Positions 1 to 64,000 of a stretch of 64,000 bases of DNA are shown here, one piece after another; positions within the stretch are counted from its first letter, which is position 1, and each line of letters starts with the position of its first letter. A program made the translations under genes and the position numbers. Origin of the DNA: Blastococcus xanthinilyticus (GTDB lineage Bacteria; Actinomycetota; Actinomycetes; Mycobacteriales; Geodermatophilaceae). The stretch spans positions 248,001-312,000 of the forward strand of contig NZ_VNHW01000004.1 in the NCBI RefSeq assembly GCF_008124835.1. Reading direction: 5' to 3'. The notes below the pieces were generated by a model. That model did no database searches. It was given only the letters and a program-made list of their open reading frames with translations, and was not told where the DNA came from.

Positions 1-762
1 GTCGCCCTGGACGGCGAGCATCTTGATCTCCGCCTCGCGCAGCTGGGCCTCCAGGGCCGCCTTCTCCGCGGTGAGGGCGTCGAACTCCGCCTGCGCCTCG
101 GCGAGCAGCTGGTCGGCGACCGTCTTGGCCTCCTGCGCCTTCTTCGTCGCGGCGTCGCGCTCGGCGACGGCGGCCTTGGCCTCGCGGTCGAGGCGGGCCT
201 CCCGCGCCTCGGTCACCTGGAGGTCCTCGAGCACCGTGGCCCGCTCCTTGCCCAGGTGGTCCAGGGTGGCGGCCTGCTGGATCAGCTCCCCGGGGCCGTC
301 GGCGTGCAGCACCATCTCCATCTCGCTGAGCGCCTCGTCGGCGCCCATGTAGGCCTCGCGGCCGATGGTGGCGACGTCCTCCTGGGTCTTCTCGACCTCC
401 GCGCGGACGGCGGCGAGCTCGGCGGCGATGGCGTCGGCGTGCTGCTGGGCGGTGACGAGCGCGGCCTCCGTGGCCAGCACCACGCCGCTGGCCTCCTCCG
501 CCCGCAGCGTCATCTGCTCGAGGCGCTCCTCGGCGCCGCGGAGGCGCTCGGCGAGGCCGGAGACCTCTGCGGCGACGCGGTCGTGCTCGGTCCGGGCGTC
601 GTCCGGCGCGGCGGAGGCGCCGGGGCTGCCGAGCATCGTCAGCGCCAGGAGCGCGGTGAACGCGGTCACTCCCGCGGCGGTGCGGCGGAGACCGAACCGG
701 CGGGTCGCGAACCGGCGAGTGGTCGACACGGTGCGGTGGTGCTGGTGGTGCGAGGTCGCCAA
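1..762 (-). CDS. Secreted coiled-coil protein, N-terminal part (NlpC/P60-type wall hydrolase likely)
   Basis: This reading frame enters from the left edge, so only the first 254 residues are present. A TTG start at 762 has GGAG about nine bases upstream; a GTG eleven codons later (729) is an alternative. A basic N-terminus is followed by a hydrophobic stretch ending in GSPGASA, a typical Sec signal peptide. The rest is an almost uninterrupted Ala/Glu/Arg-rich coiled coil, as in the N-terminal half of actinobacterial RipA/RipC-like NlpC/P60 peptidoglycan hydrolases. The catalytic domain would lie outside the window, so the hydrolase call is an inference. The c-di-AMP riboswitch just upstream supports it, since that element commonly controls wall-remodelling genes in actinobacteria. 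Confidence 0.75.
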   Translation of the reverse strand, partial: MATSHHQHHRTVSTTRRFATRRFGLRRTAAGVTAFTALLALTMLGSPGASAAPDDARTEHDRVAAEVSGLAERLRGAEERLEQMTLRAEEASGVVLATEAALVTAQQHADAIAAELAAVRAEVEKTQEDVATIGREAYMGADEALSEMEMVLHADGPGELIQQAATLDHLGKERATVLEDLQVTEAREARLDREAKAAVAERDAATKKAQEAKTVADQLLAEAQAEFDALTAEKAALEAQLREAEIKMLAVQGD

Positions 763-784
763 GGCGACGTTCTCCGTTCCTCGG

Positions 785-918
785 TCCGCCTACCAGGTCA
801 GCTGACGGGTTCGGGCCGGAACGTGGCCCTACCTGTCCACCCGTGGAGGCGCGGACGGGATTCACCCCAGAAAACGATGGGTCCCCGGTCTCCCCGGCCA
901 TCAGGCCGGGCAGCTCGG
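785..918 (-). promoter_or_regulatory. ydaO/yuaA (cyclic di-AMP) riboswitch
   Basis: On the minus strand the leader carries the conserved blocks of the ydaO element in the correct order: GGGGACCCATC, then CTGGGGTGAATCC, then GGTGGACAGGTAGGGCCAC, then CGGCCCGAACCCGTCAGCTGAC and CTGGTAGGCG. This matches actinobacterial c-di-AMP riboswitches in front of resuscitation-factor and NlpC/P60 genes. It ends about 20 bases before the start of the coiled-coil gene. Ligand binding normally turns expression off; that is family knowledge. The 5' boundary is approximate. Confidence 0.85.
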
Positions 919-1044
919 CGGGGCCCGCCCGAGCCTCCGGGTTCGGGGGCGGGATCGGGTGGACCGCGACGAAGGCTACAAGCGATCCGGCGACATGTCA
1001 CAGCGAGATAACGGATCGATCCGGTCCGCCCCAGGCGCCCCACG

Positions 1045-1073
1045 GCGTGGCGTCGGCGTGGCGTCGGCGTGGT
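1045..1073. repeat. Short 11-bp tandem repeat
   Basis: GCGTGGCGTCG occurs twice in a row followed by a partial third copy, just upstream of the tRNA gene. No function is evident; it may be simple slippage in G/C-rich DNA. Confidence 0.5.
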
Positions 1074-1100
1074 GGCCGCGTCTGGCAGGCTGTCGGGACC

Positions 1101-1177
1101 GGGGCGGTAGCTCAGCCGGTCAGAGCATGGGACTCATAATCCCTGGGTCGTGGGTTCGAGCCCCACCCGCCCCACCA
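1101..1177 (+). tRNA. tRNA-Met (anticodon CAT)
   Basis: A complete cloverleaf can be drawn. The seven-pair acceptor stem GGGGCGG/CCGCCCC is followed by discriminator A and an encoded CCA. The anticodon stem GGGA/TCCC encloses loop CTCATAA with anticodon CAT, and the T arm contains GTTCGAG. CAT could also mark an initiator or a lysidine-modified Ile tRNA; the CTCATAA loop and lack of initiator features favour elongator Met. The 3' part (1133-1175) is repeated exactly at 5811-5853, so this gene is the integration target of the adjacent island. Confidence 0.93.
1133..1175 (+). repeat. attachment-site repeat, left copy
   Basis: A 43-bp segment running from the anticodon loop to the first C of the CCA end of tRNA-Met is identical to 5811-5853. 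Direct repeats of a tRNA 3' end are the usual footprint of tyrosine-recombinase integration. This copy completes the functional tRNA. Confidence 0.9.
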
Positions 1178-1296
1178 CCTGCATGATTGCACTCTGCGAA
1201 TGAAGCACACGGGAGCAAGACCCTAGGACTGTAGCCTTCGGGGAGGGGCAGGGACGGCGTCCGACCGACCCTTCAGCATCCTGACGGAGCATCCCG

Positions 1297-1437
1297 ATGG
1301 CTCGCGCCACCAAGCAGCCGGTGGTCGTCGACGGCATCGAACTGTTCGATCTGCTGGACGACTGGCGCACCCACCTGTGAGCTCGCAACGTCGCGCCGTC
1401 CACGGTGGACAGCTACGTCATCTGCGCCCGGATGCAG
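1297..1437 (+). pseudogene. Tyrosine recombinase (integrase) N-terminal remnant
   Basis: From the ATG at 1297 the frame reads about 27 residues ending LLDDWRTHL, then a TGA at 1378, then continues in the same frame with ARNVAPSTVDSYVICARM. This joined text is the SAM-like core-binding N-terminus of a phage integrase, with a nonsense codon where Arg is expected. After about 45 residues the homology stops and scaffold-like sequence begins, so the catalytic domain has been deleted. Its position beside the left att repeat is where an integrase gene normally sits. Confidence 0.7.
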
Positions 1438-1690
1438 CGCGCCGAGGTGGAGCGACTGGCCGCCCGGCTCCACGAGCCCGACGACCTCTGGGCCTCTGGG
1501 GTGGAGCTGGTCGAGCTGCTGGACGAGAACGGTCGACCAGCAGCGGGTCGCGGAGGCCGTCGCCGCCCTGGCCGACAGCAAACCGCACCTGATGAAGCCG
1601 CCGCGTGTGTCGAACTTCGGGCAGGGCACCCGCACGCCGGTCGACATGGGCAGCGGCACCACCTGGGGATCGGTCCTGCGCGGGCAATGA
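1432..1690 (+). pseudogene. Phage scaffold-like protein, C-terminal remnant (frameshifted)
   Basis: Fused to the integrase fragment is a charged segment (QRAEVERLAARLHEPDDLW... to LLDEN). It continues only if one base near 1531 is dropped, giving VDQQRVAEAVAALADSKPHL and a tail rich in Gly/Thr that ends in LRGQ at 1690. Such a Lys/Pro-rich tail with FGQGTRTP resembles the end of the small scaffold-type proteins encoded just before capsid genes in actinophages. The homology is judged by eye. It is broken at both its 5' end and internally. Confidence 0.45.
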
Positions 1691-1701
1691 GCCCAACGTC
1701 G

Positions 1702-1737
1702 ACCGGCCGGTGAGCCCTGAGGGGTTCACCGGCCGGT
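1702..1737 (+). terminator. 12-bp perfect inverted repeat upstream of the ApeA-like gene
   Basis: ACCGGCCGGTGA (1702-1713) and TCACCGGCCGGT (1726-1737) form a perfect 12-bp stem with a 12-nt loop. No T-run follows. It could be a remnant phage terminator isolating the cargo gene, or an operator. It lies in the otherwise gene-free stretch 1691-1780. Confidence 0.45.
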
Positions 1738-1780
1738 GGACCCCGCTGTACGACCCGCGTGCGGCGCTCGGACATGAGGT

Positions 1781-3220
1781 ATGCACGACGACATGACTGC
1801 GGGGAGTCCCGAAAGGGAAGCAAGCGGGACCTGGTGGGACCCGCAACGGCCAGACCTCAAGATCTTCGGCCGCCTGACATTCGGCGGGACAGTCCCGCAG
1901 TTGGTGCTCGAGGGCGCTTTTCCGGAAGAGATGGGCGACGAGGTCGCCTTACCTCGCACTCTGCACGGCGAATGCTTCTCAAGACCTTTTACTCTCCATC
2001 GAGTCATCTCGACCGAAACTACGCAGCGTCGAGACGAGTGGCGAGCCACCTATCGGGTGCAGACGGTGGTCGAAGGTTGCCACATTGACCCGGCGGCGAA
2101 GTCTGTAGAACGAGTGCTTGTGAGATTTGCAGGCCTAGAACGCTGGATCTCCGATCGCGTCTTCCGTCACGACATCCCCCCGGAGGACTTCGGCACCGAC
2201 GTCGTGACCTATAAACCCGCTCCGAGTCGAGAGGTGTCGGTGTCAGGTGAGACGCCAGGTGTACTTAAGATTTGGAGCAATAGTGTACTCCAGGGCACCG
2301 GCGTCGGGTCCAGGGTGCTAACCATCCAACACTCCGCGCAACTGGTGTTCATCGCGGCAGACGCAATGACACTCGACCATGCAACGTCCGCGATTGTCTT
2401 TCCACTGAAACAAGTTATGAGCATGTTGTTGGATACGGCTGCGATCGAGGAGTCGGTGTCAGTTCGGCTTGCGGGCGACGACGAGATGCACGAGGGCCAC
2501 CCGCTGCACGACGAGAGAATCACGCCGGACGCGGAGGACCCTCTCGGAAGTCGCCTCGACTTCCTGAAACTGCCGGACGCTGGTCTGGAGGTGATGGCCT
2601 CGTGGCTGGAGCTTGCTCCGAGGTATTCGGAGGTCGCCGCCTTGGCTACAGAGGCGCTGCACGGGCATCTGCCCATCCAGAGCAGTCTGATCGCTGCGAC
2701 TGCGGCGGCCGAGGGGCTGCATCGGCTTCTTATGCCTGACGACCGACTGTTGGGCCGGACCGAAAGTAGGACACTGCGGAAGAAGCTCGTTGAAGCCGCA
2801 GGCGCGGAGCACCGTGATGTCGTTCTCAACACCTTGAGTTCACTGGGTGAGGTCAGCTTGCGTACCCGGCTCGCTCACCTCGCTGAGTCGCTCGGCCCCG
2901 CCATGACGCAGCTTGTCACCGACCCCGACGCTTTTGGCGTCAGACTGGCTTGGTTCAGGAATCGCCACGCCCATCTGCTCGATAACGAGGCGCCACCCTT
3001 GGCGAACCCTGCGAAAGAGGATGCCGAGTGGATAGCCCAAGTCACGCTAACGCGCATCTGTGCCCGGGTGGTTGTAGCAAAGCTATTGACCTTGTGCGCT
3101 TGTGATGCGACGGTGCTAGGAAACGCGTTGCGCGCCTCGGCCGATGTTCAGTCGTGGAAAAGTCAGGCGCGCGAACTGATGCCCGAAGTAGTAGCCCCTG
3201 GACCTCAGGACATGATCTAG
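1781..3220 (+). CDS. ApeA-like HEPN-domain protein, candidate anti-phage RNase
   Basis: This is an intact 479-residue protein (ATG 1781; ATG 1793 is an alternative with a better-placed GAGGT). Residues about 17-150 begin GTWWDPQRPDLKIFGRLTF and resemble ApeA N-terminal domain 1. Residues about 290-445 are helical and contain RNRHAH at 393-398, the R-x4-H catalytic motif of HEPN ribonucleases, placed as in Apea-like HEPN domains. ApeA proteins are known single-gene anti-phage effectors thought to cut RNA during infection. Codon use is much less G/C-biased than in host genes, and the gene sits between two broken phage genes in a tRNA island, so it is transferred cargo. Nuclease activity and defence here are inferred from motif and context. 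Confidence 0.78.
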   Translation: MHDDMTAGSPEREASGTWWDPQRPDLKIFGRLTFGGTVPQLVLEGAFPEEMGDEVALPRTLHGECFSRPFTLHRVISTETTQRRDEWRATYRVQTVVEGCHIDPAAKSVERVLVRFAGLERWISDRVFRHDIPPEDFGTDVVTYKPAPSREVSVSGETPGVLKIWSNSVLQGTGVGSRVLTIQHSAQLVFIAADAMTLDHATSAIVFPLKQVMSMLLDTAAIEESVSVRLAGDDEMHEGHPLHDERITPDAEDPLGSRLDFLKLPDAGLEVMASWLELAPRYSEVAALATEALHGHLPIQSSLIAATAAAEGLHRLLMPDDRLLGRTESRTLRKKLVEAAGAEHRDVVLNTLSSLGEVSLRTRLAHLAESLGPAMTQLVTDPDAFGVRLAWFRNRHAHLLDNEAPPLANPAKEDAEWIAQVTLTRICARVVVAKLLTLCACDATVLGNALRASADVQSWKSQARELMPEVVAPGPQDMI

Positions 3221-3403
3221 AGGGAACTCTCTTGGCTTCTTTGAAGCTGGAGATATGGCACAATGAGGGCCGTTAGCTAGTCTGGCAGATTCGGCCTTTG
3301 GTCCCTGTCGGGCACCAATGCGCCAGCGGCGCACCTAAGGGTCTGCGGCCCAAGGGATCACCTCCCATCAACACCGGGGCTGACCTCTTCGGAGCCAGCG
3401 CGC
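3221..3403. other. Intergenic region between HEPN gene and capsid remnant
   Basis: The 183 bp contain no convincing gene. The first part is AT-richer like the cargo gene; the second part reads like a phage leader. No confident promoter or terminator was found. Confidence 0.4.
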
Positions 3404-4044
3404 ATGAACCTGAGCACCGGCACCGCCGGACCCCTCCTCACCCCGGAGCAGGTCGAAGACCTCCTCGTCCTGCCCGTCCTGGCCGCATCCGTGGCCCTCA
3501 ACCCGCTGGTCCCCACCGTCGTCCGGCTCACCGGCTCGACCTACCGGATCCCCAAGGTCACCGCCGACCCGTCGGCCGCGTGGGTGGCCGAGGGCGCGGA
3601 GATCCCCGCCAGGGACCTCACGACCAACGAGCTGGTCGTCACCCCGTCCAAGGTGGCTGGGCTCAGCGTCATCACCTCCGAGCTGGCCGAGGACTCCTCG
3701 CCGGAGGCCACCACCGAAGTCGGTGCCGGGCTCGCCCGTGACGTCGCCCGCAAAGATCGACGCCGCCTTCTTCGGTGACGTCGCCGTCAACGCCCCGCCA
3801 GGGCTCGACAGCCTGACAGTCGGCGAGGGCAACGTGCAGGACATAGTCGCCGGGACGGCACCGATCAACCTGGACGCCTTCGCCGAGGCGCAGATGGTGG
3901 CCGGGAACGTCGGGACGGGACCTGAGGAGCTTCGTCACCAACCCGACGACGGCGCTTGTGCTGGCCAACATCTGCTGGCCGCGCCAAGCGGGCCAGTCAA
4001 AGGGCCGCACGACGCAGCCCGTACGCGCGTGGTCGACCTGCTAA
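3404..4044 (+). pseudogene. Phage major capsid protein (HK97 fold), frameshifted
   Basis: The ATG at 3404 opens a frame resembling actinophage HK97-type capsid proteins, with LTGSTYRIPKV, AAWVAEGAEIP and KVAGLSVITSELAEDSSPEA as landmarks. It shifts frame near 3755 (an extra A in AAAG), continues as KIDAAFFGDVAVNAPPGLDS, and shifts again between about 3908 and 3926 to give SFVTNPTTALVLAN before a TAA at 4042. The end is also shortened and divergent. Two one-base insertions make a full capsid impossible, so this is a decayed structural gene. It converges with, and overlaps by four bases, the DUF6602-like gene. Confidence 0.75.
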
Positions 4045-4943
4045 AAGGACGTCGCCCAGTCGGGTCCGCCACCGCCATACGCCTTGTGGCTCAATTGGCT
4101 ACGTACGTCGGCGGTGAAGACTGCGTCAAGTGGCCATCGCCGTTGCGGTCCGCTGCCCTGGCCGCCGGTTGTGAGGCGAAACCCGTCCGCAAGTCCGGTT
4201 AGTGCGGGATTGGTGAGTGAAAGTCGCTCGTAGAGCCATGAAATGAGCATCGCTACGGGCTGCGGTCCGCTACTGCCGATCATTGCGGTGCTCGCCGAGA
4301 CGCCCGCCGTCGGGATAGCTCCGTTGGGGATGTAGGGCAGGTACATCTGATTCCACATGCCGAGGTCCGCGATACAGACGACGTCTAGACTTTCGCGGGG
4401 ATGCTGCACGAGAGTCTCATCGTTCAGCTCCAAGTTCCGTGCGACATTGTCCCACGGTGCGGAGGCGGGAGATGTCCATGAGTGACTGTGCGCCAAGTAT
4501 CCGAACGGAAAGGGTCGTAGCATTTCGCTGCGCGGTGTGCCGTTGCGCGGCTTGAGTCCACGGCTCAACTTAACTGCGGATTCGGCCGCTTCGCGGAGTC
4601 CGGCGGCGTCCGCCGTGAGCTTCACGGAGAAGGCGGCCGCCACTCCTGCCGCCAATACCCGTTCTTGAACCCTTAGTGCCGTCGGATACGACGGCGCGAA
4701 AACCACAATATCCGTTTCAAATTCATCCCCATCCCCATCCGCTTCTGGCAGGATGTACTTCCTGCGCCCTACCTCATAGCCAGGGGGCAACCACTCGGTA
4801 AGAAACTGGACCCATGTCGCTTCTGCGCCATGGCCAACCTGCTGGATGCGGGCTGGTGTCGCGGCGTCCGCTCGGAGGCGCGCGTACTCGTGGCCCATCT
4901 TGTCGGCCACCATCTCAAGCCACTCGTGATGCGCGTGCTGCAT
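4041..4943 (-). CDS. DUF6602-like protein
   Basis: This 300-residue protein fits DUF6602 by pattern. An N-terminal helix precedes GHGAEATWVQFLTEWLPPGY (38-56), then the acidic strand FETDIVVF (75-82), then AAAFSVKLT (102-110). In usual members this layout ends in a strand of the type IEVKS, which with the preceding Asp recalls a PD-(D/E)XK nuclease site. Here the Glu position is Ser106, with Lys108 retained, so catalysis may be lost or altered. The C-terminal 150 residues are not recognised. DUF6602 genes are common in islands and prophages, and a defence role is only inferred. Codon bias is weaker than in host genes, like the HEPN gene. It is divergent from the next gene. Confidence 0.6.
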   Translation of the reverse strand: MQHAHHEWLEMVADKMGHEYARLRADAATPARIQQVGHGAEATWVQFLTEWLPPGYEVGRRKYILPEADGDGDEFETDIVVFAPSYPTALRVQERVLAAGVAAAFSVKLTADAAGLREAAESAVKLSRGLKPRNGTPRSEMLRPFPFGYLAHSHSWTSPASAPWDNVARNLELNDETLVQHPRESLDVVCIADLGMWNQMYLPYIPNGAIPTAGVSASTAMIGSSGPQPVAMLISWLYERLSLTNPALTGLADGFRLTTGGQGSGPQRRWPLDAVFTADVRSQLSHKAYGGGGPDWATSF

Positions 4944-5191
4944 GTGCTGACCGTGGCAGGGGTCTCGGGCCCTCGCCAGCTGTGGGCGCGGTAGAACGCC
5001 GTCCCAGTGATGACGGTGCTCGACCCGGCGTCAAGGCCGACCGCTGCGGACTCGCCAGGCGTACCGAGGGAGCGCGCTGCCACCCAGGTGTGACTTTGGG
5101 CCGCCAACTTGCTCCATCTGACGTTCCCCGACCTGAGCGGCCACGCTATGGGCAAGTTCCGTTACCGGCGCGGCCCATAGGGTGGCTAACT
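4944..5191. other. Divergent intergenic region in the island
   Basis: About 250 bp separate the DUF6602-like gene from the small membrane protein gene. A minus-strand frame reads across it but lacks recognisable homology and consistent codon bias. It probably holds both promoters; no specific box can be defended. Confidence 0.35.
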
Positions 5192-5680
5192 GTGGCGAGC
5201 TACTGGGTCCCCGTCATCACAGCTAGCGGCACGGTGCTGGCGTCCATCATCACCGGCTTCATCGCCGCGAAGGTCAAACATGGCTGGGACCAGGAAGACG
5301 CCCAGGAGACCTGGGACCGCGAGCGGGCCGAGCGACGGCGAGACGAAGTCCGGGACGCGCTGATGGCGTACATGACGGCGCGGGACGCCATGGAGTTGGA
5401 GGTCATGCAAGCCTTCACGCAGGCCGCCGCTGGCTCCCCGATGACGCGGTCCGACCCCGTGCCCGCAATCATGGCCTTGAAAGGCTACGCGAGCCGTGTG
5501 CAACTGCTCGTGAACCAGGCAACCTCAGCCACGATCGGTGCAGACTTCGACCGTTTCACGACTTGGTACAAGGAACCGCCAGTGACCCCCGGCTCGGGGG
5601 GCAACGGCGCGAGCATCAGTACGACCCAGGGCATCCGGGACTTCGCCCGCACCGTCCTGAAGGACTTGCCGCTCGCGTAG
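5192..5680 (+). CDS. Small membrane-anchored coiled-coil protein, function unknown
   Basis: GTG at 5192 gives 162 residues. The frame is open upstream, but homology-like and hydrophobic sequence begins here. Residues about 4-26 (VPVITASGTVLASIITGFIA) form one transmembrane helix. It is followed by a highly charged helix (WDQEDAQETWDRERAERRRDE) and further amphipathic helices, so the bulk is probably cytoplasmic. No enzyme motif is visible. Similar short TM-plus-helix proteins occur as cargo on actinobacterial integrated elements. Being next to a DUF6602-like gene inside a defence-type island makes it a candidate partner or effector, but nothing in the sequence proves that. Confidence 0.55.
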   Translation: MASYWVPVITASGTVLASIITGFIAAKVKHGWDQEDAQETWDRERAERRRDEVRDALMAYMTARDAMELEVMQAFTQAAAGSPMTRSDPVPAIMALKGYASRVQLLVNQATSATIGADFDRFTTWYKEPPVTPGSGGNGASISTTQGIRDFARTVLKDLPLA

Positions 5681-5765
5681 CTACCCCGGTCCGCGCGCGG
5701 TCCTCCACCCCTTCGCGGAGTGTCTCCGTAGGACCCAAGTACTGGACGCATTTCGGGGCTGCGCG

Positions 5766-5797
5766 ACCTGCGTTTCCGCAGGTACGCACAGTTTTGT
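5766..5797 (+). terminator. Hairpin with weak T-tract at island end
   Basis: ACCTGCG (5766-5772), loop TTTC and CGCAGGT (5777-5783) form a perfect 7-bp stem, followed after seven bases by GTTTTGTT. This resembles an intrinsic terminator for the preceding rightward gene and lies 14 bases before the right att repeat. Confidence 0.5.
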
Positions 5798-5810
5798 TGG
5801 GCCGTGAGTG

Positions 5811-5853
5811 CTCATAATCCCTGGGTCGTGGGTTCGAGCCCCACCCGCCCCAC
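5811..5853 (+). repeat. attachment-site repeat, right copy (displaced tRNA-Met 3' end)
   Basis: These 43 bp are identical to the tRNA-Met 3' portion at 1133-1175 but lack the tRNA 5' half, so this copy is not a gene. It marks the right junction of the island; host-like G/C-rich DNA resumes immediately after it. Confidence 0.9.
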
Positions 5854-5928
5854 GTTCTCGCGTGTGTCCCACTTCCCCGACGACGACGCCGAGCCTCGCT
5901 GAGCAGCGGGCGGTGAGAGGCTGCGGAC

Positions 5929-6480
5929 GTGACGGATGCCGCCGCGGTCGCGCGCGAGCTGTGCGGCCCGCCCACCTCCGCCGCCGATACACCGACGACG
6001 GTGCCGCGCGAGTCCGGTCTGTACGCCTGGTGGGCCGCGCCGGGAACGCTCCCCGAGGTGTCCGGCCCGGCGCACCCGACTGCCGGTGGGCTCGAGCTGA
6101 TCTACATCGGGCTGGCTCAGGACCTGCGCAGCAGGGTGGCCGGGAACCACCTCCGGGGTCCGACCGGCTCCTCCACCCTGCGCCGCGCGCTGGTCGCGCT
6201 GCTGATGCCCTCGGAGGGCTACACCACCCGGTGGACGACCGACCGCGTCGTCCCCGTCGACGCGGACGAGCTGAGGGTGTCGGAGTGGATGCAGGCCCAC
6301 CTGCGGGTCACGTGGGCCACCCATCCGGACCCGAAGGCCGTGGAGGGCGAGGTGATCGCCCAGCTGGCCCCGCCACTCAACCAGCTGCACAACAAGACGC
6401 ACCCGTCGTACCGGACGATCAAGGCGGCCCGCGCCGCCTACCGGGCGTCGGCCGGGCCCCGACCGCAGCGCACCGGGTGA
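5929..6480 (+). CDS. GIY-YIG domain protein
   Basis: GTG at 5929 starts a 183-residue protein. GLY at 30-32 and YIG at 59-61 form the two signature strands. They are followed by an Arg-rich helix (DLRSRV) and later EVIAQLAPPLNQLHN, which supplies the usual acidic residue and the Asn-rich end of the fold. This is the family of stand-alone GIY-YIG proteins frequent in actinobacteria; whether it cuts DNA is unknown. It is the first host-type gene after the island and has full host codon bias. It converges on the transporter gene with six bases between the stops. Confidence 0.75.
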   Translation: MTDAAAVARELCGPPTSAADTPTTVPRESGLYAWWAAPGTLPEVSGPAHPTAGGLELIYIGLAQDLRSRVAGNHLRGPTGSSTLRRALVALLMPSEGYTTRWTTDRVVPVDADELRVSEWMQAHLRVTWATHPDPKAVEGEVIAQLAPPLNQLHNKTHPSYRTIKAARAAYRASAGPRPQRTG

Positions 6481-6486
6481 GGGCGC

Positions 6487-7404
6487 TCACCCGGTCAGGG
6501 CGAACCACACCGGCAGGGTGAGCAGCGCGGCCGTCGTCGCCACGGAGGTGTGCGCGGCCACGAAGCTGCCGTTCCCGCCCATCCGGGCGGTGAGCACGTA
6601 GGACGCCGTGGCCGGCGGCACCGCCGCGAATGCCAGGACGACGGCCCGCTGGTCGCCCTCCACGCCGAGCAGCGCCGCCAGCCCGAGGCCCACGGCCGGC
6701 ACCGCGACCAGCTTGACCACCGTCAGGTAGCCCGAGGCCAGCCACTCCCGCGGCGCCAGCTCCGCCAGCCGCAGCGCGGCACCGACGGTGAGCAGCCCCA
6801 TCGGCACCGCCGCGCCGGCGATCCGGCCGAGCGTCGTGTCGACCGGCGCCGGCAGCGTGAGGCCGACGAGGTTGCCGGCCAGGCCGGCGACCGTCGCGAT
6901 GATCAGCGGGTTGCGGACGACGGCGGCCAGCACGCCGGCGCCCGGTCGCGCCCCGGGCGACCCGGCGGTGCTCCGTGCCAGCGCCGTCACCGCCAGGACG
7001 TTCACCAGCGGCACGGAGACGCCCAGCAGGACGCCCATGAGCGCGAGCGCGGCCAGCCCTCGGTCGTCGACGAGGGCGAGGGCCAGGAAGGTGTTGAACC
7101 GGAACGCCGTCTGCCAGCCCGACGCCGCCGTCAGCCGGTCGATCCCGGGCAGCCAGCGCACGACCGCGCCGAGCAGCGCGCCCGCCACCAGCGCCCCCGC
7201 CGCAGCCACCAGGGCCGGCCCGGTGCCCGCCGCGCCCAGGTCGGCAGCCAGGGTCGTGCGCACGAGCAGGACCGGGAAGAGGACGTAGTAGACCAGCCGC
7301 TCGAGCTCGGTCCAGAACGCGGGCGAGCGCCAGGCCCAGCGGCGCAGCACCGTGCCGAGGACGATCAGCGCGAACTCCGGCAGCACGACCGCGGCTGCCT
7401 CCAC
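6487..7404 (-). CDS. AEC-family (auxin efflux carrier-like) transporter
   Basis: The 305-residue protein is almost entirely hydrophobic, with about ten membrane helices in two halves of five. The central VPLVNVLAVTAL and RNPLIIATVAGLAGN stretches are typical of the AEC family (PF03547). AEC members export or import small organic anions such as malate or auxin-like acids; the substrate here cannot be read from sequence. A GTG start is used. It lies 69 bp downstream of the ESX-associated operon on the same strand and may be cotranscribed. Confidence 0.85.
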   Translation of the reverse strand: MEAAAVVLPEFALIVLGTVLRRWAWRSPAFWTELERLVYYVLFPVLLVRTTLAADLGAAGTGPALVAAAGALVAGALLGAVVRWLPGIDRLTAASGWQTAFRFNTFLALALVDDRGLAALALMGVLLGVSVPLVNVLAVTALARSTAGSPGARPGAGVLAAVVRNPLIIATVAGLAGNLVGLTLPAPVDTTLGRIAGAAVPMGLLTVGAALRLAELAPREWLASGYLTVVKLVAVPAVGLGLAALLGVEGDQRAVVLAFAAVPPATASYVLTARMGGNGSFVAAHTSVATTAALLTLPVWFALTG

Positions 7405-7473
7405 GACCGCAGACTAGCCATGGCCGAGCACGCCTCCGGCCAACGCTCGGGGCGGGCGCGTCCGCCGGCGCGC

Positions 7474-7926
7474 TCAGTCGGCGCGGGGACCCAGCTCGTC
7501 CTCGACCGCGTCGCGCTCCACCTCGTCCAGCAGGTTCACCGTCCGCGAGATCCCGCTCGGCGGATCCGCCGGGTCGATCACGCTGACCGCGATGACGTCG
7601 AGCGGCGCCAGGTCGCTGTCCCACACCAGTCGGAGCGCCTCGTCGTAGGTGGCTTCGGCGTCGGCGTCCGGCTCCACCGTCACGTCGACGGCCGCCGTCG
7701 CGGACACCGTCAGGTCGTCCCGGTAGCGCACCTCCGCTGCCGTGACGCCGTCCCGTGCGGTCAGCTCGCGCTCGATGTCCGCCCGGGTGCCGGCGGTGCG
7801 CTCCTCCGGGCTGCCGGCCGGCCCCTCACCGCTCAGCCAGCCGCAGCCGGCCAGCGCCAGGACCGCGGGCAGCAGCAGCGCCGCAGCCGGCCGCCGGCGG
7901 CGTGGGAGGGAGCTCACTCGGGTCAT
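7474..7926 (-). CDS. Small lipoprotein of ESX-associated operon
   Basis: ATG at 7926 overlaps the stop of the upstream hydrolase gene (ATGA). The 150-residue product starts with an Arg-rich segment and a hydrophobic stretch ending in LALAGC, a lipobox with Cys28. The mature part is a small acidic alpha/beta domain without a recognised family. It is probably anchored on the outer face of the membrane. Its place as last gene after WXG-like, EspG-like and hydrolase genes suggests a role alongside that set. Confidence 0.7.
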   Translation of the reverse strand: MTRVSSLPRRRRPAAALLLPAVLALAGCGWLSGEGPAGSPEERTAGTRADIERELTARDGVTAAEVRYRDDLTVSATAAVDVTVEPDADAEATYDEALRLVWDSDLAPLDVIAVSVIDPADPPSGISRTVNLLDEVERDAVEDELGPRAD

Positions 7927-9320
7927 CTCCTGCCGATCGCGTAGACGTGGGTGACCACCGTGGCCGGCTCGCCGGGGGCGACGAGGAACGGCGCGGCGCC
8001 GGCCCGGAACGCGGCGATCGACGGGTCGTCGCTGCGGTCGACGGCCCGGGCACCGGCCTCGTACGCGGTGGCCACGCCGTGGTTGGCGCCGATGCTGCCC
8101 TGCTGGGCATCGAAAGTCACCGTCGTGACGTTCGGGTCGTCGTCGTTCTCGCGGGCGTCGAGGTGCGGCACCAGGTCGTGCACGTTCTCCAGGGCCAGCA
8201 CCTGCACCGGCGCGGGAACGCCGGCACGGGCGATCGGTGAGCCGGCGGTGACGACGCTGCGGACGTCGAAGTCGAAGTCGGGGGTGCCGGCGTCGGCGGC
8301 GGCCTGGGCGGCGACCATGCCGCCCTGGCTGTGGCCGACCAGCATCACCGGGTCCGTCGACCCCGCCCCGGCCCGCCGCAGGGCCTCCGCGACCGCCGCC
8401 TGACGGGTCGTCGCATCGCCACCGAGCACCCGCACGTTCGTGCCGAGATCGTGGGTCTGCGGATTCACCGTCGCACTCGGCGGGTTCCAGTCGGCGGTGC
8501 CGGGGATGTCGACGACGTAGGCGCGGGTGCCGTCGGCGTGGCTGATCACCCGCACGTCGATCTGGTCCGTCCGGGAGTTCGACGCGGCCGCCCGGCGAGC
8601 CAGCGCCGCCACCAGGTCGGCGACGTCCCGTGGCGGGGCGGTCGCCGCGGCGCCGGCGTCGTCGGGGAGGTCGGTGACGACCGGGGTGCCGTCGGGCCAC
8701 AGCTGCCCGAGCCGGCCGGCGGCGGCCCGCACGTCCCCACCGCCGAACCACGGCGCGGCAGCCGGCGCCAGCACCCCGACCAGGCCGGCGGCGCCGGGGA
8801 GCGCACCGGCCACGTCGTCGACGAGGCCCGGGTGCTCGGTCAGCCACAGCTCGGGGTCGTGCAGCAGGACGGCGGCGTCGGCTCCCGTGCCGGCGGGGTC
8901 CACCAGCCCCCGCGCGAGGACGCCGGCCAGCAGCACGCCGCCGGTCACCGGGAGGAGGAAGCCGCTCGCCCAGCGCAGGTCGTCGGCGAGCTCGGCCAGC
9001 GACGCATCGGCGGCGGCATAGGTCTCCGCCGCCGCCTCCAGTGCCAGCGCGCGCCCGGCGAAGGTGGCGGCGAGCGCGGTCAGCCCGCCAGGGCCGTCGA
9101 GGGCGTCGAGCAGCGCGGCCTCGAACCGGGCCACCCCCGCCGGGTCGAGCAGCGCGGAGGCGAGCAGATCCGGGTCGACCAGCACCGGGTGGCAGGCCGC
9201 GCTGGCGCGGGCCAGCAGCTCGGCCAGCCCGCTGCTGCTCCGGGCGAGCGTCGCCAGGTCCTCGAGGTCGGCCTCCAGCCCGCCGGCGCCGCCCCGGACG
9301 GTGATCTCAGGCGAGGTCAT
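7923..9320 (-). CDS. Alpha/beta hydrolase with WXG-like N-terminal region
   Basis: The 465-residue protein begins with about 130 residues of Ala/Leu-rich helices (LEADLEDLATLARSSSGLAE) like a WXG/PE-type export-helper domain. One or two hydrophobic segments follow, then a hydrolase domain. GHSQGG near residue 335 is the nucleophile elbow, and a late Asp and His (VHDLVPHLD, GANHGVA) complete a possible triad. Large helix-plus-lipase proteins of this sort accompany ESX loci. It starts 14 bases before the end of the EspG-like gene and overlaps the lipoprotein gene by four bases. The substrate is unknown. Confidence 0.75.
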   Translation of the reverse strand: MTSPEITVRGGAGGLEADLEDLATLARSSSGLAELLARASAACHPVLVDPDLLASALLDPAGVARFEAALLDALDGPGGLTALAATFAGRALALEAAAETYAAADASLAELADDLRWASGFLLPVTGGVLLAGVLARGLVDPAGTGADAAVLLHDPELWLTEHPGLVDDVAGALPGAAGLVGVLAPAAAPWFGGGDVRAAAGRLGQLWPDGTPVVTDLPDDAGAAATAPPRDVADLVAALARRAAASNSRTDQIDVRVISHADGTRAYVVDIPGTADWNPPSATVNPQTHDLGTNVRVLGGDATTRQAAVAEALRRAGAGSTDPVMLVGHSQGGMVAAQAAADAGTPDFDFDVRSVVTAGSPIARAGVPAPVQVLALENVHDLVPHLDARENDDDPNVTTVTFDAQQGSIGANHGVATAYEAGARAVDRSDDPSIAAFRAGAAPFLVAPGEPATVVTHVYAIGRR

Positions 9321-10077
9321 CGGAGGCCTCCAGGAGCGCGCCCACCGCCGGCGCCACCCACGCGCCCAGCTCCTCCGGGCGCACGGGGACGACGTCGACC
9401 AGGCGGCGCGCCGAGCCGTCCGCCAGCGGGCGCAGCCCCACCCAGCCGCCGTCGGTCGCCAGCCAGGAGACCTGCCCCGCGGCGACGGCCCCGCCGGTCC
9501 GGCCGAGCACCAGCGCGCTGAGCGAGCCCGCCGCGCGCCGCAGCAGCTCCCCGGCGAGCGCGGTCTCGTCGGGCCCGTCCGACGCCTCCGCGGAGGGCTC
9601 CTCCAGCAGCGCCAGGGGCAGCCGCCCGGACGGCGGCCGCTCCGGCTCGGCTCCCGACGGCGCCCCGGTCACCGCCGCAGCCGCCGGCACCGCGCGCGCC
9701 AGCTCGGCGCCCAGCCGCACGGCCGGGGCGACCGACAGCTCGACCGATCCGCCGGGCAGGGTCAGGAGGACGACCACCATCCCCCGGCCGAGGGCGAACC
9801 AGCCGGACCGTTCCCCGCCGGGCCCGGCCACCGTCAGCCGCACGGTCAGCAGCGGATCCCGCAGGAGCGCGAGGTCGGCCGACACCGCCGGCACCGGGTG
9901 GGCGCCGTCGGCGGTCAGGACGCCGCGCCGCGCCAGGGTGGCCGCGGCGGCGTCCCAGGCGCGCCCGTCCACCGGACCGGCGCGGAAGGCCGGTGGCGCC
10001 GCGGGCAGGCGGTCGCCGGTCAGGACCGACCACTCCGCGGGCCCGAGGACCAGCCGCCGCGACGGTCCCCCGCTCAC
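9307..10077 (-). CDS. EspG-like ESX-associated chaperone
   Basis: GTG at 10077 (or 10080) gives about 256 residues and overlaps the stop of the WXG-like gene as GTGA. The pattern follows the EspG family (PF14011): a helical N-terminus with AAATLARRGVL, a beta-rich centre (LLTVRLTVAGPGGERSGWFA, VVVLLTLPGGSVELS) and an Ala/Gly-rich C-terminal half with WLATDGGWVGLRPL. EspG proteins bind ESX substrates in the cytosol. The match is by pattern and context, not by alignment. Confidence 0.6.
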   Translation of the reverse strand: MSGGPSRRLVLGPAEWSVLTGDRLPAAPPAFRAGPVDGRAWDAAAATLARRGVLTADGAHPVPAVSADLALLRDPLLTVRLTVAGPGGERSGWFALGRGMVVVLLTLPGGSVELSVAPAVRLGAELARAVPAAAAVTGAPSGAEPERPPSGRLPLALLEEPSAEASDGPDETALAGELLRRAAGSLSALVLGRTGGAVAAGQVSWLATDGGWVGLRPLADGSARRLVDVVPVRPEELGAWVAPAVGALLEASDDLA

Positions 10078-10502
10078 CACAGCCCCAGCCGGCTCAGCCG
10101 CCCGGCGGTCGCGCGCCACGCGTCGGCGCCGACCTCGGGCAGCGCCCCCACGACGTCGGCCACGTCGGCCGCGAGGTCGCCGCCCCGCGCGGCCTGATCG
10201 GCCAGCCACCCGCGCACCTCGCGCTCGGCGCGGGCGATCGCCGCCTGCCGCTCGCGCACCTCGTCGGCGTGCCGGCGCAGCAGCTCCGCGGCCTCCTCCA
10301 CCCGGCCGGCCACGGCGTCGACGTCGGCGCAGTCCCGGGCCATCCGGTCCCGGTACACCGCGGCCGCGTCGGACACCCAGCGCGCCCGCGCACCGGACCG
10401 CCGGTGCTCGTCGGCGGCGGCACGGACCTGTGCCGCGCGCCCACGCAGCTCGTCGGCGAGCGCGTCCAGGGCGGCCGGATCTCCGTACACGCCCACCACC
10501 AC
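10074..10502 (-). CDS. WXG100-like helical protein
   Basis: The 142-residue protein is two long amphipathic helices separated by a turn (ARARWVSDAAAVYRDRM), where WVS stands in place of the WXG turn. About forty extra residues follow at the C-terminus. The size and the helix-turn-helix layout match ESX-type secreted proteins. It is the first gene of the operon, followed by EspG-like, hydrolase and lipoprotein genes through overlapping stops and starts. No EccC or other ESX core gene is in the window, so the secretion machine must be elsewhere if the set is functional. Confidence 0.65.
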   Translation of the reverse strand: MVVGVYGDPAALDALADELRGRAAQVRAAADEHRRSGARARWVSDAAAVYRDRMARDCADVDAVAGRVEEAAELLRRHADEVRERQAAIARAEREVRGWLADQAARGGDLAADVADVVGALPEVGADAWRATAGRLSRLGLW

Positions 10503-10666
10503 CCCTCCGCCGACCGGAACCGCGGGAAGCGTAGGGCGGTGCGCGCACCCGCCGGGAGCAGCGCGGAGGGGGTTGTGGACGATCGGGGCGCTCCACAGCC
10601 CGCACCCGCCGGCTCCCTGCCCGGCGCCTAGCCTGCGCGCCCCGCCCGCCCCGAGGAGATCCGCCC

Positions 10667-11077
10667 GTGCCCTCCGCCCTCGACCCGCGCGTCCAGGCCG
10701 TCCTGGACATCCCGCTGCACCGGTTCCTGGAGGTGGGCCTGCGCGAGGAGCAGGACCCCTCGGCGGGCATCCGGTTCCCCGTCGGCCCGGCCGCCCAGAA
10801 CCCGGCCGGGATGCTCCACGGCGGGATCGTCTACGCGCTGCTCGACGTCGCCTCGTTCCTGGCGCTGCTCCCCCAGCTGTCCGCCGACGAGCACGCGGTC
10901 ACCCACGACGTGGCCGCCTCGCTGCTGCGGCCGGTGCGCGCGGGCGCCGTCGTGGACCTGTCGGCCACCGTTCTCCGCCGGGGCCGGGCGGTGGCGTTCA
11001 TGCGCGCCGAGGCCACCGTCGACGGCCTGCTCGTCGCCACCGGCCAGGTGACGAAGACGGTCCTCACTCCCCGCTGA
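10667..11077 (+). CDS. PaaI-type hotdog thioesterase
   Basis: GTG at 10667, preceded by GAGGAG, starts a 136-residue single hotdog domain. NPAGMLHGGIVYALLD is the signature HGG loop, with the following helix carrying the catalytic acidic residue (LLDVAS). The second half has the usual LRPVRAGAVVDLSATVL strand. Family members hydrolyse aryl- or acyl-CoA thioesters. It converges on the transhydrogenase gene with only three bases between stops, and other acyl-metabolism genes follow. Confidence 0.85.
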   Translation: MPSALDPRVQAVLDIPLHRFLEVGLREEQDPSAGIRFPVGPAAQNPAGMLHGGIVYALLDVASFLALLPQLSADEHAVTHDVAASLLRPVRAGAVVDLSATVLRRGRAVAFMRAEATVDGLLVATGQVTKTVLTPR

Positions 11078-11080
11078 GGG

Positions 11081-12370
11081 TCACCACAGCGCCAGCGACC
11101 GGCGGAAGATGCCGGCCAGGTCGTCGTCCGTGACCAGGCGGGGGCAGGTGGCCAGCAGGCGCTGCTGCTTCATGGCGCCGTCCACCAGGTCGGGGATGTC
11201 CCCCTCCCCGAAGCCGACCGCGCCCACCCCGTTCGGGATGTCGATGTCGCGCATCAGGTCGGCCAGCACCGTGGGCAGGAACTCGGCGAGGTCGGCGGGC
11301 CGGTCGGCGCCCGGGGCGAGCAGCTCGGCCGCGCGCACGTGCCGCTCGGGCGAGGCCTCGAAGGTGAACCGGAAGGCCTCCGGCGCGGTCAGCGCCACCG
11401 ACATCCCATGCGGCACCATCGCCTCGCCGGCCGGGTAGTCCTTGGGGTGGAAGTCCTTCACCTGGCCGGCGATCGGGTAGGCGTTGGCGTGCGGGATGTG
11501 CACGCCGGCGTTGCCGAAGCCCATGCCGGCGAAGGTCGCGGCCATCGCCATCTCGGCGCGCGCCTGGGTGTCCTCGCCGTTGCGGACGGCGGTGCGGAAG
11601 GAGCCGGCCAGCAGGGTCATCGCCTTCTCCGACCACATGTCCGAAATGGGGTTGGAGCCGCAGTAGGGCACCCGCTGCTCGGGGGACTTGTGGTCGTAGG
11701 TGGTGTACCAGCGGGCGGTGTAGCTCTCCAGCGCGTGGCACAGGATGTCCATGCCCGACGCCGCCGTGACCCCGGCCGGCTGGCTGCGGGTGAGGTCGGG
11801 GTCGATGACGGCGAGGGTCGGCCGGAGCCGGGCGTGGCTGATGCCGGTCTTCACCCGCGCCGAGATCACGTCCATCACGCAGATCGTGGTGCTCTCCGCC
11901 CCGGTGCCGGTCGTGGTCGGCACGGCCACCAGCGGCTTGAGCGGCTCCGGCGGAGCCTGCCCCTTCCCCACCGGCACGTTGACGTAGTCCATGAGCTCGC
12001 CGGGGTTGGTCGTCAGCAGGTTGATGGCCTTGGCCGTGTCGATGCTCGACCCCCCGCCGACGGCGACGAAGGCGTCCCACGGGCCGGAGGCCCGCGCCTC
12101 CTCGATCGCCGCGGTGAGGCTGACGTCGGTGGGCTCGACGTGCACGCCGTCGAAGACCCGCGCCTCGATGCCGAACTGCGCCATCTGGTCGGCGACCCGC
12201 TGCGGGTGGCCGGTGGCGGCCACCCCGGGATCGGTCACCACGAGCACCCGCTTCACCCCGTACCGGCTGAGGTCGTAGCCGATCTCGTCGGAGGAGCCGC
12301 TGCCGAACTTCAGCTGCGGCGCCCCGTAGGTGAAGACGGACTCGGGGTTGCCGGGCACGGTGCTGGTCAT
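11081..12370 (-). CDS. Iron-containing alcohol dehydrogenase, hydroxyacid-oxoacid transhydrogenase (ADHFE1) type
   Basis: ATG at 12370 with GGGAGA upstream gives 429 residues. An N-terminal Rossmann domain has VGGGSSIDTAKA for the cofactor phosphates, followed by VPTTTGTGAE. The metal site is visible as GMDILCHALE (Asp and His), IPHANAYP and VPHGMSVALT. That last motif, followed by PEAFRFT, is the pattern of ADHFE1, which interconverts 4-hydroxybutyrate and 2-oxoglutarate with succinate semialdehyde and 2-hydroxyglutarate. A simple NAD alcohol dehydrogenase remains possible. It is divergent from the cyclase gene across 151 bp. Confidence 0.8.
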   Translation of the reverse strand: MTSTVPGNPESVFTYGAPQLKFGSGSSDEIGYDLSRYGVKRVLVVTDPGVAATGHPQRVADQMAQFGIEARVFDGVHVEPTDVSLTAAIEEARASGPWDAFVAVGGGSSIDTAKAINLLTTNPGELMDYVNVPVGKGQAPPEPLKPLVAVPTTTGTGAESTTICVMDVISARVKTGISHARLRPTLAVIDPDLTRSQPAGVTAASGMDILCHALESYTARWYTTYDHKSPEQRVPYCGSNPISDMWSEKAMTLLAGSFRTAVRNGEDTQARAEMAMAATFAGMGFGNAGVHIPHANAYPIAGQVKDFHPKDYPAGEAMVPHGMSVALTAPEAFRFTFEASPERHVRAAELLAPGADRPADLAEFLPTVLADLMRDIDIPNGVGAVGFGEGDIPDLVDGAMKQQRLLATCPRLVTDDDLAGIFRRSLALW

Positions 12371-12521
12371 GGGGTCTCCCTGGGCTGAACTGCTGGAACG
12401 GCGGCGCGCGGTTGCACCGAATGTTGCACGCCGGTTGTGGCTGGCACCACACCGGCGAACACTCCGGTGCACTGCCCCGTCCGTCCGCCGGACGGGCCGC
12501 CGACCAGCCCAGGAGGCCCCA

Positions 12522-13490
12522 GTGACCGACACCCCCGTGACCGCGCCGTACCTCGGTGAGCTGCTCAAGGACGCGCCGAGCAACTGGGGCAAGTGGGGGC
12601 CCGACGACGAGGTCGGGGCGCTCAACTACCTCGGGCCCGAGCAGGTGCTCGCCGCCGTCAAGCTGGTCCGCTCGGGGAAGGTCTTCACGCTGCAGCGCCT
12701 CATCGGCGACCCGAAGGGCGACCCGGTGTGGCCCGGCCGCACCCCCGCCGTCCGCACCCAGGTGCTGGACGAGAGCGACTGGGACGAGGGCGGCAAGGGC
12801 GCGGACTACCCCGGCGGCCTGCACTACGCCGACGACAAGATCGACGCCTACCTGCAGGGCTCGACGCAGTACGACGCCCTCGGCCACCTCTGGTACGACG
12901 GCAAGATCTGGAACGGCTTCGACGCCCGCACCACCGTCGGCGGCCTGCAGAAGGCCAGCGTGGAGCCGATCGCCCAGCGTGGCGTCGTCGGCCGGGCGGT
13001 GCTGCTGGACATGGCCCGCTTCCGCGGCAAGGCCACGCTCGAGAAGGGCGAGACCTTCACCCACGAGGACCTCGTCGCCTGCGCGGAGGCCCAGGGCACC
13101 CCGATCCAGAAGCGGGACATCCTGGTCATCCGCACCAACTTCCTGCAGCTGTTCCACGAGCAGGGCGAGGCGTTCTACGAGGGCTTCAACGAGCCGGGGC
13201 TGGTCTACTCCCCCGAGCTCGTGCAGTGGTTCCAGGACATGGAGATCCCGAACCTGGTCACCGACACGATCGCCAACGAGGTCACCTTCGACCCGAACAA
13301 CGGCGTCGCCCTAGTGCTGCACAACGCGCTGATGCGCAACCTCGGCGTGACGCTCACCGAGATCGCCGACCTCGAGCAGCTGGCCGCCGACTGCGCGGAG
13401 GACCAGCAGTACGCCTTCCTCTACGTCGCCGCGCCGCTCAAGGTGGCCAAGGCCGCGGGCACGCCGGTCAACCCCGTCGTGATCAAGTAA
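12522..13490 (+). CDS. Cyclase family protein (kynurenine-formamidase-like fold)
   Basis: GTG at 12522 has AGGAGG five bases upstream and gives 322 residues. The N-terminal SNWGKWGPDDEVGALNYLGP is the family signature. The metal-binding segment reads STQYDALGHLWYDG, the variant of HGTHxDAxxH found in larger members. Members act on cyclic amides or lactones in aromatic or isoprenoid degradation, and the substrate is not predictable. The acyl-CoA ligase gene starts nine bases downstream, so the two are cotranscribed and probably sequential steps. Confidence 0.85.
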   Translation: MTDTPVTAPYLGELLKDAPSNWGKWGPDDEVGALNYLGPEQVLAAVKLVRSGKVFTLQRLIGDPKGDPVWPGRTPAVRTQVLDESDWDEGGKGADYPGGLHYADDKIDAYLQGSTQYDALGHLWYDGKIWNGFDARTTVGGLQKASVEPIAQRGVVGRAVLLDMARFRGKATLEKGETFTHEDLVACAEAQGTPIQKRDILVIRTNFLQLFHEQGEAFYEGFNEPGLVYSPELVQWFQDMEIPNLVTDTIANEVTFDPNNGVALVLHNALMRNLGVTLTEIADLEQLAADCAEDQQYAFLYVAAPLKVAKAAGTPVNPVVIK

Positions 13491-13499
13491 CGGCCCGGC

Positions 13500-15161
13500 A
13501 TGAGCGCCTACGACGAACGTCCCTGGCTGGCGCTGTACGGCGACCAGCCGGCCGACTACGCCATCGAGTTCGAGAACGCTCTGGACATGTTCCGGGCCGG
13601 GGTCGAGCGGGACCCCGACGGCGTCGCCCTGCAGTACTTCGACGGGTCGATCACCCGCCGCGAGCTCGACGAGCTCAGCGACGCCCTCGCCACCGGGCTG
13701 CTGGCGCACGGGTTCGGCCCGGGCGACCGGCTGGCGGTCTACCTGCAGAACGTGCCGCAGTTCGTCATCGCGATGGTGGCGGCCTGGAAGGCCGGCGGGG
13801 CGATGGTCTCGATCAACCCGATGAGCCGGGCGCGCGAGCTGTCCTACCTGCTGAAGGACTCCGGCGCCTCGGTGCTGCTGGCCCTGGAGACGCTCTACGA
13901 CGAGGTCGCCGGGGACGTCGTCCCGGACACCGACGTCCGGCTGGTGCTCACCACCAGCGCGCTGGAGTTCCAGACCCGGGACGACGAACGGCTGTTCGCG
14001 GGCGTCACCCGGCAGCGGCACGAGGGCACCACCGACCTCCTGGAGCTCGTCGCCGCCCACCGCGGGGAGGTCCCCCCGCCGGTCGGCCTCCGCCACGACG
14101 ACGTCGCCTTCCTCACCTACACCTCGGGGACGACCGGTGTGCCCAAGGGTGCGATGAACACCCACCGGAACGTGGTGTTCACGGCGCAGGTCTACCGCGA
14201 CTGGGTGCACGCCGGCCGGGACGGCGCGATCTTCGGCGTCGCCCCGCTGTTCCACATCACCGGGCTGATCGGGCACGTGGCGGTCAGCCTGCTGGCTCCG
14301 GCGCCGCTGGTCCTGGCCTACCGGTTCGAGCCGCAGGTGGTGCTGGACGCGTTCGCCGAGCACCGGCCGGCCTTCACCATCGGCGCGATCACCGCGTTCA
14401 CCGCGCTGCTCAACGCACCGGGGTTCACGAAGGACCACTTCGCGTCCTTCACCTCGATCTACTCCGGCGGCGCGGCCATCTCCCCCACCGCCGAGCAGAA
14501 CTTCCTGGCCGCCACCGGCACGCAGGTGCACAACGCCTACGGGCTGACCGAGACCACCTCGCCGATGACGGTCACGCCGTTCGGCTCGGCCTCCCCCGTC
14601 GACCCGACCTCGGGGGCGCTCTCGGTCGGCGTCCCCGCGCCGAGCACGATCGTGCGCATCCAGGACGACGAGGGCCGCGACCTCCCGCTCGGGGAGATCG
14701 GCGAGATCGTGGCCGAGGGGCCGCAGGTCGTCGCCGGCTACTGGGGCAAGCCGGAGGAGACGGCGGCCGGGCTGCCCGGCGGCGCGCTGAAGAGCGGCGA
14801 CGTCGGCTTCATGAGCCCCGAGGGCTGGGTGTTCATCGTCGACCGCAAGAAGGACATGATCAACGCGTCGGGGTACAAGGTGTGGCCCCGCGAGGTCGAG
14901 GACGTGCTGGCCGAGCACCCCGCGGTGCGGGAGTCCGCGGTCGTCGGGGTGCCGGACGAGAAGCGCGGCGAGACGGTGAAGGCGTTCGTCAGCCTGAAGC
15001 CGGGAGCCACCACCACGCCCGAGGAGCTGATGGCGCACTGCAAGGAGCGGATGGCCGCCTACAAGTACCCGCGCATCGTGGAGCTGATCGACGAGCTGCC
15101 CAAGACGGTCACCGGCAAGATCCTGCGCCGCGAGCTGCGCGACGGAGGTGGAGCCGGCTGA
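13500..15161 (+). CDS. AMP-forming acyl-CoA ligase
   Basis: The 553-residue enzyme has all adenylate-forming motifs: YTSGTTGVPKGAM (A3, near 208-220), AYGLTETTSPMT (A5), SGDVGFMSPEGWVFIVDRKKDM (A7-A8 region) and TVTGKILRREL with the C-terminal catalytic Lys (A10). It activates a carboxylic acid through an acyl-AMP and transfers it to CoA. The chain type cannot be deduced, but long-chain or aromatic acids fit this branch. It follows the cyclase gene closely and ends 27 bp from the convergent TPR gene. Confidence 0.9.
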   Translation: MSAYDERPWLALYGDQPADYAIEFENALDMFRAGVERDPDGVALQYFDGSITRRELDELSDALATGLLAHGFGPGDRLAVYLQNVPQFVIAMVAAWKAGGAMVSINPMSRARELSYLLKDSGASVLLALETLYDEVAGDVVPDTDVRLVLTTSALEFQTRDDERLFAGVTRQRHEGTTDLLELVAAHRGEVPPPVGLRHDDVAFLTYTSGTTGVPKGAMNTHRNVVFTAQVYRDWVHAGRDGAIFGVAPLFHITGLIGHVAVSLLAPAPLVLAYRFEPQVVLDAFAEHRPAFTIGAITAFTALLNAPGFTKDHFASFTSIYSGGAAISPTAEQNFLAATGTQVHNAYGLTETTSPMTVTPFGSASPVDPTSGALSVGVPAPSTIVRIQDDEGRDLPLGEIGEIVAEGPQVVAGYWGKPEETAAGLPGGALKSGDVGFMSPEGWVFIVDRKKDMINASGYKVWPREVEDVLAEHPAVRESAVVGVPDEKRGETVKAFVSLKPGATTTPEELMAHCKERMAAYKYPRIVELIDELPKTVTGKILRRELRDGGGAG

Positions 15162-15188
15162 GCCGGGGACAGGCGCCGTCGCGGGCGG

Positions 15189-17996
15189 TCAGCGGCGGCG
15201 CCAGCGGGACCGTCCCCTCCCCAGCGCGGCGTCGCGCGCGGCGGTGAGCTCGGCGAGCTGCTCCGGCGGTGCGCCGGCCTCCTGGTAGGCCTCCAGCGCG
15301 ACGCCGTACCGCTGCTCGTCCGGGTCGTGATGGACCGCGAGCGCCCACAGCGCCTCGGCTCTCATCTCCGGCACGTCCTCGCGCCGGCCCACCTCCAGGG
15401 CCCGCCCGGCAGCCGCGAGTGCCTCGTCACGCCGCCCCAGGGCGGCGTACGCATCGGCACGCCCGAGGTCGACACCGGCCGCGGCCACGTCCTCCTGCAC
15501 GGCGCGGAACCCGGCCTCCGCGGCGTCGAACAGCTCCAGGGCGCGATCGCCCATCCCTGCCCGCACCAGCCGATCGGCGTGCTCGCGGCGCAACTCGGCG
15601 GCGAGCAGTGGGTCCTCGCCGTCGTCGACGTGGGCCAGGCAGGAGACACCCGCGGCCACCGCCTCGGGGATCTTACCCATGCTCTCGTGCAGCTGGGCGA
15701 GCATCCGGTAGGCCTTGGCCCGGCCGGATCCGTGCTCGGGGCCCAGGGCGCGCACCGCCCGCTCGGCCAGCGGCAGGGCGTCGTCGAGGAAGCCGAAGTC
15801 ACCGTTGAGCCGCGCGAGGTCGAGTGCCACGGCGCCCTCCAGCTCCCGGTCGCCGTCCTCGCCGGATTGCTGCAACAGCTCCTCGAGCAGGTCGGCGGCG
15901 TTCTGGTCCCGGTCCAGGTCCCGGAACAGCCTGGCCGCGGTGACCCGGGCCCAGGCGGCGTCCCCGGACCGGCCCCCCGTGAGAAACAGGTCCACCGCGG
16001 CGAACGCGGCAGCGAGAGCCTCCTCGGCGCGGTCGTCGTCAGCGAGCATCTCGGCCCTGGCCAGCGCGGCGCGGCCGGCCTCCCCCGGATCGCCCAGCGC
16101 CTCCTCCGCCCGCTGGGCCACGGAGACCACGTCGATCGCCCGCTCCAGTTCCCCTCCAGCGACCAGTAGGGGCGCCAGCACCTCCGCCGCCGACCGCAGG
16201 CCGGCGTCGCTGCCGGACCGGTCGGCCAGCTGCCATGCCGCCTCCGCCGCGGCCCGGGCGCCGGTCAGGTCGCCGGCCACCCCGCGGACCCAGGCCTCGG
16301 TCTCCCAGGCGTCCTGGACGTCCTCCGGATCGGCGGCCAGGAGCTGCCGGGCCTCGGCGAACCGGTCGTCGACGGCGCCCGCCGGCACCTCGGCGTCCGC
16401 TTCGGCGAACGCGAGCACCGCCCATTCGGCCTCGATCAGGAGAACCTGACCACGTGCCCGGTCACCGGCCGGATCCACATCGGCGGCAGCACGGGCAACC
16501 GCGAGGAGTCGCTGCGCCTCCTCACCTCCCGGCGCACCGGTGCGCGCCACCTCCAGGCGGGCTCGCGAGAGGGCGGCGAGGAGGAGGTCGTGCGGGTCCT
16601 CGGCCAGCTCGGAGAGCTCGGCGAGGGCGCGGTCGAACTCGACCGCGGCCTCCTCCAGCCGTTCCAGCCGGAGCAGACCCTCGGCCACCGTCCGCCGGGC
16701 CCGGGCCGCACCGCGCCGGTCGCCCATCCCCTCGAAGGCGCGCAGCGCGCGCACGGCGAGGTCGTGCCGATCGTCCAGCGTGCCGCGCGGTTCACGTGCC
16801 TGCGCCAGGAGGGCAGCCGCGTCGTCGGTTTGAACCGGGGATCCCACCTGAGGTGCACCGGTCCGGGAGGCCACGGCAGGCGGCGCGACCGGCTCCACGG
16901 GCCCTGTCGCGTCCGCGACCGGGGCGACCGCCGTGGTCGGCCGGGTCGCCAGCATCCGCTCGACCGCGCGCCCGATGCGGTCGGTCCCGTTGCGCCGGTC
17001 GAAGGCGGCGGCCACCTCGCGCGCCTGCCCGGCGAACCCGGCCGCCAGCTCGCCGGCGTCACCGGTCCGGTCCCCCAGCCGGCGCGGGAGCGGGCCGAGG
17101 TCCGCCTCGTGCCACGCGGCGAGGACGGCGGCGGTCGCGGCGGCCGTGACCATCCGCGCCTCGACGTCGAACAGGCCGCGGTCGCAGACGTCGACCAGCT
17201 CACCCGCCAGCTCGAGGGCCTGACCCGGACGCCCGGTGCGGCACAGGTGCAGCACGTGCTGGGCCTGCGTCGACACCAGCGACGGGTTGCCGCGAGCGAG
17301 CCGCAGCCCCCACGTGTGCAGGCGTTCGGCCTCGTCGTCCCGGCCGGTCTCCCGCAGGGCGGCCAGCAGCTTGGCCAGCGCTCGCGCCGGCTCCTCCCCG
17401 CACTCCAGCCGGCCGGCCACGAGCGGTCGGGCCAGGTCCAGTGCGCGTTCCGGCTCACCGGCGTCGAGCGCCAGGCTGATCTCGTTCGACACGTCGCAGG
17501 CCCGGCAGTCGCTGTACTCGCTGCGCGGCAGGACCCGCCAGGCGCGGTACGCCTCGACCGCCTCGGCCGTGCGTCCCGTGTTCAGCGGGAGCACCCAGCG
17601 GAGCTTGGCGATGGCATCGGAACCCTCACCGATCTCCGTGTACCGGCGCTCGGCCTCGGCGACGACCCGGTCGATCTCCTCCAGCGGGACGTCCGGCATG
17701 TCGACGAGCGTCGTCGGCAGCCACTTCAGCGCCCAGTAGGTGGCGTGCCGGTCGAACCGCCCGGGGTGGGCGTCCAGCTGGGCCAGGCACCAGGTCACGG
17801 CCACCAGCGACTTCTGCGGCTCGCCACCGTGCATGGCCGCCGACGCGAGCGCCTCCCGGGCGGTGAAGGCGCCGTCGAGGTCGTTCGCCGCGTCCGCCGT
17901 GCGCACCGCTTCCTCGGCGACCGCGGTCCTGGCGAATCCGGGGGGCATGCCCTCGGCCTCGGCCAGCAGCTTCCGGACCGACCTACCGCGTGCCAT
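15189..17996 (-). CDS. Large TPR protein paired with HSP90-like ATPase
   Basis: The ATG at 17996 lies inside the last codons of the HSP90-like gene, a 14-base overlap. The 935-residue protein is built of degenerate helical repeats rich in Ala, Leu, Asp and Arg throughout (for example GDLTGARAAAEAAWQLADRS and AVALDLARLNGDFGFLDDAL). No enzymatic domain or membrane segment is visible apart from a Pro/Val linker near 390-410. TPR proteins are classical HSP90 cochaperones, and the tight overlap suggests the two act as one complex. The open frame extends 98 codons further upstream but that part is the antisense of the ATPase gene. Confidence 0.8.
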   Translation of the reverse strand: MARGRSVRKLLAEAEGMPPGFARTAVAEEAVRTADAANDLDGAFTAREALASAAMHGGEPQKSLVAVTWCLAQLDAHPGRFDRHATYWALKWLPTTLVDMPDVPLEEIDRVVAEAERRYTEIGEGSDAIAKLRWVLPLNTGRTAEAVEAYRAWRVLPRSEYSDCRACDVSNEISLALDAGEPERALDLARPLVAGRLECGEEPARALAKLLAALRETGRDDEAERLHTWGLRLARGNPSLVSTQAQHVLHLCRTGRPGQALELAGELVDVCDRGLFDVEARMVTAAATAAVLAAWHEADLGPLPRRLGDRTGDAGELAAGFAGQAREVAAAFDRRNGTDRIGRAVERMLATRPTTAVAPVADATGPVEPVAPPAVASRTGAPQVGSPVQTDDAAALLAQAREPRGTLDDRHDLAVRALRAFEGMGDRRGAARARRTVAEGLLRLERLEEAAVEFDRALAELSELAEDPHDLLLAALSRARLEVARTGAPGGEEAQRLLAVARAAADVDPAGDRARGQVLLIEAEWAVLAFAEADAEVPAGAVDDRFAEARQLLAADPEDVQDAWETEAWVRGVAGDLTGARAAAEAAWQLADRSGSDAGLRSAAEVLAPLLVAGGELERAIDVVSVAQRAEEALGDPGEAGRAALARAEMLADDDRAEEALAAAFAAVDLFLTGGRSGDAAWARVTAARLFRDLDRDQNAADLLEELLQQSGEDGDRELEGAVALDLARLNGDFGFLDDALPLAERAVRALGPEHGSGRAKAYRMLAQLHESMGKIPEAVAAGVSCLAHVDDGEDPLLAAELRREHADRLVRAGMGDRALELFDAAEAGFRAVQEDVAAAGVDLGRADAYAALGRRDEALAAAGRALEVGRREDVPEMRAEALWALAVHHDPDEQRYGVALEAYQEAGAPPEQLAELTAARDAALGRGRSRWRRR

Positions 17997-19770
17997 CGAG
18001 ACTCCCTTCGATGAGGCGCCCCAGCGCCCCGGACAACAACGTGGTCTCGCGGCCGCGCAGCGGGTGGCGGCCGAGCAGCAGCGCCTGCAGGTACAGCACC
18101 TCGACGGCGGTGCGCAGGGCGTGCTCGCCCACCGGGCCCGCCAGCTGGCGCACCACGGGGTGCCGCCAGTTGAGCACCAGAGTGGCCTCGCGCGGTGCCT
18201 CGGTGGCGGCCTGGATGCGGCCGAGCATGGGCGCCCAGAACGAGTCGGCCACCTGCGCGGTCTCGTCCAGCTCCCGGGCGAAGCGGGCACCGTCGCCGGC
18301 GGTGTAGAGGCACGGCAGCGACGCCGGACTGAACTCCCGCACCTCGACGTCGCAGGAGAACGGGGCCAGCACCGGCCGGCACCGGCCCACGAGCGCTGCG
18401 GCGGCGGCGAGCCCTGCGGTGTCCTCGACCGGCCGCAGCACGGCCGCCAGGTCCTCCGGCTCCACCCGCTCGACGTCGACCGCGGGCAGGACCTCGGGAA
18501 GCCGCTGCAGGAGCTCCTCGTCGTAGGTGAAGCCGGCGTTCACCAGGCAGATCGACTCGGCGGTGGCCACCTGCACCATCTGGCCGAAGTCCTCGGTGGT
18601 GGCGGCGTAGCGCACCGGGCCCCGCCGGGTGACCTCGGTGAGCGTCATGCGCCCCAGGCTGGTGTCCACCGGCAGCCACGGCGCGAAGAGCTTCAGCAGT
18701 TCGTCGTCGTGCACCGCCAGCGCCTTCAGGGCGAGGGCGTGCACCCGTACCAGCGCCTGCAGGCGCTCGGGTTCCCGCTGGGCCAGGTCGGTCAGCCAGG
18801 AGCGCAGCGCGGCGCCGAGGCCGTCCCGGACGGCGGCGAGTGTCGCGTCCTCGTACAGGCCCTCGCGGGAGGCCAGCGGTTGCAGGGCGCTGGTGTCCAC
18901 GACGGCGCGCACGAAGAAGGCCCAGTCGGGCAGCAGCCCGTCGACGGCGTCGGACAGCAGCATGCGCTTGAGGTGCACCCGGTTGCGCTGCCGCGACGAC
19001 GGGCTCGGGCTCTGCGGCAGCACGAAGGCGACCCCGGTCAGGCCGGCCGCCGGGAGGTCGAGCGGAACGGCGTCGAGGAACCGCTCGCCCAGCTCCCGCT
19101 CACCCCAGGCGAGCAGCTGCTCGGTGTCGCGGCCCACCCACGGCAGCGGCCCGCCGGTCAGGCGCTCGTCACCGGTGGCGGTGCGCAGCACGATCGGCTG
19201 CTCCAGCAGACCTGCGTAGCGCAGGATCAGCGCCCGCACGGTCGCCGGGCGCAGCCGGTCCTCCAGCCCCGGCCTGGCGGTCAGCCACACGGTCGTCCCC
19301 GGCCGGGCCCGCCCCTCGCCGTCGGGCAGCTCGCGCAGCTCGTAGGTGCCGTCGCTGCGGCCCCGCCAGGAGACTCCCGGACCACCCCGGGCCGACCGGG
19401 TGACCACCCGGATCTCGTCGCTGACCAGGAAGCAGGACAGCAGGCCGATCCCGAACCGCCCCAGGTAGTCCTGCCCTGGCCGGAGCAGGGTGTCGCGCTT
19501 GGAGGAGGAGCCGATGGTCGCCAGCAGCTCGTGCACCTCGGCGACGGTCAGCCCGACGCCCTCGTCCTCGACCGACAGCACGGGCGCGGATCCTGGCCGG
19601 TCGTGGCACTCGACCAGGACGGGGACGCCGGCCGCCGCGGCGCCCCGCGCGGTGGACGCGTCGACGGCGTTCTGCAGCAGCTCCCGGACGTAGACGTCGG
19701 GTGAGCTGTAGAGGTGGGCGGACAGCAGGTCGACGACACCGCGCAGGTCGACCTGGAAGGAGTGGCGCAC
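17983..19770 (-). CDS. HSP90 family (HtpG-like) ATPase
   Basis: GTG at 19770 gives 595 residues, somewhat shorter than HtpG. The N-terminal Bergerat ATP site is complete: RELLQNAVDAS supplies the Asn, VEDEGVGLT the DxGxG, and YLGRFGIGLLSCFLVSD the glycine loop. The middle domain has the HSP90-type RNRVHLKRMLLSDAVDGLLP and DTSALQPLASREGLYED stretches, the latter close to the SREMLQ motif. The C-terminal dimer domain is divergent. Substrates of this actinobacterial paralogue are not known. It is followed by, and overlaps, a TPR gene. Confidence 0.85.
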   Translation of the reverse strand: MRHSFQVDLRGVVDLLSAHLYSSPDVYVRELLQNAVDASTARGAAAAGVPVLVECHDRPGSAPVLSVEDEGVGLTVAEVHELLATIGSSSKRDTLLRPGQDYLGRFGIGLLSCFLVSDEIRVVTRSARGGPGVSWRGRSDGTYELRELPDGEGRARPGTTVWLTARPGLEDRLRPATVRALILRYAGLLEQPIVLRTATGDERLTGGPLPWVGRDTEQLLAWGERELGERFLDAVPLDLPAAGLTGVAFVLPQSPSPSSRQRNRVHLKRMLLSDAVDGLLPDWAFFVRAVVDTSALQPLASREGLYEDATLAAVRDGLGAALRSWLTDLAQREPERLQALVRVHALALKALAVHDDELLKLFAPWLPVDTSLGRMTLTEVTRRGPVRYAATTEDFGQMVQVATAESICLVNAGFTYDEELLQRLPEVLPAVDVERVEPEDLAAVLRPVEDTAGLAAAAALVGRCRPVLAPFSCDVEVREFSPASLPCLYTAGDGARFARELDETAQVADSFWAPMLGRIQAATEAPREATLVLNWRHPVVRQLAGPVGEHALRTAVEVLYLQALLLGRHPLRGRETTLLSGALGRLIEGSLDGTR

Positions 19771-19912
19771 CGGGGCAGGGTAGGAGGCGTGGGGCTGCTC
19801 CGACGCCCCACCGGAGCGGACGCGGTCGCGCGGCGACCCATCCGTCACCGCAGGCCCGTGGGCCCCACCCCGTCGGGGAGCGCACCGGCGGGGGCTGCGG
19901 CAGGGTGGGCTC

Positions 19913-20050
19913 ATGACCGAGACGCCGCAGCCCCGCGACATCGCCCTGGAGCAGGAGTCCGCCGAGGTGGCGGCCGACCTGGAGGCCCAGAGCGACACCC
20001 CCGAGGCCCCGCAGGGCGACGAGGGCGACGTCGAGGGCCACCCCTCCTAG
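19913..20050 (+). CDS. 45-residue acidic protein
   Basis: ATG at 19913 opens a 45-residue frame in which nearly every codon ends in G or C, like the real genes around it. The product is very acidic and Ala/Glu-rich (QPRDIALEQESAEVAADLEA), ending GHPS, with no domain recognised and probably disordered. It fills most of the gap between the divergent HSP90-like gene and the convergent channel gene. Confidence 0.45.
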   Translation: MTETPQPRDIALEQESAEVAADLEAQSDTPEAPQGDEGDVEGHPS

Positions 20051-20053
20051 GGG

Positions 20054-21085
20054 TCAGCGGCCGCCGGTGAGCTGCCGGACCGGGATCCGGGCCGTGGCGA
20101 TGTAGTACAGCCGCGCCCCCGCCGGCACCGGCGCGTCCCAGGACGGGCTGAGCACCGGCCCCTCGGGGCCGCGCAGCGCCAGCACCGTCGCCCCGAACTC
20201 CCGGCCGAAGTGGGTCTGGCACTCCCCGAAGGTTCCGTACGCGAAGTCCGGCGGCACCGTGAGGGAGTAGGTGTTGCCGTGCCCGCCGCTGCGCATTAGG
20301 TCCGAGTACACCTGCGCGATCCCGGGGTCGGTGGCCTCCTCGGTGAGCAGGAACGGCGTGTGCCACTGCACCACCTGGATGCCGGCGTTCACGTACCGCA
20401 GGTTCTCCGTGCGCTCGAGGTCGCGGAGCGCGGCGACCAGGTGCACGTCGGGGTTGGCGTGGTCGACGGCCACCGCGATCGCCAGCGTCTCGTTGTCGTC
20501 CCGGCCGTCGATGACCACGGTGCGCGCGGCGGGCACGCAGGCCCGCGTCATCACGTCGTCGCGGGTGAGGTCACCGCGCACGAAGTGCACCGCCGGGTGG
20601 TCCGGCAGCGGATTCTCGGCGACGTCGTCCCAGGCGCAGAGCACCACCTGGGTGCGGTGCTCCGCGGTCAGCTCGGCGACGATCCGCTCGGTGCGGCCGG
20701 GCCAGTAGCCGAGCAGCACCAGGTGGTCGGACAGCTCCAGGGGGACCACACCTCTCAGACGCCGGCCCCGGAGCGCCTGCAGCGCCTCGGAGAGCCGGGT
20801 GAACAGCAGGGTGAGGGTGACGATGCCACCCACGATCACGTACGCCCCGACGATGCGGCCGCCGACCGACGACGGGAAGACGTCCCCGTAGCCGACGGTC
20901 GCGGCGGTGACGAGGAAGTACCACCAGTAGGTGGCGGGCGCGACGATGTCGCTGCCGGCCGGCTCGACCAGCGCCATCGCCAGCCAGCTGGTGAGGAACA
21001 CGGAGACGGCGACCGCCAGCGGCAGCCGCCAGCCGGTCAGCCGCGCCCGGACGAACCGCGAGAAGCGGTGGAGCAGGAAGGGCAA
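20054..21085 (-). CDS. Potassium channel with TrkA-N-like ligand domain
   Basis: The 343-residue protein starts with a short basic segment, a first membrane helix (PLAVAVSVFLTSWLAMALV), a pore loop with the K+ selectivity filter TVGYGD and a second helix. After residue 110 comes a cytoplasmic RCK/TrkA-N-like domain (HLVLLGYWPGRTERIVAEL) and a further regulatory region. This is the two-TM MthK/GsuK arrangement, giving a ligand-gated K+ channel. The GYWPGRTE loop departs from the usual GxGxxG, so nucleotide binding may differ. Confidence 0.85.
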   Translation of the reverse strand: MPFLLHRFSRFVRARLTGWRLPLAVAVSVFLTSWLAMALVEPAGSDIVAPATYWWYFLVTAATVGYGDVFPSSVGGRIVGAYVIVGGIVTLTLLFTRLSEALQALRGRRLRGVVPLELSDHLVLLGYWPGRTERIVAELTAEHRTQVVLCAWDDVAENPLPDHPAVHFVRGDLTRDDVMTRACVPAARTVVIDGRDDNETLAIAVAVDHANPDVHLVAALRDLERTENLRYVNAGIQVVQWHTPFLLTEEATDPGIAQVYSDLMRSGGHGNTYSLTVPPDFAYGTFGECQTHFGREFGATVLALRGPEGPVLSPSWDAPVPAGARLYYIATARIPVRQLTGGR

Positions 21086-21207
21086 CGGATCTCCTGGCGA
21101 CGGCGTCCGGACGAGGCAAGCTACCGCGCGCCGGCACCGCCCGGTGCCCCGGTGATCACGACCGGCGCGACGGGCGCGGTGCCCGGGATCGCCGTACGTT
21201 CGGTCGT

Positions 21208-22392
21208 GTGACCGACAGCCCAGACTTCTACGCCTTCGAGGACCTGCTCGAGCCCGAGGAGATCGCGATCCGGAACCGGGTCCGCGCCTTCGGCGAGAAC
21301 GAAGTCCTCCCGCGGATCAACGACTACTGGGAGCGCGCCGAGTTCCCGTTCGAGCTGGTGCCCAAGCTGGCCGAGACCGGCGTCGTGGGCGGGATCATCG
21401 AGGGCTACGGCTGCCCGGGCATGAGCAACGTGGCGGCCGGCCTGGTCGCCGCGGAGCTCGCCCGCGCCGACGGCAGCATCGGCACCTTCAACGGGGTGCA
21501 CAGCTTCCTCGCCATGCAGTCGATCTTCCTGCTCGGTGACGAGGAGCAGCGCGAGCGCTTCCTGCCGGCCATGGCCCGGCTGGAGAAGATCGGCGCGTTC
21601 GGTCTCACCGAGCCCCAGCACGGCTCCGACGCCGTGGGGCTGGAGACCTCGGCCCGCCGGGACGGCGACTCCTACGTGCTCAACGGCCAGAAGAAGTGGA
21701 TCGGCAACGGCTCGATCGCCGACTTCGTGATCATCTGGGCCCGCGGCGAGGACGGCGCGGTGGGCGGCTACATCGTCGAGAACGGCACGCCCGGCTACGA
21801 GGCCACGGTCATGACCGGCAAGACGGCGCTGCGGGCGGTGTGGCAGGCGGAGATCACCCTGACCGACGTCCGCGTGCCGGTGGAGAACAAGCTGGCCAAC
21901 TGCCACTCGTTCAAGGACACCTCCCAGGTGCTCGACCGGACCCGGTACACCGTGGCCTGGCGGGCGCTCGGGCTGGCCACCGCCTCCTACGAGCTCGCGC
22001 TGGCGCACGCCCTGGAGCGGGAGCAGTTCGGGCAGCCGATCGGCGGGTTCCAGCTGGTGCAGGACAAGCTGGCCAGGATGCTGGCCGAGATCACCTCGAT
22101 GCAGCTCATGTGCTGGCGGCTGTCCAAGCTCGCCGACGCCGGCCGGATGACCGCGGCGATGGCGTCGCTGGCCAAGATGAACCACGCGGCCAAGGCGCGG
22201 GCGATCGTGGCCGACGCCCGCGACATCCTCGGTGGCGACGGCATCCTCATCGACCACCACGTCGCCCGGCACCACGCCGACATGGAGGCGGTGTTCACCT
22301 TCGAGGGCACCGACTCGGTGCAGGCGCTCATCGTCGGGCGGGCCATCACCGGGCTGTCGGCGATCAGCGGCCGCAAGCCCGACAAGCGCTGA
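21208..22392 (+). CDS. Acyl-CoA dehydrogenase, glutaryl-CoA dehydrogenase-like
   Basis: GTG at 21208 gives 394 residues with the full acyl-CoA dehydrogenase fold: FGLTEPQHGSDAVGLET and YVLNGQKKWIGNGSIADF for flavin binding, and AVFTFEGTDSVQALIVGRAITG near the end, whose Glu is the expected catalytic base. The EGT...ALIVGR ending and WIGNGSIADFVIIWAR pattern are closest to the glutaryl-CoA dehydrogenase/ACX4 group rather than straight-chain enzymes. If so it would make crotonyl-CoA from glutaryl-CoA, a step that could follow the lysine pathway at the right end of the window. That link is inference. Confidence 0.82.
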   Translation: MTDSPDFYAFEDLLEPEEIAIRNRVRAFGENEVLPRINDYWERAEFPFELVPKLAETGVVGGIIEGYGCPGMSNVAAGLVAAELARADGSIGTFNGVHSFLAMQSIFLLGDEEQRERFLPAMARLEKIGAFGLTEPQHGSDAVGLETSARRDGDSYVLNGQKKWIGNGSIADFVIIWARGEDGAVGGYIVENGTPGYEATVMTGKTALRAVWQAEITLTDVRVPVENKLANCHSFKDTSQVLDRTRYTVAWRALGLATASYELALAHALEREQFGQPIGGFQLVQDKLARMLAEITSMQLMCWRLSKLADAGRMTAAMASLAKMNHAAKARAIVADARDILGGDGILIDHHVARHHADMEAVFTFEGTDSVQALIVGRAITGLSAISGRKPDKR

Positions 22393-22411
22393 CCCACCCC
22401 GGTGGCGCGAC

Positions 22412-22448
22412 GGAGCCCCGGGTCCCGCGAGGCGGGATCCGGGGCTCC
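22412..22448. terminator. Bidirectional hairpin terminator
   Basis: GGAGCCCCGGGTCCCGC (22412-22428) pairs with GCGGGATCCGGGGCTCC (22432-22448) over 17 positions with one G-T wobble and a three-base loop. It sits between two convergent genes and lacks a T-run on either side, as is common in very GC-rich actinobacteria. Confidence 0.75.
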
Positions 22449-22468
22449 TCCGTGTTCGGGGCCGGCGG

Positions 22469-22753
22469 TCAGCCGGTGGCGGTGAGCCGCCTGCCGACGG
22501 CGGTCACGCGGGCGCACTCCGGGCACCCGGTGCGGCCGATGCCGACGCGCTCCCACTTCTGCGTGCCCCACACCTGCACGATCGCCCCGCAGACGGCCAG
22601 CTCCACCTCGCCGTCGAGCTCGGCCGGCGGGCGGTGCGCCTCGACGGCGTGCCAGGGGAAGGTCTGCTGGTTCCGCGTGCTGTCCGACCAGCGGTCGGGT
22701 CGCGCGAACCCCACGGCGTACGTGTCCACGAAGTAGTCGTGCCCCGCCGACAC
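22469..22753 (-). CDS. Small conserved-type hypothetical protein
   Basis: A GTG at 22753, preceded by GGGGGGAT, gives 94 residues beginning SAGHDYFVDTYAVGFARPDRW. The frame can be extended to a GTG at 22789. The protein has a single Cys followed by VQVWGTQKWERVGIGRTGCPEC, so a CxxC pair near the C-terminus might bind metal. It is not recognised. Codon bias is strong and the terminator before it supports a real gene. Confidence 0.55.
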   Translation of the reverse strand: MSAGHDYFVDTYAVGFARPDRWSDSTRNQQTFPWHAVEAHRPPAELDGEVELAVCGAIVQVWGTQKWERVGIGRTGCPECARVTAVGRRLTATG

Positions 22754-22901
22754 GGGATCCAATCCCCCCGATCGGACGAAACGTGGCACCGATCACCCGC
22801 ACCGCGGTGACCCTCCGCGAGCAGCGGGCGCAGGCGCCGCACCGCCGGGGGACGGCGGACGCGCGATACCGTCGGAGGCCTCGCGCGGGAGGTGCACGTC
22901 G

Positions 22902-23207
22902 ATGGATCCGATCAGCCTGGTCGTGGGCGCGGCCCTGCTCGGTGCCGGTTTCGTCGCCGGCCGGCTCGGTCACCGCCGGCGCTCCGCCCCTCCCCCGCCG
23001 GTCACCCCGCTGTGCGGCTGCGGCCACACGCTGAGCCAGCACGACACCGACAGCAACACCTGCTACGCCGAGCTGCGCCGGGACACCTACGACAAGCGCG
23101 GTCGCTGGTCCGGGCACAGCTGGGTGCCCTGCACCTGCCGGCAGTACGTCGGGCCGCGGCCGATCGACGAGGTGTTCGTCCCGCGGGTGCTCCCCCCGAG
23201 CGACTGA
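22902..23207 (+). CDS. Small membrane-anchored Cys/His-rich hypothetical protein
   Basis: ATG at 22902, with GGGAGG upstream, gives 101 residues. One N-terminal hydrophobic helix (ISLVVGAALLGAGFVAGRLG) is followed by a basic stretch. A compact Cys/His region follows (LCGCGHTLSQHD, NTCYAEL, PCTCRQYVGP) that could bind zinc. No family name is known to me. The hydrolase gene follows 29 bp later on the same strand. Confidence 0.6.
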   Translation: MDPISLVVGAALLGAGFVAGRLGHRRRSAPPPPVTPLCGCGHTLSQHDTDSNTCYAELRRDTYDKRGRWSGHSWVPCTCRQYVGPRPIDEVFVPRVLPPSD

Positions 23208-23236
23208 TCCCGGTCCCCGCGGGGCATCGGGGACAG

Positions 23237-24010
23237 GTGAGCACCCCGTCCTCGCGACCCCGCGGTTCCCGCACCGACGACCTGCTGGCCCTCACCGAGC
23301 CGGCCCGGGCGCTGGTGAGCGCCGGCGCCCTCGCCGCCGGGCTGCCGCTGCTGCGGCTGGCTCCCCGCGGCGACGGGCACCCCGTCGTCGTGCTGCCCGG
23401 CTGGCTGGCCTCCGACGCCTCCACCGGCACCCTGCGCCGCTGGCTGACCCGGCTGGGCCATCCCACCGCCGGCTGGGACCTGGGCCGCAACCAGGGGCCG
23501 CGCCCGGAGGTCGTCGACGGGATCCGCGCCCTGGTGCAGCGGCTGGCCGACGAGCACGGCACGGCGGTGAGCATCGTCGGCCAGAGCCTGGGCGGGATCT
23601 ACGCCCGCCGGCTGGCCGAGCGCAGCCCGCACCTGGTCCGGCAGGTGATCTCCCTCGGCTCCCCCCTCGCCGCGGTCGCGCCCCGGCGGCGCGGCGCCGC
23701 GGGCGACGGGATGTACCGGGAGTACCGCCGGTTGCGGGCGGTCCGGCAGGTGCGGCCGGCGCGCGCCCTGCCGATGCCGAGCACGTCGGTCTACTCCCGG
23801 TGGGACGGCGTCGTCGACTGGCGCACCTGCCTGCAGGAGGAGGGGCCGCGCAGCGAGAACGTCGCCGTGCACGCCAGCCACCTGGGCATGGGGGTCGACC
23901 CCGCGGTCCTCTGGATCGTCGCCGACCGGCTGGCCCAGCCGCCGGGTGCGTGGCGGCCGTTCCAGCGGCCGGCCCGCTTCGGGCTGCGGGCGCTCTTCCC
24001 GGCCGGGTGA
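23237..24010 (+). CDS. Lipase-like alpha/beta hydrolase
   Basis: GTG at 23237 gives 257 residues. VVVLPGWLASDAST is the oxyanion strand, VGQSLGGIYARRLAE the nucleophile elbow, YSRWDGVVDWRTC an Asp-bearing turn and VHASHLGMGVDP the His, together forming a plausible Ser-Asp-His triad. This is the pattern of small actinobacterial esterases/lipases related to PGAP1-like or LipA-type hydrolases. No signal peptide is visible, so it is probably cytoplasmic. Confidence 0.8.
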   Translation: MSTPSSRPRGSRTDDLLALTEPARALVSAGALAAGLPLLRLAPRGDGHPVVVLPGWLASDASTGTLRRWLTRLGHPTAGWDLGRNQGPRPEVVDGIRALVQRLADEHGTAVSIVGQSLGGIYARRLAERSPHLVRQVISLGSPLAAVAPRRRGAAGDGMYREYRRLRAVRQVRPARALPMPSTSVYSRWDGVVDWRTCLQEEGPRSENVAVHASHLGMGVDPAVLWIVADRLAQPPGAWRPFQRPARFGLRALFPAG

Positions 24011-24037
24011 TCGTGCGTCGGCGGCGCCGCCGCCTGC

Positions 24038-24322
24038 TTATCCGGGCGGGACGGGAGCGACGTCGACGGACGACCCGGTGAACCGCGCCCCCGGGACGAC
24101 GGGATGCGCGGCCCGCCCCAGCACGAAGGCGATGCTCGGCTCCGGCCCTGGCGTCACCGCCGCTGACTCCTCGGCCGTGGCCTCCACGACGCCGCCGTCG
24201 TGCTCCACGCGGACCGCCCACCCACCGGCCGACGCCGCCCAGGCCTCCGCGCCGGCGCGCAGGAGCGCAGCCTCGTCGACGACGTCGATCGTGTAGGTCA
24301 CCGTCGCCCGGTAGGTCACCAC
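24038..24322 (-). CDS. Small hypothetical protein
   Basis: The 94-residue frame (GTG start at 24322) predicts a beta-strand-rich domain beginning TYRATVTYTIDVVDEAALL and ending in a Pro-rich tail. No motif or family is recognised. It lies between the convergent hydrolase gene and the cobalamin operon on the same strand as the latter, 54 bp beyond the 5' side of nothing else, so it is probably a separate unit. Confidence 0.5.
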   Translation of the reverse strand: MVTYRATVTYTIDVVDEAALLRAGAEAWAASAGGWAVRVEHDGGVVEATAEESAAVTPGPEPSIAFVLGRAAHPVVPGARFTGSSVDVAPVPPG

Positions 24323-24376
24323 CCGGCGATCCTGTCACCCACCCGGTCCGTCGCCCCGCCAGGCGAGCGCCCGCGC

Positions 24377-25171
24377 TCAGGACCAGGTGACCGACGCCGC
24401 CAGCACCACGAGGGCGGCCGCCGAGCCGGCCTCCACCACGGCGCCGAAGACGTCGCCGTTCACGCCGCCCAGCCGACGGGCGGCGTGCGCGGTCAGGGCG
24501 GCCCCGGCGGCGGGCGCGGCCCCCGCGGCGACGGCGGCCCAGGCCGCCTCGGCCGGGGTGCCGCCGGTGAGCAGCCGCAGCCCGAGCGCGGCAGCGAGCA
24601 GGAGCACCGTCGCCGTCCACCGGACCGCCGGTGCGCCGGCCCCGGCCACCAGCACCCCGAGCGAGGAGCCCGCCGCGGCTGGTCGCGCCGCCGCGTGCAG
24701 CACCGCCACCCGCCCAGCGGCCGTCGCCAGGACGACGGCCAGCAGACCCTCGCCGCGGGACGACGCCCCGAGCACGGCCGCGAGCGCGCTCACCTGCACC
24801 AGCAGCAGGCAGACCAGCGCCGCGACGCCGAACGCCCCCACGTCGGGTCGCCGCATGATCGCCAGCGCCTGCTCCGCCGGCCGCCCGCTGCCCAGCCCGT
24901 CGGCGAGGTCGGCCGCGCCGTCGAGGTGCAGCCCCCGGGTGAGCAGGGCGAGCGCGACCACCACCAGCGCGGCGGCCAGCAGCGGCGCGCCGTCGTCCCT
25001 CCCCCGCCAGACGGTCAGCGCCGGCAGGAACGCCAGCGCGCCGAGGACGACGCCCAGGACCGGCAGCCAGCGCAGCACGCCGGGGCCGGGGACGCGCGCG
25101 GACGAGGGCACCGGCAGCACGCTGAACATCCCCAGTGCGGCCAGCGGCCCGCCGCGGGCCGGGCCGGTCAC
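24377..25171 (-). CDS. cobS: Adenosylcobinamide-GDP ribazoletransferase (cobalamin synthase)
   Basis: GTG at 25171 overlaps the cobU stop as GTGA and gives 264 residues, normal for CobS. The signature LLTRGLHLDGAADLADGLGSGR (acidic, substrate-binding) is present, followed by five or six membrane helices and NGDVFGAVVEAG near the end. It joins adenosylcobinamide-GDP to alpha-ribazole (phosphate) at the membrane, the last assembly step of cobalamin. It is the last gene of the operon. Confidence 0.92.
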   Translation of the reverse strand: MTGPARGGPLAALGMFSVLPVPSSARVPGPGVLRWLPVLGVVLGALAFLPALTVWRGRDDGAPLLAAALVVVALALLTRGLHLDGAADLADGLGSGRPAEQALAIMRRPDVGAFGVAALVCLLLVQVSALAAVLGASSRGEGLLAVVLATAAGRVAVLHAAARPAAAGSSLGVLVAGAGAPAVRWTATVLLLAAALGLRLLTGGTPAEAAWAAVAAGAAPAAGAALTAHAARRLGGVNGDVFGAVVEAGSAAALVVLAASVTWS

Positions 25172-25713
25172 CGCAGCCGCTGCGGCAGGCCGGCGGTGAC
25201 CAGCCACACCCGCTGCGAGGCGGCGGCGACGCGCGCGTTGAGGATGCCGAGCTCGTCGCGGTAGCGGCGGCCGGAGGCGGTGGCCGGGACGATCCCGGAC
25301 CCCACCTCGTTGCTGACCGCGACCACCCGGCGGCGGGTGCCCGACCAGGCGGCGACGACGTCGTCGACCGCGCGGGCCAGCCGTTCGTCGGCGCCGTCGT
25401 CCTCCGTCCAGACGCCGCAGTCGTCCATCACGCGGGCCAGCCAGGTGGAGAGGCAGTCCACGAGCACCGGCGGGCCCGGCCGGCCCAGGACCGCGACCAG
25501 ATCGGTGGTCTCGACGGTCGACCAGCTCGCCGGGCGCCGGACGCGGTGCAGGGCGACGCGGTCGGCCCACTCGGGGTCGCCGCCGTCGGCCGGCAGCCCG
25601 CAGGCGACGTACTCCACCTCGCCGGCGCGGGCCAGCAGCTGCTCGGCGTGCCGGGACTTGCCGGACCGGGCGCCGCCGAGCACCAGCGTGCGCCGGATAC
25701 GGCGGCCGATCAC
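25168..25713 (-). CDS. cobU: Bifunctional adenosylcobinamide kinase/guanylyltransferase
   Basis: GTG at 25713 overlaps the stop of the bluB-cobT gene (GTGA) and gives 181 residues. The P-loop LVLGGARSGKSRHAE is at the N-terminus, followed by LVDCLSTWLARVM and VAVSNEVGSGIVP, with RRYRDELGILN near the end; all are CobU/CobP landmarks. It phosphorylates adenosylcobinamide and then guanylylates it. Order and overlaps show cotranscription with bluB-cobT and cobS. Confidence 0.93.
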   Translation of the reverse strand: MIGRRIRRTLVLGGARSGKSRHAEQLLARAGEVEYVACGLPADGGDPEWADRVALHRVRRPASWSTVETTDLVAVLGRPGPPVLVDCLSTWLARVMDDCGVWTEDDGADERLARAVDDVVAAWSGTRRRVVAVSNEVGSGIVPATASGRRYRDELGILNARVAAASQRVWLVTAGLPQRLR

Positions 25714-27410
25714 GAGACCCGCCCGGCGCCGCGCCGGGCGCGCAGCGCGGTGAGCAGCAGCTGCGCGGCCAGCACCGCGCCGATGCCCTCCCCCGCCCGC
25801 AGCCGCAGGTCCAGCAGCGGCTCCAACCCCAGCTCGGTCAGCACCGCCGCGGAGCCGCGCTCGCGGCTGCGCTGACCGGCGACCAGCGCCGGCTGCGCCG
25901 CCGGTTCCAGCCGCACGGCGACGACGGCCGCGACCGCGGTGACCAGGCCGTCGAGCACGACGGGGACGCCGCCGCCCGCGGCGCCCAGCGTGACGCCGGC
26001 GAGCACCGCGACCTCCGGGCCACCGAGGGCGGCGAGCGCGCGGACCGGCTCGGCCAGGGCGCGGCCGTGCTCGGACCGGGCGCGCGCCACCGCCCCGCGG
26101 ACCACGTCGCGCTTGCGCTCGAGCATCGCCGCGTCGGACCCCGCCCCGAGCCCGACGGCGTCGTCGGGGTCCAGGCCGAGCAGCCCGCAGGCGAGGGCGG
26201 CGGCCACCGTGGTGTTGCCGATGCCCACCTCCCCCAGGCAGACCAGGCCGGTGGCGGCGAGCTCGCGGCCGAGCGCCCGCCCCTCCTCCAGCAGCGCCTC
26301 GGCCGCGGCGACGGGAAGCGCGTCGGCGCAGAGCAGGTCGCCCTGCGGCGCCGGCGAGACCGCGGCGTGCGCCCGCACCCGCAGTCCCGCCTGGCGGGCG
26401 GTCGACGCCCCGAGCGACGCACCGCTGCGGGTGGCGGCCAGCACGTCGGCGGTGACCGAGACCGGGTAGGCCGAGACGGCGTGCGCGGCGGCGACCGGGT
26501 GCTCGCCGGCCACGACCAGCAGCGTCCCGGTCTCCGGCACGGCGCCGGGCAGGGCGAGGACGCGGTCGACGGCGCGGTCGAGGACGCCGAGCGACCCGGG
26601 CACGGCGAGCAGGTCGTCCCCGCTGTCCCGGGCGGCGACCACGGCCTGCGGCCGCGGCCCGGCGAGGTGCGACGGCGGCGCCGCGGGGCTGTCGTCGGCC
26701 GGCCAGCGCTCGGCGAGGACGACGTCCTCCAGCGGGGCGCGGGTGGACCACCCGTGCCGCACCAGCCCGGGCTCGGGCGGGCGCTCGTCCGGCCAGCCCA
26801 GGCACAGCCAGCCGAGGGTCTCCACCTCCTCGGGCAGGTGCAGCAGGCCGGCCAGGTCGGCGGGCTGGAAGAGGGTCACCCAGCCCATGCCGAGCCCGGC
26901 GGCGCGGGCGGCCAGCCACATGTTCTGGATGGCGCAGGCGCAGCTCCACAGGTCGGCGTCGGGGAAGGTGGCCCGGCCGAGCACCCCGGTGGCGTGCGCG
27001 CGGCGGTCGCAGGCCACGACCACACCGACCGGCGCCTCGCGGATGCCCTCCAGCTGCAGGTCCAGCAGCCGGGCGCGGCGGTCGGGGGTGAGCAGCTCGG
27101 CCTGGCGGAGCCGCTCCCGGTCGGCGAGCACCGCCGCGCGGTCGCGGGTGGCCTGCTCGGTGACGACGACGAAGCGCCACGGCTGCGAGTGGCCGACCGA
27201 CGGTGCCCGGTGCCCGGCCTCGAGCACCGCCCGCAGGGTCTCCGGCGGAACGGGGTCGGGGCGGTAGCGGCGGATGTCGCGACGGGCTCCGATGACGGTG
27301 TGCAGCGCCTCGACCGTGGCTGGGTCGAACGCCCAGCCCGCGGGGTCGGCGGCCCGCTGCGCGGCGGAGGTCTGGTCACCGATCACCGGGACCGGCCGGG
27401 GCCAGGTCAT
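25710..27410 (-). CDS. bluB-cobT: BluB-CobT fusion: DMB synthase and nicotinate-nucleotide:DMB phosphoribosyltransferase
   Basis: ATG at 27410 with AGGAG upstream gives a single 566-residue frame. Residues about 25-225 are BluB (RRDIRRYRPDPVPPETL, HRAPSVGHSQPWRF, CAIQNMWLAARAAGLGMGW), the oxygen-dependent enzyme that splits reduced FMN to 5,6-dimethylbenzimidazole. Residues about 240-560 are CobT (QGDLLCADALPVAA, CLGEVGIGNTTVAAAL, LAGVTLGAAGGGVPVVLDG), which converts that base to alpha-ribazole phosphate. Joined domains would hand the base straight on. There is no stop or frame change at the junction. No cobalamin riboswitch was found upstream. Confidence 0.9.
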   Translation of the reverse strand: MTWPRPVPVIGDQTSAAQRAADPAGWAFDPATVEALHTVIGARRDIRRYRPDPVPPETLRAVLEAGHRAPSVGHSQPWRFVVVTEQATRDRAAVLADRERLRQAELLTPDRRARLLDLQLEGIREAPVGVVVACDRRAHATGVLGRATFPDADLWSCACAIQNMWLAARAAGLGMGWVTLFQPADLAGLLHLPEEVETLGWLCLGWPDERPPEPGLVRHGWSTRAPLEDVVLAERWPADDSPAAPPSHLAGPRPQAVVAARDSGDDLLAVPGSLGVLDRAVDRVLALPGAVPETGTLLVVAGEHPVAAAHAVSAYPVSVTADVLAATRSGASLGASTARQAGLRVRAHAAVSPAPQGDLLCADALPVAAAEALLEEGRALGRELAATGLVCLGEVGIGNTTVAAALACGLLGLDPDDAVGLGAGSDAAMLERKRDVVRGAVARARSEHGRALAEPVRALAALGGPEVAVLAGVTLGAAGGGVPVVLDGLVTAVAAVVAVRLEPAAQPALVAGQRSRERGSAAVLTELGLEPLLDLRLRAGEGIGAVLAAQLLLTALRARRGAGRVS

Positions 27411-27493
27411 GCCAACTCCTCCCTGGGGTCTCGCAGGAACCCTCGCACGCCCCGGCCCGCGGGCGTTCCGGGGTGCCCTCCAGGGGTGGCGGC

Positions 27494-27946
27494 TCAGCCG
27501 TCCTGGTCGGCCAGGCGGCTCAACGCCTGGCGGAGCGCCGCGACCCGGTCGGGACCGAGGGAGCCGGCGAGCGCCGCCTCGTGGGCCTGCACCAGGGACT
27601 CCCAGCGCCGCAGCCGGTCCCGGCCCGGCTCGGAGAGGTGCACGACGACCTTGCGCCCGTCGTCCGGGTGCGGCAGGCGGTAGGCCAGCGCCTGGTCGAC
27701 GGCGGCGTCGACCAGCCGGGTGCACGTGGGCGCCGGCAGGTGCAGGGCGGCGACCAGCTCCCCCATGGCACGCCCACCCCCCGCCAGCGCGCGCAGCACG
27801 CGGTAGCCGTCGAGCGTGCCGCCGTCCTCGGCGAGCGCCGCGGCGACGCCGGCGGCTACCCGGCGCTGGGTGACCGTGAGCAGCTCGACGAGGTCGTCGG
27901 CGACGCGCTCGTCGCGCGCACCGGCTCCGACGCCGCCCGGAAACAT
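27494..27946 (-). CDS. MarR family transcriptional regulator
   Basis: ATG at 27946 gives 150 residues, typical for MarR. The winged helix covers about 45-115: LDGYRVLRALAGGGRAMGELVAALHL, then the recognition helix PAPTCTRLVDAAVDQAL, then the wing LPHPDDGRKVVVHLSEPGR. It is divergent from the amide-sensor-like gene with 21 bp between starts, and the amide permease and amidase genes follow that gene, so it probably controls this cluster. Confidence 0.85.
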   Translation of the reverse strand: MFPGGVGAGARDERVADDLVELLTVTQRRVAAGVAAALAEDGGTLDGYRVLRALAGGGRAMGELVAALHLPAPTCTRLVDAAVDQALAYRLPHPDDGRKVVVHLSEPGRDRLRRWESLVQAHEAALAGSLGPDRVAALRQALSRLADQDG

Positions 27947-27967
27947 GGGGGAACCATACTTGTCGCC

Positions 27968-29016
27968 GTGCCCGGCTCCCCGCGTCCGCTGGACCCGTGG
28001 GACGTCCTGCTCACGGGGCCGCGGGCAGACGTGCTGCGGGTCGGCCTCGCCGTTCCGCTGTCGGGTCCGCTGGCGCTCACCGCTCCCTCGGCGCTGGACC
28101 TCGCCGGGCTCGCGGCGGAGGAGGCGAACGCCGCGGGCGGGGTGCGCGGCCGGGAGGTGCAGCTGGTCGCCGTCGACTCCGGGCGGGCGCCCGCCGTCGT
28201 CGCCGCCGAGGTGACGTCGCTGTTCGCCGCGGGCGCGTTCGACGTCCTGGTCGGGTTCCACACCAGTGACGTGCACCGGGCGCTGGAGGCGGCGCTGCCC
28301 GCCGGCGCCCGGTACGTCTACACCCCGCCGCACGAGGGCGGCCGGCGCCGTCCGGGCGTGGTGCGCACCGGTGTCTCCCCGCTGGAGCAGCACGCCGCCG
28401 CGCTCCGCTGGCTGGTGCACTCCCGCCGCGCCCGCCGCTGGGTGCTGCTCGGCACCGACTACGTGTGGCCGCGCGCCGTGCACCGGGCGGCCCGCCGGGT
28501 GCTCGCCGACGCCGGCGCCGAGGTGGCCGGCGAGGCCCTGGTGCCCTTCGGGCCGAGCGACGTCGGTCCGCTGCTGGACCTCGTGCGGCGCACCCGCGCC
28601 GACGGCGTGCTCCTGAGCATGGTCGGGCGCGACCTGGTCACCTTCAACCGCGAGTTCGCCCGCGCCGGCCTCGACCGCGGGTGGTCCGGCTGTCGGGCGC
28701 GCTGGAGGAGAACGGGCTGTACGCGGTCGGGGGCGACGGCACCGGTGAGCTGTACGCCTGCATGCCCTCGTTCGTCGCGGCCGGCGACGGACCGGACGAG
28801 GGGCAGCTGGCCCTGCAGGAGCGCGCCGCCCGCCGCTCGGGGCCGTCGGCGCCGGTGGTCTGCGCCTACGCCCGCGGGCTCTACGACGGCGTCCGGCTGG
28901 CCGTCTCGACACCCGGAGCCCGGCGACCGGCCCGCGGGCCCGCCGCCCGGCTCGCCCGGCTCGCCCGCGCCGACGGGCTGACGCTCCGCGAGCTCCCCGG
29001 CCGTCTCACCGCCTGA
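27968..29016 (+). pseudogene. Amide-sensor-type periplasmic-binding-like protein (AmiC/FmdD family), frameshifted
   Basis: GTG at 27968 opens a type-1 periplasmic binding fold (VLRVGLAVPLSGPLALTAPS, EEANAAGGVRGREVQLVAVD, VVGFHTSDVH-like) without a signal peptide, as in cytoplasmic amide sensors. At about 28680 the frame must shift by one base: FARAGLDRG continues only in the next frame as VVRLSGALEENGLYAVGGDG down to the TGA at 29014-29016. In the original frame the protein would end in unrelated sequence at 28981. One missing base explains it, so this is either a recent loss or a sequencing error. Neighbours (MarR, permease, amidase) fit an amide-response cluster. Confidence 0.75.
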
Positions 29017-29021
29017 GACAG

Positions 29022-29039
29022 TCCTTCCAGATGGAAGGA
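29022..29039. promoter_or_regulatory. Palindromic operator-like site before amide cluster
   Basis: TCCTTCC-AGAT-GGAAGGA is a perfect 7-bp inverted repeat with a four-base centre, located about 60 bp before the permease start in a patch that is less GC-rich than its surroundings. The size suits a dimeric winged-helix regulator such as the nearby MarR protein. Binding is inference. Confidence 0.5.
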
Positions 29040-29099
29040 AATCGTCCTACTCTGCTGGCGCCCCGGCACCGCACCGGGATGACACGGAGGAAAGCGCGC

Positions 29100-30530
29100 A
29101 TGAGCGAACCCCGCACCACCAACGGCCCCGCCCTCGGCGGCGTGACACCCGCCGCGAGCGAGCAGGGCGTGGAGTCCTTCGGCTACGAGCAGGAGCTCAA
29201 GCGCTCGCTGAGCTTCAGCGACCTGCTGGTCTACGGCCTGGTCTTCATGGTCCCGATCGCGCCGTTCGGCATCTTCGGCGGCGTCTTCCAGGCCTCCGGC
29301 GGCATGGTCGCGCTGGCCTACGTCGTCGGCGGGCTGGCGATGGCCTTCACCGCCGCGTCCTACTCGCAGATGTCGCGCGCCTTCCCGATGGCGGGCTCGG
29401 TCTACACCTACGCCGGGCGCGGCATCGCCCGGCCGGTCGGCTTCATCGCGGGGTGGATGGTCCTGCTGGACTACCTGCTCATCCCCGGGCTGCTGTACCT
29501 GATCTCCGGGTTCGCCATGAACTCGATCCTGCCCAGCATCCCCGTCTGGGTCTGGGTCGTCGCCTTCGTCGTGCTGAACACGGTGGTCAACTACTTCGGC
29601 ATCGAGTTCACCGCGCGGGTCAACAAGATCGTGCTGGTCGCCGAGCTGGTCGTGCTCGCCATCTTCCTCGTCGTGGGCGTCATCGCGCTCTCCTCCGGCG
29701 AGGGGCGCGGGTGGGACCTCTCGCCGATCTACGACGCGGACACCTTCTCCCTCGAGCTGGTCTTCGGCGCGGTCTCCATCGCGGTGCTCAGCTTCCTCGG
29801 CTTCGACGCCATCTCCACCCTCGCCGAGGAGAACCGCGACTCCGCCCGCTCCCTCGGCAAGGCCATGATCGGCGCGCTGGTGCTCGCCGGGACGCTGTTC
29901 GTCGTCCAGACCTGGGTCGCGGCCCTGCTGGTGCCGGACCCGGACACCCTGATCGCCGAGGGCGACGCCGCCGGCACCGCCTTCTACGACGCCGCAGAGG
30001 TCGCCGGCGGCGCGTGGCTGGGCACGCTCACCGCCGTCGCCACCGCCATCGCGTGGGGCTTCGCCAACTCGCTGGTCGCCCAGGCCGCCACCTCGCGGCT
30101 GCTGTTCGCGATGGCCCGCGACCGCCAGCTGCCGAGCTTCCTCGCCACGGTGCACCCGGTCCGGCGCGTGCCGGTGAACGCCACGTTCCTGGTCGCCGCC
30201 ATCTCCCTGGCGCTGGGCATCTACATGAGCACCCGCGACGACGGCATCACCCTGCTGTCCACGCTGGTCAACTTCGGCGCCCTCTCGGCCTTCCTGCTGC
30301 TGCACGTGTCGGTGGTGGTCCACTACGTCGGCCGGCTGGGCAGCCGGAACTGGTGGCTGCACCTGGTGGTGCCGGTCGTCGGGTTCGCGATCCTGGCCTA
30401 CGTCGTCTACAACGCCCAGGTGGCCGCGCAGGAGCTCGGCTTCGTGTGGTTCGCCGTCGGCCTCGTGCTGCTGGTGTTCCTGCTGGCCACCGGACGCAAG
30501 CCCGAGCTCAAGACGGAGGAGGACCTGTGA
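29100..30530 (+). CDS. APC family amino acid/amide permease
   Basis: ATG at 29100 follows GGAGGAAAG and is preferred over the ATG at 29031, giving 476 residues with about twelve membrane helices. The N-terminal LSFSDLLVYGLVFMVPIAPFG and FPMAGSVYTYAGRG are the conserved TM1 and TM2-3 features of the APC superfamily, and FLGFDAISTLAEENRDSARS is the TM6-7 loop. The substrate is probably an amide or amino acid imported for the formamidase whose start overlaps this stop (GTGA). Confidence 0.88.
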   Translation: MSEPRTTNGPALGGVTPAASEQGVESFGYEQELKRSLSFSDLLVYGLVFMVPIAPFGIFGGVFQASGGMVALAYVVGGLAMAFTAASYSQMSRAFPMAGSVYTYAGRGIARPVGFIAGWMVLLDYLLIPGLLYLISGFAMNSILPSIPVWVWVVAFVVLNTVVNYFGIEFTARVNKIVLVAELVVLAIFLVVGVIALSSGEGRGWDLSPIYDADTFSLELVFGAVSIAVLSFLGFDAISTLAEENRDSARSLGKAMIGALVLAGTLFVVQTWVAALLVPDPDTLIAEGDAAGTAFYDAAEVAGGAWLGTLTAVATAIAWGFANSLVAQAATSRLLFAMARDRQLPSFLATVHPVRRVPVNATFLVAAISLALGIYMSTRDDGITLLSTLVNFGALSAFLLLHVSVVVHYVGRLGSRNWWLHLVVPVVGFAILAYVVYNAQVAAQELGFVWFAVGLVLLVFLLATGRKPELKTEEDL

Positions 30531-31552
30531 GCCTGGAGGTCGTCGCCCTCGACCCGACCCCCGAGCAGTACCGCTACGTCTTCGGCGGTGCGCCGGAACC
30601 GCTGCTGCGGGTCCGGCCGGGCACCGTCGTCGAGCTGACCACCGAGGACTGCTTCGGCGGCCGGGTGACCAGCACCGGCGACCTGCCCAGCCGGGTCTGC
30701 GACTTCTCGCAGCTGAACCCGGTCACCGGCCCGATCCACGTCGAGGGCGCCGAACCCGGCGACACGGTCGCCGTGCACTTCGTGGAGATCGCGCCGGCCC
30801 GGGACTGGGCGGTGTCCACCACGTTCCCGCACTTCGGGGCGCTCACCGCCACGCACAGCACGGCGATGCTGCACGACCCGCTGGAGGAGGTCGTGTGGGT
30901 GTACGAGGTCGACCGCGAGCGCGGCACCTGCCTGTTCCGGCCGCGCCGGGGCGGCCCGGAGGTGGAGCTCCCGCTGGACCCGATGCACGGCACGGTGGGC
31001 GTCGCGCCGGCCGGCGGGGAGGTGTTCGCCACCATCACGCCCGGCGCCCACGGCGGGAACATGGACACCCCCGAGCTCCGCGCCGGCGCGACGGCGTACT
31101 TCGGGGTGAACGTGCCGGGCGCGCAGCTGTCGATCGGCGACGGGCACTGCCGGCAGGGTGAGGGCGAGGTGTGCGGCACCGCCGTCGAGGCGGCCATGCG
31201 CACCGTCGTCGTCGTCGACCTGATCAAGGGCGCCGGCACGCCGTGGCCCCGGCTGGAGACCGACGACTTCCTCATGTCGACCGGCTCCACCCGGCCGCTG
31301 GAGGACGCCTACCGGATCAGCCAGCACGACCTGGTCACCTGGGCCGCCGAGCTCACCGGCTGGGACACCCTGGACGCCTACCAGCTGGTCAGCCAGGCCG
31401 GCCTCGCGCCGACCGGCAACGTCGTGGACACCAACTACACGATGGTCGCCAAGCTGGCCAAGGCCTACCTCGGGGGTGCGGGCGGCAGCGTCGCCGACGG
31501 GGTGCACGACCGGCTGCGGCGGACGGGCGCGGACTACCTCGCGCAGCGCTGA
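30527..31552 (+). CDS. fmdA: Acetamidase/formamidase
   Basis: GTG at 30527 overlaps the permease stop and gives 341 residues. Landmarks are TEDCFGGRVTSTGDLPS near 37-53, NPVTGPIHVEGAEPGDTVAVH, HGGNMDTPELRAGATAYFGVNVPGA and GDGHCRQGEGEVCGTAVE, which include the metal-binding His and acidic residues of the FmdA/AmdA family (PF03069). It hydrolyses short aliphatic amides to ammonia and the acid. It is the last gene of the operon and ends at a strong hairpin. Confidence 0.92.
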   Translation: MSLEVVALDPTPEQYRYVFGGAPEPLLRVRPGTVVELTTEDCFGGRVTSTGDLPSRVCDFSQLNPVTGPIHVEGAEPGDTVAVHFVEIAPARDWAVSTTFPHFGALTATHSTAMLHDPLEEVVWVYEVDRERGTCLFRPRRGGPEVELPLDPMHGTVGVAPAGGEVFATITPGAHGGNMDTPELRAGATAYFGVNVPGAQLSIGDGHCRQGEGEVCGTAVEAAMRTVVVVDLIKGAGTPWPRLETDDFLMSTGSTRPLEDAYRISQHDLVTWAAELTGWDTLDAYQLVSQAGLAPTGNVVDTNYTMVAKLAKAYLGGAGGSVADGVHDRLRRTGADYLAQR

Positions 31553-31555
31553 GGT

Positions 31556-31603
31556 GTCGACTCGTCGTGGTGTCGCCCCGTGCCGGCACCACGACGGGTC
31601 GAC
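31556..31603. terminator. Bidirectional hairpin terminator
   Basis: GTCGACTCGTCGTGGTG (31556-31572) pairs with CACCACGACGGGTCGAC (31587-31603) over 17 positions with one wobble and a 14-base loop. It lies between the convergent amidase and TIGR02588 genes. No T-run follows. Confidence 0.75.
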
Positions 31604-31610
31604 CGGCGGC

Positions 31611-32066
31611 TCACGGCGCGACGTAGCCCGCCGGCCCCACCTGCAACCGGCCGTCGCGCGGGTCCTCGGAGAACAGCAGGGCACCGCTGTGCCGGCTGTT
31701 CGGCGGGAGGTAGGGAACCGACGTCGAGGCCTGCTCGACCTCGCTGCCGTCGCGGGTGAGGGTCCCGGAGATCTGCACCTGCTCGGCCGTCCGGCCGCCG
31801 CTGTTGCGCACCTCGAAGTGCACCGCGTAGCCGTCCCCGGCGGCTTCGACGGAGCTGACGCTGACCGACAGCGCCGGGTCGGACTCCCGGACGGCCACTG
31901 CCTGGTAGGTCAGGAAACCGAGCAGCAGCAGCACGAGCAGGCCCCCGAGGGCGCCGAGGGCGTACTCACCGGGCGTGGTGCGCTCCTGGCTGTCGCCGTC
32001 GTCCTGCTGGGGCCTGGCCTGCGGGTCCTCGGTGTGCTGGTCGTCGTCCACGTGGTCCTCCGTCAC
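31611..32066 (-). CDS. TIGR02588 family membrane-anchored protein
   Basis: GTG at 32066 overlaps the stop of the TIGR02587 gene (GTGA) and gives 151 residues. An acidic Gln-rich N-terminus precedes one membrane helix (ALGALGGLLVLLLLGFLTYQA), then an extracytoplasmic beta-sandwich (YAVHFEVRNSGGRTAEQVQI) ending VGPAGYVAP. This is the pattern of TIGR02588, usually encoded with TIGR02587. No function is established. Confidence 0.8.
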   Translation of the reverse strand: MTEDHVDDDQHTEDPQARPQQDDGDSQERTTPGEYALGALGGLLVLLLLGFLTYQAVAVRESDPALSVSVSSVEAAGDGYAVHFEVRNSGGRTAEQVQISGTLTRDGSEVEQASTSVPYLPPNSRHSGALLFSEDPRDGRLQVGPAGYVAP

Positions 32067-32869
32067 AGGATGAGCCGGGCCGCCGCGGCACCGATGCTGC
32101 CGGGGAGCCCGAGCACGACGGTCTCCTTGACCGCCGTGGTGAGGCCGATGCCGTCGAACCGGCCGAAGGTCCAGAGCAGGTAGGCCGAGATGGCCAGTGC
32201 GGCGGCGTAGCCCACCACCGTCAGGGTCAGGAACGACCGCAGGAAGCCCTCGGTGGACCTCTCCTGCCCGCCGAAGCCGACGCCGTACACGAAGCCGTGC
32301 ATCAGCAGGAGGCTGAGCACGGCGAGCGCCGCGACGGTCACCGTGCTCGCTTCGGCGGCCAGCAGCACGACTTCCTCGGTCGGCGCGATGTTGGCCGCGA
32401 AGACCACCGCTCCGGCGGTCATCAGGAACAGCTCGTGGCCGTAGCCGCTGATCCGGGGTCGCCTGCTGCCCTGCCCGAGCTGGCTGCGCGCGTAGGACGC
32501 ACCGACGGCCGCCGGCAGCGCCTCGATCGCGACCACCGAGACGGCGGCCTGCCAGTCCATGAGCGGGTCGACCACCCCGAGCGCCGCCAGGACGACCGTC
32601 GCGGCCAGCGTCGCGGCGAGGATCGCCACCCCCGCATCGGCCAGGTAGCCGCCCGGCCCCACCCCGCCGGGTCCGGCGCCGAAGGTCCGGGACAGCCCGA
32701 TCACCAGCAGCACCGCCGCCAGGACCAGCAGGGCCAGCCGGTACCGCTCCACGCTGTGCGCCAGGCGCCACAACTCCATCGTCATCAGCAACGGCAGCGC
32801 GAAGAGCAGCGAACCGGCGATCGCCCGACCGAAACCCTTGGTCAGCTCGACGCTGCCGGTCCCGGTCAC
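32063..32869 (-). CDS. TIGR02587/DUF2391 family integral membrane protein
   Basis: The 268-residue protein has about seven membrane helices. GFGRAIAGSLLFALPLLMTMELW and MTAGAVVFAANIAPTEEVVLLA are typical of the DUF2391/TIGR02587 family. It shares four-base overlaps with the antiporter gene upstream and the TIGR02588 gene downstream, so the three form one operon. Function is unknown; coupling to an antiporter suggests a role in ion or stress physiology. Confidence 0.8.
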   Translation of the reverse strand: MTGTGSVELTKGFGRAIAGSLLFALPLLMTMELWRLAHSVERYRLALLVLAAVLLVIGLSRTFGAGPGGVGPGGYLADAGVAILAATLAATVVLAALGVVDPLMDWQAAVSVVAIEALPAAVGASYARSQLGQGSRRPRISGYGHELFLMTAGAVVFAANIAPTEEVVLLAAEASTVTVAALAVLSLLLMHGFVYGVGFGGQERSTEGFLRSFLTLTVVGYAAALAISAYLLWTFGRFDGIGLTTAVKETVVLGLPGSIGAAAARLIL

Positions 32870-34119
32870 CCCGCACCGGTCTCGGTGCCGGGTGACCTGG
32901 CCGCGGTCGTCGTGCCGGGCGGCTCGTCCTCGGCCGGGCCGGGGAGGTCGGGCTCCGGGCGCCCCTCAGCGCGGGCGAAGGCATGCGCGATCGGGACGTC
33001 GGTCGAGGAGTGCGCCAGGATCGAGGCGAAGATGACCAGCGCGACGAGGTGGAACATGGCGTCCGCCCCGGGCACCTCGGCGTCCAGGATGAGCAGGCCG
33101 TAGACCACCGAGGCGAAGCCCTTGGGCCCGAACCACGCCGCCACCGCCTTCTCGGCGGTGGGCAGCCCGCTGCGCGCCAGCGCCACCACGATCGCCAGGG
33201 GCCGGGCCAGCACCAGGGCCAGCACGGCGAACAGGTAGCCGCTCCACGGGATCTCGCCCAGGAAGGCCGGGGAGATCAGGGCGCCGAACACGAGGATGGC
33301 GGCGAGCTTGAGCAGCTCGGTGACCAGTTCGCCGAACTCCGAGAACGACTTCTCCACGTCCGGCGCGAAGGTCGCGATCGTGATCCCCGCGGTGAACGCG
33401 GCCAGGAACAGGTTGGCGTGCGTCAGGCTGGCCAGCGCCAGGACCACGAGCCCGATCGACAGCCCGCCCAGCGCGGCGTACATCGGGGTGGCGGAGGTGA
33501 AGCGGCTCCGGATGAGCAGCACCGCCACCGCCGGGACGGCGAAACCCAGGGCGATGCCCAGCGCCAGCTCGCCGGCCAGCGAGCCGTAGTCCACCTCGTC
33601 CCGCGACAGCACCGAGAGCAGCACCAGGACGACGGGCAGGGCCAGCCCGTCGTTGAGGCCGCTCTCCACGTTGAGCAGCGACCGCAGCCGGCCGGGCACC
33701 TCCGGCCGGCCGACGATGGCGGAGGCGAACACCGGATCGGTGGGCGCCAGCACGGCGCCGACCAGCATCGCCTGCGTCCACGACAGCCCGGCGACGTAGT
33801 GCGCCAGCACCGCGGTGACCGCGAACGTCAGCGGCATGCCGAGGACCAGCGCCCGGCCCGGCAGCCGCCAGGCCCGCCGCAGGTCGGAGAAGCCGACCCG
33901 CATGCCGTCGGTGAAGAGCACCGAGAAGAGCGCCAGCTCGGCCAGGCCCACCACGATCTCGTCGCCGGGCTCGAGGGCCAGCACCCCGGTGACGCCGTCG
34001 CCGAGGACGAACCCGGCCAGCAGGAAGAGCACGGCGGTGGACAGCACCGTGCGGTGCGCGAGGCCGGAGAAGAGGACCGCGACGAACAGCAGCACGGCGA
34101 AGGCGAGAAGGAGCTCCAC
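32866..34119 (-). CDS. CPA1-type cation:proton antiporter
   Basis: The 417-residue protein has about twelve membrane helices followed by a short Pro-rich tail. VLAPTDPVFASAIV and LNVESGLNDGLALPVVLVLL are the transport-site motifs of the CPA1/NhaP family, the second with the conserved Asn-Asp pair. It exchanges Na+ or K+ for protons. It is the first gene of the operon and is divergent from the PEP-synthase-like gene over 68 bp. Confidence 0.88.
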   Translation of the reverse strand: MELLLAFAVLLFVAVLFSGLAHRTVLSTAVLFLLAGFVLGDGVTGVLALEPGDEIVVGLAELALFSVLFTDGMRVGFSDLRRAWRLPGRALVLGMPLTFAVTAVLAHYVAGLSWTQAMLVGAVLAPTDPVFASAIVGRPEVPGRLRSLLNVESGLNDGLALPVVLVLLSVLSRDEVDYGSLAGELALGIALGFAVPAVAVLLIRSRFTSATPMYAALGGLSIGLVVLALASLTHANLFLAAFTAGITIATFAPDVEKSFSEFGELVTELLKLAAILVFGALISPAFLGEIPWSGYLFAVLALVLARPLAIVVALARSGLPTAEKAVAAWFGPKGFASVVYGLLILDAEVPGADAMFHLVALVIFASILAHSSTDVPIAHAFARAEGRPEPDLPGPAEDEPPGTTTAARSPGTETGAG

Positions 34120-34187
34120 GGCCCTCCCCTACCCCCGGCTCCGCTGATCGACCTCATGACGGTTTCCCGACGAAACCCCCGGTACGG

Positions 34188-36308
34188 GTGACGCGACGAT
34201 TCCGCGCCACGCCCCGTGGCAACCCATCGGAGGTGCCTGCCACCTCGACCGACGACGACTCCCGGGCCGCACCGCTGACCGACGGCCGCCCGGTCGTGGC
34301 CCTCGACGACCCCGCCGCCGTCCAGGACCGGCTGACGGGTGCGAAGGCGTCCGCGCTGGCCCGGGCGGCCCGGGAGGGCCTGCCGATCGTGCCCGGCTTC
34401 GTGGTGACGACCGCCGAGGTGGAGCGGCTGGCCGGCGGGGCGTCGCTGCCCGACGAGGTGATGACCGCCTGGCGGGAGCTGACCGGGGACGGCCGGCGTC
34501 CGCTCGTGGTGCGCAGCAGCTCGACCGTGGAGGATCTCGGCGACTCCTCGATGGCCGGCCGCTTCGAGTCGGTCGTCGGCGTGCACGGCCGGGAGGAGTT
34601 CACCCGGGCCGTCGACACCGTGATCGAGTCGCGGACGACGGCGGCGGCCGGCTCGGACACCCTCACCGGCCGCGAGCCCCTCGCGGTGCTGGTCCAGCCA
34701 CTGCTGGACGCCCGCAGCGGCGGCGTCCTGTTCGGCATCGACCCGGTGTCCGGCCGGGAGGACCGGCTGGTCGTCGCGGCGGTCACCGGCGGACCGGACC
34801 GCCTGGTCAGCGGCGAGGTGGACGGCGACCGGTACGAGCTGGACCGGTCCGGGAAGCGCACCGACGTCACCCGGGGCGACGGCGGTGTCCGGCTGCGCCG
34901 CCCGCAGCTGCGGGCGCTGGCCGACCTGGCCCGCCGCACCGCCCGGGTGTTCGGCGGCCCGCAGGACGTCGAGTGGGCCTTCGACGAGCAGGGCCACCTG
35001 CGGCTGCTGCAGAGCCGCCCGGTGACCGCGGAGGCGCGGGGCCGGCCGTACGGCCCGGTGCTCGGGCCCGGGCCGGTGGCCGAGACCTTCCCCGAGCCGC
35101 TGCAGCGCCTGGAGACCGACCTCTGGATCCCCCCGCTGCGCGAGGCCCTGGGCTCCGCGGTGCTGCTGGCCGGGACCGCCGACCGGGCCGCCGTGGAGGA
35201 CTCGCCGCTGGTCACCGTGCTGGGCGGCTGGGCCGCGCTCGACCTCGACCTGCTGGAGAGCAGCCCGGAGTCCCCCGGCCTCTGGGCCCGCCTGGACCCC
35301 CGGCCCCGGCTGCGCCGGCTGCGCGCCTCGTGGCGGGTCGGCCGGCTGCGCTCGGCCCTCCCCGCGCTGGCGCAGGACGTCCTGGACGCCACCGACCACG
35401 TGCTCGCCGGTGTGCCACCGCTGGCCGATCTGTCGGACCGCCAGCTGGTCGCCGTGCTGCACCGCGTGCAGCCGGCCCTGCGCTCGGTGCACGCGCACGA
35501 GGTGCTGATGGGGATGCTCGTGGACCCGGCCGCACCGCGGCTCACCGGGGTGAGCGCGGCCCTGCGCGTGCTCGCCCGTTCCCGCCGGGCCGGGCTGCCC
35601 GACGCGGAGATCGTGGCCGCCAACCCGGTCGTCCTCGCGCTCGCCGCGCCGCGGATCTGCGCGGCACCGCAGCTGCCGCCCGACGTGGATGCGCCCGAGA
35701 GCGCGCCACCGGGCGACGAGAGCGACGCCGGGCTGCTGCGGGAGGCGCTGCGGCTGCGGGTGCGCTGGCTGCAGGAGGTGACCGCCCGGGCGGCGTGGCT
35801 GCTCGGGGAGCGGCTGGCCGCCGCCGGCCGGCTGGCCGGGGCCGAGGAGGTCCGCGGGCTGCGGCTGGCCGACCTCGCGGACGCGGTGCAGGATCCGCAG
35901 CTGGTGCTCCGGCCGCACCTGGCGGAGCCCGGCGAGCCGCTGCCCGCCCGCTTCCGCGTGAGCGACACCGGCCGGCCGGTGCCGGTCACCGGCACCTCGG
36001 GCGGCTCCGGCGCCGGGGGCGGCTCGGGCAGCGGTCCGGTCCACCACGGCGAGGACCCGCCGGAGGGCGCGGTGCTCGTGGTGCGGACCCTCGATCCCTC
36101 CCTCGCCCCCGTCCTGCCGCGGCTGGCCGGCCTGGTCGCCGAGACCGGCAGCGTGCTGGCCCACCTGGCGATCCTCGCCCGGGAGTCCGGCGTGCCCACC
36201 GTCGTCGGCTTCTCCGGCGCGCTCGAGCAGTTCCCGCCCGGCACCACGGTGCGCGTCGACGGCGACACCGGGGCCGTGGAGAAGGAGGAGGAGGAGGAGA
36301 CGTCGTGA
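34188..36308 (+). CDS. PEP synthase/Rph-like phosphotransferase
   Basis: GTG at 34188 gives 706 residues. The N-terminal 300 or so are an ATP-grasp pyruvate-phosphate-dikinase domain (TGAKASALARAAREGLPIVP, VVRSSSTVEDLGDSSMAGRF, EWAFDEQGHLRLLQSRPVTA). The C-terminal 80 are the swivelling phosphohistidine domain, with the active His in GSVLAHLAILARESGVPTVVG. There is no PEP-binding TIM barrel, so it resembles rifampin phosphotransferase architecture more than PEP synthase, but the middle part is short and divergent. The phosphate acceptor is unknown. It is the first gene of a three-gene operon with two membrane proteins. Confidence 0.82.
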   Translation: MTRRFRATPRGNPSEVPATSTDDDSRAAPLTDGRPVVALDDPAAVQDRLTGAKASALARAAREGLPIVPGFVVTTAEVERLAGGASLPDEVMTAWRELTGDGRRPLVVRSSSTVEDLGDSSMAGRFESVVGVHGREEFTRAVDTVIESRTTAAAGSDTLTGREPLAVLVQPLLDARSGGVLFGIDPVSGREDRLVVAAVTGGPDRLVSGEVDGDRYELDRSGKRTDVTRGDGGVRLRRPQLRALADLARRTARVFGGPQDVEWAFDEQGHLRLLQSRPVTAEARGRPYGPVLGPGPVAETFPEPLQRLETDLWIPPLREALGSAVLLAGTADRAAVEDSPLVTVLGGWAALDLDLLESSPESPGLWARLDPRPRLRRLRASWRVGRLRSALPALAQDVLDATDHVLAGVPPLADLSDRQLVAVLHRVQPALRSVHAHEVLMGMLVDPAAPRLTGVSAALRVLARSRRAGLPDAEIVAANPVVLALAAPRICAAPQLPPDVDAPESAPPGDESDAGLLREALRLRVRWLQEVTARAAWLLGERLAAAGRLAGAEEVRGLRLADLADAVQDPQLVLRPHLAEPGEPLPARFRVSDTGRPVPVTGTSGGSGAGGGSGSGPVHHGEDPPEGAVLVVRTLDPSLAPVLPRLAGLVAETGSVLAHLAILARESGVPTVVGFSGALEQFPPGTTVRVDGDTGAVEKEEEEETS

Positions 36309-36856
36309 AGAAGCTCAGCTGGCTCCTCGCGGTGGTCGCGCTGATCGCGTCGGGCACGTACCTGTTCGTCTACATCTACCGGTGGGAGTGGCACCGCGCC
36401 CTGCTGGTCGGGCTGCTGTTCGTCGCCACGCTGGTCGGGCTGTGCTCGGCCCTGGTGCTGCGCCGGCTGGGCAAGCTCGAGGAGCGGGTGCTGTCCCTGG
36501 CTCCGGACCGCCGCCCGGACGGCGCGCTCGAACGGTTGCGGGCGGCGCCGGCGGAGACCCGACCCTTCCGCTGGCTGTCCCCCGACGCCCTGGACCGGAC
36601 GCACATCTTCATCCCCGTGCTGCTCGGGGGCGGCTTCGTGGTCTCCGGGATCGCCTGGCTGATCGAGACGGCGGCCGGCAACTCCGCCCGCGCCGGCGTG
36701 GAGCAGCAGCTGGCCGCCGACCTGCAGGCGATCGCCTTCCCGGCCACCTCCCTGGTGCCGACGGACGCCGAGCTGCTCGCCGGCGGCGACGACTTCGCCG
36801 ACGATGCCTCGCTGCGGGTGCTGCTCGGCCCGGCCGCGACGCGGGCCCTCCGATGA
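36305..36856 (+). CDS. Membrane protein of PEP-synthase-like operon
   Basis: GTG at 36305 overlaps the preceding stop (GTGA) and gives 183 residues. Two N-terminal helices (LSWLLAVVALIASGTYLFVY, ALLVGLLFVATLVGLCSALV) are followed by a cytoplasmic segment and a third helix (IFIPVLLGGGFVVSGIAWLIE), then an acidic tail. The family is not recognised. Its start and stop both overlap the flanking genes, so it works with them. Confidence 0.7.
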   Translation: MKKLSWLLAVVALIASGTYLFVYIYRWEWHRALLVGLLFVATLVGLCSALVLRRLGKLEERVLSLAPDRRPDGALERLRAAPAETRPFRWLSPDALDRTHIFIPVLLGGGFVVSGIAWLIETAAGNSARAGVEQQLAADLQAIAFPATSLVPTDAELLAGGDDFADDASLRVLLGPAATRALR

Positions 36857-37275
36857 AGCGGGTGATCGCCTGGGTGGTGGTCGCAGCCGCGGCCGCCGTC
36901 GGGCTCCTGCTGCTGCGCGCCGAGCTGATGACCGTCGACGTCCCGCAGCCGGAGGGTTCCTACACCGACGTGGTGGTGGCGGTCGAGATCCGCGAGGACG
37001 AGGCGGAGCGGGAGGAGATGATCCGGGGGCTGGTCAGCACCTGCCGGCTGCTGGTCAACGCCGACGTGGCGGAGGACTCCTTCACCGTGGTGGAGGACTC
37101 CTTCACCAAGGTCGAGGAGGGCGCCGTCTTCGCCTTCCGGCTGCGTCCCGGGCTCGACGAGTTCGACCAGCGGGAGCTCAAGGGCTGCCTGCGCGACACC
37201 AGGGTCCAGCACCTGCTCGCCGACGTCCGGCTCCTGGAGACGGTCACCCCGGCGGACGGGACCACCGACCGGTGA
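36853..37275 (+). CDS. Small membrane-anchored protein of PEP-synthase-like operon
   Basis: ATG at 36853 overlaps the preceding stop (ATGA) and gives 140 residues. An N-terminal helix (VIAWVVVAAAAAVGLLLL) anchors an acidic, probably extracytoplasmic domain with two Cys (STCRLLVNADV and LKGCLRDTRVQH) that may form a disulfide. The segment AEDSFTVVEDSFTKVEEGAV contains a near-duplicate pair. It is not recognised. Confidence 0.7.
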   Translation: MKRVIAWVVVAAAAAVGLLLLRAELMTVDVPQPEGSYTDVVVAVEIREDEAEREEMIRGLVSTCRLLVNADVAEDSFTVVEDSFTKVEEGAVFAFRLRPGLDEFDQRELKGCLRDTRVQHLLADVRLLETVTPADGTTDR

Positions 37276-37354
37276 CCCGGCCGCCGCAGCCGTAACCGGA
37301 TCGTCGGGTGGCCCGCCGTTGGGTCGCGGCGGGACCCGGGTACCGCGGGTCCCC

Positions 37355-38851
37355 ATGAGCCGGGTCGCCGAACGCCACGACACGTCCCCGCAGGTCGCCG
37401 AGGGCACCGTCGGGGCCGGCCGGTTCGGGCTGCGCACCGCCCTCGGACTGGTCGCCCTGGTGATCGGTGCGGTCCCCTTCCTGCTGCTCCTGCTCCTCGT
37501 GCAGGAGGAGTGGTCGCCGCTGGCCTCCCTGGACGGCGACGTGGCGGCCGGGCTGAACGAGGCGGTGAGCGGGACACCCTGGCTCGTGAGCACCCTCCAG
37601 GTGGTCACCGACCTGGGCGGGAACGCGGCGGTGATCCTGATCTTCACGCTGGCCACGGTCTTCCTGCTGATCCGGGGGCAGCGCCGGCTGGCCGGCTTCG
37701 TCGTCGCCACCGGCATCGGGATGGCGATCCTGGTCCCGCTCACCAAGGCGCTCATCGGCCGGGCTCGACCGGTGGTGGCCACCCCCGTCAGCGAGCTGCC
37801 GTCCAACGCCAGCTTCCCCAGCGGCCACGCGACCCTCTCGCTGGTCACCTTCGCCATGCTGGCGATGCTGGCGCTCCCCGCCGTCCGCCGGCGCACCCGA
37901 CCCTGGGTCATCGCCGCGACGGTGCTGATCACCCTGGCCGTCGGCTTCACCCGGCTGGCCCTCGGCGTCCACTTCGTCACCGACGTCCTCGCCGGCTACG
38001 CCCTCGGGGCCGGCCTCTTGGCGGTGACGACCGCGGCGTTCCGGGGCTGGCAGCACGACCACGCGCACCGGCCCGACGAGCCGCTGGACCCCCTCGAGGT
38101 CGAGCCGCACGCCGGGCCGCACCTGGCCCCCTCGGCCCGGCCGGCGCTGCCGGACGGCCGCCGGACGGTCCTCCAGCTCCTCGTCGCCGCCACGGCGCTG
38201 GCCGCCGCACTCATCGCGCTGGGCCTGCTGGTCACCGCGGTCCTGGGCGACAGCTGGCTCGGCCGGTTCGACCGGCAGGTCGCCCAGGCCGTCATCGACC
38301 TGCGCACCCCGGCGCTGACCGACATCGCCACCACGGTGGAGAAGCTGTCGGGCACGCCCGCGGTCATCGCGGTCCCGCTCGCCCTCGCCACCGTGGCCCT
38401 CGCGATCACCGGCAGCCGGCGGCCCGTGGTGTTCGTCCTGTTCACCGTGCTCGGGGAGCTGGGCATCTACTTCGTCGTCTCCCGCACGGTCGACCGCGCG
38501 CGCCCGTCCGTGGCGGACCTGACGTCCGGGCTGCCGACGGCGGCGAGCTGGCCGTCGGGGCACGTCGCGGCCGCGGTGGCGCTCTACGGCGCCCTGGCCG
38601 CGCTGGTGATCACCATGAGCCGCAGTCGGTGGCGGTGGGCGGTGCTCGCCGTGCCGGTGCTGGTGGCCCCGGCCGTCGCGCTCGCGCGCATCTACACCGC
38701 GGCCCACTACCCCACCGACGTGCTCGCCGGTCTCGTCCTCGGCACCGTCTGGGTCCTGGTCTGCGCCCGGTGCCTCCTGCCGGGGGTGGCGGGCGAGGTC
38801 CGCTATCCCCGCGGCCGGGTGGAGCGGCGCGCGGGAGCCGGTCCCCGCTGA
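37355..38851 (+). CDS. Tandem double-PAP2 phosphatase membrane protein
   Basis: ATG at 37355 gives 498 residues carrying two complete PAP2 units. The first has KALIGRARP, NASFPSGHATLS and RLALGVHFVTDVLAG; the second has DRARPSVADL, SWPSGHVAAAV and RIYTAAHYPTDVLAG. Each provides the three-part acid phosphatase site on the outer face of the membrane, with about six helices per unit. PAP2 proteins are usually single-unit and act on lipid phosphates such as undecaprenyl pyrophosphate or phosphatidate. The second unit lacks the Lys usually preceding RP (TVDRARP), so one site may be altered. Confidence 0.85.
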   Translation: MSRVAERHDTSPQVAEGTVGAGRFGLRTALGLVALVIGAVPFLLLLLLVQEEWSPLASLDGDVAAGLNEAVSGTPWLVSTLQVVTDLGGNAAVILIFTLATVFLLIRGQRRLAGFVVATGIGMAILVPLTKALIGRARPVVATPVSELPSNASFPSGHATLSLVTFAMLAMLALPAVRRRTRPWVIAATVLITLAVGFTRLALGVHFVTDVLAGYALGAGLLAVTTAAFRGWQHDHAHRPDEPLDPLEVEPHAGPHLAPSARPALPDGRRTVLQLLVAATALAAALIALGLLVTAVLGDSWLGRFDRQVAQAVIDLRTPALTDIATTVEKLSGTPAVIAVPLALATVALAITGSRRPVVFVLFTVLGELGIYFVVSRTVDRARPSVADLTSGLPTAASWPSGHVAAAVALYGALAALVITMSRSRWRWAVLAVPVLVAPAVALARIYTAAHYPTDVLAGLVLGTVWVLVCARCLLPGVAGEVRYPRGRVERRAGAGPR

Positions 38852-38934
38852 CCCCACCGCCCGGACGGTGATGTCACCGGACCGCAAGGCCGGCCGCAGG
38901 TCCGCGGGCCCCGGGCCGGGTACCTGGTGCCACC

Positions 38935-40341
38935 ATGCCGGAGCAGCACTTCGAACCGTTCGTCCACCTCGTCGACGTGACACCGGACCGGGCGCTGATC
39001 GCCTGGGGCGGCTTCTGGTTCCGCCGCGCGGACGCCGCCGCCCGCTGGCAGGTGCTGGCCGACGGGGAGCTGGCCGAGGTCGACCCCGGGCGCACCGGGA
39101 GCATCGGCGCCTCCTCGGAGCCCTACGGCGACGCCGTCGTCGAGGTCCTCGACGACGCGGGGACCGTCGTCTCCCGGGCCACCACGAGCACGGCCAACCA
39201 CGTGTGGGTCGAGGGCCTGGCGCCCGGCACCGCCTACGACTACCGGATCACCGTCGACGGCCGCCCCTGGGCGGCCGGGCCGCGGCGGGACTGGGGGCCG
39301 GTCGCCCGCGGCGGCCTGGACCTGCGCTCCGGTGGCCGGGAGTACCGGATGCGCCTGCGCACCCACCCGGCACCCGACGCGACCGCGCCGCTGGACTTCG
39401 TGGTGATGGGCGACTACGGGATCGGGATCCTGGCCGACAGCGAGACCGGCCGTCGGCAGCGCCGGATCGCCGAGGTGCTCGACCGGCTGGCCGACGACGC
39501 GGGCGTGCGCCTGGCGATCGCCGTCGGCGACAACGTCTACCCCAGCCCCGGCCGGCGCGGGTCGCAGGGCAGCGGGGCCCACGACGCCGACTGGTACGGC
39601 AGCTTCTACCAGCCCTACCGGTATGCGCTGGCGCAGCTGCCGATCTACCCGGCGGTCGGCAACCACGACACCAGCGACGCCGAGTCCAGCGACGACCGCG
39701 AGGAGATCCGCGACAACTTCCACACCGACACCCGGTTCACCCCCGAGGTCGCCGGCACCCGCGCCTCGGCGGATCCGGGCATGTTCTACCGCTTCGGGTT
39801 CGGCGCGGACGTCGAGTTCGTCTGCATCGACACGTCGCTGTCGGAGTCGCTGCGCACGGAGCACTTCTTCGAGCACCCCCGCCACCACGGCTGGCTGGCG
39901 GAGGCCTTCCCCGAGGACGACGGCAGCGGGCCGCGCTGGCGGTTCCCGTTCTCGCACCACCCGGCGTACTGCGCCGGACCGCACCACGGCAACACCGCCG
40001 CCATGGTCGAGCACCTCGTCCCGCTCTTCACCCGCGCGGGGGTGCGGGCGGCGTTCGCCGGGCACGAGCACAACTTCCAGGTGTCACGGGTCGACGGCAT
40101 CGAGTACTTCGTCTCCGGGGCCGGCGGCCAGCTGCGCGAGGAGCCGCCGGAGGAGTTCGGCCCGGCCGGCACGGTCGCCTGGGCGGCCCAGGCGCACCTG
40201 CTCCTCGCGCGGGTGGACGGCGACACCCTCACCGTCCAACCGCTCTCCGGCGTCGCCGCCGACGGCAGCCCGGAACGGATGACCCCGCGGGCGCCCGACG
40301 GCGGCGTGGTCGAGGTGCCGTTCACCGTGAACCACCGCTGA
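38935..40341 (+). CDS. Metallophosphoesterase, purple acid phosphatase-like
   Basis: ATG at 38935 gives 468 residues. Residues about 1-120 form a fibronectin-III-like domain (TTSTANHVWVEGLAPGTAYDY). The calcineurin-type catalytic domain follows with DFVVMGDYG, AIAVGDNVYPSPG, YPAVGNHDTSD, PFSHHPAYC and FAGHEHNFQ, the full set of metal ligands in order. No signal peptide is seen, although family members are often exported. It probably hydrolyses phosphomonoesters or diesters. It follows the PAP2 gene on the same strand at 83 bp. Confidence 0.87.
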   Translation: MPEQHFEPFVHLVDVTPDRALIAWGGFWFRRADAAARWQVLADGELAEVDPGRTGSIGASSEPYGDAVVEVLDDAGTVVSRATTSTANHVWVEGLAPGTAYDYRITVDGRPWAAGPRRDWGPVARGGLDLRSGGREYRMRLRTHPAPDATAPLDFVVMGDYGIGILADSETGRRQRRIAEVLDRLADDAGVRLAIAVGDNVYPSPGRRGSQGSGAHDADWYGSFYQPYRYALAQLPIYPAVGNHDTSDAESSDDREEIRDNFHTDTRFTPEVAGTRASADPGMFYRFGFGADVEFVCIDTSLSESLRTEHFFEHPRHHGWLAEAFPEDDGSGPRWRFPFSHHPAYCAGPHHGNTAAMVEHLVPLFTRAGVRAAFAGHEHNFQVSRVDGIEYFVSGAGGQLREEPPEEFGPAGTVAWAAQAHLLLARVDGDTLTVQPLSGVAADGSPERMTPRAPDGGVVEVPFTVNHR

Positions 40342-40415
40342 AGACCGGTTGCGCACGACCGGATCGTCACGGCATCGACACAGCCCCGGCGCTCCCGCTG
40401 GGTAGCCCCCCACCC

Positions 40416-41300
40416 ATGACCGACGTGACTTCCTTCGACGGGACCCGCCTGGCCCTCTACTCCTGGGGCTCCGACGACGACCCCGTCGTCGTCCTCGTGC
40501 ACGGCCTCGGGATGTCCGCCGACTCCTGGGGCGAGGTCCCCGAGCGGCTCGCCGCCGAGCACCGGCTGGTCGCCTACGACCTGCGTGGCCACGCCCAGAG
40601 CGGCGACGCCCGCTCGGGCGGATACGGCCTGCCGGCCCACGCGGCCGACCTGGCGGCCGTGCTCGACGCCGTCGTCCCGGAGGGCGGGTCCGCGGTCGTC
40701 GTGGGTCACAGCCTCGGCGGAGCCGTCCTGCTGCGCCACGTCGAGGAGCACGGGGCCGACCGCATCGCCGGCGCCGTCTTCGTCGGCTCCGGCGGGGCCG
40801 CGGTGACGGCGCCCGGGTTCCCGGCACGGCACCTGCCGCGCTGGGCACGGGCCCGGCTGGCCTCCATGTGGTTCGCCCTGCTGCGGGTCGGTGCCCGGTG
40901 GGGCCGACGGCTCCGGCCGGTCCGCGCGATCTCCGACCGCGGCATCCGGCACTTCGCGTTCGCCCCGGGTGAGCCGCAGGAGGCCGTCGCGCGGATGCGG
41001 GACGACTTCCTCTCCACCCGGCCGCTGGCCCTGGCCGGTTCGGCCCTGGCCGCGCTGGCCCAGGACGGCATCCAGTGGGCGCCGGCCCTCACCGTCCCGA
41101 CGTTGATCGTGCACGGCAGCCGTGATCCGGAGGTCCCCAACGAGGAGGCCGACCGGCTCCTGGGCGCGCTGCCCGACGGTGAGCTGTTCACGATCCTCGA
41201 CGCCGGCCACATGCTGCCGCTGACCGACCCGGACGAGGTCGTCGAGCAGGTCACCCGCTGGGTGCGGCGGGTCACCGCGGAGGAGGGGGCTGCGGCCTAG
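40416..41300 (+). CDS. Alpha/beta hydrolase
   Basis: ATG at 40416 gives 294 residues with VLVHGLGMSADSW (oxyanion loop), VAYDLRGHAQSGD, VVGHSLGGAVLLRH (nucleophile Ser), IVHGSRDPEVPNE (Asp) and LDAGHMLPLTDP (His). This is a standard soluble esterase/epoxide-hydrolase-type enzyme with a helical cap. The substrate is unknown. The gene ends at a strong bidirectional hairpin. Confidence 0.88.
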   Translation: MTDVTSFDGTRLALYSWGSDDDPVVVLVHGLGMSADSWGEVPERLAAEHRLVAYDLRGHAQSGDARSGGYGLPAHAADLAAVLDAVVPEGGSAVVVGHSLGGAVLLRHVEEHGADRIAGAVFVGSGGAAVTAPGFPARHLPRWARARLASMWFALLRVGARWGRRLRPVRAISDRGIRHFAFAPGEPQEAVARMRDDFLSTRPLALAGSALAALAQDGIQWAPALTVPTLIVHGSRDPEVPNEEADRLLGALPDGELFTILDAGHMLPLTDPDEVVEQVTRWVRRVTAEEGAAA

Positions 41301-41343
41301 TCCCCTGCGCCGCCGCCCGGCGCGGCCAGGTGTGCGACGAGGG

Positions 41344-41382
41344 AGCCGGAGGCCCGGGCGCGCTGCGCCCGGGCCTCCGGCT
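41344..41382. terminator. 18-bp perfect hairpin, bidirectional terminator
   Basis: AGCCGGAGGCCCGGGCGC (41344-41361) and its exact complement (41365-41382) form a perfect 18-bp stem with loop GCT. It lies between two convergent genes and has no T-run. Confidence 0.85.
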
Positions 41383-41404
41383 GGTCCCGGTCAGGCCGGG
41401 TGCG

Positions 41405-43012
41405 TCACTCGACGACGACCTCGATGATCGGGTAGCCCGACGCCCCGTCGGGGGCCACCGGGGTGCGCTGGTCGGTCTGCACCTCGCCGGCGCCGTCGGT
41501 GGCGCGGGCGGCGATCACGTGCCGGCCGGGGGTGGCCTCCCAGGGCAGCATCCACTGCCGCCACACGTCCACGTCGTAGGGCGCCGCCAGCTCGGCCTCC
41601 TGCCACGGGCCGTCGTCGATGCGCACCTCGACCCGCTCGATCCCGCGGGTCGGCGCCCAGGCGACACCGGCGATGGGCGTCCGCCCGGCCGCCACCGTGG
41701 CCCGGGGGCCGGGCACGTCGATTCGGGACTGCGTCTTGATCGGGCCCTCCTTGGCCCACCCGCGGGGGATCCAGTACCCGTCGACGTCCCAGTCGGTGAG
41801 CTCGATCGCCGAGAGCCACTTGGTCGCCGACACGTAGCCGTAGAGCCCGGGCACGATCAGCCGCGCCGGGAACCCGTGCTCGGCGGGCAGCGGCTCGCCG
41901 TTCATCGCGACGGCCACCATGGCCTCCTCCACGTCCAGCGCGGTCAGCGTCGGGAAGCCGGCGGTGAAGCCGTCGACGGAGCGGCCGATCAGCTGGGTGG
42001 CGCCCTCCTGGAGACCGGCGCGCTCGAGGAGCGGCCGCAGCGGCACGCCCTGCCAGCGGGCGTTGCCCACCAGCTCGCCGCCGACCTCGTTGGAGACGCA
42101 GGCGATGGTGATGTCGGCCTCGATCTGCGGCAGCTCCATGAGCTCGGCGTAGGTGAGCGTGTAGGGGTTGTCGACCATCCCGCGGATCTCGAGCTGCCAG
42201 TCCGCGGGGTCGACGACCGGCACCCGCAGCGCGGTGTCGATCCGGTAGAACTCCTCGTTCGGGATGAACAGCGGGGTGAGGCCGGGAATCTCCAGGTCCG
42301 CCCCGGCCGGCACCGGGCCGGCCTGCCGCACCGGGGCCGGCAGGCGGACGGCGGCGCGCAGGCCGGCGATCCGCTCGCGGCCCGACAGCAGGTAGCCGCC
42401 GATTCCGGCGAGCACGCCGAGCACCGTGGCGCCGCCGGTCACGGCGAGGAAGCGGCGGCGGTCGACCGGGCTGAGCGCGGGCGCGGTGCCGGGCTCGTCG
42501 TCGACCGTCGAGGCGGGCTCGTCGGCGGGCGCGCGACGGGGCAGGCCCACCATCAGCAGATAGAGCACGCCGATCCCGACCCCGGCGCCGACCAGGCCGA
42601 CGAGGACGGTGCGGAAGACGGGGTTGCGGTCGTCGGCCAGCGCGGCGACGACCCCCAGCAGCGCGAACAGCGCGATGCCGCCGGAGGCCAGGACCGCAGA
42701 GCGGCGGGCCAGCATCCCGAGCAGGGCGCCGAACAGCGCCGACAGCACCAGGATGCCGCCGATCAGCACCGGCTTGTCGGCGGTGCCGAGGGTCGCGATG
42801 GCCCACTGCTCCACCGGGCCGGGCACGTTGTCGACCACGAAGTCGCCGACCGCGAGGATCAGCGAGGGCGCCTGCGGGACCAGGCCGGCCACCAGCTCGG
42901 CCGAACCCAGCCCGGCGGCCACGGCCGCGATCCCCGCCAGGGCGGCGCTCCCCCGGCCCACCGGGCGCACCGCGCCCCTCCGTCCAGCTGCCGATTGCGT
43001 CGTCTCGCTCAC
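41405..43012 (-). CDS. Sulfite-oxidase-type molybdopterin oxidoreductase with N-terminal membrane domain
   Basis: GTG at 43012 gives 535 residues. Five hydrophobic segments occupy about 20-190. An RRRF motif and another hydrophobic helix (DRRRFLAVTGGATVLGVLAG) then lead into the extracytoplasmic catalytic part. ADITIACVSNEVGGELVGNA carries the Cys that binds molybdenum. Further on are RLIVPGLYGYVSATKWLS and the C-terminal dimer-type domain (APTRGIERVEVRIDDGPW). The reaction is an oxygen-atom transfer; the physiological substrate is unknown. Stop lies 22 bp from the shared terminator. Confidence 0.88.
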   Translation of the reverse strand: MSETTQSAAGRRGAVRPVGRGSAALAGIAAVAAGLGSAELVAGLVPQAPSLILAVGDFVVDNVPGPVEQWAIATLGTADKPVLIGGILVLSALFGALLGMLARRSAVLASGGIALFALLGVVAALADDRNPVFRTVLVGLVGAGVGIGVLYLLMVGLPRRAPADEPASTVDDEPGTAPALSPVDRRRFLAVTGGATVLGVLAGIGGYLLSGRERIAGLRAAVRLPAPVRQAGPVPAGADLEIPGLTPLFIPNEEFYRIDTALRVPVVDPADWQLEIRGMVDNPYTLTYAELMELPQIEADITIACVSNEVGGELVGNARWQGVPLRPLLERAGLQEGATQLIGRSVDGFTAGFPTLTALDVEEAMVAVAMNGEPLPAEHGFPARLIVPGLYGYVSATKWLSAIELTDWDVDGYWIPRGWAKEGPIKTQSRIDVPGPRATVAAGRTPIAGVAWAPTRGIERVEVRIDDGPWQEAELAAPYDVDVWRQWMLPWEATPGRHVIAARATDGAGEVQTDQRTPVAPDGASGYPIIEVVVE

Positions 43013-43109
43013 GCCTGACCCGTGACCCGAGCACATCGGTCGTACACGACCCAATGGAGATCGACGCCGGATCGTCATGCTTCCGCGGTTGCAACAGCCC
43101 CCGGCAGGG

Positions 43110-44327
43110 TCAGGACGGCCGCCCCGCCAGCCCGATCGCCCCCCAGCCACGCAGCGGCCGCCCCACCACGTCGGCGGCCACCTCGAGCGCCCGGCGCCGC
43201 AGCCCGCGGGACCGCCACTCCTCCGGGCGCACCCGCGCGCTGCGGGCGAGGTCCTCGTCGAAGTGGTCGTCCAGGAGGCCGGTCACGACCCGGTCGTCGA
43301 GGAGCAGGCAGACCTGCTCGTTGAGGGCCAGCGACCGGGTGTCGAAGTTCGTCGTGCCGACCATGGCGATCGCTCCGTCGACCGTGACGATCTTCGAGTG
43401 CAGCAGCGAGGGCTGGTACCGCCAGAGCTCCACCCCGGCGTCGAGCAGCGGCTGGAAGTCCAGCTCGCCCTGCAGGTGCACCGACGGCCGCTGGACGTGC
43501 GGTCCGCCGACGAGCACCTGCACCCGCACCCCGCGCCCGGCGGTCTCGACCACCAGCCGGCGCAGCCAGCGCGGCAGCCGGATGTACGGGCTGGTGACCC
43601 GGACGCGGTCGCGGGCGGAGTGCAGCAGCGCCGCGATGGCGACGGCGGCCTCGCTCCAGCCCGGCTGGGACGGCGTGCGGAGGACCTGCACCGGCGTGCT
43701 GCCCGCCAGCCCCAGCTCCGGGAACCGGTCGGCGTCGGAGACCACGCCACCCTCGAGCCGCACCTGGGCCTGCATCCAGGCGGCCGTGAACGCCGACCGC
43801 AGCCCGGCGACGGCCGGCCCCTGCACCCGGTACGAGGTGTCGCGCCAGTTCCCGGGCGAAGAGCCGTCGCCGGACCACGGCTGGTCGATGCCGATCCCCC
43901 CGGTGAAGCCGACGGTCTCGTCGCAGACCATGGCCCGCCGGTGCGTGCGCAGGTTCCAGACGGTCGGGCGGATGCTGGGGATCGGCCGGTAGAAGGCAAC
44001 GGTGCACCCCGCCGAGCGCAGGCGCCGCAGGTCGTCGCGGTCCATGTGCGTGGCGCCGTAGCCGTCCAGCACGATCCGCACCCGCACGCCGTCGCGCGCG
44101 CGGGCGGCGAGGGCCCCCGCGACCTCGTGGCTGACCGCACCGCCGCCCCACACGAACCACAGCAGGTCGATGCTCCGGCGCGCGGCCGCGATCCCGGCCA
44201 GCATGGCCGGGAATGACTGGTCGCCGTCCTTCAGGACGTCGACCCGGTTGCCCTCGCTGAACGGCACGCCCACCAGCTGCTCGAGCATCTGCCGGCCGCG
44301 GCTCCCGGTCCCGGTCCGCTCAGTCAT
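43110..44327 (-). CDS. Phospholipase D/cardiolipin-synthase-like protein with variant first HKD motif
   Basis: The 405-residue protein has two PLD repeats. The first active-site motif reads THRRAMVCDETVGFTGG, with Arg where the HKD Lys is normally found; the second is intact (LLHSKIVTVDGAIAMVGTTNFD). Family members transfer phosphatidyl groups or cleave phosphodiesters using both His. The substituted Lys-to-Arg site may lower or alter activity. No transmembrane helices are present at the N-terminus, unlike ClsA. The NTF2-like gene lies just upstream on the same strand, nine bases away. Confidence 0.82.
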   Translation of the reverse strand: MTERTGTGSRGRQMLEQLVGVPFSEGNRVDVLKDGDQSFPAMLAGIAAARRSIDLLWFVWGGGAVSHEVAGALAARARDGVRVRIVLDGYGATHMDRDDLRRLRSAGCTVAFYRPIPSIRPTVWNLRTHRRAMVCDETVGFTGGIGIDQPWSGDGSSPGNWRDTSYRVQGPAVAGLRSAFTAAWMQAQVRLEGGVVSDADRFPELGLAGSTPVQVLRTPSQPGWSEAAVAIAALLHSARDRVRVTSPYIRLPRWLRRLVVETAGRGVRVQVLVGGPHVQRPSVHLQGELDFQPLLDAGVELWRYQPSLLHSKIVTVDGAIAMVGTTNFDTRSLALNEQVCLLLDDRVVTGLLDDHFDEDLARSARVRPEEWRSRGLRRRALEVAADVVGRPLRGWGAIGLAGRPS

Positions 44328-44335
44328 CGGTCCGC

Positions 44336-44809
44336 TCAGTCATCGGTCAGGCTCGGCAGCCGGTCGGGGTCGTCGTCGCGGTGCGCCTGCGGCGTCCCGG
44401 TCGCGGCGAGCAGGTCACCGTCGGTGGAGAGCGCGACGTCCTCGACCCGGTAGTGGATCGTCTGCGCGCGGATCCAGCCGTCCTCGATCAGGTAGGAGTC
44501 CACCCCACAGCGCACCAGCACGTCCGCGTCCCGGCCCGACCACTCGAGCAGCGCCGTCCGCTCGTCGGCCAGGGCGAAGGAGTAGCGGTAGCTCCCGCCG
44601 CCACCGATGGCCTTCCACAGCCGGTGCGCCGAAGCCCGCAGGCCGTCGTGCCCGCGGAAGACCTCCCGGGCGGTCAGCACCACCAGGTCCGGGTGGTAGT
44701 TCCGCCGGAGGTCCTCCTCCAGCTCCCCGGCCCGGCGCAGCCGGAGGCGGTCGGCGAGCACCTCCCGGCACGAACGGGCCCGCAGGTCCTCGGTCGTCGC
44801 CACGGACAC
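44336..44809 (-). CDS. SnoaL/NTF2-like domain protein
   Basis: ATG at 44809 with GGAGA upstream gives 157 residues. The helix-then-curved-sheet order fits an NTF2-like fold: DLRRNYHPDLVVLTAREVFRG early, YRYSFALADERTALLEWSG in the sheet and VDSYLIEDGWIRAQTIHYRV at the end. Such proteins may be small isomerases or binding proteins. No catalytic set is evident. Confidence 0.72.
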   Translation of the reverse strand: MSVATTEDLRARSCREVLADRLRLRRAGELEEDLRRNYHPDLVVLTAREVFRGHDGLRASAHRLWKAIGGGGSYRYSFALADERTALLEWSGRDADVLVRCGVDSYLIEDGWIRAQTIHYRVEDVALSTDGDLLAATGTPQAHRDDDPDRLPSLTDD

Positions 44810-45009
44810 GGGATCTCCTCTCGCTCGACGGTGCTGGTGGCCCCTCGACTGCCCCGGCCGGCGAGGGGGAAACCCTGCTCAGCGGCTGTCACCGCTCCGA
44901 CACCCGGCCGTCGCTGCGCGCTGCCGCCGACCGCGCTGGACGTCGGCCAGCAGAGCGCAGCAGGCGCGCGCCAGCACCCCGGGCATCCGGAGGCGGGCGC
45001 GCAGCGGCA
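44810..45009. other. Gene-free gap downstream of the patatin remnant
   Basis: Frames are open here but show no homology and run out of phase with neighbouring genes. The stretch probably contains deleted patatin-gene debris and the promoter of the NTF2-like gene. Confidence 0.4.
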
Positions 45010-45153
45010 CGGTGGGCGGCCGGCACGGGCGTCGCGTTCGTTCAGCCGCTGCAGCGCCACGAGCAACCCGGCCGTGGCGCCGGCCTCGTAGGCGCCCAGC
45101 GACGCGCCGCTGGAGATGGCGAGGGCGATCCGGACCGGGACCGGGCGGCTCAT
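45010..45153 (-). pseudogene. Patatin-like phospholipase, N-terminal remnant
   Basis: ATG at 45153 overlaps the P450 stop as ATGA, so a genuine gene started here. The first 48 codons read RIALAISSGASLGAYEAGAT and LLVALQRLNERDARAGRPP, the oxyanion-hole start of patatin-like phospholipases. The sequence then loses all resemblance, and neither the GxSxG elbow nor the DG motif follows. The rest has been deleted. Confidence 0.68.
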
Positions 45154-46400
45154 GCCGCCGGCCGGACGCCGGACAGCCGCACGCCGCTGGCCGGGGCCGC
45201 CGGCATCCGCGACAGGTCGACGCTCAGGTCCTGCAGGGGCACGTCGTAGGCCATGGCCGTGGTGAGCAGCCGCACCGCCCGCTCCACCAGCGTGATCGTC
45301 AGCCATTCGCCGGCGCAGCGGTGGCCGGCGTCGAACTCCCCGCCGCCCTGCGGGACGAAGTCGTAGGGCCCGCCGTCCCAGCCGGCGAAGCGCTCCGGGA
45401 GGAAGGCTGCCGGCTCGTCCCAGATCCGGGAGTCGTGGTTGGTGGCGTAGATGTCCAGCAGGAACCAGGAGCCGCGCGCGAAGTGCCGGCCCCGCCAGTC
45501 GAACTCCTCGCGCACCCGGCCGCCGACCATCGGGAAGAACGGGGCGGACCGGCGCACCTCCTGCACGAACCAGCGGAGGTACTCGTCGTCCTCGGCGACC
45601 CGGCTGCGCGCCACGGGGTGCTGGAGCAGCGCCAGGGCGGCGAAGACGACGTACCGGGAGATCGCCACGGTGGGTCGCAGCACGTTGAGCAGCTCCACGC
45701 GGGCGGTCTCGGCGTCGAGCAGCCGGCCGTGCTCGTCGCGGTGCTCGGCGACGACCCGCGCCGCGCGTCCCTCGTCGACCCGCAGCTCCCCGGCCCGCAC
45801 CCGCTCGACCACCTCGCCGGCCCAGCGCTCGGCCCGGTGCCGGAGCACCTGCCCGCGGAGGTTGCGCGGCCCGACCGATCCGGCTCCCTCCACCATCGCG
45901 GCGAACTGCCGCGTCCGGATCGCGACGTCGTCCGGGTGCAGCGGCACCCCGGCCCAGGCGCAGACGGCGCGGCAGAGGACCTCCCGGACGGCGTCGAACA
46001 GCACGACGTCCCGCGACCCGGCCCACCGGTCGATCCCCGCGCGCCACTCCCCCTCCACCAGATCGGCGAGCTCGGCCACCGCGGCCGGGGTCATCAGCGA
46101 CAGGAACATCGCCTTGCGGTGCCGGTGCGGCTGCTCGTCCAGCAGCTCGACGCTGCGGAAGTCCTGGAGCAGCGTGAGGGTGGTCGGCGGCAGGGCTCGA
46201 CGGCGGGTCATCCGGTCCGTCTCGTACAGCAGCCGGGCGGCCTCGGTGCCGTAGGCGATGACAGCGGGACGCAGCATCAACCGGGTCTCGAACGCGTCCG
46301 ACCCCGTCTCCAGGAAGCGGTGCGCACCGAACGTGTAGCCCTCGCGGAGCAGGGCGGCGCTGCTGTCCCTCCTCCCGATGCGCGGGATCCGGTCGGTCAC
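45150..46400 (-). CDS. CYP152-family cytochrome P450 peroxygenase
   Basis: GTG at 46400 with AGGAGAGG upstream gives 416 residues, the usual CYP152 length. NVLRPTVAISRYVVFAALAL carries the Arg-Pro of the active site that binds the fatty-acid carboxylate in this family, replacing the acid-alcohol pair of ordinary P450s. FVPQGGGEFDAGHRCAGEW is the heme loop with the Cys ligand. Members use H2O2 to hydroxylate or decarboxylate fatty acids without a reductase. No ferredoxin gene is nearby, which fits. The stop overlaps the start of the truncated patatin gene. Confidence 0.9.
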   Translation of the reverse strand: MTDRIPRIGRRDSSAALLREGYTFGAHRFLETGSDAFETRLMLRPAVIAYGTEAARLLYETDRMTRRRALPPTTLTLLQDFRSVELLDEQPHRHRKAMFLSLMTPAAVAELADLVEGEWRAGIDRWAGSRDVVLFDAVREVLCRAVCAWAGVPLHPDDVAIRTRQFAAMVEGAGSVGPRNLRGQVLRHRAERWAGEVVERVRAGELRVDEGRAARVVAEHRDEHGRLLDAETARVELLNVLRPTVAISRYVVFAALALLQHPVARSRVAEDDEYLRWFVQEVRRSAPFFPMVGGRVREEFDWRGRHFARGSWFLLDIYATNHDSRIWDEPAAFLPERFAGWDGGPYDFVPQGGGEFDAGHRCAGEWLTITLVERAVRLLTTAMAYDVPLQDLSVDLSRMPAAPASGVRLSGVRPAA

Positions 46401-46442
46401 GGACGTTCCTCTCCTGGGAACCGGCCGCCCGAGGTGCATCGC

Positions 46443-46715
46443 TCAGCCCAGCGGGGTCAGCCGGCGGCGCGGCACGGTGGTGGCGGGCAGCCGCGCCGCC
46501 GGGCCGGGAACCGTCCGCAGGCGCTCGTCGAGCAGGTGGTCGACCAGCCGCGTGCGGGTGTCGATGGTGACCAGGAGGACCGCTTCGAGGTCGGCGAGCT
46601 CCTCCTGACGGCGCCGCACCTCGGCGAGCTCGCGCTCGGCGTCCCGCCGGACGGTCCGGCAGGAGTGCAGGTCGGCGTCGATGGCGGCGAGCGGGCGGGG
46701 GTGCGGGTCGGACAT
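46443..46715 (-). CDS. Short coiled-coil hypothetical protein
   Basis: ATG at 46715, with GGAGG upstream, gives 90 residues. DADLHSCRTVRRDAERELAEVRRRQEEL forms a clear coiled coil, followed by a second helix (LLVTIDTRTRLVDHLLDERL) and a basic Pro-rich tail. The family is not recognised. It sits between the P450 gene and the divergent AI-2E transporter gene. Confidence 0.6.
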   Translation of the reverse strand: MSDPHPRPLAAIDADLHSCRTVRRDAERELAEVRRRQEELADLEAVLLVTIDTRTRLVDHLLDERLRTVPGPAARLPATTVPRRRLTPLG

Positions 46716-46985
46716 GGCGACCTCCGGTGCGGCGGGCCGGGACGGGGAGCGGGCACCGGTGGTGCCACGACGACTGTGTGCCCCGCGGCGGGCCGGTGCT
46801 CTGCCGGCCGCCGTCCTGACACCGATCCGCAAGGCGACCGCAACAGATCCGTCCCGCGGCCGCGATCCGTTCCGTGTGTCAACCGGTTGACGGTGACGGC
46901 GTCCGTGCACACTTCGGCGGCTTCCTGGGCAGTGCAGGGCCAGGAGGACCGGGGCTCCGGTCGAGTTCCCCCACGAGAGGACCGG

Positions 46986-48263
46986 GTGGCCGCGGTGAGA
47001 TGGATGTCCAGAGGCGAGCGCGTCGACGTCACGCGCTCCGCCGTCCGGCCGGAGACGGAGCCGGACGGCGCGAGCGGCACCCTGGACACGCACCCGCTCC
47101 CCACCCCGCGGCCGGCGCCGGTGGCGCCGCGCTGGGCGATCCGCGTGCTGGTCACCGGGGCGGCGGTCCTCATGCTGGCCGCGCTCGGCTGGCTGGTGTT
47201 CTGGTTCCTCCTGCGCCTCCCGCTGCTCACCGTCGCCGTCGCGGTGGCCCTGCTGCTGACCGCGGTGGTGCGGCCGGTCACCCGCTGGCTGCACCGTCGA
47301 GGTCTGGGCGAGGGGATCTCGGCGCTGCTGTCGGTGCTGCTCCTGCTCGGCGTCCTGCTCGGGGTCGGCTTCCTCGTCGGATTCCGGGCCGCCGACAAGC
47401 TGCGCAACCTGACCCGGCCGCTGACCGCCGGCATCGACCGCATCCGCGTCTGGCTCACCGAGGGGCCGCTGGGCCTGAACCCGCAGCAGGTCACCGAGGT
47501 CCGGAACACGGTGGTCAACCAGGTCTACTCGCTCACCCCCGAACCGGCTGCCGCGGCCCGGATGGCCGTCTACATCCTGGCCGCGATCATCCTGGTCGCC
47601 TTCCTGACGTTCTTCCTGCTCAAGGACGGCGCCGCGATGTGGGCCTGGATGCTCCGCTGGGTCCCCGACCGTCGGCGGGACCAGGTCGACGGCGCGGGCC
47701 AGGCGGCCTGGACGGTGCTCTCCCAGTACGTGCGCGGGGTGGTCATCGTCGCCGTGATCGATGCGGTGGGCATCGGCGCGGTGCTGGTCATCCTGGGCGT
47801 GCCGCTGTGGCTGTCCCTGACCCTGCTGACGTTCCTCGGCGCCTTCGTCCCGCTGTTCGGCGCGACCGTCAGCGGGGCGGTGGCCGTGCTGGTCACCCTG
47901 GTGACCAACGGCGTCACCGACGCCGTCATCGTGCTCATCGCGGTGCTCGTCGTGCAGCAGGTCGAGGGCAACGTGCTGCACCCGATCATCGTCGGGCGCA
48001 CGGTGCGGCTGCACCCGGTGGTCGTGCTGCTGGCGGTCACGGCCGGCAGCCTGCTCTGGGGTCTCGCCGGGGCGCTGCTGGCGGTTCCCCTGGTGGCGGT
48101 CACCTACCGGGTGCTGGGGTATTTCCGGGAGCACCCCGCCCCCGGCGCCGGGCAGGCAGCCGGCTCCGAGTCGGCGGCGGAGGACCCGCCCGGAGCCGAC
48201 CCGGGGACCGTGGCAGAGCCGACCGGGGCCGACGCACGCCCCGCGCCGGTGGCGGCGGGCTGA
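46986..48263 (+). CDS. AI-2E family transporter
   Basis: GTG at 46986 with GAGAGG upstream gives 425 residues. About eight membrane helices include the typical LLTAVVRPVTRWLHRRGLGE, FLTFFLLKDGAAMWAWM and the late VVQQVEGNVLHPIIVGRTVRLHP, the PF01594 signature. An acidic Ala/Pro-rich tail follows. Family members export small molecules or exchange ions, and the AI-2 name does not fix the substrate. The 270 bp upstream are gene-free and include AT-richer patches near 46840-46910 that probably hold the promoter. Confidence 0.87.
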   Translation: MAAVRWMSRGERVDVTRSAVRPETEPDGASGTLDTHPLPTPRPAPVAPRWAIRVLVTGAAVLMLAALGWLVFWFLLRLPLLTVAVAVALLLTAVVRPVTRWLHRRGLGEGISALLSVLLLLGVLLGVGFLVGFRAADKLRNLTRPLTAGIDRIRVWLTEGPLGLNPQQVTEVRNTVVNQVYSLTPEPAAAARMAVYILAAIILVAFLTFFLLKDGAAMWAWMLRWVPDRRRDQVDGAGQAAWTVLSQYVRGVVIVAVIDAVGIGAVLVILGVPLWLSLTLLTFLGAFVPLFGATVSGAVAVLVTLVTNGVTDAVIVLIAVLVVQQVEGNVLHPIIVGRTVRLHPVVVLLAVTAGSLLWGLAGALLAVPLVAVTYRVLGYFREHPAPGAGQAAGSESAAEDPPGADPGTVAEPTGADARPAPVAAG

Positions 48264-48276
48264 GCCGGGGGGGCCG

Positions 48277-48894
48277 TCAGCCGGCCGGGTCCTCCACCGG
48301 CTCCAGGCGGTCCGCGGAGATGGCGATCTGACCGCCGAACTCCTCGAAGAACGCCCCGGCGTCCTCGAACAGCTGGTCCGCGGCGATACCGAAGTCGAGC
48401 TCGAAGCTCTCCTCCGCGACGCGGACCACCCGGCCGGAGACCTCCACCAGGTCCCCGATCTCCAGGTCGGCCGGCGGCGTCGCCAGGACGACCAGGATGG
48501 GGTCGCCGCTCTCGCCCACGACGCGGAAGGAGGCGCCGACGTCGGCGACGGTGAGCAGTTCGGTGACCTCCCCGCCTACCGTCACGGCCTGGCCGACCAG
48601 CGCCTCCCCGTTTCCGAGGACGCCGGGCTCCTCGTCCTCGCCGGGCTCGGGCTGGGCCGTCGGCTCCGCGGGGGGCGGCGCATCCTCCAGGTCGGAGACC
48701 CGGTCCTCGAGCGCGCTGATCCGGTCCTCGAGCACCTGCATATCCGTGCTGCTCGGGCCGGTGACCGGGCCGACCGGATCGTCACCGCAGGCGGCCAGCC
48801 CGGTCACCCCGACGGCCGTGACGAGCGCCGCTGCCGCGGCCCGCCCGGCTCGCCCCCCACGGGTCCGGGCCGGCCGCCCTGCACTGGCGCTCAT
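48277..48894 (-). CDS. Lipoprotein with OB-fold-like domain
   Basis: ATG at 48894 gives 205 residues. An Arg-rich start and a hydrophobic stretch end in VTGLAAC, a lipobox with Cys36. A short coiled coil (DMQVLEDRISALEDRVSDLED) and a Pro/Glu linker follow. The C-terminal 110 residues look like an OB-type barrel (ALVGQAVTVGGEVTELLTVAD, DLVEVSGRVVRVAEESFELD). Role unknown; probably surface-anchored. Confidence 0.72.
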   Translation of the reverse strand: MSASAGRPARTRGGRAGRAAAAALVTAVGVTGLAACGDDPVGPVTGPSSTDMQVLEDRISALEDRVSDLEDAPPPAEPTAQPEPGEDEEPGVLGNGEALVGQAVTVGGEVTELLTVADVGASFRVVGESGDPILVVLATPPADLEIGDLVEVSGRVVRVAEESFELDFGIAADQLFEDAGAFFEEFGGQIAISADRLEPVEDPAG

Positions 48895-48914
48895 CGGTGC
48901 CTCCTCTGCTCGAC

Positions 48915-48959
48915 GCGGGCCAGCCGTCTCAGGCCCAGCCGTCGCAGGCCCAGCCTGCG
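48915..48959. repeat. Three imperfect 15-bp tandem repeats
   Basis: Copies of CAGGCCCAGCCGTCG lie head to tail at 48930-48944 and 48945-48959, with a weaker copy before them. They are in the gene-free gap between the lipoprotein and esterase genes (48895-49093). No function is evident. Confidence 0.5.
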
Positions 48960-49093
48960 ACGGGAGCTGAGTTCCCGCTCGCGGGAGCCGGACGCGTGGG
49001 CACGCGGGTTCGACACGAGGACGCAACACCGCGCGCGATCGCCGGGTGCCGGGGCGGCGGACCGGATGCCCGATCCGCTTCCCCGGCGGGCCC

Positions 49094-50029
49094 TCAGCCG
49101 CGCAGCAGCGCCCCGAACCGGGCGCAGCTCTCGTCGATCGCCTGCTGCGCGGCCGGCGAGATCGTCCCCATGTCGAAGAAGCCGTGGATCATCCCGTCGT
49201 ACCGCTGGACGTCGGCGGCGACGCCGGCGGCCCGCAGCGCCTCGCCGTACGCCTCGCCCTCGTCCCGCAGCGGGTCGAACTCCGCGGTGACGACGACCGC
49301 CGGCGGCAGGCCGGCGAGGTCGGCGCCGTGCAGCGGCGACAGCCGCGGGTCCTTCGCGTCCTCCCAGGCGCCGGCGTAGTGGCCGTAGAACCAGTCCATC
49401 GTGTCCTTCTCCAGGAAGTAGCCCTTGGCGTTCTCCACGCGGGAGGGGTACTCGCCCTCCGCGTCGACGGCCGGGTAGATGAGGAACTGGCCGGCCACCG
49501 GGGTGCCGTCGGCCCGCAGCGCCTGGGCGACGACGGCGGAGAGGTTGCCGCCCGCGCTGTCGCCGGCGACGCCGAGCCGGTGGTCGCCGCCGAACTCGTC
49601 GAGGTGCCCGGCGATCCAGCGGGCGGCTGCCACCGCGTCGTCCGCGGCCGCCGGGAAGGGGTGCTCGGGGGCGAGCCGGTAGTCCACGGCCACGACCACC
49701 GCTCCGCTGCCGCGGCAGACGTTGCGGGCCATGTTGTCGTGGGTGTCGAGGTCGCCGATCACCCAGCCGCCGCCGTGGAAGAAGATCACCGTCGGGAAGG
49801 AACCGTCGCCCTCGGGGCGGTAGACCCGCGCCCGCAGGTTCCCGCCGGCGCCGGGGACCGTGCGGTCCTCCGTCCCGGCGACCGGGACGACCTGCTCGGG
49901 AGCCCGTCCGCCGTGGGTCAGGGCGAGGTACAGGGCCCGCCCGGCCTCGGGGGTGCCTTCGTACATCGGCGGCAGCCCCGCCTCCTCCATCATGGTGAGC
50001 ATCGCGGCGATGTGCGGGTCGACGGGCAC
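49094..50029 (-). CDS. HSL-family acetyl esterase-like hydrolase
   Basis: GTG at 50029 with GGAGAG upstream gives 311 residues. TVIFFHGGGWVIGDLDTHD is the HGGG oxyanion motif of hormone-sensitive-lipase-type esterases and GVAGDSAGGNLSAVVA the nucleophile elbow. EFDPLRDEGEAY and MIHGFFDMG supply the Asp and His. It lies 47 bp downstream of the Baeyer-Villiger monooxygenase gene on the same strand; such pairs turn ketones to esters and then cleave them, so this enzyme probably hydrolyses the ester or lactone made next door. Confidence 0.88.
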   Translation of the reverse strand: MPVDPHIAAMLTMMEEAGLPPMYEGTPEAGRALYLALTHGGRAPEQVVPVAGTEDRTVPGAGGNLRARVYRPEGDGSFPTVIFFHGGGWVIGDLDTHDNMARNVCRGSGAVVVAVDYRLAPEHPFPAAADDAVAAARWIAGHLDEFGGDHRLGVAGDSAGGNLSAVVAQALRADGTPVAGQFLIYPAVDAEGEYPSRVENAKGYFLEKDTMDWFYGHYAGAWEDAKDPRLSPLHGADLAGLPPAVVVTAEFDPLRDEGEAYGEALRAAGVAADVQRYDGMIHGFFDMGTISPAAQQAIDESCARFGALLRG

Positions 50030-50076
50030 AGGTCTCTCCTGGGGATCGCAGGGTGGGACGGGACGGGCGGGGCCGG

Positions 50077-51576
50077 TCAGCGGTAGACGAGCGAGTCGTC
50101 GTCGAGGTCGAGGGCGGGCAGCGCCGTCCGCTCCTCCGCGTACTCCCGCAGGTGGATCCACGGCTCGCGGTCGCCCTGCTTGAACATCCGGTCGGCCGAG
50201 CGCATCACGTAGCCGGAGTTGAAGTTCTCCGGCACGGCCCACGGGCGCAGCGGCATGTCGGCGTCCTGCGGGCGCAGCGTGGGCACGACCGTCGTCGCCC
50301 CGCGCTCCTGCATGCGCGCCAGCAGCCGGCACACGAACTCGCTCACCAGGTCGGCGCGCAGCGTCCAGCTGGCCCGGAAGTACCCGAACACGTAGGCCAT
50401 GTTCGGCACGCCGCTGATCATCAGCCCGCGCCAGGTGACCCGGGAAGGGAAGTCGACCGGCTGGCCGTCGACGGCGAAGGAGACCCCGCCGAAGACGCTG
50501 AGGTCGAACCCGGTCGCCGTCACGACCACGTCGGCCGCCAGCTCCTCCCCCGACGACGTGCGGATCCCGGTCTCGGTGAAGGTGTCGACGGTGTCGGTGA
50601 CGACGGAGGCCTTGCCCTCCCGGATGGCGGTGAACATGTCGCCGTCGGGCAGCAGGGCGAGCCGCTGCTGCCAGGGCCGGTAGCTGGGGTTGAAGTGCTT
50701 GTCGATGTCGAAGCCCTCGGGCAGCTGGGGGCGCATCGACTCGATGAGCAGCTCACGCAGCTCGTCGGGCTGCTCGAAGGACATCCGGGTGATCTCGTCG
50801 CCCTCGGCGATGTAGGCCCGCCGCAGGATCTCGTGCGTCCAGTCGTCCGGGACGTCGAGGGCGCGCAGCGTCTCGGCCAGCTCGTGGGTCTTGGGCCGGG
50901 CGAAGAAGAACGTCGGGGAGCGCTGCAGCATGGTCACGTGGGCCGCGGTGTCGGCGAGCGCGGGGACCAGCGTGGCCGCGGTCGCCCCGGAGCCGATGAC
51001 GACGACCCGCTTGCCGGTGGTCTCCAGGTCGGCCGGCCACTGCTGCGGGTGCACCACCGCGCCGCCGAACCGGTCGAGCCCGGGCCACTGCGGCCGGTAG
51101 GGCCGGTCGTGGTCGTAGTAGCCCTGGCACATCCACAGGAAGTCGGTGGTGAGGCGGACGCTCTCGCCGGTGTCCTCGCGGGTTCCCTCGACGGTCCAGC
51201 GGTGCTCGGCGGAGGACCAGCTCGCCGTCGTGACGCGGTGCCGGTAGCGGATCCGCTCGGCCAGCCCGTCGTCGGCGATCACCTCGTCCAGGTAGGACAG
51301 GATCTCCTCCGACGTCGCGATCGACGCCCCCCGCCAGGGCTTGAACCGGTAGCCGAAGGTGAACAGGTCGCTGTCGGACCGGACGCCGGGGTACCGGTGG
51401 GTCCACCACGTGCCACCCCGGGCATCCAGCGCGTCGAGGATGACGAACGACCGGCCGGGGAACCGCTCCTTCAGGTGGTGGGCGGCGCCGATGCCGGAGA
51501 TCCCGGCGCCCACGATGAGCACGTCGACGTGCTCGGTGGTCGTCCCGGTCGGGCGTTCCTGCGTGGTCGTCGTCAT
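50077..51576 (-). CDS. Baeyer-Villiger-type flavin monooxygenase
   Basis: ATG at 51576 gives 499 residues with two Rossmann sites, IVGAGISGIGAAHHL for FAD and VIGSGATAATLVPAL for NADPH. Between them lies FGGAVVHPQQW, an exact match to FxGxxxHxxxW, the type I Baeyer-Villiger fingerprint. It most resembles the EthA branch that oxidises ketones or thioamides. Coupled with the esterase gene downstream and a divergent AraC regulator, it forms a ketone-degradation unit. Confidence 0.9.
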   Translation of the reverse strand: MTTTTQERPTGTTTEHVDVLIVGAGISGIGAAHHLKERFPGRSFVILDALDARGGTWWTHRYPGVRSDSDLFTFGYRFKPWRGASIATSEEILSYLDEVIADDGLAERIRYRHRVTTASWSSAEHRWTVEGTREDTGESVRLTTDFLWMCQGYYDHDRPYRPQWPGLDRFGGAVVHPQQWPADLETTGKRVVVIGSGATAATLVPALADTAAHVTMLQRSPTFFFARPKTHELAETLRALDVPDDWTHEILRRAYIAEGDEITRMSFEQPDELRELLIESMRPQLPEGFDIDKHFNPSYRPWQQRLALLPDGDMFTAIREGKASVVTDTVDTFTETGIRTSSGEELAADVVVTATGFDLSVFGGVSFAVDGQPVDFPSRVTWRGLMISGVPNMAYVFGYFRASWTLRADLVSEFVCRLLARMQERGATTVVPTLRPQDADMPLRPWAVPENFNSGYVMRSADRMFKQGDREPWIHLREYAEERTALPALDLDDDSLVYR

Positions 51577-51635
51577 GGCGGTGCCCCCTGCTGTCGGCGA
51601 TCCCCTCGACCGGACCGTAGGACCGCGGACGTGGT

Positions 51636-52700
51636 GTGAGCCATGGCACAATCGGTCGCGAATTGAGGAATTCGGCCAACCCCCTGCACGCCGCGGCCCG
51701 CAGCACCGGCAGCGCGGCGCTGATGTGCGCGCTGGCCGAGGAGCACGGGCTGCCGAGGTCGCGGGTGATCGCGGGCACGGGCATCGGCGAGGCCGCGCTG
51801 AGCGATCCTGCCGCGGAGATCACCGCCGAGCAGGAGGCCCGGCTGGTGGCCGCCCTCGCCGCCGCGCTGCCCGAGACCGCCGGCCTGGCGGCCGGGGCGC
51901 GGTACCGGCTGGCCACCTACGGCATCTGGGGCTTCGCGCTGCTGTCCAGCCGCACGCTGCGCGAGGGCCACGAGGTCGGCATGCGGTTCGTCGACCTGAC
52001 CTACGCGCTGACCCGGATCAGTGCCGAGGAGGACGCCGGCGAGCTGACCCTGCACTTCGACGACCTGGACCTGCCCGCCGACGTGCGCCGGTTCGTGCTG
52101 CTCCGGGACGCCGTGGCGGCGCTGCAGCTGTGGCGGGAGTCGCTCGGCCGCCCCGTCGTCCCGCGGCGGGTGGCGCTGCGCCTGCCGGAGCCGGCGGATC
52201 CCGCCCCGTACGAGGAGGCCTTCGGCGTCCGGCCCGCCTTCGCCGCTCCGCGGTCGGTGCTCGTCTTCGACGCCGCGCTGCTCGACCAGCCCCTCCCCCA
52301 GGCAGCCCCGCTCACCGCCGCGCTGTGCGAGGCGCAGTGCCGCGCGCTCCTCGAGGCCCGCGCGTCCCGCCGCGGGATGAGCGGCCGGGTCCGCGACCTG
52401 CTGCTGCGCGACCCCCAGCGGATGCCCGGCCAGGAGGAGGTGGCCGCCGAGCTGCACGTGAGCGTCCGGACCCTGCGCCGGCACCTCGACGAGGAGGGCA
52501 CGAGCTTCCGGGTCGTGGTCGACCAGACCCGGCGGCACCTCGCGGAGGAACTGCTGGTGACCGTGGGGCTCAGCGTCGAGCAGGTCGCCGCGCGGGTCGG
52601 CTACTCCGAGGCCTCGGCGTTCGTGCACGCGTTCCGGCGCTGGCGGGGAGTCAGCCCCCGGCGGTGGGCGGAGTCCGTGCGGGCGGGCGCGCGCGGCTGA
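51636..52700 (+). CDS. AraC family transcriptional regulator
   Basis: The frame from GTG 51636 gives 354 residues; a TTG at 51663 is a possible later start. The N-terminal 200 residues fit the arabinose-permease-type sensing domain of OruR/ArgR-like regulators (YRLATYGIWGFALLSSRTLR). The C-terminal 90 residues hold both AraC helix-turn-helix units: EVAAELHVSVRTLRRHLDEEG and VEQVAARVGYSEASAFVHAFRRW. It is divergent from the monooxygenase-esterase pair with 59 bp between starts, so it probably activates them. Confidence 0.87.
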   Translation: MSHGTIGRELRNSANPLHAAARSTGSAALMCALAEEHGLPRSRVIAGTGIGEAALSDPAAEITAEQEARLVAALAAALPETAGLAAGARYRLATYGIWGFALLSSRTLREGHEVGMRFVDLTYALTRISAEEDAGELTLHFDDLDLPADVRRFVLLRDAVAALQLWRESLGRPVVPRRVALRLPEPADPAPYEEAFGVRPAFAAPRSVLVFDAALLDQPLPQAAPLTAALCEAQCRALLEARASRRGMSGRVRDLLLRDPQRMPGQEEVAAELHVSVRTLRRHLDEEGTSFRVVVDQTRRHLAEELLVTVGLSVEQVAARVGYSEASAFVHAFRRWRGVSPRRWAESVRAGARG

Positions 52701-52753
52701 CACCGCAGCTCTGCCACCTCATTTGTAGCAGCTCCCGGCGCTCCTCATGAGGT

Positions 52754-52764
52754 CGAAATTTTCG
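52754..52764. promoter_or_regulatory. AT-rich near-palindrome upstream of HelR-like gene
   Basis: CGAAA-T-TTTCG is a short inverted repeat in a rare AT-rich patch about 40 bp before the GTG start. It may be part of a promoter or operator. The link to regulation is weak. Confidence 0.3.
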
Positions 52765-52800
52765 GTCTACGGTCGCGGACCTCAGATCGGAGCTGACGCC

Positions 52801-55014
52801 GTGACCACCTTCTCCACCAGCCCGTTCGACCTTCCCGATCGCCTCGCCGCCAAGGCCGACCCCGCCCTGATCACCCGCGACGAGCAGCACTTCGCCGCCG
52901 TCGCCGACAGCCTCGCCGCCGCGACGGCCGAGCTCTCCGCCCGCCTCGCCGCCGAGCGCGCCGCACCCGGCGGCCGTGGCCAGGCGGCGCTGGACCGCGA
53001 CCTGGAGGTCCACCGGCTCACCACCCGCCTGCGCACGCTCCGCCGCTTCGGCCTGGACCTGTGCCTGGGCCGGATCGTGCCCGCCGACGGCGCCGAGCCG
53101 GTCTACATCGGCCGGCTGGGGCTCACCGACGGCGCCGGCCGGCGGCTGCTGGTCGACTGGCGCTCCCCCGCCGCCGAGCCGTTCTTCGGCGCCACCCATG
53201 CCGACCCGATGGGGCTGGCCAGCCGCCGCCGGTACCGCTGGACCCGCGGGCGGATCACCGACTACTGGGACGAGGTGTTCGGCCCCGACGGCGTCGAGGG
53301 GCACGCCGCGCTCGACGACCAGTCGGCCTTCCTCGCCAGCCTGGGGGGCACCCGGACCGACCGGATGCGCGACGTGCTCGGCACCATCCAGGCCGACCAG
53401 GACGCCGTCATCCGCGCCGGTTCCCGTGGCGTGCTCGTCGTCGACGGCGGGCCCGGCACGGGCAAGACCGTCGTGGCCCTGCACCGCACCGCCTACCTCC
53501 TCTACGCCGACCCGCGGCTCGGTCCGCAGCGCGGCGGGGTGCTGTTCGTGGGCCCGCACGAGCCCTACCTCGCCTACGTCGCCGACGTCCTGCCCAGCCT
53601 CGGGGAGGAGGGGGTGCGGACCTGCACCCTGCGCGACCTGGTCCCCGAGGGGGCGGCGGCCGCGGAAGAGCGGGACCCCGACGTGGCCCGGCTCAAGGCG
53701 TCGGCGGACCTGGTCGGCGCGATCGAGGCGGCGGTCCGGTTCTACGAGGAGCCACCCCGGACGGCGATGACCGTCGAGACGCCGTGGGCCACCCTCCGGC
53801 TGGACGCCGGCGACTGGGCCGAGGCCTTCGACGCACCCGAGCCCGGCACGCCGCACAACGAGGCCCGCGACCAGGTGTGGGAGGCGCTCGTGCGCATCCT
53901 GGTCGACGAGCTTCCCAGCGGCCTCGACGACGTGGACGACGACGCCTCCGGCGAGGAGCAGTTCGACGCGTACGGGATCGCCGCGCAGGACCCGCATGCG
54001 GCGTACCGGCGGGCCCTGGCCGCGAACCGGGCGCTCGGAGAAGCCTTCGGCCGGGCGTGGCCGCTGCTCGAGCCGGCCGACCTCGTCGCCGACCTGTGGT
54101 CGGTGCCGGCCTACCTGCGCAGGTGCGCACCGTGGCTCACCGACGAGGAGGTCGCGGTGCTGCAGCGCGCGGACCCGGACGGGTGGACGGTGTCCGACCT
54201 GCCGCTCCTGGACGCCGCGCGGCAGCGGCTCGGCGACCCGGAGGTGTCCCGGCGTCGCCGACGGCAGGAGGCCGCGGCAGCCGCGGACCGCGCCCGGATG
54301 TCCGACGTCGTGGACCTCCTGATCGCCGACGACGACTCCGACCTCGGGGTGATGTCGATGCTGCGCGGGCAGGACCTGCGCGGCGCACTCGTCGACGAGG
54401 CCGCACTGCCCGGCGCCGTCCCCGACCGGCTCGCCGGACCGTTCGCGCACGTCGTCGTGGACGAGGCGCAGGAGCTGACCGACGCGGAGTGGCGGATGCT
54501 GCTGGCGCGCTGCCCGTCCCGCAGCTTCACCGTCGTCGGCGACCGGGCGCAGGCCAGGCACGGGTTCGACAGGTCGTGGCGCGCCCGCCTCGCGCGCATC
54601 GGCCTGGACGAGGTGGCGGTCGCCTCCCTGACCGTCAACTACCGGACCCCGGCCGAGGTCATGGCCGAGGCCGAGCCGGTCATCCGCGCGGCGCTGCCCG
54701 ACGCGAACGTGCCGACGTCGGTTCGCCGCAGCGGCATCCCCGTCCGCTACGGCTCGGTCGCCGAGCTCGGCCCGGTCGTCGACGCGTGGCTGGCCGGGCA
54801 CGCCGAGGGCACCGCCTGCGTGATCGGCGCCCCCGGCTTCCCGGCGGCCGACCGCGTCCGGTCGCTGACCCCGGTCCTGGCGAAAGGGCTGGAGTTCGAC
54901 CTCGTGGTCCTGGTCGACCCCGGCGCCTTCGGCGGGGGCATCGAGGGGGCGGTCGACCGCTACGTCGCGATGACCCGGACGACGCAGCAGCTCGTCGTCC
55001 TCACCAGCGCCTGA
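52801..55014 (+). CDS. HelD/HelR-type RNA polymerase recycling motor (UvrD-like superfamily 1)
   Basis: GTG at 52801 has GGAG eight bases upstream and is preferred over the ATG at 52747; it gives 737 residues. An N-terminal coiled segment (LAAATAELSARLAAERA), then VDWRSPAAEPFF, then the Walker A VVDGGPGTGKTVVAL near 216, the Walker B HVVVDEAQELTD near 550, VASLTVNYRTPAEV and YVAMTRTTQQLVVLTS near the end match actinobacterial HelD. HelD proteins pull stalled RNA polymerase off DNA, and the HelR subgroup protects it from rifamycins. Which subgroup this is cannot be settled by eye. No rifamycin-associated element was recognised upstream. Confidence 0.85.
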   Translation: MTTFSTSPFDLPDRLAAKADPALITRDEQHFAAVADSLAAATAELSARLAAERAAPGGRGQAALDRDLEVHRLTTRLRTLRRFGLDLCLGRIVPADGAEPVYIGRLGLTDGAGRRLLVDWRSPAAEPFFGATHADPMGLASRRRYRWTRGRITDYWDEVFGPDGVEGHAALDDQSAFLASLGGTRTDRMRDVLGTIQADQDAVIRAGSRGVLVVDGGPGTGKTVVALHRTAYLLYADPRLGPQRGGVLFVGPHEPYLAYVADVLPSLGEEGVRTCTLRDLVPEGAAAAEERDPDVARLKASADLVGAIEAAVRFYEEPPRTAMTVETPWATLRLDAGDWAEAFDAPEPGTPHNEARDQVWEALVRILVDELPSGLDDVDDDASGEEQFDAYGIAAQDPHAAYRRALAANRALGEAFGRAWPLLEPADLVADLWSVPAYLRRCAPWLTDEEVAVLQRADPDGWTVSDLPLLDAARQRLGDPEVSRRRRRQEAAAAADRARMSDVVDLLIADDDSDLGVMSMLRGQDLRGALVDEAALPGAVPDRLAGPFAHVVVDEAQELTDAEWRMLLARCPSRSFTVVGDRAQARHGFDRSWRARLARIGLDEVAVASLTVNYRTPAEVMAEAEPVIRAALPDANVPTSVRRSGIPVRYGSVAELGPVVDAWLAGHAEGTACVIGAPGFPAADRVRSLTPVLAKGLEFDLVVLVDPGAFGGGIEGAVDRYVAMTRTTQQLVVLTSA

Positions 55015-55075
55015 CCACTACGCTTCGTCCAGCCCGGGGGCCGCGGCAGGACCCGGTGTCGACAGGAGGACGTCG

Positions 55076-56611
55076 GTGACGCTCACGGTGGCCCGGCTGC
55101 TGGCCGACCGGCGGCTGGGGCTGACCCTCGTCGGCGGTGCCGCCGGGGCGGACCGGCCGATCACGTGGGCGCACGCCATCGAGCTCGAGGACCCGACGCC
55201 GTGGCTCAGCGGCGGCGAGCTGGTGATGACGACCGGGCTCCGGCTGCCCGGGGAGCCCGACGCGCAGCGCGCCTACCTCCGCCGGCTCGGCGCGAAGGGC
55301 GCCACGGCGCTCGCGCTCGACACCGGGACGGTGCACTCCGCCGTCCCGGAGGCCCTCCGGCTGGAGGGCGACGCCCTCGGGCTCCCGGTCCTCGCGGTGG
55401 CCGGGGAGGTCCCGTTCATCGCGATCGGCCGGGCGGTCGCCGACGCCCTGGCCGCGGCGGACGTCACGGCCGCCAAGCGGGTCGCCGACCAGCAGCACCG
55501 GCTCGCGCGCGCCGCGCTGGGCGGCGGCATCCCCGCGGTGGTCGACGCGCTGGCCGGCGCGCTGGAGGCCGACGTGGTGGTGCTGGACGCGCACGACGCC
55601 GTCCTGGCCTCGGCGTCCCGGGACCGCGAGGACGCCTCCCGCGCGGCACGGGACCTGCTCGCCCGCCGGCGCTCCCGCCGGCGCGCCGCGAGCGGCGTCC
55701 ACGCCGACGCGGACGGCCACCTGACCAGCCAGGTGCTGGGCGTGGCCGGGGTCGGCCGCGGTGAGGTGCTGGTCGGCACCCGGGACGCGCTGCACGCCAC
55801 CCAGCGGCTCCTGGTCAACCACGCGGTCTCGCTGATCGCGATCGAGCTGGAGAAGCCCGCCGCGGTGCTGACGGTGGAGCGCCGGCTGCGCTCGGCGGTC
55901 CTGCGGGCCCTGCTGAGCGGCGTGCTGGGCAGCGACCTGACCCAGCTGCGGTACTTCGGCCTCGATCCCGATGCCCCCGTCGTCGCGCTGGCGGTGGTGG
56001 ACGCGGGGCCGCTGCTCCCCGCCGAGGAGCTGCTCGACGACGTCCTCGCCGCGACCGGCCTGCCCTACCTGGCCACCTCCGCGGACGGGGCGCTGATCGT
56101 CCTCCTGCCGGCCGAGGCCGCCGACCGGACGCCGGAGCAGGTGTGCGCGGAGCTCCGCCGGGGCCTCGGCCGGCCGCTCGGCGGGGGGCTGGGCTCCGCG
56201 GCCGCGCTGGGCGAGGCGGGAACCAGCCGGCAGCAGGCGCTGGCGGCCGCGCGGGCGGGGCGGGGCGGCGGCCGCGAGCTGCTCCGGTTCGCCGAGCTCA
56301 GCACCTACGACCTGCTGCTCGGCGGCCAGAGCCGGGAGGCCCTCGCCGCGGTGGCGTCGGCCGCCCTGGGTCCGCTGGAGAGCTACGACGCCGCGCGGAA
56401 CGGGGAGCTGGTGCGGTCGCTGGAGGCGTTCCTCTCCCACAACGGCCAGTGGGAGGCCGCCGCGGCCGCGATCGAGGTGCACCGGCACACGATGCGCAAC
56501 CGCATGGCCAAGGTGGCCGCCCTGCTGGGCCGGGACGTCGAGTCCGCCCACGTGCGCGCCGAGCTGTGGCTGGCCGTGAAGGCCCGCGAGCTGGTGCAGC
56601 TCGGCGGCTGA
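55076..56611 (+). CDS. PucR family transcriptional regulator
   Basis: GTG at 55076 has AGGAGG upstream and gives 511 residues. The N-terminal 120 residues are the PucR sensing domain (GADRPITWAHAIELEDPTPW, GGELVMTTGLRLP). A GGDEF-like middle part follows, then the C-terminal HTH_30 (AAIEVHRHTMRNRMAKVAALLG). PucR proteins usually control nitrogen-compound catabolism. It converges on the lysine operon, ending 25 bp from the DavD-like stop, and is the best candidate for its regulator. Confidence 0.88.
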   Translation: MTLTVARLLADRRLGLTLVGGAAGADRPITWAHAIELEDPTPWLSGGELVMTTGLRLPGEPDAQRAYLRRLGAKGATALALDTGTVHSAVPEALRLEGDALGLPVLAVAGEVPFIAIGRAVADALAAADVTAAKRVADQQHRLARAALGGGIPAVVDALAGALEADVVVLDAHDAVLASASRDREDASRAARDLLARRRSRRRAASGVHADADGHLTSQVLGVAGVGRGEVLVGTRDALHATQRLLVNHAVSLIAIELEKPAAVLTVERRLRSAVLRALLSGVLGSDLTQLRYFGLDPDAPVVALAVVDAGPLLPAEELLDDVLAATGLPYLATSADGALIVLLPAEAADRTPEQVCAELRRGLGRPLGGGLGSAAALGEAGTSRQQALAAARAGRGGGRELLRFAELSTYDLLLGGQSREALAAVASAALGPLESYDAARNGELVRSLEAFLSHNGQWEAAAAAIEVHRHTMRNRMAKVAALLGRDVESAHVRAELWLAVKARELVQLGG

Positions 56612-56636
56612 GGAGGCGCCCGGCGGGCCCGCGGCG

Positions 56637-58118
56637 TCAGGCCGGGCGTCCGCCGCGGAGGTAGACCGTCGTGGTGTGCGTGAAGAACTCCCGGGAGGCC
56701 CGGCCCTGCTCCTTGGGGCCGTAGCCACTGCCCTTGGCGCCGCCGAAGGGCACGTGCGGATCGGCTCCCGCGGTCTCGGAGTTCACGTGCAGGATGCCCA
56801 CGTCGAGCTCGACGACCGACTCCAGCGCCCGGCCGAGGTCGTTGGTGAAGACGGCGGCGGACAGCCCGTACTCCCCGTCGTTCGCCAGCGCGAACGCCTC
56901 CTGGGCGTCCCGGGCGCGCACGACGCCCACGACGGGGCCGAAGAGCTCCTCGCGCCAGACGGCCAGGTCGGTCGAGGGCAGCTCGAGCACGGTGGGCGGC
57001 ACGAAGTACCCAGCAGCGAGGTCGCCACCGGGGTACGGGGACGCCCCCGCCAGCGGGGTCGCGCCCTGGCCCACGGCGTCCTCGATCCCCTGGTGCACGG
57101 TGGCCCGCGCCGACGCGCTGACCAGCGGTCCCATCTGGGTGGCGGGGTCGACGGCGTCGCCCACCACCAGCGACTGCGTGCGGCGGGCGAACTCCGCCAG
57201 GAACTCCCCGGCGATGCCGTCCTCCACGATCAGCCGGGAGGTGGCGGTGCACTTCTGCCCGGTCGAGCGGAACGCGCCGAGCAGCACCTGCTCGACGGCG
57301 AGCCCGAGGTCGGCGTCGGCCAGGACGACGGCCGGGTTCTTGCCGCCCATCTCTGCCTGGACCGGGACCCCCCGCGCGGCGCAGGAGGCCGCGATCGCCC
57401 GCCCCACCCCGGTGGAGCCGGTGAAGGTGATCCCGGAGATGCCAGGGTGGTCGACCAGCCGGCTCCCCGTGGCGCCGTCCCCGGCCAGGAGGTTCAGCAC
57501 GCCCGGCGGCAGGCCGGCCTCCTGCAGCGCCTGGGCCAGCCGCATCGCCAGGAGCGGGACCAGGCTCGCCGGCTTCCACACCACGGTGTTGCCGTGGGAG
57601 AGCGCGGGGGCGATCTTCCAGGCCGGGATGGCGATCGGGAAGTTGAACGGCGTGATGACCCCGACGACACCGAGCGGCCGGCGGGTCACCAGCACCCGCT
57701 CGCCGCGCCGCGGCGAGGAGTACATCTCCCCCGCCTCCCGGTCGGCCTCACCCGCGCAGTAGCGGAGGATCTGCGCCGCCCGCAGGACCTCCCCGACCCC
57801 CTCGGCCCGGGTCTTGCCCTCCTCGGCGGCGAGCTCGTACCCCCACGCCTCGGCCGACTGCTCGACGGCCGCCGCGGCCCGGACGAGGACGGCGGCCCGC
57901 TCGTGGTGCGGGGTGCGCGCCCAGCCCGGCAGCGCCCGGGCGGCGGCGGCCACGGCCTCGTCGACCTCCGCCTGACCGGCCAGCGCCCCGGCCCCGACGA
58001 CGCTGTCCGGCCGGGACGGGTTGGTCGAGGTGAACTCCTCGCCCCGGCCGTCCTGCCAGCGGCCGTCCACGAGGTTCTTCAGCTGCACGCCGGCGCCGTC
58101 GTCCACCGTTGCGGTCAT
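56637..58118 (-). CDS. davD: Aldehyde dehydrogenase, glutarate-semialdehyde dehydrogenase (DavD) likely
   Basis: ATG at 58118 gives 493 residues with the full aldehyde dehydrogenase set: VITPFNFPIAIPAWKIAPAL, ITFTGSTGVGRAIA, VQAEMGGKNPAVVL with the general-base Glu, FRSTGQKCTATSR with the catalytic Cys and REELFGPVVGVVRA. Family membership is certain. The substrate is inferred from position as last gene after davB, davA and the transaminase: oxidation of glutarate semialdehyde to glutarate. Succinate semialdehyde or other acids cannot be excluded. Confidence 0.82.
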   Translation of the reverse strand: MTATVDDGAGVQLKNLVDGRWQDGRGEEFTSTNPSRPDSVVGAGALAGQAEVDEAVAAAARALPGWARTPHHERAAVLVRAAAAVEQSAEAWGYELAAEEGKTRAEGVGEVLRAAQILRYCAGEADREAGEMYSSPRRGERVLVTRRPLGVVGVITPFNFPIAIPAWKIAPALSHGNTVVWKPASLVPLLAMRLAQALQEAGLPPGVLNLLAGDGATGSRLVDHPGISGITFTGSTGVGRAIAASCAARGVPVQAEMGGKNPAVVLADADLGLAVEQVLLGAFRSTGQKCTATSRLIVEDGIAGEFLAEFARRTQSLVVGDAVDPATQMGPLVSASARATVHQGIEDAVGQGATPLAGASPYPGGDLAAGYFVPPTVLELPSTDLAVWREELFGPVVGVVRARDAQEAFALANDGEYGLSAAVFTNDLGRALESVVELDVGILHVNSETAGADPHVPFGGAKGSGYGPKEQGRASREFFTHTTTVYLRGGRPA

Positions 58119-58159
58119 GTCGCTCTCCTGGGGTGTCGTGCCGGGATGCGGGCGGGGGG

Positions 58160-59521
58160 TCAGAGCGTCGCGAAGGCCTCGGTGAGGATGTCCAGGCCCT
58201 CGGCGAGGAGGTGCTCGGGCATCACCAGCGGCGGCAGGAACCGCAGCACGTTGCCGTAGGTCCCGGCCGACAGCACCAGCAGCCCGCGCTCCTGGCAGTA
58301 CCGGATGACCTGGGCGACGGCGGCCGGGTCCGGCTCCGTCGTGCCGGGCCGGACCAGCTCGACGGCGATCATGGCGCCGCGGCCGCGCACGTCACCGATC
58401 ACCGGGTTGCCGTCGGCGATCCCGGTGAGGCGGGCGAGGAAGCGGTCACCGATGACGCGGGCGCGCTCCACCAGGCCCTCGGCCTCGATCGTCTCGATGA
58501 CCCCCAGCGCGGCGGCGCAGGCCGCGGGGTTGCCGCTGTAGGTGCCGCCGATGCCGCCGGGGTGGACGGCGTCCATGATCTCGGCGCGGCCGGTGACGGC
58601 GGCCAGCGGCAGCCCGCCGGCCAGCCCCTTCGCCGTGGTGATCAGGTCGGGGGCGAGACCCTCGTGCTCGGAGGCGAACATGTCGCCGGTGCGGGCGAAG
58701 CCGGTCTGCACCTCGTCGGCCACGAACAGGATCCCGCGCTCGCGGCAGAACTCCGCCACCGCGGGCAGGAAGCCCTCCGGGGGGACGATGAACCCGCCCT
58801 CGCCCTGGATCGGCTCGATCACCACGCAGGCGATCTGGTCGGCCCCCACCTGCACGTCGACCAGGTCGCGCAGGGCCGCCATCGCCTGCTCGGCGGCCCG
58901 CTCACGACCACCCGGCGCCCGGAAGGGATAGGCCATGGGCGCGCGGTGCACCTCGGCGGTGAACGGGCCGAAGTCCTTCTTGTACGGGTTGTTCTTCGCC
59001 GTCATGGCCATCGTCAGCAGCGTGCGCCCGTGGTAGGCGTGGTCGAAGACCACGACACCGGGCCGGCCGGTCGCGGCGCGGGCGTACTTCACGGCGTTCT
59101 CCACGGCCTCCGCGCCGGAGTTGAACAGCGCGGTGCGCTTGACGTGGTCGCCCGGGGTCAGCCGGTTCAGCGCCTCGCAGACCTCGACGTAGCCCTCGTA
59201 GGGGTTGACGAGGAAGCAGGTGTGGGTGAACTGGCGCAGCTGCTCGACGGCCCGCTCCACGACGCGGGACGCGCTGTTGCCGACGCTGGTCACGGCGATG
59301 CCGCTGCCGAAGTCGATGAAGCTGTTGCCGTCGACGTCCACCAGCACGCCACCGCCGGCGGCGGCGGCGAAGACGGGCTGCCCGCTGACGATGCCGGCCG
59401 GCAGTGCCTGCGCGCGCCGGGCCGCGAGCTCCAGGCTGCGCGGGCCCGGGATCGCGGTGACCAGCCGCCGGACCTGCTCGAGCTGCGGTCCGCCGGCCGC
59501 GGGTGCTTCGACGACGCTCAC
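58160..59521 (-). CDS. davT: Class III omega-aminotransferase, 5-aminovalerate/4-aminobutyrate transaminase
   Basis: GTG at 59521, with GAGGAGG upstream, gives 453 residues. LFNSGAEAVENAVKYAR binds the cofactor phosphate, FDHAYHGRTLLTMAMTA and VVIEPIQGEGGFIVPP are GabT signatures, VADEVQTGFARTGDMF holds the pyridoxal Asp, and TTAKGLAGGLPLAAVTGR the Schiff-base Lys. GabT and DavT are indistinguishable by eye; the adjacent davA and davB genes favour 5-aminovalerate as substrate, giving glutarate semialdehyde and glutamate. Confidence 0.85.
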   Translation of the reverse strand: MSVVEAPAAGGPQLEQVRRLVTAIPGPRSLELAARRAQALPAGIVSGQPVFAAAAGGGVLVDVDGNSFIDFGSGIAVTSVGNSASRVVERAVEQLRQFTHTCFLVNPYEGYVEVCEALNRLTPGDHVKRTALFNSGAEAVENAVKYARAATGRPGVVVFDHAYHGRTLLTMAMTAKNNPYKKDFGPFTAEVHRAPMAYPFRAPGGRERAAEQAMAALRDLVDVQVGADQIACVVIEPIQGEGGFIVPPEGFLPAVAEFCRERGILFVADEVQTGFARTGDMFASEHEGLAPDLITTAKGLAGGLPLAAVTGRAEIMDAVHPGGIGGTYSGNPAACAAALGVIETIEAEGLVERARVIGDRFLARLTGIADGNPVIGDVRGRGAMIAVELVRPGTTEPDPAAVAQVIRYCQERGLLVLSAGTYGNVLRFLPPLVMPEHLLAEGLDILTEAFATL

Positions 59522-59631
59522 GGTGTCCTCCTCAGGGCTGCCTGCCCGGGACGCTAGGAGGGCGGCGCACCGCTGTCCATGGACGCGGTGGACAACTGGC
59601 CCGTCCGGGCTGGCCGCCGTGGACCGTTCGC

Positions 59632-60429
59632 TCAGGTGCCGCCCAGCGTCCGGTAGAGCTCGGGCCGCCGGTCCAGGAGGTAGGGCGCGCGGCGCCGCGA
59701 CTCCGCCAGCCGCGCGCGGTCGAGCTCGGCGACGACGAGCTCCTCGCCGCGGCCGGCCCGGGCCAGGTCCCTGCCGTCGGGCCCGACGACGCAGCTGAGC
59801 CCGCAGTACTCCAGGTCGGCCTCGGCGCCCGCGTAGTTGGCGTAGGCCACGTACACCTGGTTCTCGTAGGCCCGCGCCGGCACCAGCGTCGTCGCGACGA
59901 CGTCGAACTCGACCATGTTGGCCGTCGGCGCCAGCACGACGTCGACCCCGGCGAGCGCGAGGGCGCGGGCGGTCTCCGGGAACTCGACGTCGTAGCAGAT
60001 CAGCATCCCGCACCGCCAGCCGCCGATCTCCACCACGGCGGAGTCGTCGTCGGACGGGCTGAACTGCTCCCGGTCGAGGCTGCCGAACAGGTGCGTCTTC
60101 CGGTACCCGGCCAGCGGGACGCCGTCCGCGCCGACGAGCTGCACGGCGTTGTAGACGGCGTCCCCGACCCGCTCGGGGTAGCCGTAGAGGACCGCGACCC
60201 CGCTGGAGCGCGCCAGCTCGGCGACCGCCCGCGCCCACTCGCCGTCGCGCGGCTGCGCGAGGCGACCGACCGCGTCGGCGCCGATGGCGTAGCCGGTCAG
60301 GTACATCTCCGGCGTGAGCAGCAGGTCGGCGCCGTCGTCCCGGGCGGAGGCCAGGGCCTGCCCCAGGCGCTCGAGGTTCTCGTCGACGCCCAGGGGGCGC
60401 GACTCGCACTGGTGGAGGGCGATCCGCAC
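59632..60429 (-). CDS. davA: 5-aminovaleramidase (nitrilase superfamily)
   Basis: ATG at 60429 gives 265 residues. The Glu-Lys-Cys triad is in LLLTPEMYLTGY, GYRKTHLFGSLDRE and GMLICYDVEFPETARALAL. The sequence follows Pseudomonas DavA closely through LVPARAYENQVYVAYANYAG and the length is the same. It hydrolyses 5-aminovaleramide to 5-aminovalerate and ammonia. It starts nine bases after the davB stop, so it is cotranscribed; 110 bp separate it from the transaminase gene. Confidence 0.9.
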   Translation of the reverse strand: MRIALHQCESRPLGVDENLERLGQALASARDDGADLLLTPEMYLTGYAIGADAVGRLAQPRDGEWARAVAELARSSGVAVLYGYPERVGDAVYNAVQLVGADGVPLAGYRKTHLFGSLDREQFSPSDDDSAVVEIGGWRCGMLICYDVEFPETARALALAGVDVVLAPTANMVEFDVVATTLVPARAYENQVYVAYANYAGAEADLEYCGLSCVVGPDGRDLARAGRGEELVVAELDRARLAESRRRAPYLLDRRPELYRTLGGT

Positions 60430-60438
60430 GAGCGCCGC

Positions 60439-62130
60439 CTAGTCCGGGAGCGCGATCGGGCCGAGCTCGGCGAACACGTCACCGGGTCCGGGGTTCTCCG
60501 CGAAGGTGCGGCCGCCGAAGTGCCGGATGATGCCCCACACCGCGTTGAGCGACGTCTGCACCGCGCCCTCCACCCAGGCCGGCGTCCAGGAGACGTCGTC
60601 GCCGGCGAGGAAGATGCCCCGCTGCTCGGGCGGGAAGTCGCCCTGCACGAAGTGCGCGTACATCCGCTGGTTGTACCGGTAGTGCCCCGGCAGGGCACCC
60701 TTGAAGGCGCCGAGGAAGTTCGCGTCCGCCTCCCAGGAGACGGTGACGGGGTCGCCGATGATGTGCTGGGCGATGTCCACGTCGGGGTAGATCTTCTTCA
60801 GCGCCCCGAGGGCCAGCCGCACCCGCTGGTCCACCGGGTACGGCAGCATCTTCAGCGCGTCGCTCATCCACGAGTACGTCAGGCAGATGACGCCGGGCAG
60901 GTCGTCACCGTGGTCGAACAGGTAGGTGCCGCGGGTCAGCCGGTCGGTGAGCGTCATGCTCATGACGTCGCGGCCGGTCTCCGGGTCCTTGTCCTTCCAG
61001 AACGGCCGGTCGACCATCACGAAGGTCTTCGACGACTGCATGTACCGGGTGCGGTCCAGCGCCGTCCACATCTTCTGCGAGAAGAGGCTCTCCTCGCAGT
61101 CGATCTGGGTCGTCAGCAGCCAGCTCTGGCAGGTGGCGAGCACCGCCGGGTAGCGGGCGGTGTGGCCCCAGGCATCGGTGACGGCGAAGCTGCCGTCGGC
61201 GGCGCGGGCGATGGCGGCGACCCCGGCGCGCGCCCCGCCGCGGTGCAGCGTCGCGAGGGTCGTCCCCGCGGGCCAATGGACCAGCTGTTCCGGCGCGTGG
61301 TTCCACAGGCCCCACGGCACCTGCTCCACCCCGCCGACGACGAAGCGCTGGTCGTCGTCGCAGTTGGTCATCACGACGCGGAAGATCTCCAGCATCGAGT
61401 TCGGGAAGTCCGAGTCCCAGCCGCCGGTGCCGAAGCCCACCTGGCCGAAGACCTCCCGGTGGTGGAAGGACAGCTTCGAGAATGCCTCGGAGGTGGCCAC
61501 GAAGTCGTAGAAGGTGCGGTCGTCCCACAGCGGGACCAGGGCGTCCCACAGCTTCTTCAGGGTCCGGACGTCGCGGGCGCGGATCGCGTCCTGGATCTCG
61601 GTGAAGGAGACGGTCTCCAGCGCGTCGGCCCACGCCGCGGCGACTTCCTGGAAGAGCGGCGGCAACGCCTCGGTGGACTCGGCGTAGTGGGTCTCGCCCT
61701 CGATGTCGATGACCGTGCTGCGGGAGGCGGGGGTCAGCGGGTTGGGGAAGGGCTTCGTCTCCAGGCCGAGCAGGTCGACGTAGTGGTAGAAGGCGGTCGA
61801 CGACACCGGGAAGCGCATGCCGCCCAGCTCGGCGACCACCTCGGCGGGGGCGCCCTCGAACCGCGCCGACCGCAGCCGCCCACCCATCTGCGAGGACTCG
61901 TAGAGGACCGGCTTGAGCCCGAGCTTCATGAGCTCGTACGCCGCGACCAGGCCGGAGATGCCCGCCCCGACGACGGCGACCTCCTCGCCGTGCCGCTCCG
62001 GCGGGATCTCGCCCAGGCCCGCGGGGTGGGTGATCCAGTCGTCGAACGCGAAGGGGAAGTCCGGGCCGAAGATGGTGACCGGCGGCCGATCGGCGTCCTG
62101 CGCGGCCTCATGACCAGGGCCGATCGTCAT
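60439..62130 (-). CDS. davB: L-lysine 2-monooxygenase
   Basis: ATG at 62130 with GGAGAAGG upstream gives 563 residues, the length of Pseudomonas DavB. The N-terminus contains ITIFGPDFPFAFDDW-like sequence (VTIFGPDFPFAFDDW), then EVAVVGAGISGLVAAYELMK for FAD, GGMRFPVSSTAFYHYVDLLG and, near the end, GDDVSWTPAWVEGAVQTSLN. Whole stretches match DavB as I remember it. It oxidatively decarboxylates lysine to 5-aminovaleramide. It heads a leftward operon with davA, a transaminase and an aldehyde dehydrogenase and is divergent from an amino-acid ABC transporter. Confidence 0.93.
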   Translation of the reverse strand: MTIGPGHEAAQDADRPPVTIFGPDFPFAFDDWITHPAGLGEIPPERHGEEVAVVGAGISGLVAAYELMKLGLKPVLYESSQMGGRLRSARFEGAPAEVVAELGGMRFPVSSTAFYHYVDLLGLETKPFPNPLTPASRSTVIDIEGETHYAESTEALPPLFQEVAAAWADALETVSFTEIQDAIRARDVRTLKKLWDALVPLWDDRTFYDFVATSEAFSKLSFHHREVFGQVGFGTGGWDSDFPNSMLEIFRVVMTNCDDDQRFVVGGVEQVPWGLWNHAPEQLVHWPAGTTLATLHRGGARAGVAAIARAADGSFAVTDAWGHTARYPAVLATCQSWLLTTQIDCEESLFSQKMWTALDRTRYMQSSKTFVMVDRPFWKDKDPETGRDVMSMTLTDRLTRGTYLFDHGDDLPGVICLTYSWMSDALKMLPYPVDQRVRLALGALKKIYPDVDIAQHIIGDPVTVSWEADANFLGAFKGALPGHYRYNQRMYAHFVQGDFPPEQRGIFLAGDDVSWTPAWVEGAVQTSLNAVWGIIRHFGGRTFAENPGPGDVFAELGPIALPD

Positions 62131-62440
62131 CGCGGTCCTTCTCCCCTCACCTGCCGCTGCTGCGCCGCCGCCGCCGGCAGCACTCCGTCGTACGGATCCC
62201 CGCCGTTCCGGTCCGGCGGCCCTGGCTCCGGCCGGTCGCGGGAAGACACCCTACTGACCCGCCACGGCCCGACCCGGCGGCGCGCCCTTCCGGCACGAGG
62301 TCCCCGCAGTCCTCACCGGACCGCGACAAGCCGGATCGAGCATCGACTGCTTCGTGGCTCAGCGGGAAATGCTTTCAGCCGATTCACGGTGCGGCGAGCG
62401 GCTGCCAGCATCTGGCGCAACGAACCTGCGGAGGTGGCAC
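62131..62440. promoter_or_regulatory. Divergent promoter region between davB and ABC transporter
   Basis: These 310 bp carry no gene. They separate the leftward lysine operon from the rightward transporter genes and must contain both promoters and probably a regulator site. The half near 62330-62400 is AT-richer. No hexamer pair or operator can be assigned with confidence. Confidence 0.6.
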
Positions 62441-63328
62441 GTGCGTTCTCGTCGAATGGCGCAGGCGGTTGTCGGTGCGGCGGTCCTGACCCTGGCGGTG
62501 ACCGGATGTGGTCGCTCCGGAGGTGGCGCGGCGACGGCGGATGCGCCGGCACCCGCTCCTGCCGAGGATGCCACGGCCGCGGATCTCGTCCCCGAGGACC
62601 TGCAGGAGTCCGGCATCCTTCGAGTCGCGACCGCGGAGGGGTACCCCCCCATGGAGATGTACGCGGAGGGGACCCAGGACCTGATTGGGGTCGACCCCGA
62701 TCTCGCGGCCGCGATCGCCGAGAAGCTCGGGCTGGAGCTCGAGATGACCAACGCCAGCTTCCCGGGGCTGATCCCCGGCCTCGCGGCCGACCGCTGGGAC
62801 CTGGCGATGTCCTCGATGAGCGACACCGAGGAGCGCCGCCAGGTCGTCGACTTCGTCGACTACTTCCACGCCGGCGGCGCGATCATGGTCGCCAAGGGCA
62901 ACCCGGAGGGCATCACCTCGCTGGAGGACCTCTGCGGCAGGAACGTCGTCCTCGCCAAGGGCAGCTCCAACCTCGCCATCGGCGAGGAGCAGAACGAGAA
63001 GTGCGACGAGAAGATGACCATCTCGCAGAGCGAGGACGCGCCGACCGGCCTGCTCGAGATCTCCAGCGGTCGCTCCGTGGCCACGATCGTCGACTACCCG
63101 GTGGCCGTCATGTTCGCCGAGGAGACCGGCGAGTACGAGGTCCTCGACGAGCAGTACGCCGCCGGCCCCTGGGGGATCGCCGTCGACAAGAAGGACACCG
63201 AGCTGCGCGACGCCGTCCAGCGGGCCCTGCAGGAGCTGATCGACAGCGGTGAGTACGGCGAGATCCTGGAGGAGTGGGGGGTGTCCGGGAGCGCCGTCGA
63301 CGAGGCCACCATCAACGACCAGCAGTGA
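62441..63328 (+). CDS. Polar amino acid ABC transporter substrate-binding lipoprotein
   Basis: GTG at 62441 has GGAGG seven bases upstream; the open frame starts earlier but without a ribosome site. The 295-residue product has a lipobox VTGC (Cys23) after a hydrophobic stretch, an Ala/Pro linker, then a family 3 binding fold: GILRVATAEGYPPMEM, IGVDPDLAAAIAEKLGLELEM and WDLAMSSMSDTEERRQVVDF. The divergent lysine operon suggests lysine or a related cationic amino acid as ligand. The permease start overlaps its stop (GTGA). Confidence 0.9.
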   Translation: MRSRRMAQAVVGAAVLTLAVTGCGRSGGGAATADAPAPAPAEDATAADLVPEDLQESGILRVATAEGYPPMEMYAEGTQDLIGVDPDLAAAIAEKLGLELEMTNASFPGLIPGLAADRWDLAMSSMSDTEERRQVVDFVDYFHAGGAIMVAKGNPEGITSLEDLCGRNVVLAKGSSNLAIGEEQNEKCDEKMTISQSEDAPTGLLEISSGRSVATIVDYPVAVMFAEETGEYEVLDEQYAAGPWGIAVDKKDTELRDAVQRALQELIDSGEYGEILEEWGVSGSAVDEATINDQQ

Positions 63329-64000
63329 GCTCGACGAACCTTCCCCCGGCGACCGCGGCCCCTACGGGCCGGGGCGCGGAGGGTGAGCACGAGGACCTGA
63401 CCATCCGGGCCACCCACCCCCCGCGGCCCGGCCGGTGGCTGGCTGCCCTCGTGGCGGGGCTGGCCCTGGTCTGGGTCGGCTGGAGCATCGCGGTCAATCC
63501 CAACCTGCACTGGGACGTCGTCGTCGACTACCAGTTCGACGCGGTGGTCCTGCAGGGCCTGTGGGTCACCATCCAGCTCACGGTCATCTCGATGGTGCTC
63601 GGCGTCCTCATCGGCGTGGTCGCCGCGCTCATGCAGATTTCGGACAGCCGGATCCTGCGGACTGCGGCGCTGGCCTACGTCTGGTTCTTCCGGGGGACGC
63701 CCCTGCTGGTCCAGCTGATCTTCTGGTTCAACCTGGGACTGATCTTCCCGGAGTTCTCGCTGGGCATCCCCTTCGACGGCCCGAAGCTCGCCAGCTGGTC
63801 GACGAACGCGATCATCACCGGCTTCGTCGCGGCGCTGCTCGGCCTCACCATCAACGAGGGCGCATACATGAGCGAGATCGTGCGCGCGGGCCTGAAGTCG
63901 GTCGACCCGGGGCAGCAGGAGGCCGCCGAGTCCCTCGGCATGCCGCACCGCAAGGTCATGCTCCGCGTGGTGCTGCCCCAGGCGATGCGGGTGATCGTGC
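63325..64000 (+). CDS. Polar amino acid ABC transporter permease, partial (HisM/GlnP type)
   Basis: GTG at 63325 overlaps the preceding stop and the frame runs off the right edge after 225 codons. A hydrophilic N-terminus of about 45 residues precedes a first helix (LAALVAGLALVWVGWSIAV). The HisM-type core follows, with LQGLWVTIQLTVISMVLGVL, YVWFFRGTPLLVQLIFW and the ATPase-contact EAA loop (QQEAAESLGMPHRKVMLRVV). The ATPase gene presumably follows outside the window. Confidence 0.9.
   Translation, partial: MSSTNLPPATAAPTGRGAEGEHEDLTIRATHPPRPGRWLAALVAGLALVWVGWSIAVNPNLHWDVVVDYQFDAVVLQGLWVTIQLTVISMVLGVLIGVVAALMQISDSRILRTAALAYVWFFRGTPLLVQLIFWFNLGLIFPEFSLGIPFDGPKLASWSTNAIITGFVAALLGLTINEGAYMSEIVRAGLKSVDPGQQEAAESLGMPHRKVMLRVVLPQAMRVIV

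Follow-up and report, generated by a model that had tools for sequence, protein, structure and literature searches.

A 4.7-kb island inserted at a tRNA-Met gene of Blastococcus xanthinilyticus is best explained as the remnant of a phage satellite whose cargo was retained for host protection, a reading to which a probability of about 0.72 was assigned. The window, meaning here the whole stretch of DNA analyzed (64,000 nucleotides), starts with a reverse-strand peptidase-like gene upstream of the tRNA-Met, and this gene is preceded by a c-di-AMP riboswitch (770-922, reverse strand) to the left of the island. The features of the island, with their positions in the window and the evidence used to assign them, are the following:

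1101-1177, forward: tRNA-Met (CAT), the integration target (ARAGORN and Rfam)
1133-1175, forward: left att copy, the 3′ half of the tRNA-Met (exact repeat)
1297-1434, forward: tyrosine integrase remnant, N-terminus only (match to an intact 308-aa integrase)
1435-1690, forward: head scaffold gene remnant, left border of the cargo slot (match to the scaffold C-terminus of relatives)
1781-3220, forward: ApeA-type protein of 479 aa in the scaffold-capsid slot (Pfam, PADLOC PDC-S58, motif)
3320-3403, forward: capsid-gene leader, right border of the slot (DNA-level conservation in the clade)
3404-4026, forward: HK97-type major capsid gene remnant (PF05065)
4041-4943, reverse: DUF6602 protein of 300 aa, NucC-like (Pfam, PADLOC, PDB NucC)
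5192-5680, forward: small membrane protein of 162 aa (homologue in genome G091, hydropathy)
5811-5853, forward: right att copy, 43-bp repeat of the tRNA-Met 3′ half (exact repeat)

The island had first been described from the letters of the sequence (hereafter, the sequence-only reading) as 4.7 kb bracketed by an exact 43-bp tRNA repeat, and the two copies (1133-1175 and 5811-5853) were indeed identical in 43 of 43 bases and were the sole strong copies of this att in the 4.6-Mb genome searched. The GC content was about 0.58-0.70 within the island and 0.74-0.79 in its flanks. The same reading had called the integrase, scaffold-like and capsid genes broken, and all three were found to be disrupted when matched to intact relatives. 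The integrase N-terminus shared 56-70% identity with a 308-aa tyrosine recombinase that is intact in three sister genomes (G007, G010 and G014), but it carried an in-frame stop after 27 codons and its catalytic domain was missing; its own genome held no close intact homologue, the best being 31-33% identical. The scaffold remnant comprised the C-terminal part only, in two frames with one frameshift, and its relatives matched PHROG head-scaffolding families. The capsid remnant (PF05065, E=1.9e-10) was distributed over three frames (3404-3754, 3753-3914 and 3913-4026) and stopped at residue 211 of the 288 of an intact relative.

By contrast with these phage genes, the three cargo ORFs of 479, 300 and 162 aa were all uninterrupted, as the first description had it, and their defence-type label is supported by the ApeA and DUF6602 family assignments (Pfam, PADLOC and the PDB NucC). 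The ApeA-type protein matched ApeA_NTD1 (E=1.2e-14) and HEPN_ApeA (E=2.3e-7), both passing the Pfam cut-offs, as well as PADLOC PDC-S58. It also presented the HEPN R-x4-H motif (RNRHAH at residue 393), in which R, N, A and H were invariant across four homologues. ApeA_NTD1 followed by a HEPN domain with RxxxxH is likewise the layout of the ApeA HEPN defence proteins, which are covered by a HEPN survey (PMC3710099) and represented by PADLOC PDC-S58, but the window protein was only about 25-28% identical to any homologue sampled. No close homologue was found in genome contigs or viral contigs, and only two distant matches were found elsewhere in 115 genomes of the family.

The DUF6602 protein was assigned by Pfam (E=2.2e-12) and had sequence similarity to NucC endonucleases in PADLOC and in the PDB, where about 140-160 residues were similar (E ~1e-4); a near full-length homologue found elsewhere was 42% identical. 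It differs from NucC in that the ExK motif is absent and SxK stands in its place, and in that no cyclic-nucleotide synthase gene was found among the scanned island ORFs. SxK was also found in the L222 homologue (1447-2418, reverse strand), and L223 has ECK. Because the 42% identical homologue has SxK too, the change from glutamate to serine is a subfamily trait, and SxK was rejected as a sign of decay. The members of this SxK subfamily (window and L222) have in common a glutamate 10 residues further on, which might be a relocated catalytic acid. No close DUF6602 homologues were found in viral contigs, and no mention of DUF6602 was found in the open-access literature. Hydropathy gave the 162-aa protein a single hydrophobic helix, at its N-terminus, and a homologue in another genus of the family (G091) was 53% identical over residues 3-162. 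Single-sequence AlphaFold models of the 162-aa and DUF6602 proteins were poor (pLDDT 44 and 34, respectively) and were set aside.

The location of the ApeA-type gene ties the island to a clade of related elements. The window capsid grouped with those of loci L174, L175 and L180 (Geodermatophilus-type) with a local support of 0.98. The distance from the scaffold end to the capsid start was 1257-1717 bp in all five clade loci in which it was measurable (window, L174, L175, L180 and L210), each of these gaps holding a cargo gene, and 111-310 bp in 18 other loci. Moreover, the 85-110 bp or so directly before the capsid start were conserved at the DNA level in the clade, marking the right border of this slot; this border pattern had no match in viral contigs.

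Family scans of the slot genes covered the window, L175, L180 and L210. The slots of L175 (8538-9584) and L210 (10481-11611, reverse strand) contained a related membrane protein, 76% identical between the two genera, which had no family match and is a candidate for a new defence gene. The L180 slot encoded a CyanoTRADDas_TM protein, which no PADLOC model matched, and that of L174 (10862-11621) a 78-bp tandem repeat coding for a hydrophobic glycine-rich protein. Additional cargo was located near the capsid gene or its remnant, such as Septu PtuA/PtuB-like genes in L174, a second, distantly related ApeA-type gene in L175, PDC-S19 in L179, SIR2 and TIR-NB-ARC-TPR genes in L211, a weak match to HEPN_RiboL-PSP in L209, and one gene in L212 that matched HEPN_Swt1 and PDC-M34B weakly. 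Part of the cargo of the related loci had no defence assignment, and L177 carried an apparently secreted protein. In five of five clade loci, the cargo varied and was enclosed by two element genes that are conserved, a layout also known from P4 satellites and P2 phages, whose antiviral hotspots contain variable antiphage genes between two conserved genes (PMC9122126). The slot differs from these hotspots in its borders, scaffold and capsid instead of psu-int or gpA-gpQ in an unrelated element, and in that the carrier element of the window is decayed.

Decay of the capsid gene was recurrent. Among the eight loci whose capsid sequence was closest to that of L174 (L174 included), seven had a broken gene with differing lesions and only L174 an intact one:

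Window: frameshifts and truncation
L175: frameshift and gap
L180: residues 1-62 and 252-288 remain
L211: residues 12-50 and 233-284 remain
L210: residues 2-39 and 178-288 remain
L209: residues 200-288 remain
L208: residues 87-288 remain, with a stop

The breakpoints differ, and the losses were therefore independent events; the scaffold gene was likewise broken or shortened in the clade.

The sequence-only reading had interpreted the intact cargo as selective survival and had suggested dN/dS as a check. When stops and frameshifts only were counted, all four lesions fell in the approximately 333 phage codons and none in the 941 cargo codons, which favors selective survival; under equal decay the chance of this is (333/1274)^4, P ~0.005, a value that presumes the same residence time for all genes. 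Broken cargo genes tend to go unnoticed, and intact cargo is therefore over-counted. The window cargo itself has no direct dN/dS because close homologues were not found, and the ratio was determined in relatives. For the L175/L210 slot gene, intact in both copies at a dS of about 0.9, dN/dS was 0.17 (0.12-0.24), and in the same two loci the capsid C-terminus gave 0.32 (0.19-0.47); other comparisons of capsid fragments gave 0.15-0.74, and the intact capsid pair 0.40. Thus, dN/dS leans weakly toward selection on the cargo but separates cargo from capsid remnants poorly, and the check did not discriminate.

In the favored explanation, a small capsid-encoding satellite of the phiRv1/phiRv2-like candidate PICI kind would have entered the 3′ end of the tRNA-Met by means of a tyrosine integrase, leaving the 43-bp att copies. 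The satellite clade carries a variable cargo gene in a slot bounded by the scaffold gene and by the capsid-gene leader, and more cargo past the capsid gene, as seen in five loci; the window copy has the ApeA-type gene in the slot and, further on, the DUF6602 and small membrane protein genes. Its integrase, scaffold and capsid genes have since decayed or been deleted, leaving the element stranded with its cargo intact, and replication genes would have been lost as well, judging from their presence in relatives. The cargo was most likely kept since it protected the host. Going by their families, both the ApeA-type and the DUF6602 proteins would have roles in phage defence: the former, as a HEPN protein, is expected to be an RNase triggered by phage that shuts down the cell in an abortive infection, and the latter is probably a second, nuclease-like effector.

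Alternatively, the cargo might have come late onto an already dead satellite that served as a neutral landing pad, being intact because it is young and not because it was selected. The ApeA-type gene was not found in the other 23 genomes of the genus and the GC content of the cargo is low, and its acquisition may therefore be recent. However, this gene lies exactly within a slot whose conserved borders are common to four other loci, which suggests that it was loaded while the element lineage still moved, and the L175/L210 slot gene has remained intact in both copies at the divergence and dN/dS given above. Late arrival was consequently regarded as unlikely.

The same tRNA-Met was found in all 24 genomes of the genus, the sister sites being located via the tRNA and backbone genes. 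The site is empty in G004, G023 and G008, because the conserved downstream genes lie within about 0.3-0.7 kb of the tRNA. G005 (L065) shares the downstream gene order and has an insert of about 8 kb at the tRNA-Met with a SmaI-type restriction enzyme, a C5 methyltransferase, an AIPR/AbiU-like gene and an integrase, and G012 (L057) has a 15-kb satellite-like element with integrase and terminase genes between two att copies. Since the sites of the sisters are either empty or occupied by different islands, the tRNA-Met is an integration hotspot. The sequence-only reading had proposed to look in sister strains for empty sites and for elements with an intact integrase. Empty sites were found, and in G007, G010 and G014 the intact 308-aa recombinase starts close to this tRNA-Met; the outcome named as a refutation, in which all relatives would have the region without the repeat or with syntenic non-phage genes, was not what was observed. 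No tRNA was found near homologues of the downstream GIY-YIG gene. In G021 about 24 kb lie at the same tRNA-Met, and in G010 partial tRNA copies occur up to 187 kb away.

These observations also bear on whether the island is still alive, with related integrases and helper phages moving it in trans and its own integrase and capsid genes dispensable. Both att copies are exact, a matching integrase occurs at the same tRNA in the three sister genomes mentioned, and capsid loss is recurrent in the clade. Against this, no integrase, excisionase or replication gene remains in the island, which is single-copy in the 4.6-Mb genome, and this genome contains no close intact integrase. Mobility in trans was therefore held to be improbable, and mobilization of the broken window copy by a helper phage is unlikely. 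The description of the island as fixed is supported in part: it has lost its integrase, of which its genome lacks a close intact homologue, but the two att copies are identical, which would in principle allow later excision by an incoming related integrase.

The assignment to a satellite, which the first description had proposed, was supported by compact relatives with integrase, scaffold and capsid genes, among which the pattern recurs. The phage matches of the capsid fragment were 10.9-11.1-kb Mycolicibacterium phages, one of which was examined and contained scaffold, capsid and serine integrase genes; no open-access literature was found on the 11-kb Mycolicibacterium aichiense phages. In cellular genomes, the fragment matched small elements of Geodermatophilus, Blastococcus, Mycobacterium gordonae, Nocardia, Microlunatus and other Actinomycetota. 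In the relatives with intact genes, the scaffold and capsid genes follow an integrase of the serine or tyrosine type and, in many cases, a primase/AAA gene. Two serine-integrase relatives, L177 and L179, split a cpaF/tadA-like gene (Flp pilus ATPase), the halves of which flank the element (2276-2890 and 12399-13010 in L177; 17613-16981 and 7342-6734 in L179), and the N-terminal part of such a gene adjoins the L174 element (6907-7602). That the island is instead a decayed ordinary prophage is very improbable: integrase, scaffold and capsid genes are found in full phages too, and the deleted content is not readable from a 4.7-kb remnant, but the island contained no recognizable portal, terminase or tail sequence, the closest relatives whose capsid is intact combine integrase, primase, scaffold and capsid genes in a compact element, and the best phage matches are 10.9-kb genomes.

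Among known satellites, the phiRv1/phiRv2-like candidate PICIs of Mycobacterium carry integrase and major capsid genes, with scaffold and replication genes in some, and their tyrosine-integrase members occupy tRNA genes (PMC10654092). The window likewise has integrase and capsid genes at a tRNA site, and the two features expected of a phiRv-like candidate PICI, an integrase remnant at an exact att and a capsid remnant, are both present. It differs in that its phage genes are disrupted and it lacks replication genes, in having a scaffold-capsid cargo slot, and in carrying defence-type cargo instead of the ESX-secreted toxin systems reported for that group (PMC10654092). Capsid-forming PICIs and MulchRoom/MiniFlayer are also satellites that encode their own capsid protein (PMC10690885), as the window element does, but they add portal, connector and terminase genes. 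When the main island ORFs were scanned against PHROG and Pfam, the capsid was the sole phage structural gene that matched, and no portal, protease, connector or terminase gene was recognized; such genes could have been deleted from the island. The island was accordingly classed with the phiRv-like candidate PICIs, as a degraded element, with the scaffold-capsid slot and recurrent capsid loss as a new variation.

A wider reading, offered as tentative and not as the probable one, is that this satellite clade made the scaffold-capsid junction a cargo slot and that its defence-loaded members repeatedly lose capsid and integrase, becoming fixed, vertically inherited immune loci in a recurrent domestication. 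Satellites are known to carry antiphage genes, and the fate of this cargo after the death of the satellite has been little studied. Comparison across genera of a single slot, its border sequence and several capsid genes that were broken independently makes domesticated satellite immunity directly testable. It also provides a search rule for unrecognized defence genes, which may be sought between scaffold and capsid remnants, as exemplified by the L175/L210 membrane protein. Dead satellites may therefore act as holders of bacterial immunity.

Follow-up and report, generated by a model that had tools for sequence, protein, structure and literature searches.

A conserved gene pair joining an Hsp90-family protein to a helical-repeat partner, a candidate cochaperone, in Blastococcus xanthinilyticus and other bacteria

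Described Hsp90 systems and the layout of the locus

Hop/Sti1, FKBP51 and CHIP are eukaryotic TPR cochaperones. Proteins of this kind recognise the MEEVD tail of Hsp90, as stated in the accessible part of one account (PMC13107436). For bacteria, the accessible parts of two papers agree: according to one, Hsp90 works in the absence of cochaperones (PMC6986101), and the other, from 2021, states that no cochaperones with a part in remodelling have been identified for it (PMC7926864). In the accessible portion of Chen et al. (2006), HTPG proteins fall into three groups, the actinobacterial ones belonging to Groups A and C, and second copies of 615 aa and 588 aa are given for S. coelicolor and B. 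fragilis; the words TPR and operon are absent from that portion, so that a partner is undescribed there (PMC1525184). The Hsp90 type named PRK14083/NF010683 ('HSP90 family protein') is probably Group C.

We analysed a 64,000-nucleotide stretch of B. xanthinilyticus DNA, referred to throughout as the window, in which two genes overlap on the minus strand. The first (17983-19770) has a GTG start and a TAG stop at 17983-17985 and encodes a 595 aa Hsp90-family protein of the PRK14083/NF010683 type. The second (15189-17996, ATG start, TGA stop) encodes a 935 aa helical-repeat protein, referred to here as the partner. An earlier note on this DNA, made from its letters alone, had placed the pair at 15189-19770, which proved exact, and had stated that the TPR gene starts within the ATPase gene; the partner ATG indeed lies 14 bases inside the Hsp90 gene, and the two reading frames share 14 bases (17983-17996, minus strand). 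Ahead of this ATG and within the Hsp90 frame is the motif AAGGGAG (18002-18008, minus strand), which resembles a ribosome-binding site and may act as one. The overlapping start would couple translation of the Hsp90 and the partner. No obvious ribosome site was seen upstream of the GTG start of the Hsp90 gene.

We consider it most likely, with moderate confidence, that the locus encodes a two-gene bacterial Hsp90 machine in which the partner would bind the Hsp90 and serve it as a dedicated cochaperone or client adaptor. A search of the stretch for a sigma-70-like promoter found none, which counts against the two-gene machine; this null result carries little weight because the window is 74% GC. 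In the open-licence literature we found no account of the gene pair; subscription journals, which may contain one, lay mostly outside this scope. The accessible parts of PMC3710099 and PMC11687934 hold no description of it, and literature mentions of PA1068 (a strain name) and lmo0942 (an entry in a fragment list), as far as those sources were accessible, do not describe the pair either.

Domain structure of the Hsp90 and of its partner

The Hsp90 scored 693.8 bits against NF010683, well above the cut-off of 455. Against the model for canonical HtpG, NF003555, it reached only 142.7 bits with a cut-off of 371, and in this respect it differs from canonical HtpG. What it shares with canonical bacterial HtpG and with TRAP1 is the predicted three-domain fold, the ATP site and the SRE arginine. 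The N-terminal ATP-binding domain (19171-19770, minus strand; approximately residues 1-200) was recognised by a HATPase_c_3 match and its catalytic residues, and the middle domain (18496-19170, minus strand; approximately residues 201-425, boundaries approximate) by a PF00183 match and the SRE arginine R302. The C-terminal domain (17986-18495, minus strand; approximately residues 426-595) was assigned from fold matches to full-length Hsp90s, which extend to residues 588-594, and it lacks an EEVD tail.

The full GHKL set of ATP-site residues that marks the HSP90 family (E, N, D, GxG, GxFGxG, T) is present. Residues E30, N34, D37, D69, G71, G73, G104, F106, G107, G109 and T159 are kept in 67 of 68 Hsp90 sequences, the remaining one being a truncated match that is gapped at these residues, and R302 is kept in all 68. 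In an alignment with TRAP1, the ATP-site residues and the SRE arginine fall on matching positions. By sequence, the ATP site is thus intact, as the earlier note had called it. A profile built from 26 relatives of the Hsp90 aligned to residues 7-611 of E. coli HtpG (2iop_A) with an E-value of 1.5e-62.

The predicted model of the Hsp90 has a mean pLDDT of 86.6 and a pTM of 0.79, with low values at residues 86-104 round the ATP lid. Its whole-length fold matches to HtpG and TRAP1 have Z-scores of 30-31 and rmsd values of 6.6-8.9; the match to HtpG 9a6t_B, itself an integrative model, covers residues 4-588 (Z 30.9, rmsd 6.6, 536 aligned), and that to TRAP1 7exp_A aligns 517 residues (Z 30.9, rmsd 8.6). 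The protein is therefore predicted to have the N-M-C three-domain fold of the HSP90 family, the C-terminal domain included. That the C-terminus is divergent, as had been claimed, holds for the sequence, where identity to the Blastococcus relative L133 is 78.1% in the C-terminal domain versus 88.5% in the N-terminal domain, but not for the predicted fold, which is kept when compared with 9a6t_B.

Searches with PF00183 and NF010683 detected only this one Hsp90 in the genome. Canonical HtpG was found in none of 57 Geodermatophilaceae genomes; 37 of the 57 gave some match at E 0.001 or better, and these matches, apart from four PRK14083 genes, are short, score at most 33 bits and lie inside other long frames. 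We regard the Hsp90 as a complete and probably active chaperone, which would be dimeric and driven by ATP, and assign it to a branch other than that of canonical HtpG.

If the partner works with the Hsp90 as we propose, it would resemble eukaryotic TPR cochaperones in being a helical, TPR-containing protein that does so. It differs from them in that the (M)EEVD tail is missing on the Hsp90 side: none of 75 Hsp90 tails has EEVD within its last 30 residues, which counts against the two-gene machine, and no single motif is widely common among the 75.

In the predicted model of the partner (mean pLDDT 92.2, pTM 0.62), a core and a TPR superhelix are joined by a linker that is disordered at 362-389. 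The conserved core (16947-17996, minus strand; approximately residues 1-350) is a separate helical module for which no Pfam family was found; alignment and model both delimit it, it is more conserved than the C-terminal part, and it has homologues in several phyla. It is followed by the linker (16821-16946, minus strand; residues 351-392), in which pLDDT falls under 50 at 362-389, and by the C-terminal TPR superhelix (15192-16820, minus strand; residues 393-935), identified by PF13424 and by its fold match to the TPR domain of LGN (4wnd_A; Z 24.4, rmsd 4.0, 316 aligned). The likeness to LGN is a likeness of repeats and shows no function. A search of solved structures with the core returned weak matches to repeat proteins only, and the fold search barely tested the core by itself because the matches to the whole model were filled by TPR proteins. 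The description of the partner as a TPR protein applies to its C-terminal part, the only part with Pfam TPR repeats, but not to its conserved part, the N-terminal helical core.

Within the core are a C164-x-x-C167 motif (17496-17507, minus strand) and C199 (17400-17402, minus strand), each cysteine being present in 66 of 68 cores, and, as seen in the alignment, an FDxRNG motif (16986-17003, minus strand; residues 332-337). To judge from conservation alone, C164, C167 and C199 are candidates for a site that binds metal or acts in redox chemistry.

The C-terminal TPR part varies among partners. It is missing from short ones of 326-380 residues in Planctomycetota (L036, L044), Acidobacteriota (L045), Deltaproteobacteria (L035) and some Firmicutes (Paenibacillus, L048; Listeria, L049). 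A Pfam scan of 36 partners, that of the window included, found TPR_12 in 21 and DUF4026 in two. It is also the fastest-evolving part: dN/dS relative to L133 is about 0.20 for the Hsp90, 0.39 for the partner core and 0.56 for the partner C-terminus, a gradient that fits the expectation for a docking core joined to a specificity region. Identity to L133 falls from 86% for the Hsp90 to 68% for the core and 52% for the C-terminus, with three flanking genes at 89-93%; for a second relative, L134, the values are 80%, 66% and 50%, with two flanking genes at 78% and 68%. A YbjN domain was seen fused to one orphan core.

These features suggest a mechanism in which the conserved N-terminal helical core of the partner docks on the Hsp90, while the variable C-terminal module would bind clients or further factors and so confer specificity. 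The module would differ by lineage, being a TPR superhelix here, DUF4026 in some Firmicutes and nothing in several phyla. The strongest alternative, which we nonetheless judge unlikely, turns the relationship round and makes the helical-repeat protein the dedicated client of the Hsp90, a long and fast-evolving solenoid that needs the chaperone to fold or stay active. A large repeat protein with a variable C-terminus would suit that role, but it is the N-terminal core that is conserved, and this core also occurs by itself in the partners of 326-380 residues.

Conserved pairing and co-inheritance of the two genes

A survey of genomic co-occurrence had been proposed as a check of the pairing, and we carried it out in 394 genomes of the class, the source genome included. 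Of these, 45 genomes carry the Hsp90, at 52 places in all, and 48 carry the core, at 57 places; some copies of either may have been missed because the search scores few candidates per genome. At 51 of the 52 Hsp90 places the core adjoins the Hsp90 on the same strand, the matched stretches being -2 to 113 bases apart. By genome, 44 carry both, one the Hsp90 alone, four the core alone and 345 neither (Fisher p 1.8e-52, uncorrected for relatedness of the genomes). The pairing is far above chance. At the one exception, G325, the Hsp90 is followed with an ATGA overlap by a 296-residue protein that has Pfam TPR repeats and is unrecognised by the core profile. For six of the 57 cores, no Hsp90 lies within about 7-9 kb, which counts against a two-gene machine and suggests that the core can probably work alone.

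The pairing and the cores without an Hsp90 bear in opposite directions on the possibility that the partner is a client. Clients can be co-encoded with their chaperones, and pairing as strict as 51 of 52 would be expected of a dedicated one; the six cores without a nearby Hsp90 speak against it.

Pairing extends to several phyla. Among 14 named loci, the three from Geodermatophilaceae are all paired and the core adjoins the Hsp90 in nine of the 11 others. Named genomes with the pair occur in Planctomycetota, Acidobacteriota, Deltaproteobacteria and Firmicutes. The two named loci that lack the core count against the two-gene machine: at L043 the Hsp90 is followed, with an ATGA overlap, by an unrelated-looking and unrecognised protein of about 398 residues for which hhalign found no homology, and at L039 no partner-core gene was seen beside the Hsp90. 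Compared singly with the partners of L043, G325, Pseudomonas and Xanthomonas, the core showed no homology or very weak homology. From a plasmid collection we took five loci with a PRK14083-type Hsp90 (L046-L049 and L053; a sixth record, H5, was left out), and in all five the core adjoins the Hsp90. As a control we used 18 canonical HtpG loci, all of which match NF003555 at E 1e-100 or better; the core is beside none of them within 666-873 bases downstream, a further difference from the PRK14083 type. The gene order is reversed at L037, where the core lies upstream of the Hsp90, and 267 bases separate the two genes at L036.

No fusion of the Hsp90 with the partner was found in 68 pairs, which counts against the two-gene machine. 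In the 67 pairs with the partner downstream, taking as partner start the start codon nearest the profile start, this start overlaps the Hsp90 stop in 34 and lies at most 25 bases from it in 59. Tree distances of Hsp90s and partners correlate at 0.93 across the 68 pairs (0 of 2000 permutations as high), a set chosen for having both genes and excluding duplicates, partner-centred loci and orphans. Since this correlation reflects in part species history and linkage, we turned to seven genomes with two diverged pairs each, in which the Hsp90 copies and the partners group alike in 21 of 21 comparisons, these being non-independent. Strongly supported splits of the Hsp90 tree were found again in the partner tree in 26 of 31 cases, with one supported conflict. 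Co-inheritance of adjacent genes stems in part from linkage alone, and to that extent it counts against a functional pair. The survey nonetheless bore the pairing out: it is conserved, it spans several phyla, and duplicated pairs are inherited together.

The idea of a dedicated TPR cochaperone, put forward in the earlier note, is thus partly supported. The conserved pairing favours a dedicated partner, but not one of eukaryotic type, as EEVD is found in none of the 75 tails and the conserved part is the core and not the TPR region; the comparison with eukaryotes holds as an analogy only. A broader proposal, to which we give somewhat less than an even chance, is that the pair represents a second, widespread bacterial Hsp90 system with a dedicated helical-repeat cochaperone, which would dock by its own core instead of an EEVD tail and whose C-terminal module would be swapped between lineages. 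The partnership of Hsp90 and TPR protein would then have arisen independently of eukaryotes. The statement that bacterial Hsp90 has no identified cochaperones becomes directly testable with a partner that is strictly paired and co-inherited with one branch of bacterial Hsp90s. Should this partner prove to be a regulator, Hsp90 regulation would have a route without the eukaryotic EEVD tail.

Patchy distribution, neighbourhoods and divergent pairs

The pair is carried by four of the 57 Geodermatophilaceae genomes and by two of eight genomes in a sample of the genus, the source genome included. In the window the pair is flanked by a K-channel gene and an AMP-ligase gene; in the congener L128 about 240 bases separate these two genes, and no remnant of the pair was detected. 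In L133 and L134 the surroundings of the pair are the same, except that the K-channel gene is missing or lies on the opposite side of the pair. This patchiness is compatible either with repeated loss of a locus that is old or with exchange of the two genes as a module.

We clustered the neighbours of 36 loci, choosing neighbouring frames by length only; 16 were Hsp90 loci from other phyla and plasmids, and 20 were others, including six orphan partners. Besides the pair itself, this gave a cluster of opposite-strand frames from nine loci, most of which overlie the pair. In a cluster of four loci the link was made by signalling-type sequences, two of them read as response regulators, and the remaining clusters comprised three loci in one case and two loci in several. 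A third gene or effector was rejected as part of the system, as no neighbour recurs beside most of the 36 loci and no cluster was accepted. These data also bear on the very improbable explanation that the two genes belong to different pathways and are held together by co-transcription and operon conservation, against which stands a pairing found in several phyla without common neighbours. It is further opposed by two other kinds of Hsp90 that also directly precede helical-repeat genes, those of a divergent branch in gammaproteobacteria and the outlying one of G325.

This divergent branch was found in P. aeruginosa, Xanthomonas, Salmonella and E. coli, where the gene directly after a more divergent Hsp90 encodes 764-774 residues; the proteins of P. 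aeruginosa and Xanthomonas match Pfam TPR families weakly. These pairs resemble that of the window in having a divergent Hsp90 and then directly a helical-repeat or unnamed protein. They differ in that the two Hsp90s scanned reach 285.8 and 292.9 bits against NF010683, below its cut-off of 455, and homology of the partners is only suggestive. Compared by hhalign, the profiles of the two partner families show a weak match round the CxxC motif (probability 68%, E 4.7e-5). The second profile is built from four proteins, of which the Nonomuraea member lacks CxxC; a common origin of the two families is therefore suggested only. Among 5426 complete E. coli genomes, 245 match a query spanning the divergent pair; coverage of the query is at least 80% in every one of them, so that both genes are present. 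At the two E. coli loci examined the pair lies between fdhD and yiiG; the Salmonella locus is about 3 kb from fdhD and its neighbours are ordinary genes. E. coli offers a tractable host in which to study the divergent pair.

In a further explanation, the Hsp90 ATPase would hold or activate a ligand-sensing repeat protein, possibly via the CxxC...C site, as a switch that senses stress or invaders, and the locus would be an accessory or defence module rather than part of general folding. Patchy presence (four of 57 Geodermatophilaceae genomes, 245 of 5426 in E. coli), absence of the pair at the same locus in L128, the conserved C164, C167 and C199, and a TIR gene beside an Hsp90-like gene of Pseudanabaena are consistent with such a switch. 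So are the abbreviations HATPase and TPR, which appear among predicted systems in a figure legend in the accessible part of the DefensePredictor paper and may or may not denote this pair (PMC13092281); the words 'Hsp90' and 'HtpG' are absent from its main text. However, no PADLOC family matched over its length, no third gene recurs beside most of the 36 loci, the two E. coli loci and the Salmonella locus sit among ordinary genes near fdhD, and a pattern scan of viral contigs returned no relative. We accordingly hold a sensing switch to be unlikely and rank it after the possibility that the partner is a client.

The PADLOC 2.0.0 comparison matched only ATPase-domain stretches of the window Hsp90, the models being those of TmtA, which span 1302-1655 positions, and one of a restriction enzyme; the partner had no match, and relatives of both proteins behaved alike, with no whole-length family match. 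A known anti-phage defence system was rejected on these grounds and on the ordinary context in E. coli and Salmonella. Carriage by phages was likewise rejected: a single pattern scan of viral contigs turned up no relative, and a phage collection gave 14 records, with both genes present on one of them, L151, an unverified gut scaffold that may be of bacterial origin.

The two-gene chaperone machine remains the reading we prefer. In databases, the divergent Hsp90s are labelled 'ATP-binding protein' or 'hypothetical protein'. On a Pseudanabaena plasmid, a TPR gene is the second gene downstream of an Hsp90-like gene.

Intergenic regions around the K-channel gene

Between the Hsp90 and K-channel genes of the window lies a small reading frame of 45 residues (19913-20050, + strand), whose product begins MTETPQPRDIALEQES. 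Since a similar frame adjoins the K-channel gene in a congener (L130, 14484-14666), the frame at 19913-20050 may be a real small gene. In another congener locus (L128, 2886-5785), the pair is absent and the K-channel and AMP-ligase genes are separated by approximately 240 bases.

A divergent pair in E. coli

A divergent Hsp90 and repeat-protein pair was present in 245 of 5426 complete E. coli genomes. At the two loci that were opened (L152, 12001-16144, and L153, 5468-9611), the pair is bordered by fdhD and yiiG. Its members are annotated as 'ATP-binding protein' and 'hypothetical protein', and nothing more.

Other neighbours and partner architectures

One locus from the named genomes (L039) is the sole Hsp90 locus of its kind in that no partner gene was seen next to its Hsp90; a macrodomain protein is encoded immediately upstream (6818-7945). 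On a Pseudanabaena plasmid (L050, 5213-8565), an Hsp90-like protein of 877 residues adjoins a divergent TIR-domain gene, and a TPR gene is the second downstream of the Hsp90-like gene.

The partner itself also varied in architecture. At L041 (9773-13050) one Hsp90 is followed by two partner genes in tandem, and at L114 (7853-11653) a single frame holds two matches to the partner core, the conserved N-terminal helical module. The core is fused to DUF4026 at L040 (9820-12141), hinting at a functional context for DUF4026, and it shares one frame with a YbjN domain at L109 (7882-9606), with no nearby Hsp90.
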